DNA of 41,845 nucleotides, taken from contig JAKAIY010000013.1 of assembly GCA_021814145.1 (NCBI GenBank), forward strand, positions 1 to 41,845, given 5' to 3'. The DNA comes from Chloroflexota bacterium. Lineage in GTDB: Bacteria > Chloroflexota > Ktedonobacteria > Ktedonobacterales > JADMIN01. This document shows positions 1-41,845 of the stretch, one piece after another (position 1 is the stretch's first letter; each line of letters opens with the position of its first letter). Under the pieces are notes generated by a model. The model did not search any database, had not been told where the DNA came from, and saw only the letters and a list, made by a program, of their open reading frames with translations. The position numbers were made by a program, and so were the translations under genes.

Positions 1-101
1 GGCGCGGGCGCGGGTGCGGCGGCTGGCGCGGGTGCGGCAGTTGGCGCGGGTGCGGCGGCTGGCGCTGGCGCGGGTGCGGCGGCCTGCGCGGGTGCGCCGC
101 C
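1..101. repeat. Tandem GGCGCGGGTGCGGCG-type repeat encoding the E2 Ala-Pro linker
   Basis: The units GGCGCGGGTGCGGCGGCT and variants recur roughly every 18 bp with small indels. On the minus strand they encode alternating Ala-Ala-Pro-Ala-Pro. The repeat is a protein linker, not a CRISPR or satellite. Its length probably varies between strains by slippage. The left end is not in view. Confidence 0.75.
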
Positions 102-359
102 GAATTCCGCCGGGATGGCCTCGTTCGGCTCGCCGATCAGCGCGATGGGCTGGCCGACGGGGATCGTGACGCCCTCCGGCGCGATGATCTTGCGCAGGGT
201 CCCGGCGGCGAAGGCCTCCGCCTCGATGTTCACTTTCTCGGTCTCGATCTCCGCCAGCGCGTCACCCTTGGCGACCGTGTCACCCTCCTGCTTGCGCCAG
301 GTGATGATCTTGCCTTCTTCCATGGTGTCGCCCATCTTGGGCATGACCACCGTGTGCAT
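1..359 (-). CDS. Dihydrolipoamide acyltransferase (E2), N-terminal part, truncated by window edge
   Basis: This gene is missing from the ORF track because it runs off the left edge. Reading leftward from ATG at 359 gives a lipoyl domain (residues about 1-78) with the lipoyl-lysine motif IETEKVNIE (K42), then an Ala-Pro linker of the kind that joins lipoyl and subunit-binding domains in E2 proteins. E2 moves acyl groups from E1 to CoA on a swinging lipoyl arm in the cytoplasmic 2-oxoacid dehydrogenase complex. GAGGAGAG stands just upstream of the ATG. The gene follows E1beta by 23 bp and E1alpha lies beyond that, so it is the third gene of a pdhA-pdhB-pdhC-type operon. The peripheral-subunit-binding and catalytic domains lie outside the window. 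The substrate (pyruvate, acetoin or branched-chain) cannot be fixed from this part. Confidence 0.9.
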   Translation of the reverse strand, partial: MHTVVMPKMGDTMEEGKIITWRKQEGDTVAKGDALAEIETEKVNIEAEAFAAGTLRKIIAPEGVTIPVGQPIALIGEPNEAIPAEFGGAPAQAAAPAPAPAAAPAPTAAPAPAAAPAPA

Positions 360-382
360 GGCTTCTCTCCTCGGCTCGCGGC

Positions 383-1381
383 TCAGCGCGCGGCCACGCT
401 CGCCGGAACAATCGCCTTCACCGCCGCGATCACGTCGCCGCGGGCTGGCAGCGCGGCCTGCTCCAGCGGCTTCGAGTAGGGCATCGGCACGTCCTTGCCC
501 GTGACATGGCCGATGGGCGCGTCGAGGTAGTCGAAGGCATGCTCGTAGATCAGCGCCGCGATGGTCTGGCCAGTGCCGTAATACTTCCAGCCCTCCTCGG
601 CGACGACCACGCGGTTCGTCTTGCGGACGGACCCGGTGATGAGGTCGAGGTCAACCGGGCGGATGCTGCGCAGGTCCAGCACCTCGGCCTCGATGCCTTC
701 CTTCGCCAGCTCCTCAGCCGCCTGGAGGCAGATGTGGACCATGCGCGAGAAGGTCACCAGCGTCACGTCGCGGCCCTGACGCCGGATCTCGCCACGATTG
801 AGCGGGACGGTGTACTCCACGCCCTCGTCAGGGACTTCGCCCTTGACGTTGTAGAGGAGCTCATGCTCGACGAACACCACCGGGTCATCGTCACGGACGG
901 CGGCTTTCAGCATGCCCTTCGCGTCATAGGGCGTAGCGGGCATGACGACCTTGAGACCGGGGATATGGGCGTACCAGCTCTCGAAGAACTGCGAGTGCTG
1001 GGCTCCGCGCTGGGCCCCGCCGCCGCCCGGCATGCGGAAGACGACCGGCATGCGCGTCTGGCCGCCAAACATGTAGTGGAACTTCGCCGCGCTGTTGACG
1101 ATCTGGTCGCTGGCCAGCAAGCTGAAGTTCATCGTCATGATCTCGCAGATGGGGCGCAGTCCCACCAGCGCCGAGCCAATCGCCGTGCCGGCGATGACCT
1201 CTTCGGCCAGCGGCGTGTCGCGCACACGCTTCTCGCCGAACTCCTCGAACAGGCCTCTGGTGACGGAGTAGGTGCCGCCATAGCCCGCGATGTCCTCGCC
1301 CAGAATGTAGACGCGCTGGTCGCGCAGCATCTCCTCGCGAATAGCCTCGCGCAGGGCGTCGCGAAAGGTAATGACCCGCAT
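383..1381 (-). CDS. pdhB: 2-oxoacid (pyruvate-type) dehydrogenase E1 beta subunit
   Basis: A 332-residue protein of normal length for E1beta. It starts MRVITFRDALREAIREEM and continues with VYILGEDIAGYGGTYSVT, the transketolase pyrimidine-binding fold. PVVFRMPGGGGAQRGAQHSQ and a C-terminal transketolase-C domain ending near PYSKPLEQAALP follow. With E1alpha it forms the TPP-dependent alpha2beta2 decarboxylase that loads the E2 lipoyl arm. It lies 111 bp downstream of E1alpha and 23 bp upstream of E2, all on the minus strand. AGAGAAGAGAAA before the ATG provides a purine-rich ribosome site. The symbol follows the most general family name; a branched-chain or acetoin substrate is possible, though the acoX-linked set at 29-34 kb makes the pyruvate role more likely here. 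Confidence 0.93.
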   Translation of the reverse strand: MRVITFRDALREAIREEMLRDQRVYILGEDIAGYGGTYSVTRGLFEEFGEKRVRDTPLAEEVIAGTAIGSALVGLRPICEIMTMNFSLLASDQIVNSAAKFHYMFGGQTRMPVVFRMPGGGGAQRGAQHSQFFESWYAHIPGLKVVMPATPYDAKGMLKAAVRDDDPVVFVEHELLYNVKGEVPDEGVEYTVPLNRGEIRRQGRDVTLVTFSRMVHICLQAAEELAKEGIEAEVLDLRSIRPVDLDLITGSVRKTNRVVVAEEGWKYYGTGQTIAALIYEHAFDYLDAPIGHVTGKDVPMPYSKPLEQAALPARGDVIAAVKAIVPASVAAR

Positions 1382-1451
1382 GGTTTCTCTTCTCTATCTA
1401 TCGAACCGGCTGGCGGCTGAAGCCGCGCCCAAGGGCGGCCCGCGCCGCCGC

Positions 1452-1473
1452 GAAGCCCGCCCGCGCGGGCTTC
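1452..1473 (-). other. Intercistronic hairpin between E1alpha and E1beta
   Basis: GAAGCCCGC and GCGGGCTTC form a perfect 9-bp inverted repeat around a CCGC loop in the 111-bp gap between the two E1 genes. No T-run follows on the minus strand, so it looks more like an mRNA-processing or stability hairpin than a clean terminator. A comparable but larger palindrome lies between acoB and acoC. Confidence 0.5.
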
Positions 1474-1492
1474 CCCGCCGGGCCTCTCGTCG

Positions 1493-2530
1493 CTAGTCGC
1501 GGGGGGTGCTGGGCTTCTCGCGCCAGGCGATGGCGCCTGTCCCGTCCAGCAGCACATCATCGTAGAGCGCGTCCGGCTCCGGGAAGGGGGACTGCTCGGC
1601 GAACGCCACGGCGTCTTCGACCACGCTGGCGGCGCGCTCATCGCTGGCGCGGATGTCCGCGTCGCGGGCGACGCCGGCCTCTTTCAGCCGCGCCGCGAAG
1701 ATACTGACGGGGTCGCGGTTGGCCTTCCACTGGGCCTCTTCCTCGCGGGTGCGGTAGCGGGCCGGGTCCGCCATCGAGTGGCCACGGAAGCGGTAGGTGG
1801 CGGCTTCGATCAGGGTAGGCCCGCCACCGGAGCGGGCGCGCTCAGCGGCGGCCTCGACCGCCTGGCGGACGGCCAGCACATCCATGCCGTCCACGCGGGC
1901 ATAGGGCATGCCGTAGGCGGCGGCGCGCGGCTCCAGCGACTCGACCGACCACGCCTTCTTGACCGCCATGCCCATCGAATACTGGTTGTTCTCGCAGAGG
2001 TAGACCACTGGCAGATTCCAGAGCGCGGCGACGTTCAGCCCCTCATGGAACGCGCCCTCATCCACCGCGCCGTCGCCGAAGAGCGCCAGCGCGATATCGT
2101 CCCGCTCCTCATACTCGATGCCGAACGCCACGCCCGCGGCGATCACCAGGTGCGCGCCAACGATGGCCTGACCGCCGTAGAGGCGCTTCTCGGCGCTGAA
2201 CATGTGCATCGAGCCACCCTTGCCCTTGCTGCAGCCAGTGGCCTTGCCATAGAGCTCGGCCATCACAGCGCGCGGCTCCAGGCCCTTGGCGATGGCGTGG
2301 CCGTGCTCGCGGTAGCTGCTGAGGACATAGTCAGTAGGACGCAGGGCAGAGATCGCGCCGACACCAGTCGCTTCCTGCCCGATGTAGAGGTGGAGGAAAC
2401 CGCCAATCTTGCCGAGCGTGTAGGCCTCAGCCGCTTTTTCCTCAAACTGCCGGATGAGCGTCATCTGGTAGTACAGATCGAGCAGTCGCTCGCGGCTCAG
2501 ACCGGCCAGTGTCGCCTCACGAATGGCCAT
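1493..2530 (-). CDS. pdhA: 2-oxoacid (pyruvate-type) dehydrogenase E1 alpha subunit
   Basis: This protein has 345 residues from ATG 2530, chosen because AAGGAG lies 8 bases upstream and family similarity begins right there (LLDLYYQMTLIRQFEEKAAE). The ORF-track extension to 2872 is low-complexity leader. The TPP/Mg motif reads GDGAVDEGAFHEGLN...LPVVYLCENNQYSMG, and RFRGHSMADPARYRTREE is the E1alpha signature. The enzyme decarboxylates the 2-oxo acid on TPP as the first step of the complex. It is the first gene of the minus-strand operon E1alpha-E1beta-E2 and diverges from the ferredoxin gene at 2878. Both encoded subunits keep the usual catalytic motifs, so this copy should be active. Confidence 0.94.
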   Translation of the reverse strand: MAIREATLAGLSRERLLDLYYQMTLIRQFEEKAAEAYTLGKIGGFLHLYIGQEATGVGAISALRPTDYVLSSYREHGHAIAKGLEPRAVMAELYGKATGCSKGKGGSMHMFSAEKRLYGGQAIVGAHLVIAAGVAFGIEYEERDDIALALFGDGAVDEGAFHEGLNVAALWNLPVVYLCENNQYSMGMAVKKAWSVESLEPRAAAYGMPYARVDGMDVLAVRQAVEAAAERARSGGGPTLIEAATYRFRGHSMADPARYRTREEEAQWKANRDPVSIFAARLKEAGVARDADIRASDERAASVVEDAVAFAEQSPFPEPDALYDDVLLDGTGAIAWREKPSTPRD

Positions 2531-2757
2531 GTGCGCTATCTCCTTGTTCGCCCCGTGCGGGCGATGCGCCCGGCTGCGGGCGCGCTGGCGCGCTGGGCGG
2601 ATGACGCGCCCGGCGCTCGCGGTGGCCGGGCGCGTTCGCGCGCCACGCCGCCACCGGTGATACCCCTGGGGAAACAATCCCGAGTGGGTCCCCAGATGCG
2701 TCCGATGGAGTCCAGTGAATGCCCAGAGCGCGTTCGCGCGATCAGGCTTTCCGGCGC

Positions 2758-2787
2758 TTGCCGGTTCCGGCGCGCGGGGGCTATGAT
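2758..2787 (+). promoter_or_regulatory. Candidate sigma-70 promoter for the ferredoxin gene
   Basis: TTGCCG (2758-2763) and TATGAT (2782-2787) are separated by 18 bp. Transcription would start near 2794, giving a leader of about 84 nt. The -10 is a strong match and the -35 is moderate. Confidence 0.45.
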
Positions 2788-2877
2788 ACCTCGGACCGCT
2801 CTGGTCCGCGCGTTCGCTACAGCCGCGCCGCGCGTTCGCCTGTGATTGATGCGCCCGGAGAGGAGCCGCCACGCCCT

Positions 2878-3120
2878 ATGACCTATGTCATCTGCCAGCC
2901 CTGTGTGGGCGTGAAGGACGCCTCCTGCGTGGATGTCTGCCCGGTGGACTGCATCCACGCTCGGGAAGAAGACGAGCAATACTATATTGACCCCGACGCC
3001 TGCATTGACTGCGGCGCCTGTGAGCCTGCCTGCCCGGTCACCGCCATCTACGAGGAAGCGACCGTGCCTTCCGAATGGAAGGAATACATCCAGATCAACG
3101 CGCGCTACTTCGAGAAATAA
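2878..3120 (+). CDS. fdxA: 7Fe ferredoxin ([3Fe-4S][4Fe-4S] type)
   Basis: An 80-residue protein from ATG 2878, preceded by GGAGAGGAG. The ORF-track start at 2719 adds an unsupported leader. Cysteines fall at 9, 17, 21, 25 and 42, 45, 48, 52, matching the spacing of Azotobacter FdI/mycobacterial FdxA ferredoxins. There C9, C17 and C52 would hold a 3Fe cluster, and C21, C42, C45 and C48 a 4Fe cluster. MTYVI at the start and the acidic C-terminal region also fit that family. It is a cytoplasmic low-potential electron carrier. Its partner cannot be read from context. It diverges from the dehydrogenase operon, which uses NAD through E3, so a link is possible but unproven. A hairpin follows the stop. 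Confidence 0.92.
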   Translation: MTYVICQPCVGVKDASCVDVCPVDCIHAREEDEQYYIDPDACIDCGACEPACPVTAIYEEATVPSEWKEYIQINARYFEK

Positions 3121-3141
3121 GCGCCGGTCCATGACACGCGA

Positions 3142-3169
3142 AAGCCCGACCTCCTGGGAAGTCGGGCTT
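3142..3169 (+). terminator. Hairpin after ferredoxin gene
   Basis: AAGCCCGAC and GTCGGGCTT form a perfect 9-bp stem with a 10-nt loop 21 bp after the ferredoxin stop. The T-run is absent, so termination is probable but weak or factor-assisted. No other feature is seen between 3170 and the secG stop at 3373. Confidence 0.55.
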
Positions 3170-3372
3170 CATCGCTCGGCTTGCGAGGCGGGGGCCGTCG
3201 AGACGGCGGGCGTCTCGTGTCCCTCAGGATGGGCGGCGTCATTGTCGCCCTGGGCGCTGTCTTCAGCGATTCCCAGGCGACAGGCGACCTAACCCATCGC
3301 GCGCCTGGCTAGCGCAATCTGTTGCTGTAAACGGTTCAGTTGTCAGGGTGCGCGCGACCACCGGGAGCGGCG

Positions 3373-3618
3373 CTAGCTGGCCGCCGGGATCGCCGCGACG
3401 AAGAGCGAGATGAGGCAGAACGCTACCGCGAATCCGACCGTCAGCCAGAAGAGCATTTTATCAATGCCCCGCCGGGTCTTGAAGACCGTGCCGGTGCCGC
3501 CGAAGACGCTGCCCAGCCCGGCGCCGCGCGCCTGAAGCAGGATGCTGACGACTAGCGCCACCGAGATGATAATCTGCACGATCTGGAGGTACTGCCGGTA
3601 AGACGACAGGATGCTCAC
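3373..3618 (-). CDS. secG: Preprotein translocase subunit SecG
   Basis: An 81-residue protein with two membrane helices (about 9-29 and 55-77) around the SecG signature ILLQARGAGLGSVFGG...VFKTRRGIDK. SecG associates with SecYE in the cytoplasmic membrane and assists SecA-driven protein export. I choose the GTG at 3618 because GAGGTCAGG precedes it and family similarity starts there; the ORF-track start at 3825 would add a basic leader with no family match and would overlap the promoter. The gene stands alone on the minus strand and has its own promoter about 100 bp upstream. Confidence 0.88.
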   Translation of the reverse strand: MSILSSYRQYLQIVQIIISVALVVSILLQARGAGLGSVFGGTGTVFKTRRGIDKMLFWLTVGFAVAFCLISLFVAAIPAAS

Positions 3619-3724
3619 GACCTGACCTCGTTTTCTCGCGTTCGTCCTGATACTGGCTCGCGTCCGCCACTGAATTACGAACGCGCGAACGACGCCTACC
3701 GTCTCGGCAGGCTCTATCCAGATT

Positions 3725-3753
3725 ATTTTAGCACCCCTCCCCAGACCGTGCAA
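3725..3753 (-). promoter_or_regulatory. Sigma-70 promoter for secG
   Basis: On the minus strand TTGCAC (3753-3748) and TAAAAT (3730-3725) are spaced by exactly 17 bp. The start site would be near 3718, about 100 nt ahead of the GTG start at 3618. Confidence 0.6.
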
Positions 3754-3976
3754 CTCGCTAACACTGTTGGCGGCGCGCCCCACATCTCGCCCCCACGTGT
3801 CGCGCCGCGGTGAACCCCGGCCCACATCTTGCGATTGAACGCGCGAGCGCGCAGGTCCCGTTTGGATACACGTTCCTCATCCGGCGCTGGAGCGCCAGGC
3901 GCGCACGGCCTCGACCAGAGGCGAGACGCGGCGGCGGGAACGGGTATTCCCCGGGAGTTTACGAGAGGAGACTCCG

Positions 3977-4492
3977 ATGTCAGAAAGGCCTACACTGTCC
4001 GATACCGAGCGGCCCACGGGAGATGCGGGGCAGCGCCGGACGATGACCACTCCAGCGCCCGGACGCGCTCTCGAGACCAGTTCGGCGCAGGGCCGGACGA
4101 CCATCGAAAATGCGGTTGTCGCCAAAATCGCCGGTCTTGCAGCGCGCGAGATTGAGGGCGTGCATAGCCTGGAGCCAATGGGCGCCGCCTCGGCCATCTC
4201 TGGTCTGGCGGCTGGCCTTACCGCTCGCGTGAGCGGGGCCGACCAGAACGCTCCTAGCCGTGGCGGCCAGAACGTGCGGGTCGAGGTCGGCGAGCGCGAG
4301 GCGGCGGTGGATCTCGCCATGACGGTTGACTATGGCGTGAGCATCCCGCAGATCGCCGACGCCGTCCGGCGCAACATTATCAGCCGCGTTGGGGCGATAA
4401 CAGGCCTCACGGTAAAAGAAGTCAACATTGACGTGGCCGATCTCTACTTCCCGCAGGAGCAGGAAGCCGCGTCAGCGGCGCGTGTGCAGTAG
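3977..4492 (+). CDS. Asp23/Gls24 family envelope stress response protein
   Basis: A 171-residue protein with a hydrophilic, probably disordered 38-residue N-terminus. The Asp23 domain follows: TTIENAVVAKIAGLAAREIEGVHSL, later VGEREAAVDLAMTVDYGVSIPQIADAVRRNI, and VNIDVADLYFP near the end. Asp23 proteins form abundant filamentous assemblies beneath the membrane in Gram-positive bacteria, held there by AmaP. GAGAGGAGAC precedes the ATG. It is the first gene of a four-gene plus-strand run (second Asp23-like protein, AmaP, DUF2273), the standard partner set. Together these suggest a complete envelope-homeostasis unit. Confidence 0.92.
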   Translation: MSERPTLSDTERPTGDAGQRRTMTTPAPGRALETSSAQGRTTIENAVVAKIAGLAAREIEGVHSLEPMGAASAISGLAAGLTARVSGADQNAPSRGGQNVRVEVGEREAAVDLAMTVDYGVSIPQIADAVRRNIISRVGAITGLTVKEVNIDVADLYFPQEQEAASAARVQ

Positions 4493-4613
4493 GCGCGCGC
4501 GGCGGGTGGCTACGTGATGCGCCGGGTAGCGCGGGCGGGGGCGCCGCGATGAGGGCGCCTCACGTTCATCAAGGTGTGTTCGGCAGACCCACAGGTGAGC
4601 GCTGGGGAGGGAT

Positions 4614-5060
4614 GTGACGGTTGACATGGAACGCGAGCATTCCCAGGACCACGCGCCCAAGGCTTCTCGCCAGACTGGACCAGCGCGGCTGGACGATATC
4701 GTGGTCGCGCGGGTTATCGCCCGCGCGGCGCGCGCGATCCCCGGTGTGGCGAGCGTCAGCCCTGGGCGTTACGCCCTCGTCGCGACCTATGGCGCTGGCG
4801 AGCGTGTTCCTGGTGTCGCGCTCCGGCGAGCGGAGGATGGCGAGCTGGATGTGGAGGTGCATGTTAACCTCGACGCCAGCGCCATCATGCGTCCCGAGCC
4901 GGCCCCATCGCCGTCCGGCGCCGGGCGCGATAAAGCCCGCGCCGCGCCCACGCTCCTGCTCCTCGCTGACCAGATTCGCCTTTCCATTCGCGACGCCATT
5001 CACGCCCTCGGCCTGCCACATCCGGCGCGGATTGATGTCGTCTATGACGACATAGAGTGA
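4614..5060 (+). CDS. Second Asp23/Gls24-like protein
   Basis: A protein of about 148 residues, more divergent than its upstream neighbour. LDDIVVARVIARAARAIPGVASVSPGRYALVATYGAGERVPGVAL and the later DVEVHVNLDA...LADQIRLSIRDAIHALGLPHPARIDVVYDDIE follow the Asp23 pattern, with a roughly 25-residue Pro/Ala insertion in the middle. The start is uncertain: GGGAGGG lies only 2-3 bases before GTG 4614 and 14 bases before ATG 4626, so either could be used. It is probably a cytoplasmic partner or paralogue that co-assembles with the first Asp23 protein or caps its binding to AmaP. It lies 121 bp after the first gene and 64 bp before amaP. Confidence 0.8.
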   Translation: MTVDMEREHSQDHAPKASRQTGPARLDDIVVARVIARAARAIPGVASVSPGRYALVATYGAGERVPGVALRRAEDGELDVEVHVNLDASAIMRPEPAPSPSGAGRDKARAAPTLLLLADQIRLSIRDAIHALGLPHPARIDVVYDDIE

Positions 5061-5124
5061 GAGTGGCCGCGTGACGCCCATGACACGCCAGCCTGACCAG
5101 GCGGCGTGAGTTCAGGAGAGCGCA

Positions 5125-5706
5125 ATGAATGTCGTCAATCGCATCGTGATGCTGTTGCTCAGCATAGGAGCGGTCATCTTTGGCGCGATTGGCCTGCTCC
5201 TGCTGGGCGGTGTCATTACGCCCGCGCAAGTCAGCCCGGGGGGAGTCCTGCGCGACCAGTGGGCGTTCTTCGCGGGACTGCAAGGGGACAGCGCGACGAC
5301 AGCGGCTATCGTCTGCGCTGTGATCGCTGTGGTGGGCCTGGTCTTCCTGGTCCTGGAGCTCCTGCCAGGCAAGCGCGAGCCTGCCGGCTATCTGGTCAAG
5401 CGCGATGACCTTGGACAGGTGACCGTCGCGCGCAAGAGCATTAGTGATCTCGTGCGGCATGAGGCCGCCACGGTGGACGGTGTGCGCGAGGTGCAGCCGG
5501 AGGTGCAGGGCACGTCGCGCGGGCTGCGTATCCTGGCGCGCGCTTCGCTCTTTCCGGAAGTAGACGCCGCCGCCGTCGGCCAGACGCTCCAGGAGCGAAT
5601 CCAGCAAGCCGTGCAGCGCCATGTTGGCCTCCCGGTGACGGAGGTTCAGGTGGCGACGCAGATCGCGACGCTCGATGGCGCGCGCCCACGACGGCGTGTC
5701 CAGTAG
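5125..5706 (+). CDS. amaP: Alkaline shock response membrane anchor protein AmaP
   Basis: A 193-residue protein with two N-terminal membrane helices (about 6-30 and 58-81) joined by a short loop, followed by a cytoplasmic domain. That domain has GYLVKRDDLGQVTVARKSISDLVRHEAATVDGVREVQPEV, the AmaP pattern that itself resembles Asp23. AmaP anchors Asp23 to the membrane. TTCAGGAGAGCGCA supplies a clear ribosome site before the ATG. It is third in the asp23-asp23-amaP-DUF2273 run, and gene order and topology both support the call. Confidence 0.9.
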   Translation: MNVVNRIVMLLLSIGAVIFGAIGLLLLGGVITPAQVSPGGVLRDQWAFFAGLQGDSATTAAIVCAVIAVVGLVFLVLELLPGKREPAGYLVKRDDLGQVTVARKSISDLVRHEAATVDGVREVQPEVQGTSRGLRILARASLFPEVDAAAVGQTLQERIQQAVQRHVGLPVTEVQVATQIATLDGARPRRRVQ

Positions 5707-5786
5707 ATAGCTGAAAACGTGAATTGCCCCGAGCCGCCGTATGTGGCAGGCAGGGATTGAGCGCAGTCCGGGAAAGGGGCGGCCGA

Positions 5787-5981
5787 ATGGTCTCAAGCAG
5801 AACGGTTGGCATGCTGGTCGGGCTGGTTCTGGGCATTGTGTGGGTCGCGTTTGGCTTTGGCGCGGCGCTGCTGTGCGCGGGCCTGGCCTTTCTGGGCTGG
5901 CTCATCGCAGGGATTGCGACTGGAACGGTGAGCTTGCCGGACATCATAAGCGAGCTGCGGGGGCGGCGGAGCGCCAGCTAG
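5787..5981 (+). CDS. DUF2273 small membrane protein of the Asp23 operon
   Basis: A 64-residue protein from ATG 5787; the ORF-track start at 5724 adds 21 residues with no support. It consists of two hydrophobic helices (about 6-22 and 25-46) followed by a short tail ending ISELRGRRSAS, the usual DUF2273 form. DUF2273 proteins accompany Asp23 and AmaP in Gram-positive bacteria and are thought to sit in the same membrane complex, though their exact job is unknown. It is the last gene of the operon, with a basic C-terminus facing the cytoplasm. The 104 bp from here to the next stop at 6086 show nothing distinctive. Confidence 0.85.
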   Translation: MVSSRTVGMLVGLVLGIVWVAFGFGAALLCAGLAFLGWLIAGIATGTVSLPDIISELRGRRSAS

Positions 5982-6085
5982 CGCTCTCGACGCATGCACT
6001 CAGGCGCTTCCCAGGCGTTGTGTGGAAGGAAGCGCGGGAGCGGGAGGCGCGGAATGTGGGGCTGCCCGAACAGTCACCGTGCGCT

Positions 6086-7603
6086 TTATTTCCCCGCGCT
6101 GCCAGGATGCGGCGGGGGTGGGGCCAGGAGCCAGTAGAATGCGCGCAGCTTGGAGGGCTTGGGGGGTGTGGCGGGCGCGGCGGGCTGTGCGGGCGGCTGG
6201 TCGCTGGCGTCCCAGCCATCAAGGGTGTCGAGCAAGGCGTTGACGCTCTGCGCCACGCCTTCTACCATCAGATAGCCGGAGGGCTTTACCGCGTCGCCAA
6301 CGAGGTAGAGGCCCGCCAGCCCTGTGCGCGGCGATACATCGGACCCTTGCGGCTTGCGGTTGACCGGCCATTCGTCGCGGTACTGGCTCATCGTCAGGAT
6401 GCGCACCCGCGCGCCGAAGTCGTCACCGAAGAGATAGCGCAGGTCGGCGCGCGCCGCTTCGCGTTCGGCGTTTACGTCGTCGCTGCGCATGAGCTGGTGC
6501 GTGATAAGCAGGTGTTTGCCTGGAGGAGCCAGGCGGCGGTCGCTATTGCTCGGCTGGACGATGCCGGCGATACGGTCGGTGTCCAGGCAATACATGATGC
6601 CCCGATGGGGAATGACAGAGTAGTCGGCTAGCAGATGCGTCTTCAGGCCACTGGCCACGCGCCGCCCGGATGGCGCTACCGGCTCATCCCAGGCTCCCGG
6701 CGCGCCGTCCGCCGCTTCCGCCGGGACGTTAGCGCCGTCCGCCGCGACCAGCCGCCGCGTCGCGGTGGGTCCAATGTCGCTGATGACCAGATTCGCCCGC
6801 AAGATGGTCTCGGCGCCAGCGCGCTTGTCGCGTATCATCACGCCGCGCGCCACGCCGTCTTCGCTCAGGATGGCCAGCGTCTCGGTTTCCAGCGCCAGCG
6901 CGCCGCCGCCGCTTGTCACGCGCCGCTCCAGCTCGCCGGTCAGCGCCGCGCAGCCACCCTCGACGATACCGGGCGCGCCATAGCGGAACATGTTTTTGGT
7001 AGACTCGACGATCTCAGGATAGAGCACGTCGTCGAGGTCCACGCTGAGCGCGAAGTGACAAACGCGCTCGAAGTAGGCGTATAGCTCGGGAGAGCGCTCG
7101 CGCGTGATGCGCTGGTCCAGCCAGTCGCGGTAGGTCTGAGCGCGCTCGTCGGGGCGCGGATCGCGCAGGAGCATGTCATAGCCCAGGCGCACGAACTGCG
7201 CGAACTGGCGCGGGCCGAGGACGCTGGCGAGCTGGAGGATGGAGCGGGTAACGATCTGCCGCCCGCGCACATGGAACGAGGCGAAGACTTCGGAATCGTG
7301 GATCGCGTGGGGAACGCCGAGCGCGCGCAGCATCGCCGCCAGCTCGCCGTTGGCGCCGAAGGGCAGCATGTGGACGGCGCCCGTGCTGACTTGCGCCCCC
7401 TGGAACGTCTTGGCGGTGAAGCGCCCGCCGGGGTGCGCCAGCCGCTCGATCACCGCCACGCGCTGGCCGCGCCGCAAAAACTGCGCGGCGGCCAGCAGTC
7501 CGCCCAGGCCGGCGCCAATGACGATGACATCGTACTCTGGCTCCAGCTGGCTGGCGCGGCTGGGGCCGCGCGCGTCTTCCGTGGCCGGATTCACACTCGT
7601 CAT
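6086..7603 (-). CDS. CrtI/phytoene desaturase-like FAD-dependent oxidoreductase
   Basis: A 505-residue flavoprotein starting at ATG 7603 (GGAG 5 bases upstream). The ORF-track extension to 7741 is leader. The Rossmann motif DVIVIGAGLGGLLAAAQFLRRG begins near residue 24, followed by IERLAHPGGRFTAKTFQG and a C-terminal FAD motif (LAGLYLVGDAVKPSGYLMVEGVAQSVNALL). The overall shape is that of amine-oxidase/CrtI-type desaturases and isomerases. No carotenoid genes (crtB, crtE) adjoin it, so the substrate is open; a role in isoprenoid, lipid or cofactor oxidation is equally possible. The extreme C-terminus is Pro/Ala-rich. It lies convergent to the DUF2273 gene and stands alone. Confidence 0.85.
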   Translation of the reverse strand: MTSVNPATEDARGPSRASQLEPEYDVIVIGAGLGGLLAAAQFLRRGQRVAVIERLAHPGGRFTAKTFQGAQVSTGAVHMLPFGANGELAAMLRALGVPHAIHDSEVFASFHVRGRQIVTRSILQLASVLGPRQFAQFVRLGYDMLLRDPRPDERAQTYRDWLDQRITRERSPELYAYFERVCHFALSVDLDDVLYPEIVESTKNMFRYGAPGIVEGGCAALTGELERRVTSGGGALALETETLAILSEDGVARGVMIRDKRAGAETILRANLVISDIGPTATRRLVAADGANVPAEAADGAPGAWDEPVAPSGRRVASGLKTHLLADYSVIPHRGIMYCLDTDRIAGIVQPSNSDRRLAPPGKHLLITHQLMRSDDVNAEREAARADLRYLFGDDFGARVRILTMSQYRDEWPVNRKPQGSDVSPRTGLAGLYLVGDAVKPSGYLMVEGVAQSVNALLDTLDGWDASDQPPAQPAAPATPPKPSKLRAFYWLLAPPPPHPGSAGK

Positions 7604-7721
7604 GCGCACTCCATCGCTTCGCGCCCGCCATTGGGGCCGTCCTCCACAAGGCGTCAGCGCACGGGGTGCAGTATAGCGCCGCGCCTGCCCTTTCCGCCAC
7701 TGGCATGGGTGAAGGGGCATG

Positions 7722-7751
7722 TTGCGCCCCACGCCCGCCATCGCATATACT
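7722..7751 (+). promoter_or_regulatory. Promoter of tRNA-Arg gene
   Basis: TTGCGC (7722-7727) and TATACT (7746-7751) with an 18-bp spacer. Transcription would begin near 7758, about 31 nt before the mature tRNA. Confidence 0.55.
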
Positions 7752-7788
7752 TATGGCTGTGAGCGCGGCTCCCCGCGTCTCGCGATCT

Positions 7789-7861
7789 GGGGCTGTAGCT
7801 CAGTGGATAGAGCAGCGGTTTCCTAAACCGCGTGTCGGAGGTTCGAGTCCTCTCAGCCCCA
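7789..7861 (+). tRNA. tRNA-Arg (anticodon CCU)
   Basis: The acceptor GGGGCTG pairs with CAGCCCC. The anticodon stem GCGGT/ACCGC carries loop TTCCTAA (anticodon CCT, reads AGG). The T arm is GGAGGTTCGAGTCCTCT-like and the discriminator base is A. CCA is not encoded (the DNA reads ACCCG), so the tail must be added by nucleotidyltransferase. The D arm shows GCTCAGTGGATAGAGC. Confidence 0.97.
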
Positions 7862-7863
7862 CC

Positions 7864-7895
7864 CGCCAGCTGAAAATCCCGATTTTCAGCTGGCG
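7864..7895 (+). terminator. Long perfect hairpin directly after tRNA-Arg
   Basis: CGCCAGCTGAAAAT and ATTTTCAGCTGGCG make a perfect 14-bp stem with a CCCG tetraloop, starting 3 bases after the tRNA. The inner A/T pairs mean the transcript ends in an A-rich/U-rich stem rather than a free U-tract. It probably ends or processes the tRNA transcript. From 7896 to 8023 nothing else is seen. Confidence 0.7.
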
Positions 7896-8023
7896 CCTCC
7901 TCACCGCCGGACAGCGAAGACCTCGAAATGGCGCACAAAGCTCCGGCTGTTCTGACTCACCCGCGCCGGAATCTCGATCCTCACTGGAGACGTTCAGGAT
8001 GGCGCGCCCCCAACTCTCGCGGC

Positions 8024-8392
8024 TCAGATGGCCGCGCCGTCTCTTGGAAAGGAAGCGGCGGCGCGGCGGCGCTCGGCCGCGATCGCGGCGCGCCAGTGCT
8101 GCTCGGCGCGCGTGCGCGCGGCGCTGGCCTGGGCGCGCGCATTCGCCAGCGCGACGCTTTGCTCCTTCGCGATGCGGCCGGTAAGGTAAGCCAGCGCGAA
8201 GTCGCGAGTGAGGTCGTCCGGCACGCTTTCCTCGACCACCGCAACGGCGGCGCGGACGGCGCGCTCAAACGCGGGCAGCACGGCGGGCGCTTCATGAGCG
8301 AGCCCTTCGGCGACCAGGCAATCGCGCAAGGTGGCGCTGGCTTGTTCAGCGAGCCCATGAAAGGGATTCGCGGCGGCTGAAGTGATCGTCAT
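8024..8392 (-). CDS. Hypothetical protein, Ala-rich helical
   Basis: A 122-residue predicted protein not assigned to a family. Residues 1-60 (AANPFHGLAEQASATLRDCLVAEGLAHEAPAVLPAFERAVRAAVAVVEESVP) and the Arg/Ala-rich C-terminal half (ARAQASAARTRAEQHWRAAIAAERRRAAA) look wholly alpha-helical, the latter possibly a coiled coil. No signal peptide or membrane segment is visible. CGGAGACGACACG before the ATG gives a reasonable ribosome site, which favours this strand over the competing plus-strand ORF at 7928-8380. It could be a small regulatory or structural protein. Coding status is moderately likely. Confidence 0.5.
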   Translation of the reverse strand: MTITSAAANPFHGLAEQASATLRDCLVAEGLAHEAPAVLPAFERAVRAAVAVVEESVPDDLTRDFALAYLTGRIAKEQSVALANARAQASAARTRAEQHWRAAIAAERRRAAASFPRDGAAI

Positions 8393-8788
8393 CGTGTCGT
8401 CTCCGTATCAGCGGGAATAATGGGTGGTCTATACAGGCCGATGCGCCACTCACGCGGGCCGTCAGGCGCGTTGGTATTCGCCAGTGGAACGGCCACACAC
8501 GCTCAAATGCTTCCGACAGGTTACTTAAAATTAAAAACTAACGTGGGCTCAGGAGAAGCTTCGCGGATGGGTGCGGTAGCCTGATTGCGCTTGGGACATG
8601 TTGCGGCTCTCCGGGACAGATAATCAGGGAGCGTCTGCCTCTGCGGGAGCTTTCCAGCGCAATAAGCCTGGCTTCAAGGCTGGCTGTCGTGTCACGCCAA
8701 AGCCGCTCGCCCACGCGCGCGCCGCCAGTCTGCCCGGGGCATCGCTGGCAGACGCGCGCATGAGGAGCGGGGCCGGATGGTTTGTCCG
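8393..8788. other. Gene-free stretch with an AT-rich island
   Basis: No convincing gene lies in this 396-bp gap. An AT-rich patch at 8519-8543 (GGTTACTTAAAATTAAAAACTAAC) stands out sharply from the GC-rich surroundings and is loosely palindromic (GTTA...TAAC). GTCTGCC (8728-8734) and GGCAGAC (8747-8753) form a 7-bp inverted repeat with a 12-base loop near the end of the Hfq-like gene and may be its terminator. The plus-strand ORF 8598-8825 has no family features. Confidence 0.4.
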
Positions 8789-9001
8789 CTACGCCTCGCT
8801 TATGCTCACGACGGCGTGCTTGTAAATGAGCACGAGGCGCCCGTTATCAGGCCGGATGAGCAGGCTATCATCATAGACCTCCTCGAGAGTCCCCGCATAC
8901 CGTTCAGGCTGAAGCGGGGGCTGTGGAGCGGATGTCTCGATAATTACCCGCTTGCCGAGCGACTCCTCCAGAAAGTCGAACTTGATTCTCTCTTCCTCCA
9001 T
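8789..9001 (-). CDS. Small Hfq/Sm-like protein
   Basis: A 70-residue protein from ATG 9001 with an excellent ribosome site (GGGAGG, 6 bases upstream). Residues 15-67 follow the Sm fold pattern: LGKRVIIET, then YAGTLEEVYDDSLLIRPDNGRLVLI, then YKHAVVSI (60-67). YKHAVVSI closely matches the Hfq Sm2 signature YKHAISTV, whose His-57 region lines the RNA-binding pore. Compared with E. coli Hfq the N-terminal helix differs, a Pro-rich loop (APQPPLQPE) is inserted between strands 1 and 2, and the C-terminal tail is absent. If it forms a ring it would be a post-transcriptional RNA chaperone. It could instead be another LSm-like small protein. It stands alone between an MFS gene and a hypothetical gene. 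Confidence 0.7.
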   Translation of the reverse strand: MEEERIKFDFLEESLGKRVIIETSAPQPPLQPERYAGTLEEVYDDSLLIRPDNGRLVLIYKHAVVSISEA

Positions 9002-9088
9002 GATGTGCCTCCCTTGCGTCTGGCAAACGCAGCATTCAGGCGTCTACGCGCGCTGGCCGAAAAGCCGCTTCCATAAGGCTTTTCTCAA

Positions 9089-10474
9089 TCAGGGCGCGCC
9101 ACGCTTTCTCGTCACCTGCCCGTACGGATCACTGGCGTCACGATGCGACGATGGCGCGCCAAGAGCGCGCCAGGCGTAGGCGCCACCCGCGATCGCGAGC
9201 AGCCCGGTCCCGGTAAAGACCGCATTCACCGGCCCGAAGCGAATGCCCAGAATCGTGGCGTGGAAGCCAGCCAGCACGGTGCTGACGAGCGAGCCAGCCA
9301 GCGCGACCGAGACGAACGCCGCGAGCCGCCCTACCGGGTTGACTACCGCCGTTACTCGTCCGACGAACTGGCGATCGGTCGCATCTATCGCCAGCGGACC
9401 AGCCGCGACCAGGATCGCGGTCGCCGCGACACCGAAGAAGAACGCCGCTACCAGCGCCAGCGGGTAGCTTGTCAGGTGCGACATGACGATGACGAAGGCG
9501 CCCGAGGTGACCAGCGCGATCCACAAAATGCGCTCGAGGCCGGCGCGTTTGCCCATGAAGGTCACGAGCAGACCGCCAAAAATCGCTCCGACGCCGAAGA
9601 CCGCGCCAAACCAGCCGTACATGCTGGGAGGCGCGTGGAGGTTTTCAGTGATGAAAAAATAGCCGAGGGCCTGTAAGGCCCCAAAGCCGAGCCAGGTCAG
9701 CGTCTCAGCGATGAGGATTGTTCGCAGCGTGGCATGCCCAAGCACGTAGCCGATTCCGTCAAGGAACTCATGCGTGAAATGGCCAGTCTCACCGGGCTTG
9801 AGACTGCGCGCCGCGGTCGGCGCGTGGACGGCGGCGGACGCGGCGAATGCGACGATGAACGAGAGCGCATTGAGCGCTATCGCCCAGGAGATGCCCGCGC
9901 CAAAGACCAGCGCCGCCGCGACTGGCGGTCCGATGACCACGGCCAGTCCCTGGATCGCCTGCGTCATCTCCTGCGCCTGATCTTCCTTGTCGCTGGGCGC
10001 GATGTCCTTGATCAACGCGAGCTGGGCGGGGATAAAAAACTGCGAACAGATCGTGATGAGGGCGACATCGGCATAGATGACGCCCAGCGCCCAGAATGCC
10101 GTCAGGCGCGAGCTCCCCACCAGCGGCAGCGACAGGCCGACCAGCGGCGGAACGAGCAGAATGGCGAAGAGCGCCTGGAGCGCCGTCGCGACCAGCATCG
10201 TACGGCGCTTGTCCCAGCGGTCCACGAAGACGCCCGCGATCGGGCCGGCGACAATCTGCGGCAGCGCCGCCGCGACGATGACGCCACTAATCGCCAGCGG
10301 CGCCCATGACTGGTTGTACGCCAGGGTCGTGGCGACCCAGAGAATGAGGGCGGTGTCCCAGGCGTAATCGCCAACGCTGGAGATAGCCTGCCCCCACCAG
10401 ACCAGCCCGAAATCGCGATTGATAAAGACCGTCCGCGTGAGACGGGCAAGCCGCAGGCGCAGAACACGCTCCAT
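9089..10474 (-). CDS. MFS transporter (DHA3-type drug efflux-like)
   Basis: A protein of about 461 residues from ATG 10474, where family similarity begins (RDFGLVWWGQAISSVGDYAWDTAL). It has twelve predicted membrane helices and the motif GVFVDRWDKRRTMLVAT between TM2 and TM3. This is the arrangement of MFS_3/enterobactin- or macrolide-exporter proteins, so proton-driven export of a small hydrophobic compound is likely. The ORF track begins at 10762, but those 96 extra residues are Pro/Arg/Ala-rich without family character. No strong ribosome site marks 10474, while a GGAGAGGAG lies upstream of 10762, so the start remains uncertain. Confidence 0.82.
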   Translation of the reverse strand: MERVLRLRLARLTRTVFINRDFGLVWWGQAISSVGDYAWDTALILWVATTLAYNQSWAPLAISGVIVAAALPQIVAGPIAGVFVDRWDKRRTMLVATALQALFAILLVPPLVGLSLPLVGSSRLTAFWALGVIYADVALITICSQFFIPAQLALIKDIAPSDKEDQAQEMTQAIQGLAVVIGPPVAAALVFGAGISWAIALNALSFIVAFAASAAVHAPTAARSLKPGETGHFTHEFLDGIGYVLGHATLRTILIAETLTWLGFGALQALGYFFITENLHAPPSMYGWFGAVFGVGAIFGGLLVTFMGKRAGLERILWIALVTSGAFVIVMSHLTSYPLALVAAFFFGVAATAILVAAGPLAIDATDRQFVGRVTAVVNPVGRLAAFVSVALAGSLVSTVLAGFHATILGIRFGPVNAVFTGTGLLAIAGGAYAWRALGAPSSHRDASDPYGQVTRKRGAP

Positions 10475-10873
10475 GCCCACAGCGGCGCCCACCGTGGCTC
10501 GCGCGCCCGGCGCCGCTGGCGTCTGGCGCGCTGCGCTTCTCCCCGCCCCAGCGCGAGCCCTTGGCGCGTGGATTGGCGCGCCCCCGGGGCGGAAGCCTGG
10601 TCGCGCATGACGGCGAAGCGCCGGGCGGGCCCTGCCTTTTGCGCTATCTGGCCGGAGCGTCACGCCAGGCGCAAGCGCCCGGAAATTATGGGGTTGCCGC
10701 GAAGGACGCGGCTTTCCGGCGAACGGTTTTGGTTGATGGGTATGTCTCGGTGGATTGGGCATGCCAATGGCGCGCTCCTCTCCTCTCCACTTCTACTGGC
10801 CACTCCGCCTGGGATAGCCATCAGGAATATGCGCAAGAGAGAGGCCGGACATGCTCCGAGGGGGCCAGCGCGC
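10475..10873. other. Stretch between two MFS genes
   Basis: If the first MFS protein starts at 10474 this 399-bp stretch is its leader. CCGCG and CGCGG form a 5-bp hairpin at about 10696-10710 on the minus strand, just upstream of CATAAT (10690-10685), a possible -10. No clear -35 was found. Otherwise I see nothing. Confidence 0.3.
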
Positions 10874-12343
10874 CTACTGGGCGTCAGCGACGGGCCTGGT
10901 TCCAGACGCCTCCACAGCGATCAACTCCCCGGTCGTGTCTGGCGCGGGCGCATGGGCATGCCGCTTCTCACGGACCTTCAGGACGAACACCGCGCCCAGG
11001 AGCAGAAAGAGTGTCGCCAGCCCGAAGACGGCGCGGTAGCCGAACGCGGTTTGCCCCATCAGCCCAGCCAGGAAGATGATCCCGCTGCCCAGCATGGGCG
11101 CCAGCACGGCGGGCAGTGTGGACGCCATGCTCCACAGCCCGAGATCCTTGCCCGCGTCGCGATGTGAGGGCAGGGCGTCCACCGCGAGCGCGAGGTCTAC
11201 GCTCATATACGCGCCGTAACCCAGGCCGAAGAGAATGCCGAGCGGCCAGAGCGGGATGCTCCCTGGCGCAACCACGAAGGCGAGCGCCGTCAGCGCCATA
11301 AAGCCGCCCGCGATGGAGACGATCGGGGCGCGGCGCCGCACACGGTCTGAAAGGACACCCACGACGAGCGTGCTGAGGACGGCGCCACCCAGCGCCAGCA
11401 CGGCATTGATCGCGGTCGCCTGCACGAAGTTAGCGACATGGGCGACCTGGGCGAAGTAATAGGCGATGTAGGTTGTGAAGAGCGCTAGTCCCAGCACGAC
11501 AAAAGCGCGCGTCAGGAAGACCCAGGTAAAGTTGGGGTGACGCCACGGCTCGATCCAGAGACTGGCGAAGCGCTGCCCCCAGCGCCCGTGGGTATTGTCC
11601 GCGACACGCGGCGCGCGGGGATGTGGCGTCTCGCGCACCAGGATGAGGGTCACGACGACTGCGATCACGATGAGAAGCGCGCCCACGATGTAGAAGATCG
11701 AGGCGCCACGCGTGATGTCTGACGCGAACGTGTGAAGCGCGCGGCCAGTCGCGCTGACCTGTGAGAGCAGCAGCGAGGCGACCGCGAGACTGCCGACGGT
11801 GCCCAGGATCGTCATCAGGCCCATGTAGCCCGAAGCCGCGCCACGCTGCGAGCTTGGCACGCGGTCAGGCACAAGGCCCTGGTACGCCGTGCTGCTCGTC
11901 GTATGGGCCACCACCACGAAGAACATGCCAAGGATGAAAAGGGAGATCTGATGGGTGAACGCCAGTAGCGACAGCCCCACCAGCATGACGATGGCGCCGC
12001 CGAGGATGTAGGGGTGTCGCTTCCCAAGCCGGGTTGACGTGCGGTCAGAGAGCGCGCCCACCACTGGCTGCACGATGACCGCTGTGACCGCGCCGAGCGC
12101 GGCCAGTCCGCCAAGGAAGAGCGCCTGCCACCCGTCACCAGTCGCGCCGGGCGAGACATAAAGCAGGATCTGTGCGGGAATGACAACAGGCAAAAGCGCG
12201 GCGAACACGAAGTTCAGCGCGAACCAGAGAATATTGAGGCTAAGTAATTCACGGCGTGTCAGCGGCGCAGGGTTTCGTTCAAACGCTTCACGGCCTTCCT
12301 GAATGGCGAGTGACGCTGGGGACTGGCTTGCCTGGGCGAGCAC
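10874..12343 (-). CDS. MFS transporter, GPH/sugar-symporter-like
   Basis: A 489-residue, twelve-helix transporter starting at GTG 12343 (GGAGGT 8 bases upstream). The TM2-TM3 loop motif GALSDRTSTRLGKRHPYILGG is typical of glycoside-pentoside-hexuronide and SLC45-type sucrose/maltose transporters. VGVLSDRVRRRAPIVSIAGG repeats the motif in the second half. It probably imports a sugar or glycoside with protons or sodium. Four phased GGAATCG repeats stand immediately upstream, suggesting dedicated control. The LacI-type regulator at 14.7-15.8 kb is a candidate controller, by inference only. The C-terminal 40 residues are hydrophilic. Confidence 0.85.
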   Translation of the reverse strand: MLAQASQSPASLAIQEGREAFERNPAPLTRRELLSLNILWFALNFVFAALLPVVIPAQILLYVSPGATGDGWQALFLGGLAALGAVTAVIVQPVVGALSDRTSTRLGKRHPYILGGAIVMLVGLSLLAFTHQISLFILGMFFVVVAHTTSSTAYQGLVPDRVPSSQRGAASGYMGLMTILGTVGSLAVASLLLSQVSATGRALHTFASDITRGASIFYIVGALLIVIAVVVTLILVRETPHPRAPRVADNTHGRWGQRFASLWIEPWRHPNFTWVFLTRAFVVLGLALFTTYIAYYFAQVAHVANFVQATAINAVLALGGAVLSTLVVGVLSDRVRRRAPIVSIAGGFMALTALAFVVAPGSIPLWPLGILFGLGYGAYMSVDLALAVDALPSHRDAGKDLGLWSMASTLPAVLAPMLGSGIIFLAGLMGQTAFGYRAVFGLATLFLLLGAVFVLKVREKRHAHAPAPDTTGELIAVEASGTRPVADAQ

Positions 12344-12360
12344 GTGGCGCTACCTCCGCA

Positions 12361-12399
12361 TGGAATCGCGTGGAATCGTTGTGGAATCGCTGGGAATCG
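12361..12399 (-). promoter_or_regulatory. Four helically phased GGAATCG repeats upstream of MFS gene
   Basis: TGGAATCG occurs at 12361, 12371 and 12382, and GGGAATCG at 12392, giving steps of 10, 11 and 10 bp, one DNA turn each. The array sits directly upstream of the ribosome site of the GTG start at 12343. Read on the minus strand it is CGATTCC four times. It is a candidate operator or activator-binding array. The remaining gap up to 12574 shows nothing else definite. Confidence 0.5.
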
Positions 12400-12574
12400 T
12401 TAAAGTGCGGAGTCGCGACAAAAGCTGGCGAGTGTATGTGCGTCCGGTTTCCTTATTCCAACCCCAGATCCGCTCTACCTTCGCACATCGCGCGATTCGT
12501 TGTCAAAGCAAGTGGCCGCGGGAAAGCGCCGCTCTCGCGCGTGTTTGCGGGGGAATTATGGGAATAATCACCGC

Positions 12575-13540
12575 TCAGCCTTGTTGGCCAGGCGCAGCGC
12601 CGGCCGCCCGCTCATACCAGCGGAGATCACGGTAGTCCGTGGGCTCGCCGAGCGGTGTGGCGGGGGTCCCGTAACGCGCGCGCAGCGCGATCACCTGGGC
12701 GAGTCCCGCGTCGTCGAGGATGGCCCGCTCGCCATAGCCATCACGAGGGTGGGTGAAGGCGTCATACGCGCGGGCCGGCGCGACGCCCGCCAGGCCGAGC
12801 GCCGACTCCTCCGCGAGGAGCGCCTCGACGGCGGGCCGCGCCGCGGGAGTGCAGATCCAGCGCAACGCTCGTAGCCACGCGCCAATATAGCGCGTGACGA
12901 GATCGCCGTGCGCGGCGATCCACGGCTCAGTGGCCGCGAGCGCCTGCGAGGCGTAGGCGGGGTAGACTGTGATGGAGCTGGCGAGGCGCTGGCAGCCCGC
13001 CTCTTCAACCAGCAGGTCGAACGGAGTGTAGAGGATCGTCACCGCGAACTCGCCCGCGAGCAGCCCCTGCGCGCGCTTGCTGGTGCCACCGGCGGTGGTG
13101 AAGCGATAATCGCGTCCCAGCTCCAGCCCGGCGCGAGCGAGCAGGTCGCGCAGGACGAGCGCGAAGCCCGAGGTTGGGTTGTCCACGCCAGCGTCCTGTC
13201 CGCGCAGCGCCGCCATCTCGGTGACGCCCCGGCGGGCGTAGACACTGAGCGGGCCGTTGCTGCCACCCATCAGCATCACGACACGCGGCGCGCTGGAGGG
13301 ATCGAGTCCAAACCCTGCCGGATTGGTGTCAAAGTTCACCACATTATCCGGCGCGGTATGAATGAGATCGTACACGCCGGTGGCCAGCGCGGAGAGTTGT
13401 TGGGCGGAGCTGTTGGTGAAGGACAGCGTGACGTCGAGGCTGGCCTCATCGAAGTAGCCCAGCCGCCGCGCCGCGACCAGCGGCAGGTTCTGCAAGCCCT
13501 GAAAGGTGCATACGCGCAACGCCGCGCGATCCTCTCCCAT
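12575..13540 (-). CDS. NMT1/THI5-like (SsuA-type) periplasmic-binding-fold protein without signal peptide
   Basis: A 321-residue protein of the type II binding-protein fold. It has LRVCTFQGLQNLPLVAARRLGYFDEASLDVTLSFTNSSAQQLSALATGVYDLIHTAPDNVVNF, then GVDNPTSGFALVLRDLLARAGL, the pattern of SsuA/ThiY/NMT1-like proteins. The first strand begins at residue 8, so there is no signal peptide or lipobox, and the ORF track offers no in-frame upstream start. No permease or ATPase gene is nearby. It may therefore be a cytoplasmic ligand-binding or enzyme-like member, or an orphan solute-binding protein. The CCCFC motif of yeast THI5 is absent, so HMP-P synthesis is unlikely. It lies 20 bp after an oxidoreductase gene and shares its transcript. 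Confidence 0.75.
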   Translation of the reverse strand: MGEDRAALRVCTFQGLQNLPLVAARRLGYFDEASLDVTLSFTNSSAQQLSALATGVYDLIHTAPDNVVNFDTNPAGFGLDPSSAPRVVMLMGGSNGPLSVYARRGVTEMAALRGQDAGVDNPTSGFALVLRDLLARAGLELGRDYRFTTAGGTSKRAQGLLAGEFAVTILYTPFDLLVEEAGCQRLASSITVYPAYASQALAATEPWIAAHGDLVTRYIGAWLRALRWICTPAARPAVEALLAEESALGLAGVAPARAYDAFTHPRDGYGERAILDDAGLAQVIALRARYGTPATPLGEPTDYRDLRWYERAAGAAPGQQG

Positions 13541-13560
13541 TTTCCGTTCTCCGTGAATGG

Positions 13561-14505
13561 CTACATAGCGCCCTGGGCTTCCTGACTGGCTGGCTTCACT
13601 CCATCGCCAGCCAGCGCGGCCACCTCCGCTTTCACGCCTGCCATCCTGGCGAGGACCTGGAAGGTGATGTAGAAGTCGTGCTCCGCGAGGCCCATAGCGC
13701 GCGCCGCCGTCAGGTATTCATTGCTGAGCGCGGTGACTGGCATCGGCGTTTCGAGCTGGCGTCCCATCTCCAGAGCGAGCAACACGTCCTTCTGCATCAT
13801 CGTGACGTTGAACCAGACCTCATCAGGCGCCTCGATGATGAACGGCGCGCGGTACTTGAGCGAGGGCGAGGCGATCACGCTGTCGAGCAGCGCGCGCATG
13901 GCGACCTCACGTGGAATGCCGCCTTTTTCCGCCAGTAGCAGGCCCTCGCAGAACCCCATCATCTGCACTTGCAGGTTGAGGTTGATGGCGACTTTCATCA
14001 GAACGGCCTGCCCGTTCTCACCGACGTAGTTCACGACCGGCGCGATAGCGTTCAGCACGGGTAGCGCGCTCTCGAAGACCGCCTTCTCGCCGCCAATCAT
14101 CATCGAGAGCTTGCCCTGCTCCAGCGTGACGACACTGCCGGAGACGGGCGCGTCGAGCATGCGCGCGCCACGCGCCGCGACCTGTTCAGCCGCCTTGCGC
14201 GACGCCGCCGGGCTGACGGTGCTCATATCCACGTAGACCTTGCCTGGGCCGAGCGCGCTGAGAATGCCGTCGGGTCCTTCGAAGACGGCCAGCAAAGCGG
14301 CGGTATTGCTGACCATCGAGAACGTGATATCAGAGGCCTCCGTGACCGCGCGTGGACTGTCAGCCAGTCGCATCCCGGCGTCAACCAGCCATTGCGCTTT
14401 CCCGGCTGTCCGGTTGTAGCCGGTCACCTGGTAGCCCGCGTCCAGTAGGCGCTTGGCGACACGTCCACCCATGGCGCCGAGTCCGACGAAGCCAATAGTC
14501 GTCAT
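13561..14505 (-). CDS. 3-hydroxyisobutyrate dehydrogenase family NAD(P)-dependent oxidoreductase
   Basis: A 314-residue protein from ATG 14505, preceded by GGGGGGAAAGG. The ORF track extends to 14787 with a non-family leader. TTIGFVGLGAMGGRVAKRLL is the N-terminal dinucleotide-binding motif. DAPVSGSVVTLEQGKLSMMIGG is the substrate-binding motif, and VMLMKVAINLN-like GQAVLMKVAINLNL carries the catalytic lysine region. Such beta-hydroxyacid dehydrogenases act on 3-hydroxyisobutyrate, tartronate semialdehyde, 6-phosphogluconate-like acids or reduce imines, so the substrate is open. It is followed at 20 bp by the binding-fold protein and preceded by the LacI-type regulator 232 bp upstream, suggesting one sugar-acid or amino-acid-derived catabolic unit. 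Confidence 0.87.
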   Translation of the reverse strand: MTTIGFVGLGAMGGRVAKRLLDAGYQVTGYNRTAGKAQWLVDAGMRLADSPRAVTEASDITFSMVSNTAALLAVFEGPDGILSALGPGKVYVDMSTVSPAASRKAAEQVAARGARMLDAPVSGSVVTLEQGKLSMMIGGEKAVFESALPVLNAIAPVVNYVGENGQAVLMKVAINLNLQVQMMGFCEGLLLAEKGGIPREVAMRALLDSVIASPSLKYRAPFIIEAPDEVWFNVTMMQKDVLLALEMGRQLETPMPVTALSNEYLTAARAMGLAEHDFYITFQVLARMAGVKAEVAALAGDGVKPASQEAQGAM

Positions 14506-14737
14506 GCCTTTCCCCCCAGATTCAAACGGGCCAGCCGCCGCCTGTCGTTGCGCGGACGCGCCTACGCCAGACGTGGCCCCCTCACCCGATATGGCGGCGC
14601 CCTGGCCCGCGCTGGATTGAGCGCGCTGTCTACCGGACCACAGCCGCGAGAACCATGTCACGCCTCGCTCCCCCTTTCGCATCACGCCCGGCGCGCCCAG
14701 GCGCTCACCGCCGGAAGCGCGCCCATGCCATTGTGTG

Positions 14738-15826
14738 TCATCGTGTTTTCCCCCCGCTCGCTGAGGCCGCGACGCTTCCGCCGGCATGGCGCCGTGGCCT
14801 CAGCGCGCCTCGTCGCGCGAGCGGAGGGCCGGAGGTCTCACGCGCGACCAGCGTGACAGGTAGCAATAGTGGGCTCTCCGGCCAGACGTCATCGAGAATC
14901 ATGGCGAGCAGGCGCTCGACGGCGTGGGCTCCCATAGCGCGGTCTGGAACCTGTATCGTGGTGAGCCGTGGTGTGATGTAGGTCGCATGGAACATATCAT
15001 TGAAGCCCACCATTGAGATGTCATCCGGAGCCCGCAGGCCCGCGTCGGAGAGCGCGTGCAGCGCGCCCAGGGCGGCAAGATCATTGACGGCGAAGACGGC
15101 GGTTGGCGGGTCATTCAGGTCGAGCAGCGCGCGCATGGCGTCGTACCCGCCCTGTTCGCGGAAGTCGCCAGTAACCAGCAGGGCGGGATCAACTGGCGCG
15201 CCGTAGCTCTGGAGCGTATCAAGGTAGCCCTGGCGTCGCAGGTAAGCGGTGGAGATCTCGTCGGAACCGGCGATATGCGCGATGCGGCGGTGGCCAAGGC
15301 CGAGCAGATGCCCGACTGCCGCGCAGGCGCCCGCGTAGTCGTCGGGGACGACAGTGTTGGGCGTGATCGGACTCGTATGGCGGTTGACGAGCACAAACGG
15401 CATGCGCTCGGCGGCGAGCCGCTCGATGGCGGGATCGTTGCGCCGGGCGGTGGCCAGCAGCAGCCCGTCTACCTGACGCTCGCGCAGCATGGCCAGGCCG
15501 TTCGCCTCACGCGCGGGCAAGTCATCGGTATTCGCGAGGATAATGCTGTAGTCGCGCGCGGCGGCGGCATCCTCCATGCCCCTCAGGACGCTGCCAAAGA
15601 ATGGGTTTGATATGTCAGGGATCAGGGTCCCCAGGACGGCGCTGCGCTTGGTGCGCAGCGAGCGCGCCACGCTGTTCGGGCGGTACTGGTGCTCACGGGC
15701 CAGGGTCATGATACGCGCGCGCAGCTCTTCGCTGACACGCTGTCGCGGGTCATTCTGGAGCACGCGCGCGACGGTCGAAGGGTGCACACCAGCGAGCTGG
15801 CTCAACTCCTTCAGCGTGATAGGCAT
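14738..15826 (-). CDS. LacI-family transcriptional regulator
   Basis: A 362-residue regulator. The N-terminal helix-turn-helix is ITLKELSQLAGVHPSTVARVL (3-23), followed by the hinge region YRPNSVARSLRT. The periplasmic-binding-like effector domain is GTLIPDISNPFFGSVLRGMEDAA...GFNDMFHATYITPRLTTIQVP. LacI proteins bind palindromes with a central CpG and release or bind DNA in response to a sugar-like ligand. GAGGCGCCG precedes the ATG. Its own promoter and a fitting operator lie at 15872-15915, indicating autorepression. Likely targets are the downstream oxidoreductase/binding-protein genes and perhaps the MFS gene at 10.9-12.3 kb. The C-terminal 25 residues are an Arg/Gly-rich extension. Confidence 0.93.
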   Translation of the reverse strand: MPITLKELSQLAGVHPSTVARVLQNDPRQRVSEELRARIMTLAREHQYRPNSVARSLRTKRSAVLGTLIPDISNPFFGSVLRGMEDAAAARDYSIILANTDDLPAREANGLAMLRERQVDGLLLATARRNDPAIERLAAERMPFVLVNRHTSPITPNTVVPDDYAGACAAVGHLLGLGHRRIAHIAGSDEISTAYLRRQGYLDTLQSYGAPVDPALLVTGDFREQGGYDAMRALLDLNDPPTAVFAVNDLAALGALHALSDAGLRAPDDISMVGFNDMFHATYITPRLTTIQVPDRAMGAHAVERLLAMILDDVWPESPLLLPVTLVARETSGPPLARRGALRPRRHAGGSVAASASGGKTR

Positions 15827-15871
15827 CGGCGCCTCAATCTAGGCCGTGGAGGAAGACCATGTTCCTGTGAA

Positions 15872-15915
15872 CAAACGATTGCCTAGACTGTACCATCACA
15901 CGCTTTGCCTGTCAA
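15872..15915 (-). promoter_or_regulatory. lacI-type gene promoter with overlapping operator
   Basis: On the minus strand TTGACA (15915-15910), a 17-bp spacer and TACAGT (15892-15887) form a near-consensus sigma-70 promoter with start near 15880. The start overlaps CAAACGATTG (15872-15881), a palindrome with central CG and one mismatched pair, as expected for a LacI-family operator. TCTAGGC (15838-15844) and GCCTAGA (15881-15887) form a further inverted pair 43 bp apart (centre to centre). The rest of the gap up to 16118 holds nothing I can name. Confidence 0.68.
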
Positions 15916-16118
15916 CTGGCGCTGGACCCGATTTCAAGGCCGGCGCATGGTCGCCAGCCGGGCGGCGGATGCGCGACAGGGACTCTCAGCCCGCGAAGAG
16001 CGCCTCAGCGAGCGGGAATACGCGGGGCAGAAGCCGGCGAATAGGCGCGAAGACGCCATGAGCTACCAGCCAGCGCCCCGGCGCTCATCCATGTGTGAAC
16101 CCGGGACGCGCGGGCGGG

Positions 16119-16748
16119 CTAGCGGCGGCTGTAGCCGGCGCGCGTGGGAGGGCTGTCGGGGGCGCTGAAGATGCGGATGAAGGTCAGCAGGCCCACGGAG
16201 ATCGCGGAAGCGACATAGACGAAGATCATCCACGGCTGGCTGGAGTCGCTGCCGGCCAGGACGCCATGCAGGGTGACGCCAGCGAAGACCGCGAAGCTCA
16301 GGTAGTGGATCAGCCGCCACTTCGCGTGTCCCAGTCGCCGCCGCAGCCAGGAGCTGACCAGCACTGCGGCCATGCCGTACATCGTCACGACGCCCACGCC
16401 AACGGCGAACGGGCGGTATGGCTCGGCGACCGGAATGAGCAGGTTGGTGACTGAGAATGGGATCAGCGCGTCGAGGAGGAGCGAGATGAGATGCAGGCCG
16501 ATCAGTCCCGCTGTCAGCAGCGCGAGGAACTGGTGCGTCTCATCCAGCCACCAGGCGACACGTCCGCCATTCAGCCGGGTCATCGAGCGCGCGAGGCCGA
16601 GAATGACCAGCAAGGTGAGCGTGATGTAGGATGACGAAGCCGCCGCGCGCGTGACATACCACATGAACGGGTTGACGGTAGTGGCGCTGATTGCCGCGAG
16701 CGGCAGCGCGCCCAGGAGGCGTATCAGCCCCAATGTGATGGTATCCAT
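16119..16748 (-). CDS. Ferric-reductase-like transmembrane haem protein
   Basis: A 209-residue protein from ATG 16748; the track start at 16820 overlaps the ApbE gene. It has about six membrane helices. Histidines H72 and H86 (ETHQ...GLHL) and H148 and H161 (IHYL...LHGV) are spaced by 14 and 13 residues in two helices, the bis-haem ligand pattern of ferric reductases, NOX enzymes and YedZ/MsrQ. It would pass electrons across the cytoplasmic membrane from a flavoprotein to an acceptor outside. It is the last gene of a tight minus-strand operon with apbE (13-bp gap) and an FAD/2Fe-2S reductase. It lacks its own FAD/NAD domain, which is supplied by the first gene. Confidence 0.83.
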   Translation of the reverse strand: MDTITLGLIRLLGALPLAAISATTVNPFMWYVTRAAASSSYITLTLLVILGLARSMTRLNGGRVAWWLDETHQFLALLTAGLIGLHLISLLLDALIPFSVTNLLIPVAEPYRPFAVGVGVVTMYGMAAVLVSSWLRRRLGHAKWRLIHYLSFAVFAGVTLHGVLAGSDSSQPWMIFVYVASAISVGLLTFIRIFSAPDSPPTRAGYSRR

Positions 16749-16761
16749 AGCTGAACGCCTC

Positions 16762-18015
16762 TTATTCTTCTTCCTGGTTGGGGAGTGGAGGGAGGGCTTC
16801 CACTCCAGCGGGTGAGACAAGGACGGGGACGCGCGCGTCCGCTGTGCCCCAGGTGGCGAGCCACACCCGCGCGTTGGCGGAGAGCTCTATCGCGCCGTCG
16901 CTGAACGTGACGATCAGCGCCACGCCCGCGTCCAGGTCGTCATCGGGGCCAATCGCGCCGTAACGCTCCCACGCGGCCTCCACGGCGCGCGCCGCCTGCG
17001 GGTAGCCGCGCAGCAAGGCCAGCTTGGCGGCCACTTCGGCGCGCTCGGCGGTCGGAGCCAGCGCGGTGACCATGGCGATCACGCGGCTGGGGCGCCCATC
17101 CGGCGCGCTGGCGGCGCCCACATCCGCGCCGGTCCAGATGGGCAGTGGTAGGCCGGTGCGTGGATCGAGCAGGTGGTGGCGGATCGCGCCGCCGTCACGC
17201 CACCAGCGCCGCGCGGCGCCTGACGTGGCCAGCGCGCCCCGGCTCAGGCGGATAGTCGCGGCCCATTCCGGCGCGCCAGGCTCCGGCGCGCCCGCCTCGG
17301 CGCGTGGCGAGCGCATGCCAACCGACCACGCCTCATGCGCCTGAGGCCCGCCGCTGGCGCGCAGGTCGCCGCCCACGTTGACCAGCGCGCCGGGGAATGG
17401 CTCGCAGCAGGTGGTGAAGGCGAGGTCAGCCGCCCAGCCCTTGGCGATGCCGCCGAGGTCGAGCCGCGCGCCTTCCGGCAGGCGGATGCGCAGGCCGTCG
17501 GGGTCGAGCTCCACCGCGCGCCACGCCTGGGCTGGTGGCGTCCAGGCCGGGCGGGGTCGCGCCGCTTCGGTCGGGCCGCCACGCGCTATCTGAGCGCCGC
17601 CATCTATGTCAGTCGCGATGTCGCGCCGCGCGATCAGCGCGAAATCGCGGTCGTAGCCTAGCGCCTCCAACTGGGGCAGCAGGGTGGGATCGAACAGGCC
17701 GTCGCTGGCGCTCGCTGCGTGGATGGCGGCCTCGACCGCGCCATACAGGACAGGCGAGGCCTCAAACCACGCGCCGCCAGAGCGGTTGAGCTGGCTCAGC
17801 TCGCTTTCAGGACGGAAGCGCGAGAGCCGCGCGTCTACCTCATCGAACCAGGTCATGCAGGCGTCAGCGGCTTCGTTCGCCTCGTCCACCTGATCGGGAT
17901 ACGCCGCGATCAGCACGCTGACATCGGTCGCCATCGGGCGGCCTGAGCGCGACACGACGATGCGCCGCTCCTCCGTGTCCGCCGCGTCTCTCGTGTTGTT
18001 TCCATTCGTGGCCAT
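16762..18015 (-). CDS. apbE: FAD:protein FMN transferase (ApbE family)
   Basis: A 417-residue protein with the ApbE pattern. It shows MATDVSVLIA, EVDARLSRFRPESELSQLNRSGG, FDPTLLPQLEALGYDR, ARLDLGGIAKGWAADLA, NVGGDLRASGG and SGAARRWWRDGG...HHLLDPRTGLPL. ApbE attaches FMN through phosphodiester linkage to Ser/Thr of a target protein. There is no signal peptide or lipobox, so this one should work in the cytoplasm. Its start follows the upstream stop by one base (TGAGATG), implying coupled translation with the reductase gene. No obvious [ST]GA[ST] flavinylation motif is seen in the two operon partners, so the acceptor is unknown. The family usually has about 330-350 residues; extra Pro/Ala loops account for the surplus. 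Confidence 0.9.
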   Translation of the reverse strand: MATNGNNTRDAADTEERRIVVSRSGRPMATDVSVLIAAYPDQVDEANEAADACMTWFDEVDARLSRFRPESELSQLNRSGGAWFEASPVLYGAVEAAIHAASASDGLFDPTLLPQLEALGYDRDFALIARRDIATDIDGGAQIARGGPTEAARPRPAWTPPAQAWRAVELDPDGLRIRLPEGARLDLGGIAKGWAADLAFTTCCEPFPGALVNVGGDLRASGGPQAHEAWSVGMRSPRAEAGAPEPGAPEWAATIRLSRGALATSGAARRWWRDGGAIRHHLLDPRTGLPLPIWTGADVGAASAPDGRPSRVIAMVTALAPTAERAEVAAKLALLRGYPQAARAVEAAWERYGAIGPDDDLDAGVALIVTFSDGAIELSANARVWLATWGTADARVPVLVSPAGVEALPPLPNQEEE

Positions 18016-18016
18016 C

Positions 18017-19402
18017 TCACGACATCCCCGTGCCTGTGCTGGGCTGGTTGAATGAAGGCGACGAGTAGAAGCCGCCGTTGCCGGATGAGCTGGACGAGCT
18101 CGACGATCCGAATGAGCCGGAGGAGCTGGACGAGCTGGAGGAGTTAGAGGAGCTTGATGAGCCGGACGCGCTTACATTGTGGCTGGTCATGCCCCAGACG
18201 TTGATAAACACTGTCGCGGTTGCGGCGACGAGCGCCACGCGCAGCGCGGTCCTTGCGCTGGCGTGCCGCTCGCGCGCCGCGATGGGCGCGTGGGCGCCCT
18301 TGCCGCCCGCCGAGGCCAGCGTCACATCGCCGGCCGGCTGCGCCACGCAGGCGAGGACGTAGCCCGACGAGCGCTCGCGCCCGGTCAGCGGGCCGCCTTC
18401 GTCACCGCGCGTCTTGCCGGAGAGCTTGCGCAGCGCGCAGGTCCCGCAGGCGCCCGCGCGGCAGCTAAACTCGGGCCGGTAGCCGTAACGCTCCAGCGTC
18501 TCCAGCAGCGACTCGCCGGGGCGCGCGTCCAGCGTCCTGCCGGTATCGGCCAGACGGATGCGCGCCGCCGTGCCTTTGCCCACCGCCGTGCGCAGGGACG
18601 GGCTGGCGAACGCCTCGACGTGCGTGAATTGCGCCGGGACTCCCGCGCGCTCCGCCTCGGCCACTATCGCGCGCCGCAGTCCTTCGGGGCCGCAGACGTA
18701 CCAATGGGCGCGCGCGGCGTGAGGGCCAGCCGACATGGCGATGTGCTCCGGGTGAATGCGCTGCCCGGCGGAGCTGGCGTAGTGATACTGGGTGAGCCAC
18801 GTCCGCTGTGGGTTCAGCGCGACGAGCTGGCGCGCGTAGATCGCCTCGGCGTGGCTGCGGTAGGCGTAGTGCAGCGTCACATGGGGACGGCGGCTGGCGG
18901 GCAGGGACGCCAGCGCGCGCAGCATGCCGTAGATTGGCGTAATGCCGCTGCCGCCCGCGACAAAGACCAGTCCGCCGGGCGCGCTCGCCGGATCAGCGGG
19001 CAAGGTGAAGTTCCCCTGCGGCGCGCTAACGCTCAGCAGCATGCCAGGCTTCGCGGTGTCGTTCAGGTAGTTCGAGATGCGCCCACCGGGCTGCCGCTTG
19101 ATGGTGATCTCCCACGGCTTGTCAGTCTTGCCGTCGCCGCAGAGCGAGTAGGAGCGGTAGAGCGTCTCACCGCCCATGCTGAAGCCCAGCGTGATGAACT
19201 GGCCGGGGTGGTAGGGCGCGGGCGCGCGGGTCGTTCCTGGCTCCGCGAGCCGCAAGGTAACGGCGTTCGCGGCGGCGGGAATGACCTCGATCACCTGTAC
19301 AGTGATTGTTCCTGGGCGCGCGGCGGGCTTTGCGGCGGGCGCGGCGGGGCGCGCCGCGGGCATGGGCCACGGAGCCGTCGCGGCATTCCTAGCGCTGACC
19401 AT
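18017..19402 (-). CDS. FAD/NAD(P)H-dependent 2Fe-2S oxidoreductase with C-terminal membrane helix and polyserine tail
   Basis: A 461-residue protein in five parts. Residues 1-30 are an Ala/Pro linker. An FNR-type FAD domain follows (YHPGQFITLGF, YRSYSL), then an NAD(P)H domain (LVFVAGGSGITPIYGML, HWYVCGPEGLRRAI) and a plant-type [2Fe-2S] ferredoxin domain (SCRAGACGTCALRKLSG with YVLACVAQP). Last come one membrane helix (about 386-405) and a tail of roughly 50 residues that is almost only Ser and Gly. It would accept electrons from NAD(P)H and pass them through its 2Fe-2S centre to the haem membrane protein encoded two genes downstream. The single helix would place the serine tail outside if the catalytic part is cytoplasmic. 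No good ribosome site precedes ATG 19402, so the start could lie slightly downstream. Confidence 0.88.
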   Translation of the reverse strand: MVSARNAATAPWPMPAARPAAPAAKPAARPGTITVQVIEVIPAAANAVTLRLAEPGTTRAPAPYHPGQFITLGFSMGGETLYRSYSLCGDGKTDKPWEITIKRQPGGRISNYLNDTAKPGMLLSVSAPQGNFTLPADPASAPGGLVFVAGGSGITPIYGMLRALASLPASRRPHVTLHYAYRSHAEAIYARQLVALNPQRTWLTQYHYASSAGQRIHPEHIAMSAGPHAARAHWYVCGPEGLRRAIVAEAERAGVPAQFTHVEAFASPSLRTAVGKGTAARIRLADTGRTLDARPGESLLETLERYGYRPEFSCRAGACGTCALRKLSGKTRGDEGGPLTGRERSSGYVLACVAQPAGDVTLASAGGKGAHAPIAARERHASARTALRVALVAATATVFINVWGMTSHNVSASGSSSSSNSSSSSSSSGSFGSSSSSSSSGNGGFYSSPSFNQPSTGTGMS

Positions 19403-19872
19403 CTGTGTGTCTACTTTCCATCATCATGATCATCACAGCTTCCCGTTCTCCTCGTTTCCATTCCACCGGCGGCGAGCGGGTCAGCGTTGATCTGTTCTCC
19501 GTTCAGGACGCCTCATGCGTCGCGCGCTTCATTGCGCATCCCGTTTTCGACAACCTTAGCATGACGCCCCGTCATTGGAGCGCAATTGAAGCTTTATGAG
19601 TGATTCCACATGTTTGCAGAGTGGAAGGTTTCTTATCCAGCGCTCAGGATACGCGCTGTTTTCCACGATAGCGCGCGACGCGGCGAAGCCAGGAAACGCC
19701 TGCGGGCGCGGCTGAAGACCTGGCGGCCACAAATCCCCTTGCGCGCGCTGGAAATCGCCGGGGGAGTTTGCGAAAACCTGCTCGATTTTCCGCGCATGGG
19801 CCGGAGACCCGGACAATTCACAATTCCCAGCCAGCATGACCGCTGAGGTTGAATTGAAGCGCTGTCCTTGTG
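19403..19872. other. Gene-free region upstream of the reductase operon
   Basis: This 470-bp stretch holds two mutually antisense small ORFs (19556-19837 minus and 19610-19846 plus) with no recognisable features. A short palindrome ATGATCAT within ATCATCATGATCATCA (about 19420-19436) lies about 20 bp upstream of the reductase start and may be a regulator site. The region is less GC-rich than its neighbours between 19403 and 19630, consistent with promoter DNA. Confidence 0.4.
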
Positions 19873-20424
19873 TTACTCGTGCGGCGCCATCCTGGCGGGC
19901 GAGGGCGCATCGTCGGGGAGCAGGGTGTACATGCTGAGGTAGAAGCGGCGGATATAGGGCGGGACGAGGCGCAGGTCAGCCATCATGCCGCTGGCCATGC
20001 CGGCGTACATCTCCCAGTCGTTGCGCTCCACCAGCATGCCTGCCCAGCCCTGCGCCGGGATGCCGTGGATGTAGCCATAGGCCAGGTCGCGCAGGCGGCG
20101 GTAGCGCGGGTCGCGCTCCTCGGAGAGCGCGATGGTCGCCTCCATCAGCGCCTCCTCCTGGCCGATGCGGCGCTCGTGCCACCAGGCGTGGGCCAGCTCG
20201 TGGATCGCCGCCTCGTACTGCGCGGTAAAGAGATAGACCTTGTTCTCTTCCGGAATCCAGTAGCCGCCGCCGCGCGTGGACGCCAGGTCGGCCACCTCGA
20301 AGTCTATCTCCGCGCTGAGCCACGCGCGGGCGTCCAGCGTGTAGGGAAAGCGCGTCAGCACATCATCGCGGAAAGCCGCCACAGCGGGGTTGGTATGCGC
20401 CGAGATGGCGCTGTAGGCTGGCAT
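19873..20424 (-). CDS. Zincin-like putative metallopeptidase, HExxHxxxH
   Basis: A 183-residue protein from ATG 20424, which has GAGGAG 8 bases upstream; the TTG at 20430 is too close to that site. The motif HELAHAWWH (75-83) gives HExxH plus a possible third ligand H83, preceded by VYLFTAQYEAAI. GGGYWIPEENKVYLF resembles the strand before the active-site helix in minigluzincin-type domains. No signal peptide is seen, so it is probably cytoplasmic. It shares the minus strand with the PYROXD2-like flavoprotein gene 57 bp upstream. The family is not one I can name, and the peptidase role is inferred from the motif. Confidence 0.65.
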   Translation of the reverse strand: MPAYSAISAHTNPAVAAFRDDVLTRFPYTLDARAWLSAEIDFEVADLASTRGGGYWIPEENKVYLFTAQYEAAIHELAHAWWHERRIGQEEALMEATIALSEERDPRYRRLRDLAYGYIHGIPAQGWAGMLVERNDWEMYAGMASGMMADLRLVPPYIRRFYLSMYTLLPDDAPSPARMAPHE

Positions 20425-20442
20425 GGGCAACGCTCCTCGCTC

Positions 20443-20468
20443 CCCCTCTCCTCCACCGAGGAGAGGGG
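20443..20468. repeat. CCCCTCTCCTC hairpin, likely dispersed intergenic repeat
   Basis: CCCCTCTCCTC and GAGGAGAGGGG form a perfect 11-bp stem with loop CACC in the 57-bp gap between two minus-strand genes. It is followed by GCCAGGGGGTGAGG. From memory, similar CCTCACCCCCTGGCCCCTCTCC words recur as dispersed intergenic repeats in Chloroflexota and other genomes. Only one copy is in this window. Confidence 0.45.
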
Positions 20469-20481
20469 CCAGGGGGTGAGG

Positions 20482-22044
20482 TCACCCCGCTGCGGACCAG
20501 TCCTTCAGCAGGGCCTGGGCGGCGTTGTGGCCGGGCGCGCCCATCACGCCGCCGCCGGGATGGCTGCCGGAGCCGCAGAGGTACAGGCCGGAGACGGGCG
20601 TGCGATAGCGGGCGACCTCGGGCGCGGGGCGCAGCGAGAAGAGCTGGTCGGGCGTGATCTCGCCCTGGAAGATGTTGCCGTTGGGCAGGCCGTAGCGCGC
20701 CTCGATGTCCACCGGGCTGAGCGCCTGGCGGTCAATCACCGCGCCGGCGAAGTTGGGGGCGAAGCGCGTCATCGTCGCGATGATGCGGTCGGCCATCTCA
20801 TCGCGTGTCGCGTCGTTCCACTCGCGGCCCTTCAGGTGGTAGGGCGCGTACTGGCAGAACATCGAGATGGTGTGCGTTCCTGGCGGCGCCACGGTTGGGT
20901 CCGTGCTGGACTGCATGTAGGCCTCGATCCACGGCTCGCGCGAGAGCTCGCCGCGCTGCGCGTCCTCGTAGGCGTTCTGTACCCAGTCGGGCGTCGGGCT
21001 GATCTCGCAGGAGCCGAAGTGCTGCAAGGCTGGCTCCGTGCCGGGGACGCTGGTGAAGTTGGGCAGCTCGCGCAGGGCGATGTTGAGCTTGAAGGTGGCG
21101 CTCTCGGTCCTGAACTGGCCAATGCGGCGCAGGAAGCCGCTATCCAGCCCGGCGCCATCACAGAAGCGCAGGAACGTCGTCTTGGGGTCCACATTCGAGA
21201 GGACCGCGCCCGCGCGCAACTCCTCGCCATTTTCCAGCCGCACGCCTTCGACGCGCCCGTTGTGGATCAGCAGCCGCCCGACGCGCGCGTTGAGGCGTAT
21301 CTCGACGCCGTGGGCCTCAGCGGATGCCGCCATCGCGAAGCTGATGCGTCCCATGCCGCCGCGCACATAGCCCCACATGCCCTTCTCGCCGTTGACCTCG
21401 CCGAACATGTGATGCCACATCACATAGACCGAGCCGGGCGTCTTGGGGCCGATGAACGTTCCGATCACCCCCTGCCCGGCGAAGGCGGCGCGCATGTAGT
21501 CCGACTCGAAGTAGTCGGCCAGCATGTCGTAGAGCGAGCCGAACATCAGGCGGCGGTAGATCTCCTCGTCCTCGCCCTTGAAGCGTCCCGCCAGCTCAGC
21601 CACCGAGGGTGGCTCCTCCAGCAGGATCGGGTTCAGAATCTCGGAAGCGCGGTCGAAGAACTCCAGGAACTTCGGGTACATCTCGGCGTCATGCGGCGAG
21701 AGACGGCGGATTTCCTCGACGGTCTTCTCGGTGCTGGCGCGGAAGAAGAGATGCTCGCCATCGAGGAAGGGGCAGAACATCTGCGGGTCTTTGACGTAGG
21801 CGTCGAAGCCATATTTGTGCAGCTCCAGGTCGCGGATGATCTCGGGCCGCAGCAGGCTGACGACGTAGGCGCAGGGTGACATGGTAAAGCCGGGGAACGG
21901 CTCCTCCAGCGTGCAGGCCCCGCCGACACGGTCGCGCTGCTCCAGCACCAGCACGCGCTTGCCCGCCCGCGCCAGATAGCCTGCGGCGACCAAGCCGTTA
22001 TGCCCCGCGCCGATGATGATCGCGTCCCACTGTTCAGCCGCCAT
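20482..22044 (-). CDS. PYROXD2/CrtI-like FAD-dependent oxidoreductase
   Basis: A 520-residue protein from ATG 22044 (GGGAG upstream; the track start at 22116 adds a leader). The N-terminal motif is DAIIIGAGHNGLVAAGYLARAG followed by VLEQRDRVGGACTLEEPFPGF. The C-terminal motif is GLYLCGSGSHPGGGVMGAPGHNAAQAL. These match the PYROXD2-type branch of the phytoene desaturase superfamily, whose bacterial members have mostly unknown substrates. It differs clearly from the other CrtI-like gene at 6.1-7.6 kb. It is transcribed ahead of the zincin gene in the same direction. No carotenoid synthase is nearby. Confidence 0.88.
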   Translation of the reverse strand: MAAEQWDAIIIGAGHNGLVAAGYLARAGKRVLVLEQRDRVGGACTLEEPFPGFTMSPCAYVVSLLRPEIIRDLELHKYGFDAYVKDPQMFCPFLDGEHLFFRASTEKTVEEIRRLSPHDAEMYPKFLEFFDRASEILNPILLEEPPSVAELAGRFKGEDEEIYRRLMFGSLYDMLADYFESDYMRAAFAGQGVIGTFIGPKTPGSVYVMWHHMFGEVNGEKGMWGYVRGGMGRISFAMAASAEAHGVEIRLNARVGRLLIHNGRVEGVRLENGEELRAGAVLSNVDPKTTFLRFCDGAGLDSGFLRRIGQFRTESATFKLNIALRELPNFTSVPGTEPALQHFGSCEISPTPDWVQNAYEDAQRGELSREPWIEAYMQSSTDPTVAPPGTHTISMFCQYAPYHLKGREWNDATRDEMADRIIATMTRFAPNFAGAVIDRQALSPVDIEARYGLPNGNIFQGEITPDQLFSLRPAPEVARYRTPVSGLYLCGSGSHPGGGVMGAPGHNAAQALLKDWSAAG

Positions 22045-22368
22045 AGCCGCTTCGCTCCCTTCCGTCAGACCTTCGCGCCGCTGCGTCGCGCACGCTGGGA
22101 GCATTCTACGATGCAAAAGACCCTGGCTGCGACATCGTCATGGCGGCGGCGGAGCGCTGGGCCGCTCAGACAGCTTGTATTCCCAGGCCATCCAGACCTG
22201 TGGACGGCTCACCTGCCCTGGGAGCCGCCGGGTCCGCGCCGCCCGCATGGCGCGCTGTGATTGTGACGCCGGGCCGCAAGGATGATAGCGCGGTGTGATG
22301 AGGATATGCGCTTGATACAAGCAAGCGCCCCATCTGCGCCGTGAGGCGTGGGGGCAAGGAGGCGTGTC
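22045..22368. other. Divergent intergenic region with inverted repeat 22308-22328
   Basis: This 324-bp gap separates the minus-strand flavoprotein and the plus-strand deacetylase. GCGCTTG (22308-22314) and CAAGCGC (22322-22328) form a 7-bp inverted repeat, nested with GCTTG-ATA-CAAGC (22310-22322), 40 bp before the deacetylase ATG. It may be an operator or leader hairpin. TTGTGA at 22261 with GATAGC at 22284 is a weak promoter match (17-bp spacer). Confidence 0.4.
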
Positions 22369-24078
22369 ATGCATCGAATACGCAATTCAAGGAAAGCCAG
22401 CCTCCTGGCGCGACTGACCACCGCGCTCGCGCTGGTCGCGATGTTGGGCCTGGGCCTGGCCGCAGCCGCGCCGTCCGCGAAAGCCACGACGGCGGCGACA
22501 GCCGCGCCCGCGATCACCGGGCCTTTCAATCTCATCACCAAGAGCGTCCTGAGCGACACCAGTATTGACGGGCCTGCGCTGGCGGGCCTGACGACCGGGC
22601 GGACGCGCGCCGCCATCGCCTGGACCGGGACCGACCAGGAGCGGCGCCTGAACGTGATGATTAGCGAGACGGGCTCCGGCTTCTATTCGAAACGCACCCT
22701 CAGCGAGACGGCGCGTTACGGCCCCGCGATAACGATGATCCCCGACGACAAGGTCGCCATCGCCTGGGTCGGCACAGACAGCGCGCGCACGCTCAATGTG
22801 CTCTATAACGTCTACGGAGCGCCGCGCAAGCTCATTCTGTGGGGCGAGACGAGCTCGATGGCGCCCGCGCTGACCTATGAGAACGGCCAGCTCTATCTTG
22901 CCTGGACAGGCGATGACGCGGGGCGCCGCCCGAATGTGCTGGCCATCACCATCGGCGCGACAGGCTTGAGCGTGGGGGCGAAGACGACGCTCTGGCAGTT
23001 CAGCAGTGGCGCGGCGCCCAGCCTCTCGCCAGGCTTGAACCATGCGGGGCTGATCCTGAGCTGGAGCCAGGCGGGAACAGGTGTGATCAGCTTCGCCACC
23101 TCGCCGGACGGCAAGACGTGGCCCGCCACGGCGAGCACGCTGCCGGAAACCACCGCCAGCGCGCCGCACATGGCGTCATTCGTCGCCAGCGACATGCCGC
23201 AGACCTATCTAGCGTGGACGGGCACGAACGCGGCCCATTCGCTGAATCTCCGGTACACGACCAGCTATCCGAGCTGGCCCGCGACAGGCGCGAAATCCAT
23301 CCTGGATGACACGGCGCTTGGCGGGCCGCAGATCGCCTATATCGGCGGGCCACAGGCGCTGCTGCTGGCGTGGACAGGCACGGATGAGGCGCATCACCTG
23401 AATATCGCGGTGGTGACGCCGACTTCGGCCTGTATCGCGCCGCCAGGGGTTACGCCGGTGTCGTCGCAGTTGATCGTGTATGGCAATGCCAGCCGCAAAC
23501 AGGTGTCGCTGACGTTCGACGCTGGCGGCTCTGATGGCGCGCAGGCGGCCAAGCTGCTCGACATTCTGGCCAGCTATAACGTCAAGTCCACCTGGTTCAT
23601 CATGGGCGCGTGGGGCCAGGAGAACCGCTCCACGTTCCAGCGCGTCGTCGCGAGCGGCCATGAGCTGGGGAATCACACGCTTGACCACCCTGACCTGACC
23701 AATCCTCCACGCAGCGATGAGTTCATCTGCTACGAGCTGGGCATGACGGAGCAGATCGCCAAGGAGATCAGTGGCAAGAGCACGCGGCCATTCTTCCGGC
23801 CACCGTTTGGCGCCTACAACACGCAGGTGTTGAACGACGCCGCGAAGCTGGGCTTCCGCACCGTGTACTGGAGCATTGACACGATTGACTGGGACCCCAA
23901 CACAACGGCGGACCAGATCGTCAGCCGTGTGCTGAACAGCCCGAACCTGAAGAACGGAGCGATCATCCTGATGCATGCCGGCAGCCTGCATGAGCCGGAG
24001 GCGCTGCCCAGAGTGATCGAAGGACTGCGCGCGAAGGGATACGAGATCGTGCCGCTGAGCCAGCTTATCGCCCCATAA
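22369..24078 (+). CDS. Secreted polysaccharide deacetylase with N-terminal propeller-like repeats
   Basis: A 569-residue protein from ATG 22369 (AAGGAGG 6 bases upstream; the track start at 22348 is a GTG before it). Residues 1-38 are a Sec signal peptide with twin-basic start and Ala-rich cleavage region (PSAKA). Residues about 50-370 hold at least five to six repeats of about 50 residues carrying AWTGTD-x-x-R-x-LNV, resembling blades of a beta-propeller. Residues about 375-569 are a NodB domain. Motif 1 is TFDAGG (382-387), motif 2 is NHTLDH (435-440), motif 3 RPPFGAYN, then DTIDW and ILMHAG. It should remove acetyl groups from a cell-wall or extracellular glycan; the repeats may bind the polymer. 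The second motif-1 Asp is Ala, as in some family members. Confidence 0.9.
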   Translation: MHRIRNSRKASLLARLTTALALVAMLGLGLAAAAPSAKATTAATAAPAITGPFNLITKSVLSDTSIDGPALAGLTTGRTRAAIAWTGTDQERRLNVMISETGSGFYSKRTLSETARYGPAITMIPDDKVAIAWVGTDSARTLNVLYNVYGAPRKLILWGETSSMAPALTYENGQLYLAWTGDDAGRRPNVLAITIGATGLSVGAKTTLWQFSSGAAPSLSPGLNHAGLILSWSQAGTGVISFATSPDGKTWPATASTLPETTASAPHMASFVASDMPQTYLAWTGTNAAHSLNLRYTTSYPSWPATGAKSILDDTALGGPQIAYIGGPQALLLAWTGTDEAHHLNIAVVTPTSACIAPPGVTPVSSQLIVYGNASRKQVSLTFDAGGSDGAQAAKLLDILASYNVKSTWFIMGAWGQENRSTFQRVVASGHELGNHTLDHPDLTNPPRSDEFICYELGMTEQIAKEISGKSTRPFFRPPFGAYNTQVLNDAAKLGFRTVYWSIDTIDWDPNTTADQIVSRVLNSPNLKNGAIILMHAGSLHEPEALPRVIEGLRAKGYEIVPLSQLIAP

Positions 24079-24115
24079 GGGAAAGCGGGCGCTCGCTTGA
24101 CGCTCCCAGCGCCAG

Positions 24116-24160
24116 TTGACACCGGCGCCAGGCCCTACAATAGCCGGGGCCTGGCGCCGG
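24116..24160 (+). promoter_or_regulatory. 14-bp perfect inverted repeat overlapping a promoter-like TTGACA
   Basis: CCGGCGCCAGGCCC (24122-24135) and GGGCCTGGCGCCGG (24147-24160) are exact inverted copies around the 11-base centre TACAATAGCCG. TTGACA (24116-24121) abuts the left arm. TACAAT lies 14 bp after it and AATAGC 17 bp after it. The element could end the deacetylase transcript (stop at 24078) or be an operator over a promoter for the SDR gene at 24415. The rest of the gap (24161-24414) shows no gene. Confidence 0.5.
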
Positions 24161-24414
24161 CGCTTGCGCATTTTCCGAATCTCCCCCACGCGGCGGCATA
24201 CCATCTCTTTCGCCAGTTGGCGGATAGGGCGCACGGGTCAGCCGCAAGGCTGGGCATGCGCCATGGATGCGCCCTGTTTCTGGCCTGTGAACGCCATACA
24301 AATTTGACGGCGATTTTCCCGGCATTGGGTGGAAGTGGCCATACGTGCGGTGAAGAGTTCGCTGGTACGGGATATGCGCGAAGAATTAAAGAACAAACAC
24401 ATTGGAGGAGAGCG

Positions 24415-25920
24415 ATGAGCGACATACCACGTGTTCTGGTCACGGGCGCCACAGGCTATGTGGGCGGGAGGCTGGCGCCGCGCCTTCTGGAGGCGGGCTA
24501 TCGCGTGCGGGTTCTGGCGCGCGATCCGCGCCGGCTCCAGGGCTGCCCCTGGTTGGGGCAGGTCGAAGTAGCTCAGGGCGATATATTTGATCCCGCTTCC
24601 CTGAGCGCCGCCCTGGCTGGTGTTGATGTCGCGTATTACCTGGTCCACAGCATGCTGGGGGGCGCCAGCTTCCACCAGCGCGATCTCGTCGCCGCCCGCC
24701 GCTTCGGTCATGCGGCGAAAGCGGCGGGCGTGGGCCGTATCATCTATCTCGGCGGCCTGGGCGACCCCACAGCGGATCTGTCGGCGCATCTGCGCTCGCG
24801 CCAGCAGACGGGCCAGGCCCTCCGCGAGGCGGGCGTGCCGGTGACGGAGTTTCGCGCCGCCATCATCGTCGGCGCTGGCAGCGTGTCCTTTGAGATGATC
24901 CGCTACCTGACGGAGCGCCTGCCGGTCATGATCTGCCCCCGCTGGACCTATACGCGCGTGCAGCCGATCGCCATCCGCGATGTGCTGGACTATCTGGTGG
25001 CGGCGATCGCGGTTCCGGCCAGCGCTGGACAGATCATCGAGATCGGCGGGGCGGATATTCTCACCTACGGAGACATGATGCAGGGCTATGCGCGCGCGCG
25101 TGGGTTGCGCCGCTGGCTCGTGCCTGTGCCTGTGCTTTCACCGCGCCTCTCCTCATACTGGGTGCACTGGGTGACGCCTATCCCGGCGCAAATCGCCCGC
25201 CCGCTCATTGATGGCCTGCGCAACGAGGTCATCGTGCGCACGCCGCTGGCGAAAACCCTCTTTCCCGCCATTCATCCCCTCGACTACCAGACAGCGATAG
25301 ACCAGGCCCTGGCCCAGCTGCGCAGCGGAGAGGTCGAGACGATGTGGAGCGATGCGCTGGTCACGAGCCAGGGCGATATTCCCCCAGTGGAGCTGAGCAC
25401 GCGCGAGGGCATGATAGTTGAGCGGCGGCAGCGTCGCGTGGCGGCCTCAGCCAGCGAGGTCTTCCGCACGTTTACGGGCCTTGGCGGGCGCCGTGGCTGG
25501 CTCTACGCCAACTGGCTCTGGGAGTTGCGCGGCGCGCTGGACCGTCTGATAGGGGGCGTGGGATTGCGCCGTGGGCGCCGTCATCCCGATGAAGTCCGCG
25601 TGGGTGACGCCGTTGATTTCTGGCGGGTGGAGCGGGTGGAACCGGACCGGCTGCTACGGCTGCGGGCCGAGATGAAGGTCCCCGGGGACGCATGGCTGCA
25701 ATTTGAGGTGGCGCCGGCGGCGCCTGGCCGGACGCTGCTGCGGCAATCAGCCTATTTCGCGCCTAAAGGGCTGCCCGGCCTGCTCTATTGGTACGCTCTT
25801 TATCCCGTTCACCGCGTGATCTTCTCCGGCCTCATCCAGCGGGTGGCGCGCCGGGCGGAAGCGCGCCATCGTCAACGCGTGAAGGGCGCCGCCGTACAAA
25901 AGCGCCTCACCACCGCGTAG
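24415..25920 (+). CDS. SDR-family NAD(P)-binding protein with C-terminal DUF2867-like domain
   Basis: A 501-residue protein from ATG 24415 with GGAGGAG just upstream; the track start at 24097 is far upstream of it. The N-terminal 300 residues are an atypical SDR: RVLVTGATGYVGGRLAPRLLEAG, then YYLVHSMLGG, GRIIYLGGLGD. The YxxxK active site is not in standard form. The C-terminal 170 residues (REGMIVERRQRRVAASASEVFRTFTGLGGRRGWLYANWLWELRGALDRLIGGVGLRRGRRHPDEVRVGDAVDFWRVE) match the DUF2867-type START-like domain found fused to such SDRs. The fused pair may modify or carry a lipid-like quinone or polyketide-derived molecule, but the reaction is unknown. It reads toward arsR but has its own ribosome site. 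Confidence 0.85.
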   Translation: MSDIPRVLVTGATGYVGGRLAPRLLEAGYRVRVLARDPRRLQGCPWLGQVEVAQGDIFDPASLSAALAGVDVAYYLVHSMLGGASFHQRDLVAARRFGHAAKAAGVGRIIYLGGLGDPTADLSAHLRSRQQTGQALREAGVPVTEFRAAIIVGAGSVSFEMIRYLTERLPVMICPRWTYTRVQPIAIRDVLDYLVAAIAVPASAGQIIEIGGADILTYGDMMQGYARARGLRRWLVPVPVLSPRLSSYWVHWVTPIPAQIARPLIDGLRNEVIVRTPLAKTLFPAIHPLDYQTAIDQALAQLRSGEVETMWSDALVTSQGDIPPVELSTREGMIVERRQRRVAASASEVFRTFTGLGGRRGWLYANWLWELRGALDRLIGGVGLRRGRRHPDEVRVGDAVDFWRVERVEPDRLLRLRAEMKVPGDAWLQFEVAPAAPGRTLLRQSAYFAPKGLPGLLYWYALYPVHRVIFSGLIQRVARRAEARHRQRVKGAAVQKRLTTA

Positions 25921-25949
25921 GGAGCGGGCGTCCATCTCGCGCCACCCAC

Positions 25950-25985
25950 AAGACATTGACAAACGTCTATGTCTTGCGCTATGCT
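25950..25985 (+). promoter_or_regulatory. arsR promoter with embedded operator
   Basis: TTGACA (25956-25961), an 18-bp spacer and TATGCT (25980-25985) form the promoter. AAGACAT (25950-25956) and ATGTCTT (25969-25975) are exact inverted copies 12 bp apart and overlap it, the expected position for ArsR repression. The -10 ends only 6 bases before the arsR ATG, so transcription probably starts at or next to the ATG. Confidence 0.72.
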
Positions 25986-25991
25986 CTGGTC

Positions 25992-26354
25992 ATGGATACG
26001 ACGATTCTTTCCCAGCCACATTCCGACTCTGACCACGCCACGCCATGCTGTGGCGCTGTAGCGGTGGACTTCAGCCTGGACAGCGCGCATACCGCCGCGC
26101 TGGCTGACCGGCTGAAGGCGCTGGCTGATGCGACACGGCTACACATGCTGGACCTGTTCGCGGAGCACGCCCAGCCCCTGTGTGTGTGCGACATCACCAG
26201 TCAGTTCAACCTGCGCCAGCCGACGATCAGCCATCATCTCCGCATCCTGCGTGAGGCGGGGTTCATCAGCGGCGAGAAGCGGGGCGTATGGTCATATTAC
26301 TGGGTGACGGATGAGGGGAAGCGGGCGCTGTCCATGGTCAAGGCGCTGATGTAG
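25992..26354 (+). CDS. arsR: ArsR-family arsenite-responsive repressor
   Basis: A 120-residue protein from ATG 25992; the track start at 25788 runs through the promoter and upstream gene. The winged-helix region reads RLKALADATRLHMLDLFAEHAQPLCVCDITSQFNLRQPTISHHLRILREAGFISGEKRGVWSYYWV. CVCD carries the paired cysteines used to sense As(III)/Sb(III) in ArsR. As the first gene before arsM it should repress the pair and release DNA on metalloid binding. There is no ribosome site because the mRNA seems to be leaderless. An N-terminal CC pair (residue 17-18) may also bind metal. I see no arsenite efflux gene nearby, so detoxification relies on methylation. Confidence 0.93.
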   Translation: MDTTILSQPHSDSDHATPCCGAVAVDFSLDSAHTAALADRLKALADATRLHMLDLFAEHAQPLCVCDITSQFNLRQPTISHHLRILREAGFISGEKRGVWSYYWVTDEGKRALSMVKALM

Positions 26355-26406
26355 CGTCTTTTTTTGGCCACCGTTCATAGACAATCTTCAATGAAAGGGC
26401 GCTATC

Positions 26407-27273
26407 ATGGCGCAAGAGCCAAAGATGAGGCCGACAGAGCCAGTGGTCGCTGACACTATTACCGAGCGGGTGCGCGAGCGGTACGCGGGAGCCGCGCTCC
26501 AGGTTCTCAGCCAGGGGGGCTCCTGTTGCGCGCCCCAGCCGTCCGGAAACGCTTGCTGCTCGTCCGATCCGTTTGGCGCGGACCTCAGCGCGGGCAATTA
26601 CACCGCCGATGACCTGGCGCTGCTGCCGGAGGAGGCGGCGCTCGCCTCGTTGGGATGTGGCAACCCGACCGCGCTGATTGACCTGCGCGCCGGGGAAACG
26701 GCGCTCGATCTCGGTTCAGGCGGCGGCATTGATGTGTTGCTCTCCGCTCGCCGTGTTGGTCCGACCGGATTTGTCTTTGGCCTGGACATGACCGATGAGA
26801 TGCTGGCGCTGGCGCTGGAGAACAAAGCGAAGGCCGGCGCCACGAATGTCGCGTTTCTCAAGGGGCGCATCGAGGACATCCCGTTGCCAGCGAACTCCGT
26901 AGATGTCGTGATCAGCAATTGCGTCATCAACCTCAGCGCCGACAAGGGGCAGGTTCTGCGCGAGGCGTTCCGCGTGCTCAAGCCCGGCGGGCGCTTCGCG
27001 GTCTCGGATGTCGTCGCTGATGGCCCCGTCCCGGAGGCGCTGCGGCTGAACATGGAGGCCTGGGTGGGCTGCCTCGCTGGCGCGCTCGACATTGATGATT
27101 ACAAGCGGTTGCTCACTGATGCGGGCTTTGAGGAAGTAAGCGTGACGGTCACCAAACGCTATACGGTGGCCGAGGCTGGCCTCGACCCCAGCGCGCTCCC
27201 CGCTGGCTGGGAGGCGGGCGATGGGAAGCTGGCTAGCGCGTTCGTGCGCGCCACCAAGCCACAGACAGCTTGA
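26407..27273 (+). CDS. arsM: Arsenite S-adenosylmethionine methyltransferase
   Basis: A 288-residue protein with an N-terminal Cys-rich segment (CC at 40-41 and 50-51). The SAM-binding core starts ETALDLGSGGGIDVLLSARRVG, and the catalytic cysteines of the family are present in SLGCGNP, ISNCVINLS and VGCLAGAL. The C-terminal part (EVSVTVTKRYTVAEAGLDPSALP) matches ArsM. It methylates As(III) to methylated forms, giving volatile or less toxic products. It lies 52 bp after arsR in the same direction and is presumably co-transcribed, under ArsR control. GAAAGGG lies ahead of the ATG as a moderate ribosome site. It is of usual length and intact. Confidence 0.95.
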   Translation: MAQEPKMRPTEPVVADTITERVRERYAGAALQVLSQGGSCCAPQPSGNACCSSDPFGADLSAGNYTADDLALLPEEAALASLGCGNPTALIDLRAGETALDLGSGGGIDVLLSARRVGPTGFVFGLDMTDEMLALALENKAKAGATNVAFLKGRIEDIPLPANSVDVVISNCVINLSADKGQVLREAFRVLKPGGRFAVSDVVADGPVPEALRLNMEAWVGCLAGALDIDDYKRLLTDAGFEEVSVTVTKRYTVAEAGLDPSALPAGWEAGDGKLASAFVRATKPQTA

Positions 27274-27281
27274 GCGGATCC

Positions 27282-27307
27282 AGCGCGCGACGCCGGTCCT
27301 GCGCGCT
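27282..27307. terminator. Inverted repeat between convergent arsM and LOG genes
   Basis: AGCGCGC (27282-27288) and GCGCGCT (27301-27307) form a 7-bp stem in the 32-bp gap between convergent genes. No T-run follows either side. It is a weak bidirectional terminator candidate. Confidence 0.35.
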
Positions 27308-27893
27308 AGCTCGCGCCCGGCGCCTTCTGCCGCGCCCGTTTGCGCGCGGCGATCCGGCGGCGCTCAAGCTGATCGAGCAGCGCCGCCGGGACGCTTTCGA
27401 CGCACAGCAGCGCGCGGTGTTCCTGGCCGATGAACCCTTCCGCGAGCGCGTGATCAATGAAAGCCATCAGTGGATCATAGTACCCGCTCACGTTGAGCAA
27501 CCCGATTGGCTTCTGGTGCAGCCCAACTTGCGCCCACGTGATCGCCTCGAACAGCTCATCGAGCGTGCCGAATCCTCCAGGAAGCGCGATGAACACGTCC
27601 GACAGATCGGTCATGACGGCTTTTCGTCGGTGCATGCTGCCCACGATACGCATCTCTGTCAGGCTGGTGTGCGTGACTTCATCGGGGAACGCGCGCCGGG
27701 GGGCGACGCCGATGACCTTTCCCCCCGCCTCAAGCGCGGCGTCGGCGAGCGCGCCCATCATCCCCACACCCGCGCCACCGTACACGATTCCGATGCCCCG
27801 CCTGGCGATTTCCGTTCCCAGCGCGCGCGCCGCGTCAACATACTCAGGCCGCAGCCCTGTCCTCGATCCCGCATACACACAGACCCGGCGCAT
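27306..27893 (-). CDS. LOG-family nucleoside 5'-monophosphate phosphoribohydrolase
   Basis: A 195-residue protein from ATG 27893 (GGAG 8 bases upstream). The active-site motif PGGFGTLDELFEAITWAQ is exact for the LONELY GUY/TIGR00730 family, with VYGGAGVGMMGALADAAL, RRAFPDE and MHRRKAVM also fitting. These enzymes cleave cytokinin-like or ordinary nucleoside monophosphates to free base and ribose 5-phosphate. The substrate here is not fixed by the sequence. It stands alone, convergent with arsM and divergent from the ARPP-1 gene. The C-terminal basic tail (ARKRARQKAPGAS) is unremarkable. Confidence 0.92.
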   Translation of the reverse strand: MRRVCVYAGSRTGLRPEYVDAARALGTEIARRGIGIVYGGAGVGMMGALADAALEAGGKVIGVAPRRAFPDEVTHTSLTEMRIVGSMHRRKAVMTDLSDVFIALPGGFGTLDELFEAITWAQVGLHQKPIGLLNVSGYYDPLMAFIDHALAEGFIGQEHRALLCVESVPAALLDQLERRRIAARKRARQKAPGAS

Positions 27894-28133
27894 AGAGCGT
27901 TCTCCAATGCTGATCAATCCACAGGTTTCAAGGCGCTCGCTCGCGAGGCCCAGCGGTGACAGTCTACGTAGCGCCGCCCGCGAGGTCAAATATGGCCGCC
28001 CCATTGGAGCGCGTCAGCGCCTCTATGTATTCTACGTTTGAGTGAAGGCGAGGGGCGCCAAACTATCCGCCCGCGCGCGCAACTCATCCCCACGCTTGCG
28101 CGTAGATCGTCCAAGCCGCTAATGACACACTCA

Positions 28134-28165
28134 TGATAGAGCTGATCGGATGTGGTACTCTATCA
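28134..28165 (+). promoter_or_regulatory. Operator-like inverted repeat upstream of ARPP-1 gene
   Basis: TGATAGAG (28134-28141) and CTCTATCA (28158-28165) are exact inverted copies with a 16-base spacer, in the divergent gap between the LOG and ARPP-1 genes. It may serve either promoter. Arm length and spacing are in the range of bound dimers, but no regulator is identified. Confidence 0.45.
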
Positions 28166-28187
28166 GAAGTGAAGTGGCGTCGTGGCG

Positions 28188-28210
28188 CTCCCGGCCTCTA
28201 GGGCCGGGAG
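28188..28210 (+). other. 5'-leader hairpin before ARPP-1 gene
   Basis: CTCCCGGCC (28188-28196) and GGCCGGGAG (28202-28210) make a perfect 9-bp stem with a 5-base loop. It ends one base before the ribosome site AAAGGGGGA at 28211, so it could protect the leader or gate ribosome access. No T-run is present. Confidence 0.5.
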
Positions 28211-28225
28211 AAAGGGGGATGAGAC

Positions 28226-29335
28226 GTGTCAGATACCGCATCGAGCGCGCAAGGGGCGCATGAACAGGAAACAGTCGCGGCGGCGGTGCGTGAGTTGATT
28301 GGGAGTGTGCGGCAGGCTGAGCCGCTGCGTGTAGGCGCGCTGACGCTTATCCCGCTCCTGCCCACGCCAGAGCGGGCAGCGCGACAGACAGGGTATCTGC
28401 CGCTGGAGGAGGCGCTGCGGCGTAAACTCGTAGCGATTACCGAGCAGGCGCAGGCGAGCGTGCCGGAGCTGCTGGCGGTCAGCACGGCGGACGCGCCTGT
28501 CGTGCTGGTGGGTGGTGAGCAGGTCATCGGCGGCCTGCAGAACCGGGTGCTGAATACAACAATCTTGCTGGCGCCACATGTGGAGCTTCAGATTCCCGTG
28601 ACGTGCGTCGAGGTGGGGCGCTGGCATGACGAGCCGGATACTTTCGAGGAGGACACCGCCGCTGATCCGGCTGGATCCGCGCCCACGCGTCCCATGCGGC
28701 GCGGGTTCACATCCGACGAAGCGGCCTATGCGAAGCTGCGCCAGATGCATGCGAAAACAGTCACACAGTCGCTCGCGGTGGGAGATGGCCACCGCGCCGA
28801 TCAGGGCGCTGTCTGGGGCGAGGTGTCTAGTCGCATATCCGCTGCCCGCTTGCTCGCGCCGTCCGGCGCGATGCAGGCGCTCTATAAGGCGCCGGAGCGG
28901 GCGCGCAGGCTCAAGGAGACAGTGGAGGCGCTGAAGCGGCCTGATGGCGCGCTGGGCTTCGTCGCCCTGCTCAATGGCGTCGCGCTGGGCGCGGAGCTGT
29001 TCGCTGATGAGGCGCTGGCGGGCGCGTACTGGGACAAGCTGGCGCGCAGCTACGCGGTCGAGGCGCTCGATGAGGATGGCCGCGCGACAACAGAAAAACA
29101 GGGCGCTGGTGGCGGCGAGGCGCGCCTCCTGGAAGATGCGCTGGCCGCCGGCATCCAGGTTCACCCTTCGCCGGGGCTGGGTGTGGACGCGCGGCTGGTG
29201 AGCGCCAGCGTCTCCGGCGCCGGACTCGTTCACGAGGGGGTCGCCGTTCACCTGTCGCTCTTCCCCGAGGACCCCAGTGACGACAAGGGCCCTCAGCGAC
29301 CGCGCCGGCGCACGGGCGCTATCGGCCCTCGCTAG
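28226..29335 (+). CDS. ARPP-1/DUF6569-like protein
   Basis: A 369-residue protein from GTG 28226, with AAAGGGGGA 8 bases upstream. Residues about 35-130 show the pattern I recognise as the ARG-and-Rhodanese-Phosphatase-associated (ARPP-1) domain: LTLIPLLPTPERAARQTGYLPLEEALRRKLVAITEQAQASVPELLAV, then GEQVIGGLQNRVLNTTILLAP and IPVTCVEVGRWHDE. A middle part resembles a second half (LNGVALGAELFADEALAGAYWDKLARSYAVEA). The family's function is unknown, though it has been tied to ADP-ribose/NAD-type conflict or repair systems on gene context. No partner of that kind is visible here, so this is a stand-alone copy. The acidic linker near residue 140 separates the halves. Confidence 0.72.
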   Translation: MSDTASSAQGAHEQETVAAAVRELIGSVRQAEPLRVGALTLIPLLPTPERAARQTGYLPLEEALRRKLVAITEQAQASVPELLAVSTADAPVVLVGGEQVIGGLQNRVLNTTILLAPHVELQIPVTCVEVGRWHDEPDTFEEDTAADPAGSAPTRPMRRGFTSDEAAYAKLRQMHAKTVTQSLAVGDGHRADQGAVWGEVSSRISAARLLAPSGAMQALYKAPERARRLKETVEALKRPDGALGFVALLNGVALGAELFADEALAGAYWDKLARSYAVEALDEDGRATTEKQGAGGGEARLLEDALAAGIQVHPSPGLGVDARLVSASVSGAGLVHEGVAVHLSLFPEDPSDDKGPQRPRRRTGAIGPR

Positions 29336-29359
29336 CTCTCTCTGACGGCGGCATATCAC

Positions 29360-29399
29360 GCAAGGCGGGCTATCCGCGTCATGTGGGCGCCCGCCTTGC
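29360..29399. terminator. Bidirectional terminator between ARPP-1 and acoX
   Basis: GCAAGGCGGGC (29360-29370) and GCCCGCCTTGC (29389-29399) are exact 11-bp inverted arms in the gap between convergent genes. The 18-base loop is long and no long T-run follows, but position favours shared termination. Confidence 0.6.
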
Positions 29400-29444
29400 C
29401 TGTATGTCGCGCCCGTCTGGCGTCGCTGGCGGGCGCCAGGCCCG

Positions 29445-30455
29445 CTACGGCTCGCGCGCCACGAACAGCCCATAGCGCGCGGCGAAGTCCAGGATCGCGC
29501 GCGTGTCGAGCAGACGCGGGCCGTTCCAGGTGACGCGAACCGTCGTGGGGGCTTCCGCCTCACCCAGATAGAGCGCGCGCTCCCCGTCCAGCGCCAGCAC
29601 GCATGGGAGCGTGGTGATCGCGGCCGCCTCGCCTATCGCCAGCCGCCGCCAGGAGCGCACGGCTATCCGCTCGACATTTCCCGGCGCGATGGGCGTCAGC
29701 ACGCGCACGGAAGCTGGCGGCGCGCCAGGCTCCGCCAGATCGAGCATGAGGGCGCCATCCTCAAAGGGCGAGAGCGGGCTGAGATGCGCGCCAATCGCCG
29801 CCAGCCCGATGCATCCCGGCATGGCTTGCGCGAGCCACAGCCTGGTGAGCGAAGCGATGTCCGTAACCGCTCGCGCGCCAAGAAACGGCGCGCTCGATGC
29901 GGCGATGTCCACCAGCGCCGTCTCGATCATGACTCCCGCCCGCGTCACCTCCAGGCGTTTTGTCGCGCGTGCGGCGGCGCTCGCCGGGACCAGGCCGCGC
30001 GCGAAGAGTCCCGCCGCCAGACCCGCGATGGTTCCTTCGACTGGCTCAGGGATCACATTATTCGTTCCGGTGGAGATGGCGAGCAGCGGAGTATCGCCGC
30101 AGCCCTTGGCCACCGCGCGGTTCGTGCCGTCACCGCCGAGCGTCACGATGCAGGCGCATCCCTCGCCGGCCATCGCCTGCGCGGCGCGCGTCGAGTCGGT
30201 CTCGTCCTGTGCGAGGCCCATCTCTACCAGGCGCACAGCTATCCTGACGCCGGATACGCTCGCGGCTGCGGTGGCGAGGCCGTAGTGATCGGGCATCGCC
30301 ACCGCCTCGGTGACGCCTGCCGCTTGCAGCCCGAACAGGACGCGCCGCAGAATGCGGACCTTCTCCTGGTTGTCCACAATCGAGCTATGCCCGCTCAGCC
30401 GCCGGATGTCGTGCGCGGCGGCCGGGTTGGCGATGAGTCCCACGAGCGGGGGCAT
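29445..30455 (-). CDS. acoX: AcoX-like ATP-NAD kinase-fold protein
   Basis: A 336-residue protein. GLIANPAAAHDIRRLSGHSSIVDNQEKVRILRRVLFGLQAAGV and AVAMPDHYGL match the AcoX family. IVTLGGDGTNRAVAKG is the NAD kinase-type GGDGT motif, and STGTNNVIPEPVEGTIAGLAAGL follows. AcoX accompanies acetoin dehydrogenase genes in many bacteria; its precise reaction remains unsettled but the fold suggests a nucleotide kinase. Its ATG overlaps the acoC stop (TAATG), so translation is probably coupled. It is the last gene of acoA-acoB-acoC-acoX and is the main reason to call this set acetoin-type. The terminator lies 45 bp beyond its stop. Confidence 0.85.
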   Translation of the reverse strand: MPPLVGLIANPAAAHDIRRLSGHSSIVDNQEKVRILRRVLFGLQAAGVTEAVAMPDHYGLATAAASVSGVRIAVRLVEMGLAQDETDSTRAAQAMAGEGCACIVTLGGDGTNRAVAKGCGDTPLLAISTGTNNVIPEPVEGTIAGLAAGLFARGLVPASAAARATKRLEVTRAGVMIETALVDIAASSAPFLGARAVTDIASLTRLWLAQAMPGCIGLAAIGAHLSPLSPFEDGALMLDLAEPGAPPASVRVLTPIAPGNVERIAVRSWRRLAIGEAAAITTLPCVLALDGERALYLGEAEAPTTVRVTWNGPRLLDTRAILDFAARYGLFVAREP

Positions 30456-31606
30456 TATCGGGCCTCGCTAAAGGTGTCCGGCGACTCTACGAGCCGCTTC
30501 ACCGTCTGGAGGAACTCCGCCGCCGGAGCGCCGTCCACGGCGCGGTGATCGAAGGTCAGGCTGAGCGCCATCATGTGGCCAAAGGCGGGTTCGCCATTCA
30601 CTGGGATGATGGCCTCGCGAATACGCCCGATGCCCAGGATGCCCACCTCTGGGGGATTCAGAATCGGCGTGAAGGCGTCAATCTCATACGCTCCCAGCGT
30701 GGTCAGCGAGAATGTGCTCCCCGCCAGCTCACCCGGCGCGCTGGCATTATTCCGCGCGCGCTCGGTCAGTTCGCGCGCTCTCTGGGCCAGCTCGCTGAGG
30801 GGCAGCGCCTCCGCGTTTCGTACGACCGGGACGAGCAGGCCATCGCTGAGCGCGACCGCCAGGCCCAGGTGGATCGCCGCATGCCGGAGTAGCCGCTCGC
30901 CTTCCATCGTCGCGTTCATCGCGGGGTGCTGTTTCAGCGCCTGAACGGTCACCCACGCCAGCAGGTCGGTGTACGTCACTTCGAAGCGCTGGCGGATACG
31001 CTCGCGCGCCGCTACCAGCGCGTCCACGCGCGCGTCTGTTGTCAGGGTGAGCTGGGCTGCGGTATGCAGGCTTCGCAGCATCCGCTCGGCGATCACTTTG
31101 CGGCGGCCCGTCAGTAGCTCGCCTTCAGCGGCGTACGCGGGCGCGGCAGGCGCCCCGGCGGCCGCCGCGCGGCGCACATCGTCCTCGGTGATGCGCTGGC
31201 CGTCCGCAGGCGTCACGCGCGCAAGCTCCACGCCCAGCTCCCGCGCCAGCCGCCGCGCGGCGGGAGAGGCTGGTGTATACGCGCCTGCGCTGCCCCCTGA
31301 TGGCTGGGCCTGCGCCTCCGCTGGCGCCGCGGCGGGGACGCTCGCTGGCTCTGGCGCCGCTTCCCCTTCCAGGGCAAGCACAGCCACCACCATGCCTGGC
31401 TTGACAATATCCCCGCGCTGTAGCCGCACCTCCCGGATGGTCCCTTCCCTGGGCGCGATGATCTCAACCGTCGCCTTCTCTACCATGATCTCGCCCATTG
31501 TCTGGCCCTGGCGCACGTGCGCGCCAGGGTTCATGAACCAGTTGGCGAGGACCGCTTCCTCGATTGCGGTGTCTTCCCATGCCGGAATCGTGATCTCGAT
31601 GCTCAT
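30455..31606 (-). CDS. acoC: Dihydrolipoamide acetyltransferase (E2) of acetoin dehydrogenase-type complex
   Basis: A 383-residue protein from ATG 31606 (AGGAAG upstream); the track start at 31828 overlaps acoB. The lipoyl domain (1-78) carries VEKATVEI with K44. The subunit-binding domain is ASPAARRLARELGVELARVTPADGQRITEDDV (about 110-142), and the catalytic domain ends with the acyltransferase motif FDHRAVDGAPAAEFL. It moves the acyl group from lipoate to CoA. It is followed by acoX with overlapping stop and start, and preceded by acoB with a 163-bp gap holding a 44-bp palindrome. Unlike acoC of some Gram-negatives there is no alpha/beta hydrolase fold. Confidence 0.92.
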   Translation of the reverse strand: MSIEITIPAWEDTAIEEAVLANWFMNPGAHVRQGQTMGEIMVEKATVEIIAPREGTIREVRLQRGDIVKPGMVVAVLALEGEAAPEPASVPAAAPAEAQAQPSGGSAGAYTPASPAARRLARELGVELARVTPADGQRITEDDVRRAAAAGAPAAPAYAAEGELLTGRRKVIAERMLRSLHTAAQLTLTTDARVDALVAARERIRQRFEVTYTDLLAWVTVQALKQHPAMNATMEGERLLRHAAIHLGLAVALSDGLLVPVVRNAEALPLSELAQRARELTERARNNASAPGELAGSTFSLTTLGAYEIDAFTPILNPPEVGILGIGRIREAIIPVNGEPAFGHMMALSLTFDHRAVDGAPAAEFLQTVKRLVESPDTFSEAR

Positions 31607-31671
31607 AAAGACTTCCTGCCCATTCGCGGCGCCTGGTGAAAGAGGGGAGATGATAGGACGCCACGACAAGG

Positions 31672-31715
31672 GCGCGGTCTGGGGCCGCTCAGCGCTGAGC
31701 GGCCCCAGACCGCGC
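31672..31715. repeat. 44-bp perfect palindrome between acoB and acoC
   Basis: The left half ends CCGCTCAGC and the right half begins GCTGAGCGG; the two 22-base arms are exact reverse complements with no unpaired centre (centre 31693/31694). In RNA this could form a stem of about 20 bp with a tight loop. On the minus strand it lies between the acoB stop (31770) and the acoC start (31606). No long T-run follows in the minus direction, so it may block RNase digestion, partly terminate or bind protein as DNA. Confidence 0.75.
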
Positions 31716-31769
31716 TTCTCCAGTGTTTTGGGTATCCGCGCGCTCCGTGATGGGGCGCTCAGGGCGGCT

Positions 31770-32789
31770 CTAGCGACCGACCAGCTCATGAACGGCGGCG
31801 ATAATCTTGTCCGGGTTGGGCAGGACAAACTGCTCCAGCGGGCGGCTGTACGGGATCGGCACGTCTGGCTCGGCGATGCGGCGCGCGGGCGCGTCCAGAT
31901 AATCCACCGCGGTTTCGGCGACCGTGGCGATCACTTCGCCCGTCATGCCGTAACTGCGGTAGTCCTCATCCACGACGAGCAGTCGGTGTGTCTTCTTCAC
32001 TGAGTTGATGATCGCCTCGCGGTCCAGCGGGACGAGCGTGCGCAGGTCCAGCACCTCCGCCGAGATGCCCTGGCTGGCGAGCCGCTCAGCGGCTTCGAGC
32101 GAGCGGTGGACCATCATGCCAATGGTGACGATGGAGACATCCGTTCCCTGGCGCTTGATGTCGGCCACGCCGAACGGGATGGTGTACTCCTCTTCCGGCA
32201 CAGGCCCGGCGGACGCTTTCAGCATGGTCATCCAGCCCAGCCCCATGATCCCCTTGTGCATGAAGTAGATCACGGGGTTGTCATCGCGGATGGCCTCGAT
32301 CATCAGCCCTTTCGCGTCATAAGGCGTGGACGGCACGACGACCTTCAGGCCCGGTGTATGCGCGAAGATGCTGTAGAGCGTCTGCGAGTGCTGGGCGGCG
32401 TCGTCATAGCCCGCGCCATAGGCGGTAATCAGTGTGACGGGGAAGCGCACGCTACCTCCCGACATGTAGGTGTTCTTGGCCAGCTGGTTGTAGATCTGGT
32501 CCATGCACACCCCAAAGAAGTCAACGAACATCAGTTCGACGATTGGACGCATGCCCTCAGCCGCCGCGCCAGTCGCCGCGCCGATGAACGCTGTCTCGGA
32601 GATGGGCGTATCCATCACGCGCTCCGGGCCGAACTGGTCAAGCAGGCCCTGCGTGGCCCCGAAGATGCCGCCGTACTTGCCGATATCCTCGCCCATGATG
32701 AAGACCCGCTCGTCGCGCTTCATCTCCTGCGCGATCGCCTCAGAGATCGCGCGCGCCGTAGTCAATTCCCTGGATGAAACAGTTGCCAT
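31770..32789 (-). CDS. acoB: TPP-dependent acetoin dehydrogenase E1 beta subunit
   Basis: A 339-residue protein from ATG 32789 (GAGGG upstream); ATG 32825 overlaps the acoA stop as ATGA and is an alternative coupled start. LTTARAISEAIAQEMKRDERVFIMGEDIGKYGGIFGATQGLLDQFG opens the transketolase pyrimidine domain. SGGSVRFPVTLITAYGAGYDDAAQHSQTLYSIFAHTPGLKVV and the C-terminal PIPYSRPLEQFVLP follow. It forms the E1 tetramer with acoA. Compared with the other E1beta at 383-1381 it is clearly a paralogue, not a duplicate: the sequences differ throughout. Confidence 0.93.
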   Translation of the reverse strand: MATVSSRELTTARAISEAIAQEMKRDERVFIMGEDIGKYGGIFGATQGLLDQFGPERVMDTPISETAFIGAATGAAAEGMRPIVELMFVDFFGVCMDQIYNQLAKNTYMSGGSVRFPVTLITAYGAGYDDAAQHSQTLYSIFAHTPGLKVVVPSTPYDAKGLMIEAIRDDNPVIYFMHKGIMGLGWMTMLKASAGPVPEEEYTIPFGVADIKRQGTDVSIVTIGMMVHRSLEAAERLASQGISAEVLDLRTLVPLDREAIINSVKKTHRLLVVDEDYRSYGMTGEVIATVAETAVDYLDAPARRIAEPDVPIPYSRPLEQFVLPNPDKIIAAVHELVGR

Positions 32790-32821
32790 AGTAGGATCCC
32801 TCTCATTTCCCCGGTGTGCGA

Positions 32822-33817
32822 TCATCTGGTGGTGACAAATACGTCTTCGAGCGCCTCTTCAGGCGCTGGATAGGGGCTCTCGCGCGCGAACGCGACCGCT
32901 TCGTTGACCGCCTTCTGGGCGGCGGCGCGGAACTCGGCGTCCTGCTCCGGGGTGATCCATTTTCGCGCGAGCAGTTGCTCGCGCAGGCGGGTGATCGGGT
33001 CATGGGCCTTGAGGCGCTCCACTTCCTTCGGATCGCGATAGACCTCTGGATCGCCCTGGAAGTGTCCCAGATAGCGGTCGGTGCGGATTTCGAGCAGGGA
33101 GGGGCCATCGCCGCGCCGGGCGCGCGCCACCGCCTCCTGCGCCGCCTCGTAGACAGCGATCGCGTCATTCTCATGCACGGCGACGCCGGGAATGCCATAC
33201 GCCTGGGCGCGGTCGGCGTTGGAAGCGACGGCGGTCGCCGCCTCCTTGGGGACCGAGATGGCGTAGCTGTTGTCTTCGCAGACAAAGATCACTGGCAGCT
33301 TCCAGCGGGCCGCCAGGTTGAGCGACTCGTGGAACGATCCCTGATTGGCGGCTCCTTCACCAAAAAACGTGACCGCGACATCATCGCGACCCTGCTTCTT
33401 GGCGGCGAGCGCGGCGCCGACGGCGGGCGGCATTCCCGCGCCAACTATACCCGAGCAACTGAACTTCACGCTGGGGTCAAAGATGTGCATATGCCCACCC
33501 TTGCCCTTGCTCAGCCCCGTTTCCTTGCCAAAGATTTCCGCCGTCATCTTTTTGAGGTCTACGCCCTTGGCGATGGCGATATGATGCGCGCGGTGCGGGC
33601 CCGTCGCCGTATCAGTTGGACGCAGATGCGCGCACACGCCGACCGCGACTGGCTCCTGCCCGGCGGACAGGTGCATCTCGCCCGGGACGGGGCCTGAGCC
33701 GATATCAAACACGGGGGTCTTGCCCTCGGTATAGACCTGCGCCATCATCTCCTCAAAGGCGCGAATGGTGAGCATCTGCCGGTACATCGCGATAGCTGTC
33801 TGTTGATCAATGGGCAT
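32822..33817 (-). CDS. acoA: TPP-dependent acetoin dehydrogenase E1 alpha subunit
   Basis: A 331-residue protein from ATG 33817, since GGGAGG lies 8 bases before it and overlaps the GTG at 33826 used by the track. AIAMYRQMLTIRAFEEMMAQVYTEGK opens the E1alpha fold. FGEGAANQGSFHESLNLAARWKLPVIFVCEDNSYAISVP is the TPP motif, and GHFQGDPEVYRDPKE the family signature. The substrate, acetoin or another 2-oxo or acyloin compound, is inferred from acoX in the same operon. It is the first core gene of the aco set and follows the MoaD-like gene by 136 bp, which include a strong inverted repeat. Confidence 0.92.
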   Translation of the reverse strand: MPIDQQTAIAMYRQMLTIRAFEEMMAQVYTEGKTPVFDIGSGPVPGEMHLSAGQEPVAVGVCAHLRPTDTATGPHRAHHIAIAKGVDLKKMTAEIFGKETGLSKGKGGHMHIFDPSVKFSCSGIVGAGMPPAVGAALAAKKQGRDDVAVTFFGEGAANQGSFHESLNLAARWKLPVIFVCEDNSYAISVPKEAATAVASNADRAQAYGIPGVAVHENDAIAVYEAAQEAVARARRGDGPSLLEIRTDRYLGHFQGDPEVYRDPKEVERLKAHDPITRLREQLLARKWITPEQDAEFRAAAQKAVNEAVAFARESPYPAPEEALEDVFVTTR

Positions 33818-33894
33818 GCCGGTCACCTCCCAGATGAATGGGGCTCCGCGAAACGCCTCATGCGCTCCCGGCCAGAACGGCCTGTTTCTTTCCT

Positions 33895-33933
33895 TCGCTT
33901 CCCTGCCCGGGAGCGCGCCTGGCAGGGAAGCGA
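33895..33933. promoter_or_regulatory. 13-bp inverted repeat before acoA
   Basis: TCGCTTCCCTGCC (33895-33907) and GGCAGGGAAGCGA (33921-33933) are exact inverted arms with a 13-base loop, between the MoaD-like stop (33954) and the acoA start (33817). It could stop the upstream transcript or act as operator for aco. The sequence after it on the minus strand (GAAAGAAACAGG) is A-rich, not T-rich. Confidence 0.5.
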
Positions 33934-33953
33934 GCGACCTGCCATGCCTCCGT

Positions 33954-34238
33954 TTAGCCGCCAGCCGTTGGCATGAGCAGCGTCAACTGGTCGCCGTCGC
34001 GCAGGGCTTTCGCCAGCGCCACACGCTCATCCAGGCGTTCAGCGCCGGCCAGCGCGCGGATGCCTTGCGGCAGCCCACCCCCGGCGTCACGCAGGTAGCG
34101 CCGAGCCTGCGGGTAGCGGGCGGTCAGCGCGTCCAGCGTCTGCGCCAGCGTCGCGGCGTCTCCGGCCAGCGTCAGCTCGACCTCGCCACTGCCAATCACC
34201 ACCCGGAGCGGACCGGAGACGCGGACGTGAATGCGCAT
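33954..34238 (-). CDS. MoaD/ThiS-family ubiquitin-like sulfur carrier
   Basis: A 94-residue protein with beta-grasp pattern: MRIHVRVSGPLRVVIGSGEVELTLAGDAATLAQTLDALTARYPQARRYL, then LKDGDQLTLL-like LRDGDQLTLLMPTAGG. The C-terminal Gly-Gly is intact, which is needed for adenylation and thiocarboxylation. Such carriers donate sulfur for molybdopterin, thiamin, cysteine or other products. No E1-like enzyme (MoeB/ThiF) or cofactor gene lies nearby. It sits 23 bp after an acetamidase gene, so they are probably co-transcribed. The function could be molybdenum cofactor synthesis, or a dedicated sulfur donation tied to its neighbour. Confidence 0.82.
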   Translation of the reverse strand: MRIHVRVSGPLRVVIGSGEVELTLAGDAATLAQTLDALTARYPQARRYLRDAGGGLPQGIRALAGAERLDERVALAKALRDGDQLTLLMPTAGG

Positions 34239-34261
34239 ATGTGAGCCCGCTTTCCTGTCCG

Positions 34262-35575
34262 CTAGAGTCCGTACTGCTGGCGAACGAGCGCGCCAATGCC
34301 AATCGCGTCGAGCTTCTCCAGTGGCGCGAGCATGGTCAGCTGGACCACGCCAGGCAGGCGGCCAATCTCGACCGAGCCAGTGATCGTGCAGCGGTTGCGC
34401 ACCTCGGCCTGTGTCATGCGCAGCGCGCTTCCCGCGCGGGCGATGGCGTTGTCGGTCGCCTCGTTGATCGTTGGGCCGCTGCCGATGAACTGGACAGGCG
34501 CCACCTCACGTCGCAGGGTAACGTTGTAGCGTTTCGCGAGCCGCTCGCCCTCCTCAAGCTCCTGCTGGGTGTAGGGACGCGCGATGGACGGCAGATCCTC
34601 TGTCACTGGCAGCAGGATTGGCCCATCCAGCGTCAGCCCGTGGATCACGTTTACGCGCACGGTCGCGTCCGCCGTGATGTCGGTGGTGTGCAGGCTCAGC
34701 TCACCATCGCCCTGGTTGGCGTGGCAATCGCCGATATAGACACCGCCGCCCTCGACCTTGACCGGGCAGATCAATACCGCGCCGGGCCGCACCTCATTGG
34801 TGTCGAGATGCCCGTCGGTCTTCGCGCGGTCGAGCGCGTCCTGCGTCAGCGCGTAGGGATGGCGCGCTCCGATGAGTGAATGGCCGAAGTCGCCCGCGTT
34901 GTGCGAGTCCGGCAGGTCCACGCTTGGGGTTGTGCCGATGTTGCCGATGAATGGCCGCAGCCGCGCCAGCACGCCGGGAATCGTGTGCGGCTCGAAGAGC
35001 AGGATAGGGTGCTGCCTGGAGCGCTCTGGCAGCGCGGCGATCTCGCGGGCGTTGCTGGCGAACTCGTGCGCGGCCTCCAGCCCGACGGTCAAGCCGACTG
35101 TGCGGCCGTCGTCGAAGGCGATGGTATAGCCTTCCTCAAAGGAGAAAGCGCTCGCGGACGCGCCACAGCGCTCGCAGCGGACGCTGCCTGGCCCAGTGCC
35201 TTCGATGTGGCTCTCTGGCCAGAGCGCTCCGCAATTCGGGCATTTCTTGTCCACAAACGGGTCATCGCCGAACGCCGCTGGGTTGGTGAGCATTGTTCCA
35301 GACGAGGTCGCGATCGAGCGTATGCGCATGCGCTCGATCGTGATCACGATGGCGTCACCGATATGCGCGCCTTCGACCGCTACGGGGCGCGTAACCTCGT
35401 GTCCGCCGCGAAACTCCGGGGTAATCATGGGGCCCCAGCACCCCGGCGGCACGACGCAGCTGATTCGCCCCCCATCCCTGACAACACCGGCGATGCCCAC
35501 GCCCGGCCCGATCAGTCCGCCGGTGTACTCGTCCACATAGATCTCGTCTTTGATCGGATGTGTGACCGACTGCAT
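34262..35575 (-). CDS. Acetamidase/formamidase family protein
   Basis: A 437-residue protein from ATG 35575 (GAGGAG 5 bases upstream). THPIKDEIYVDEYTGGLIGPGVGIAGVVRDGG, PPGCWGPMITPEFRGG, VYIGDCHANQGDGELSLHTTDITADATVRV and the Zn-ribbon-like CPNCGALWPES...VRCERCGA match the FmdA/AmdA family. These enzymes hydrolyse formamide or acetamide to ammonia and acid. The two CxxC pairs are, to my knowledge, a regular feature of one branch of this family. It is the first of a run of minus-strand genes (amidase, MoaD-like, acoA). Its product ammonia would not obviously serve the aco genes, so a functional link is unproven. Confidence 0.9.
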   Translation of the reverse strand: MQSVTHPIKDEIYVDEYTGGLIGPGVGIAGVVRDGGRISCVVPPGCWGPMITPEFRGGHEVTRPVAVEGAHIGDAIVITIERMRIRSIATSSGTMLTNPAAFGDDPFVDKKCPNCGALWPESHIEGTGPGSVRCERCGASASAFSFEEGYTIAFDDGRTVGLTVGLEAAHEFASNAREIAALPERSRQHPILLFEPHTIPGVLARLRPFIGNIGTTPSVDLPDSHNAGDFGHSLIGARHPYALTQDALDRAKTDGHLDTNEVRPGAVLICPVKVEGGGVYIGDCHANQGDGELSLHTTDITADATVRVNVIHGLTLDGPILLPVTEDLPSIARPYTQQELEEGERLAKRYNVTLRREVAPVQFIGSGPTINEATDNAIARAGSALRMTQAEVRNRCTITGSVEIGRLPGVVQLTMLAPLEKLDAIGIGALVRQQYGL

Positions 35576-36025
35576 AGTGGCTCCTCGTGACCGCAAGGGG
35601 TCTCACGTCATTGTGGCCCGCGCCAGCGCGCGAGCGAGAGGCGATACAGCCGCCAGCGTGGCGCGTCTGGCGCGACGAGAGCGGCGCGGTGGAGGAGCGG
35701 CAGCGTGTATACTTCTGCGCTGTGCGCTCCAGGCCGCTGTCCAGTCTGGTGGCATTACGAAAAGAGCGCGCAAGCGGGGGGATGGTGGCGGCAGATTGTC
35801 GCGTCCCTCACATCCTTCGCTTTCCCGGCTTCAGGCCCGCGCATGTGCTCATCCGTAGCATGCCGCGTGCCGAGAATGACGCTATGGCGTTCAATCAGGC
35901 GGATCGGATGGATGACATGAAAGCTGGCCTGGCTGCTGGTTAACGTGGGGGCCCTGACGCGCGGCGTGAGCCGCCAGCCAGCGTCCCGCCAATAATTCGC
36001 CGGCCCGCGATCCGCGCTGTTGAGC
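35576..36025. other. Gene-free stretch upstream of the amidase gene
   Basis: The 450-bp region has several short overlapping ORFs, none with family features. A TATACT at 35708-35713 lacks a matching -35, so a promoter is doubtful. Nothing else stands out. Confidence 0.4.
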
Positions 36026-36055
36026 TTGACGGCGCTTGGGAAGCGCGTGTATACT
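36026..36055 (+). promoter_or_regulatory. Promoter of tRNA-Asn gene with palindromic spacer
   Basis: TTGACG (36026-36031) and TATACT (36050-36055) have an 18-bp spacer. The spacer holds GCGCTT-GGG-AAGCGC (36032-36046), a perfect 6-bp inverted repeat. Transcription should begin near 36062, about 60 nt before the tRNA. Confidence 0.65.
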
Positions 36056-36121
36056 GTACTTCGCTGCCCCAATGGCGTGTGGTGTGTGACTACCTCACAT
36101 ATTGCGCCGGGCGGCGTGTGA

Positions 36122-36196
36122 TCCTCGGTAGCTCAATGGTAGAGCAGGCGGCTGTTAACCGCAAGGTTACAGGTTCGAATCCTGTCCGGGGAGCCA
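36122..36196 (+). tRNA. tRNA-Asn (anticodon GUU), CCA encoded
   Basis: The acceptor TCCTCGG pairs with CCGGGGA (one T-G pair). The D arm is GCTCAATGGTAGAGC. The anticodon stem GGCGG/CCGCA carries loop CTGTTAA (anticodon GTT), and the T arm is ACAGGTTCGAATCCTGT. Discriminator G and CCA follow at 36193-36196. Unlike the tRNA-Arg, the CCA is genomically encoded. Confidence 0.97.
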
Positions 36197-36207
36197 GATG
36201 GTTCGTA

Positions 36208-36267
36208 CCACCCTGTCCGCGCTGGAGAGCGCAGGCAGGGTGGCGTTGCTTTTGCGCCCGTTTTTTT
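36208..36267 (+). terminator. Terminator after tRNA-Asn
   Basis: CCACCCTG (36208-36215) and CAGGGTGG (36236-36243) close a long stem that continues inward through GCGCT-GGAG-AGCGC, about 16 positions with one mismatch. T8 lies at about 36260-36267 after TTTTGCGCCCG. The hairpin-to-T distance of about 17 bases is longer than ideal, but the overall layout is convincing. Confidence 0.7.
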
Positions 36268-36406
36268 CCAGCCAGTCATCTGACGCGAGACACTCGCGCA
36301 TGAGACGCGGCCAGGAAACAATCGTCTTAAGATTTCAGGACAGACGCTCGACGGAGGGAAGCGGCCGTGCGGGACAGGTGAGGCGCGAGCCCTTTTCTCA
36401 GACAAC

Positions 36407-39400
36407 ATGGGTGAGGTGATTTCGATACGCAACGTTTCCGCTCCATCGCGAGCCAGCGTCGCGCCCGCGCCCGGCATGCGGGGGCTTGCGCTGCACGCCG
36501 CCTGGCTCACCGCCGGTGGCGGGCGCCTCGCGATCTGGGCTGAGGTGGAGACAAAACCCGTCAGGCGCCGCGCGGTGACGACGGACGCGGCCGAGCCCGC
36601 GACCGGCTATCGCTCCCATCCCTTCTGCGCCAAGCGAGAAGAGTTGCTGGACGCGCTCACCCGTCTCTGGAAGACCTCACGTCCTGCCCTGACTCCCCGG
36701 ACATCCGCCCCGGTCAAACGGATCGAGATCCGGCTGCCCCGGCTTGGCTCCCGTCCCGTCCCATCGCCTGAATATGTCGCGCGGCAGTGGGCGCCAGAGC
36801 CGGAAGGCGCCGAGGACGCCGTTCTTAGTGTCTGGCGGGTCAACGCGCTGATACTTGACGCCGAGAGCGCCTGTGTCCTGCTAGCGGGCCTGTCGCATAA
36901 GCCGGGCTCCAGCGCCGCCCCCGCCAGGCTACGCCCGAACCCTTACGCGAACGCGCGCGTCCTCGACGAGCGTCCGATGCTCTTTGGCGCTGACCTCCGC
37001 TTTTGGGCCGCCGCCGCCCGGCTTGCGATGCGCCTCATCCTGCGCCAGCGTTACGTGCCCGCTGTTTACGAATCACAGGTGAGCGCGCTCTATCCGTACT
37101 CAGGCCTCAGCGTGGCCCCGCTCTTCGCTGAATGGCGTCTCGCGCCGCTTGAACCAGATGACCAGCGGCGCTTCGAGACGCTGGCCGCTTCCATGCCCGA
37201 CGCGGCGCGAGCCGCCGTTGAATATCGCTCCGCGCAACCCGCTGTGCTGTCCGTAAACGGGATGGACATCCAGGATGGACTAGATATTCTGGACATCCTG
37301 GACATGCCGGACACGCCTGTCGCGCCAGACCACGCAGCGCCGCCGGAGCCGTCCGCGCTGCTCAGCCACTTCCTCGCCAGCGCCGTCAACGCTCTGCTCG
37401 AGACGTGGGCCAGAAACGCGCAGATTTTCCTCCATATGCCTGCGGGCGAGCCAGAGGGATCGCGCGGCTTGCGCTACTACAGCCCGCGCTTCACCATCAC
37501 CAGTCGCTGGCTTGGGGCCCTCAACATGCATGGCCGCCCCATCTACCTTCAGGCCACAGAGGCCCGCGCCCTGCTCGATGGCGTTGAAGGCTGGCTGCTC
37601 AAGCTCGATGAGGCCCAGCGCGCGCCGTTCCGCCTCTGCCTGCGCCTTTCCACACCCGAGGACCGGGATGGTGATGAGGGGGACGGGAGTGACGAGAGCG
37701 CGGAGAGCGATCTGGAAGACGATGAGCGCGCCGCGCCTGCCGGACCGCCGCCGCTCATCCTGCTCCCTCCCGACGCGGACGGCCAGCCAGCCGCGCCGGC
37801 GAGCGCCGCGCCACTGATCGGGGCGCCCGGTGGCGGCTGGCGGCTGGACTATTTCCTCCAGGCGCGCGACGATCCCAGTTTGCTGCTGCCACTCGCTGGG
37901 GTCTGGAACGAGCGGGGCGATGTGGCGCGCTTCCTCGACCGGCGTTTTGAGCGCCCGTGGGAGCATGCGCTTACCTGGCTCGGCCAGGCGGCGCGCGCCT
38001 TCCCACCCATTGCCGCCAGCCTCGCGCGCGAGCATCCCGATGGCTGCGATCTGACCGGCGCTGAGGCGTACCAGTTCCTCGCTGAGGCGATCCCGGCGCT
38101 GGAGGAGGTCGGCGTCGGCGTTCTCGCCCCTTCCTGGTGGAAGCGTGCGCCCGTCAAGCCTGCCCTGCGGCTGGAGGTCAAGCGGGCGCAGCAGACCAGC
38201 TCGGGGCTGCTCGGTCTCGACGCGGTTGTCAGTTTCGACTGGAAAGTCGCGCTCGGCGGTGAGGAGTTGACGGCGGAAGAGCTTGGGCAGCTTGCCGCGC
38301 TGAAGGAGCCGTTGGTGCGCCTGCGTGGGCGCTGGGTCGAGATGCGCCGCGAGGATGTGGAGGCCGCGCTGCGCACGCTGGCGGCGCACAACGCGCGCAA
38401 GATGTCGCTAGGGGAGGCGCTGCGCCTCTCGATGACGGGCCAGACCGACGACGGTGCCGTCACCATTGAGGAGATGCGCGCCGACGAGTGGATTGGTGAT
38501 CTGCTGGGCCGCATGCGGGGAGGCGAGATGGTCGCCAGCGTTCCGACGCCCGGCGGCCTTCACGCCGAGTTGCGCCCCTATCAGAAGCGCGGCCTCGACT
38601 GGCTGGCGTTCCTGTCACGCTATGGCCTGGGCGCGTGTCTCGCTGATGATATGGGCCTTGGCAAGACCATCCAGTTGCTCACGCTGCTGCTCCACCTCAA
38701 GGAGACCGGCGCCATCAGCGGCCCCGCGCTGCTGGTCTGTCCTACATCGGTCGCGGGCAACTGGCTGCACGAGGCGCGCCGCTTCGCTCCCGGCCTGCGC
38801 GTGCTCATCCACCACGGCGCCGGGCGGATAGGCCGCTCCGACGAGGCTGGCTTCAGCGCGGAAGCGACGAACAATGATCTCGTCATTACGACCTATGGGC
38901 TGCTTCCGCGCGACGCCAAAATGCTCGATACCATCAACTGGAGCCTGATCGCGCTGGACGAGGCCCAGTACATCAAGAACGCCGAAACCAAGCAGAGCCA
39001 CGCCGCCCGCGCGCTCAGCGCCCCCATCCGCGTCGCGCTGACCGGCACGCCCGTTGAGAACCGCCTGGCGGAGCTGTGGAGCATCATGCAGTTCCTCAAT
39101 CCCGGCTACCTTGGCTCGCAGAAGCGTTTTCACGAGCGCTTCGCCGCGCCCATCGAGCAGCGCCACGACCCGAACGCCACCACCCAGCTGCACGCGCTTA
39201 CCCGCCCGTTTATCCTGCGGCGGCTCAAGACCGATCCCGCCATCATCAGCGACCTGCCGGAGAAGGTCGAGATGCGCGAATACTGTACCCTGACGCGCGA
39301 ACAGGCGACGCTTTACGAAGCGGTGGTGCGCGACGGCCTGCGCCAGATCGAGCAGGCTGATGACCCAATGGCGCGGCGCGGCGTTATCCTGGCGATGCTG

Positions 39401-40009
39401 ACCCGGCTCAAGCAGGTCTGCAATCACCCGGCGCACTTCCTGAATGATGGCAGCGCGCTGACCGGGCGTTCTGGCAAGCTCGCCCGCCTCGAAGACCTCG
39501 TCACCGAGCTGCTGGACGACGGCGACCGCGCGCTGATCTTCACGCAGTTCACCGTCATGGGCCAGCGCCTCACCGACTACCTGGCGAAGCGCTTCAAGCT
39601 GGAGACACTTTTCCTGCATGGCGGTGTTCCGCGCAAGCAGCGCGAGCGGATGGTCGAGCGCTTCCAGTCCGCTGACGGCCCGCCACTGTTCGTGCTCTCA
39701 CTCAAGGCGGGTGGCACGGGCCTGAACCTGACGAACGCCAACCATGTGGTCCACTTCGACCGCTGGTGGAACCCCGCTGTGGAGACGCAGGCCACTGATC
39801 GCGCCTTCCGCATCGGTCAGACGCGCAACGTGCAGGTGCGCAAGTTCGTCTGCTCCGGCACACTGGAGGAGCGCATAGACGAGATGATCGAGCAGAAGCG
39901 CGCGCTGGCCGAGAACATCTTTGGTAGCGGCGAGGGCTGGCTGACGGAGCTTTCCACCGAGGAGCTGCGCGACCTCTTCCGCCTGCGCGCGGGGGCCGTG
40001 GCGGACTAA
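36407..40009 (+). CDS. SNF2-family DEAD/DEAH-box ATPase (HepA-like)
   Basis: A 1200-residue protein. Residues 1-450 are an SNF2-associated N-terminal region (DUF3670-like), including an acidic LDILDILDMPD run near 290. The helicase core begins at about residue 720. Walker A is DDMGLGKTIQ (K753, T754), Walker B DEAQ (851-854), and motif VI QATDRAFRIGQ starts at 1128. The C-terminal helicase domain ends near 1190. SNF2 proteins translocate on double-stranded DNA and remodel protein-DNA complexes; bacterial forms of this size are often linked to SWIM-domain proteins, as here. The start at 36407 lacks a strong ribosome site. The downstream gap to the SWIM gene is 26 bp, suggesting one operon. Confidence 0.93.
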   Translation: MGEVISIRNVSAPSRASVAPAPGMRGLALHAAWLTAGGGRLAIWAEVETKPVRRRAVTTDAAEPATGYRSHPFCAKREELLDALTRLWKTSRPALTPRTSAPVKRIEIRLPRLGSRPVPSPEYVARQWAPEPEGAEDAVLSVWRVNALILDAESACVLLAGLSHKPGSSAAPARLRPNPYANARVLDERPMLFGADLRFWAAAARLAMRLILRQRYVPAVYESQVSALYPYSGLSVAPLFAEWRLAPLEPDDQRRFETLAASMPDAARAAVEYRSAQPAVLSVNGMDIQDGLDILDILDMPDTPVAPDHAAPPEPSALLSHFLASAVNALLETWARNAQIFLHMPAGEPEGSRGLRYYSPRFTITSRWLGALNMHGRPIYLQATEARALLDGVEGWLLKLDEAQRAPFRLCLRLSTPEDRDGDEGDGSDESAESDLEDDERAAPAGPPPLILLPPDADGQPAAPASAAPLIGAPGGGWRLDYFLQARDDPSLLLPLAGVWNERGDVARFLDRRFERPWEHALTWLGQAARAFPPIAASLAREHPDGCDLTGAEAYQFLAEAIPALEEVGVGVLAPSWWKRAPVKPALRLEVKRAQQTSSGLLGLDAVVSFDWKVALGGEELTAEELGQLAALKEPLVRLRGRWVEMRREDVEAALRTLAAHNARKMSLGEALRLSMTGQTDDGAVTIEEMRADEWIGDLLGRMRGGEMVASVPTPGGLHAELRPYQKRGLDWLAFLSRYGLGACLADDMGLGKTIQLLTLLLHLKETGAISGPALLVCPTSVAGNWLHEARRFAPGLRVLIHHGAGRIGRSDEAGFSAEATNNDLVITTYGLLPRDAKMLDTINWSLIALDEAQYIKNAETKQSHAARALSAPIRVALTGTPVENRLAELWSIMQFLNPGYLGSQKRFHERFAAPIEQRHDPNATTQLHALTRPFILRRLKTDPAIISDLPEKVEMREYCTLTREQATLYEAVVRDGLRQIEQADDPMARRGVILAMLTRLKQVCNHPAHFLNDGSALTGRSGKLARLEDLVTELLDDGDRALIFTQFTVMGQRLTDYLAKRFKLETLFLHGGVPRKQRERMVERFQSADGPPLFVLSLKAGGTGLNLTNANHVVHFDRWWNPAVETQATDRAFRIGQTRNVQVRKFVCSGTLEERIDEMIEQKRALAENIFGSGEGWLTELSTEELRDLFRLRAGAVAD

Positions 40010-40035
40010 GCGGGGAGTCGCGGGAGAAAACGCAT

Positions 40036-40860
40036 ATGCCGAAAGCGCCAAAACCTGTCCTGCGCTGGTGGGCCCAGCGCTGGGTGGATATGCTGGAGAG
40101 CCTGGGGCCTGATTACGCCGGGCGGCTCCAGCGCGCCCGCAGCTACGCCCGCAACGCGCATGTCTGGCGGCTGAGCGTGGGGCCTGGGATTCTCTCCGCG
40201 CAGGTGCTCGGCTCCTATGGCTATTACACGACTGGCGTTCGCGTTCCCGCCATCCCAGACGCGGTCTGGGAGCGCGCGCTGGAGCCACTGGCGGAGCGGC
40301 CGGCGCTGCTGGCCAGTCTGCTCGCGAACGACCTGCCTGCTGAAGTCGAGGACATTCTCAATGAGGCGGGCGGCTCACTCTTCTGTGATGACCCCGATAT
40401 CCTGGCTTTTTCCTGCTCCTGCCCTGACTGGGAGCGGCCTTGCAAGCATGCGCTGGCCCTTTGCTATGACTTCGCCAGCCACTGCGACGCCCAGCCCGCG
40501 CTGCTGCTGGCGCTCGCTGGACGGACGGTAGAAGAGCTGCTGGCGACCATTCGCGCGCGCTGGAGCGCCGGGGATGGTGACACGCAAAGCGCCAGCGCCC
40601 CCGCGCTGAACCCTCCGCTGCGCGCCACAGGCTTCTACGAGGCTGACCGCGCGCTCGACGATTTCACGGTCCCGCTTGACCCGCCGCAAGTCCACGCCGC
40701 GCTGCTTCTCCAGCTTGGCAAGCCGCCTTTCGCTGGCCCCGATGAAGACCCGCTTGTCCCACTGGCCGAGTTCTATGGCGCGATGACCGAGCAGGCGCTG
40801 CGTGTGCTCTCCCGCACTGGCTATGTCCGCGACCACCAGCGCGAAGATGACGAGCCGTAA
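40036..40860 (+). CDS. SWIM zinc-finger protein, SNF2 partner
   Basis: A 274-residue protein with the SWIM motif CSCPDWERPCKH (127-138, pattern CxCx6CxH), set in FSCSCPDWERPCKHALALCYDFASH. The N-terminal WWAQRWVDMLESLGPDYAGRLQRARSYARNAHVW and the segment after the motif match the standard SNF2-partner SWIM family. It probably binds DNA or protein as the partner of the SNF2 ATPase 26 bp upstream. CGGGAGAAAAC precedes the ATG. The C-terminal half holds a Pro/Ala linker and a conserved-looking acidic end. An intrinsic terminator follows 40 bp after the stop. Confidence 0.92.
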   Translation: MPKAPKPVLRWWAQRWVDMLESLGPDYAGRLQRARSYARNAHVWRLSVGPGILSAQVLGSYGYYTTGVRVPAIPDAVWERALEPLAERPALLASLLANDLPAEVEDILNEAGGSLFCDDPDILAFSCSCPDWERPCKHALALCYDFASHCDAQPALLLALAGRTVEELLATIRARWSAGDGDTQSASAPALNPPLRATGFYEADRALDDFTVPLDPPQVHAALLLQLGKPPFAGPDEDPLVPLAEFYGAMTEQALRVLSRTGYVRDHQREDDEP

Positions 40861-40876
40861 TCCGCCAGCGGGGCGC

Positions 40877-40885
40877 TGGTACAAT
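40877..40885 (+). promoter_or_regulatory. Extended -10 (TGGTACAAT) upstream of terminator hairpin
   Basis: TGG-TACAAT (40877-40885) fits an extended -10 with TGn. No -35 is evident. A start near 40892 would place the terminator at 40901-40925 inside the leader of the membrane-protein gene at 40938. Confidence 0.4.
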
Positions 40886-40900
40886 CTTTGATAGCATGGC

Positions 40901-40925
40901 GTGGGCGCGTGACGCCCGCTTTTTT
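40901..40925 (+). terminator. Intrinsic terminator or attenuator
   Basis: GTGGGCG (40901-40907) and CGCCCGC (40913-40919) form a 7-bp stem (one T-G pair) with loop CGTGA, immediately followed by TTTTTT (40920-40925). This is the clearest rho-independent terminator in the window. It lies 40 bp after the SWIM stop but only 12 bp before the next ATG. Confidence 0.85.
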
Positions 40926-40937
40926 CTGTGAGTGCGC

Positions 40938-41732
40938 ATGACAATCACGATTTTCAAGATTCTGCTGACGCCTGCGCTCATCTGGGCGGTCAGTATGGCG
41001 GGACGCCGCTGGGGCGCGGCGGTTAGCGGACTGCTCATCGGGCTGCCGCTCAACTCAGGGCCGGTCGCGCTCTTCATCGCCCTGGAGCATGGGCCAGCCT
41101 TCGCGCGTCAGACCGCGGCGGGCATCCTGCTTGGCGCGATCGGCGTCGCGCTCTTCTGCCTGGCGTATGGGTGGCTCGCCGCGCTACGCCAGCCGTGGCC
41201 GGTGGCGCTGCTGGGCGGCTGGCTCGCGACGCTGTTCGCCACCGTGACGCTCGATCAGGTCCACGTATCCGGACTGCTCGCGCTGGGTGTAGCTGCCGTC
41301 TCATTGCTGGCGCTGAACCGGCTCATGCCTCGCGCGCCGGAGCGCATGATCGGCGGACACTCGCCCTGGTGGGACATCCCCGCGCGGATGGTCGTCGCGA
41401 CGGCTTTCCTGCTCGCGCTGACCGCCGCCGCCGCCTCGCTTGGCCCGCATCTCAGCGGACTGCTGGCCACCCTGCCGATCTACGCCTCGATTCTCTCCAG
41501 CTTTAACCATCACTTGCTCGGCCCTGCCCAGGCGGTACGCTTCACGCGCGGGCTGGCGCTGGGCCTCTTCGGTTTTATCGCTTTCTTCGCCGTCCTCGAG
41601 GCGCTGCTGACCATCACGCCCCTGGCGGTCACATTCGCCGCCGCGACGGTCGCCGCCATCGTCACGCAGGCCGCTCTCGGCTGGTTCAGCCGCGAGCATG
41701 CGGTTCCCCGGCCCTCGCCCACCAACAACTGA
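40938..41732 (+). CDS. Polytopic membrane protein of unknown function
   Basis: A protein of about 264 residues with roughly eight to nine hydrophobic helices arranged as two similar halves: ILLTPALIWAVSMAGRRWGAAVSGLLIGLPLNSGPVALFIALEHG and later MVVATAFLLALTAAAASLGPHLSGLLATLPIYASILSSFNH. The GLPLNSGPVALF and GLLATLPIYASIL pair suggests an internal duplication, common in small transporters. No family name is certain. The start is ATG 40938 or GTG 40932; neither has a good ribosome site. The upstream terminator is 12 bp away, which is an odd arrangement. Confidence 0.75.
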   Translation: MTITIFKILLTPALIWAVSMAGRRWGAAVSGLLIGLPLNSGPVALFIALEHGPAFARQTAAGILLGAIGVALFCLAYGWLAALRQPWPVALLGGWLATLFATVTLDQVHVSGLLALGVAAVSLLALNRLMPRAPERMIGGHSPWWDIPARMVVATAFLLALTAAAASLGPHLSGLLATLPIYASILSSFNHHLLGPAQAVRFTRGLALGLFGFIAFFAVLEALLTITPLAVTFAAATVAAIVTQAALGWFSREHAVPRPSPTNN

Positions 41733-41779
41733 TATGACGGGCGCAATCGCCGGGCGAGGATGGGCGCGCAAGGGTGGCG

Positions 41780-41845
41780 CTAGGACTGGTCGGCTGACTG
41801 CCACCAGACGAGCGCGCCAGCGATTCCCGCGAGCCCTGTGAGCAG
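41780..41845 (-). CDS. C-terminal end of a membrane protein, truncated at right edge
   Basis: Reading the minus strand from the edge gives 21 codons ending TAG at 41780: LLTGLAGIAGALVWWQSADQS. This looks like the last membrane helix and short tail of a membrane protein. It is in frame to the edge and has no start in the window. It is convergent with the preceding membrane-protein gene. The call rests on a short hydrophobic stretch only. Confidence 0.4.
   Translation of the reverse strand: MLTGLAGIAGALVWWQSADQS

Follow-up and report, generated by a model that had tools for sequence, protein, structure and literature searches.

The C-terminal domain of RimP and Hfq are both Sm-like barrels, and divergent Hfq homologues of cyanobacteria are thought to work by binding a protein partner. 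The proximal uridine pocket of Escherichia coli Hfq is built from Gln8, Phe42, Lys56 and His57 (PMC5379935), and the divergent cyanobacterial homologues keep the Sm fold and are required for motility (PMC6202907). Borrelia BB0268, once annotated as Hfq, is instead the two-transmembrane flagellar protein FlgV (PMC11607428).

Within the window, i.e., the whole stretch of 41,845 nucleotides analysed here, the minus strand encodes a 70-aa protein that, judged from its sequence, is best regarded as a rare, divergent, lineage-restricted Sm-like protein, which probably folds like Hfq and possibly binds RNA, and which is not demonstrable as Hfq.

The gene and its surroundings

The gene and the features next to it are as follows.

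8789..9001, minus strand: gene for the 70-aa putative Sm-like (Hfq-resembling) protein (ORF, codon preference, Pfam matches to DUF6897 at E = 0.0049 and Hfq at E = 0.028)
9008..9015, minus strand: Shine-Dalgarno-like AAGGGAGG, GGAGG 6 nt before the ATG (sequence)
9089..10474, minus strand: MFS transporter gene directly upstream, 87-nt gap (context only; no small gene beside the G001 orthologue)
8024..8392, minus strand: 122-aa gene downstream (context only; its G002 homologue lies on a different contig from the small-gene homologue)

The ORF is a genuine gene on the grounds of its codon usage and of the GGAGG ahead of its ATG, and its translation is MEEERIKFDFLEESLGKRVIIETSAPQPPLQPERYAGTLEEVYDDSLLIRPDNGRLVLIYKHAVVSISEA (70 residues). 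Under a codon model trained on the other genes of the window it reached 0.315 bits per codon, true gene chunks averaging 0.37, and it stands above 99.35% of the off-frame and antisense chunks taken from known genes, with only 0.65% outscoring it. The overlapping plus-strand ORF (8777-9076) was rejected as a gene, its codon score being near zero (0.04) and no family matching it. The sequence leading to the start reads AAGGGAGG-CACATC-ATG, and its GGAGG ranks with the window's better ribosome sites. The preliminary description took this strong site to suggest that the protein is made in quantity, which does not follow: the Shine-Dalgarno match is longer in two of the other genes sampled from the window, which leaves no ground for claiming a special level of expression.

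Synteny around the gene is not conserved. The MFS orthologue in G001, a genome of the same genus, shows 79% identity, with the small gene missing and the matching DNA running out close to where the MFS gene ends; an operon with the transporter was therefore rejected, as other DNA lies directly downstream of that orthologue. Of 11 family genomes, G002 alone has a homologue (63%) of the 122-aa coding ORF on the other side, which shows a weak KfrA_N match below cut-off.

Resemblance to Hfq and a homologue in the same genus

Four segments of the protein bear on its family assignment.

8954..8980, minus strand: residues 8-16, predicted N-terminal helix in the place of the Hfq helix (low-confidence AF2 model, H9-15, and profile alignment with Hfq)
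8900..8932, minus strand: residues 24-34, SAPQPPLQPER, Pro-rich loop exceeding that of Hfq by about 4 residues (alignments)
8852..8899, minus strand: residues 35-50, Sm1-like segment YAGTLEEVYDDSLLIR (alignment with the homologue and Hfq)
8801..8824, minus strand: residues 60-67, YKHAVVSI, Sm2-like segment (sequence; Hfq HMM match at residues 43-68)

What had been read from the letters was borne out by the translation, in which we found the 70-residue product with YKHAVVSI at residues 60-67, the Pro-rich insertion (APQPPLQP, residues 25-32) and no C-terminal tail. The Sm1-like pattern is also present, as Y-A-G-T-L-E-E-V-Y-D-D, with the Asp one residue farther from the Gly than in Hfq. The Sm2 motif YKHA[IV] occurs as YKHAV at residues 60-64, within a LIYKHA shared with Bacillus subtilis Hfq. 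Only Lys56 and His57 of the uridine-pocket set have counterparts in the alignment, the equivalents of Gln8 and Phe42 being absent. A GKR at residues 16-18 was compared with the rim arginine patch of Hfq (RRER). The protein is acidic (pI 4.6, charge -6). Staphylococcus aureus Hfq, at pI 4.8, is just as acidic and yet counts as an Hfq, so that charge alone decides nothing about Hfq status.

Searches of the family libraries returned few and weak matches. The sole Pfam matches were DUF6897 (PF21838; E 0.0049, 17 bits where the cut-off is 23.9) and Hfq (PF17209; E 0.028, 14.4 bits against 27), and the sole NCBIfam match was Hfq TIGR02383 (E 0.072, 13 bits against 61.7). RimP was matched in neither library, the protein being a single 70-aa domain and not of the two-domain RimP architecture, and a PDB sequence search gave no match. 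The HMM comparison proposed in the preliminary description thus upheld an Hfq-like signal (14.4 bits) and not membership of the Hfq family, which is unsupported in view of scores below both cut-offs, of the better (and also sub-cut-off) score of DUF6897 and of a homologue lacking the Sm2 Lys. The RNA chaperone first proposed likewise finds no support in a protein of pI 4.6 without equivalents of Gln8 and Phe42.

The resemblance to Hfq, as far as sequence comparison reaches, is beyond chance but weak. A small Hfq HMM, built from the B. subtilis, S. aureus and E. coli proteins (the first verified against PDB 3ahu), scored the protein at 10.3 bits, a value reached by 0 of 20,000 shuffles of its own composition (maximum 9.3 bits among the 15,575 reported). 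When the protein and its homologue were aligned by hhalign to a set of five Hfq sequences, three classical and two divergent ones from this phylum, the probability was 90% (P = 1.5e-6) over 61 columns, from the helix to the last strand; the protein alone against the three classical Hfq gave 54% over 31 columns (residues 35-66). The Sm-like character first proposed thus agrees with both the weak HMM matches and the profile-profile alignment.

Two further genomes represent the genus, and one of them, G002, carries the homologue, a 64-aa ORF (codon score 0.433) that is 37% identical to the 70-aa protein. Their Smith-Waterman score of 70 lies 12 SD above the shuffle mean (21.4, SD 4.0), with 0 of 20,000 shuffles as high, and the residues in common read KRV..ET..P...Y.GT...V.DD...P...RL...HA..S.S.A, including the KR pair near the helix. 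As the genome search of the order gave this homologue an E of only 0.06, the grounds for homology of the pair are the pairwise score, the agreement of the two proteins at start and end, and codon usage. The homologue is likewise acidic (pI 4.8), but reads LIAFHAI at the Sm2 place, without YK and hence without the pore Lys, so that His57 is the only residue of the uridine pocket with a counterpart. Its own weak matches are to the RimP C-terminal SH3 domain (PF17384; E 0.012, 16.2 bits against 26.3), RimP (E 0.01, 16 against 162) and Hfq (E 0.044), and the RimP-C and Hfq models match it in the same region. The gene adjoining it on the opposite strand (L028:2341-3558) has a weak, sub-cut-off match to a caudovirus prohead protease (E 0.012), which hints at a phage-related neighbourhood.

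Run on this one sequence, AlphaFold did not reach a confident fold (pLDDT 48.6); the low-confidence model runs helix, strand, then three strands, the order being as in Hfq, and Foldseek with this model returned meaningless matches, none of them to an Sm protein of value.

Occurrence, and Hfq-like proteins elsewhere in the phylum

The gene comes and goes between species, unlike that of a core chaperone, as seen with assemblies of G001 and G002 that are 84% and 79% complete, and the protein or its homologue is found in one or two species only. No further member appeared in 150 relatives, in the 47 genomes of the order or, by profile, in 400 genomes of the phylum, where the search returned only the gene itself, the G002 homologue and one chance match in a 951-aa frame. 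A mixed Hfq/Sm profile run over the 47 genomes found nothing beyond chance, and tblastn and pattern searches for relatives matched nothing in genome contigs, viral contigs or phages. The single plasmid match was a partial chance match in an acyl-CoA dehydrogenase. A match in G010 (E 0.003), with similar ones in G001, G002, G004, G005 and G037, was likewise discarded, as it fell each time within one large protein of 651-1326 aa, in the helical-looking DFTHDKLREVAY, and is in every case one chance resemblance to a single conserved gene.

According to the preliminary description, Hfq is not usually described in this lineage, and it is indeed rare in the phylum, since only 5 of 400 genomes pass the PF17209 cut-off, compared with 5 of 14 well-known genomes in a control search, including E. 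coli and B. subtilis. Four of the five are HTH-Hfq fusions, and no member of DUF6897 passed its cut-off in 301 genomes of the phylum. FlgV, present in some Chloroflexi and formerly called Hfq, was set aside as a two-transmembrane protein unrelated to the one described here.

In these four fusions, and in two weaker matches, the Hfq-like domain forms the C-terminus of proteins of about 230-270 aa with an N-terminal Cro/C1-type HTH and a linker. Four genomes, one of them (G361) from another family, carry a two-gene HTH-Sm cassette (L092 in G259, L093 in G231, L095 in G361, L096 in G182): the first gene encodes about 265-275 aa with a Cro/C1-type HTH (weak match), a linker and the Hfq-like C-terminal domain, and the second, directly after it, a product of 137-169 aa ending in an Hfq_1-like domain. 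A gltX-like gene lies about 1 kb downstream of the cassette in G231. The cassette products may be Sm proteins that bind DNA and could assemble into mixed rings, and a small literature search found no description of the pair. The conserved cassette is apparently unrelated to the 70-aa protein and looks the more interesting of the two. In other families of the phylum, L071 (G299) and L094 (G295) encode HTH-linker proteins (228 and about 290 aa) whose C-terminal domain is Hfq-like, with a second Hfq-like gene established at neither locus. Standalone Hfq-like small proteins were found elsewhere in the phylum at L065:1396-1542 (G102) and L004:1471-1716 (G056), one passing the PF17209 cut-off (LVYKHGVAVVS) and the other narrowly missing it (VVYKGALKYML); the two fall far short of the NCBIfam Hfq cut-off.

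Possible roles and comparison with known systems

From the retained Lys56 and His57 equivalents and the conserved KR pair we tentatively favour an acidic Sm-like barrel (Hfq/LSm/RimP-C) that would form rings and serve in an accessory role, possibly binding RNA weakly. Each subunit would be a small acidic single domain with a short N-terminal helix, five strands, a Pro-rich beta1-beta2 loop and no tail, pairing edge to edge with its neighbours through the Sm2-like beta4/beta5 strands to close the ring; K61 and H62 might then bind short single-stranded RNA close to the pore, with K17-R18 holding it at the rim. Such a protein would be an accessory of low RNA affinity, gained and lost between species, and not a core chaperone. 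The main rival to an RNA-binding ring is a protein scaffold, where the same barrel would not act on RNA but serve a protein partner as a small adaptor or oligomeric scaffold. This is rather unlikely: the acidic pI of both members, the loss of the Gln8 and Phe42 equivalents and the unconserved Sm2 Lys are consistent with it, and the motility-linked cyanobacterial homologues offer a precedent (PMC6202907), whereas K61-H62 are kept in the 70-aa protein, both members share the basic KR pair near the helix, S. aureus Hfq matches them in acidity, and neither a partner nor a conserved neighbourhood was seen.

Descent from Hfq may itself be questioned, as the best Pfam match is DUF6897 (17 bits vs. 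14.4 for Hfq), the homologue best matches RimP-C and lacks YK, and the G-x-[LV]-x-x-V-x-D-D spacing is one residue off that of Hfq. A small SH3-like barrel of DUF6897 or RimP-C type, with YKHA acquired by convergence, is nonetheless unlikely in view of the LIYKHA as in B. subtilis Hfq, of all shuffles being beaten against Hfq and of a DUF6897 score below cut-off in a phylum where 301 genomes yielded no member above it. More speculative, and distinctly unlikely on our estimate, would be a family in its own right, made up of rapidly evolving, acidic, small Sm-like proteins and limited to about one genus, whose RNA- or protein-binding rings would do part of the work of Hfq through a different site in a phylum mostly without it. 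An unrelated small protein bearing a YKHA string by chance could be suspected from library-wide E-values of only 0.005-0.07 and from the want of a confident fold; we hold it improbable, as these families are the only library matches, the shuffle tests speak against it and the homologue gives, in the same region, independent matches to the models of RimP-C and Hfq. Very improbable is a bona fide, highly diverged Hfq acting as the sRNA-mRNA chaperone of the cell, despite the Sm2-like motif with its Lys-His, the position of the N-terminal helix and the size of an Hfq core: the protein fails the Pfam and NCBIfam cut-offs (14.4/27 and 13/61.7 bits), its homologue has no pore Lys, and it is missing from nearly all relatives, including G001 where the neighbouring gene is kept, an occurrence ill-suited to a core chaperone.

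If the favoured ring-forming and RNA-binding protein were confirmed, Sm-type proteins missed by standard Hfq models would exist in bacteria lacking Hfq, raising the question of what replaces Hfq in this phylum. The present lesson is that one motif does not suffice to name a protein Hfq, as with Borrelia BB0268, now FlgV (PMC11607428).

Set against described families, the protein has its best Pfam match, over residues 9-60, in DUF6897 (PF21838), a family of unknown function to which it is likened by a sequence score short of the cut-off (17 vs. 23.9 bits). The RimP C-terminal SH3 domain (PF17384) is the best match of the G002 homologue, but leaves the 70-aa protein itself unmatched, and the N-terminal domain of RimP is missing here. 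With the cyanobacterial homologues and Hfq_1 (PF21979, NF047718) the likeness would be that of a sequence-divergent bacterial Sm fold with altered function (PMC6202907); the Hfq_1 models match neither the protein nor its homologue, whereas they do match the HTH-Sm cassettes of the phylum. From Hfq (PF17209, TIGR02383) it departs in the Pro-rich beta1-beta2 loop, the Asp spacing increased by one, the absent Gln8 and Phe42 equivalents, the sub-cut-off scores, its acidity and a homologue without the pore Lys, and it resembles Hfq in core length, in the predicted helix followed by strands, in the Sm2-like LIYKHA, in the Gly of the Sm1 segment and in a profile alignment extending over 61 columns.
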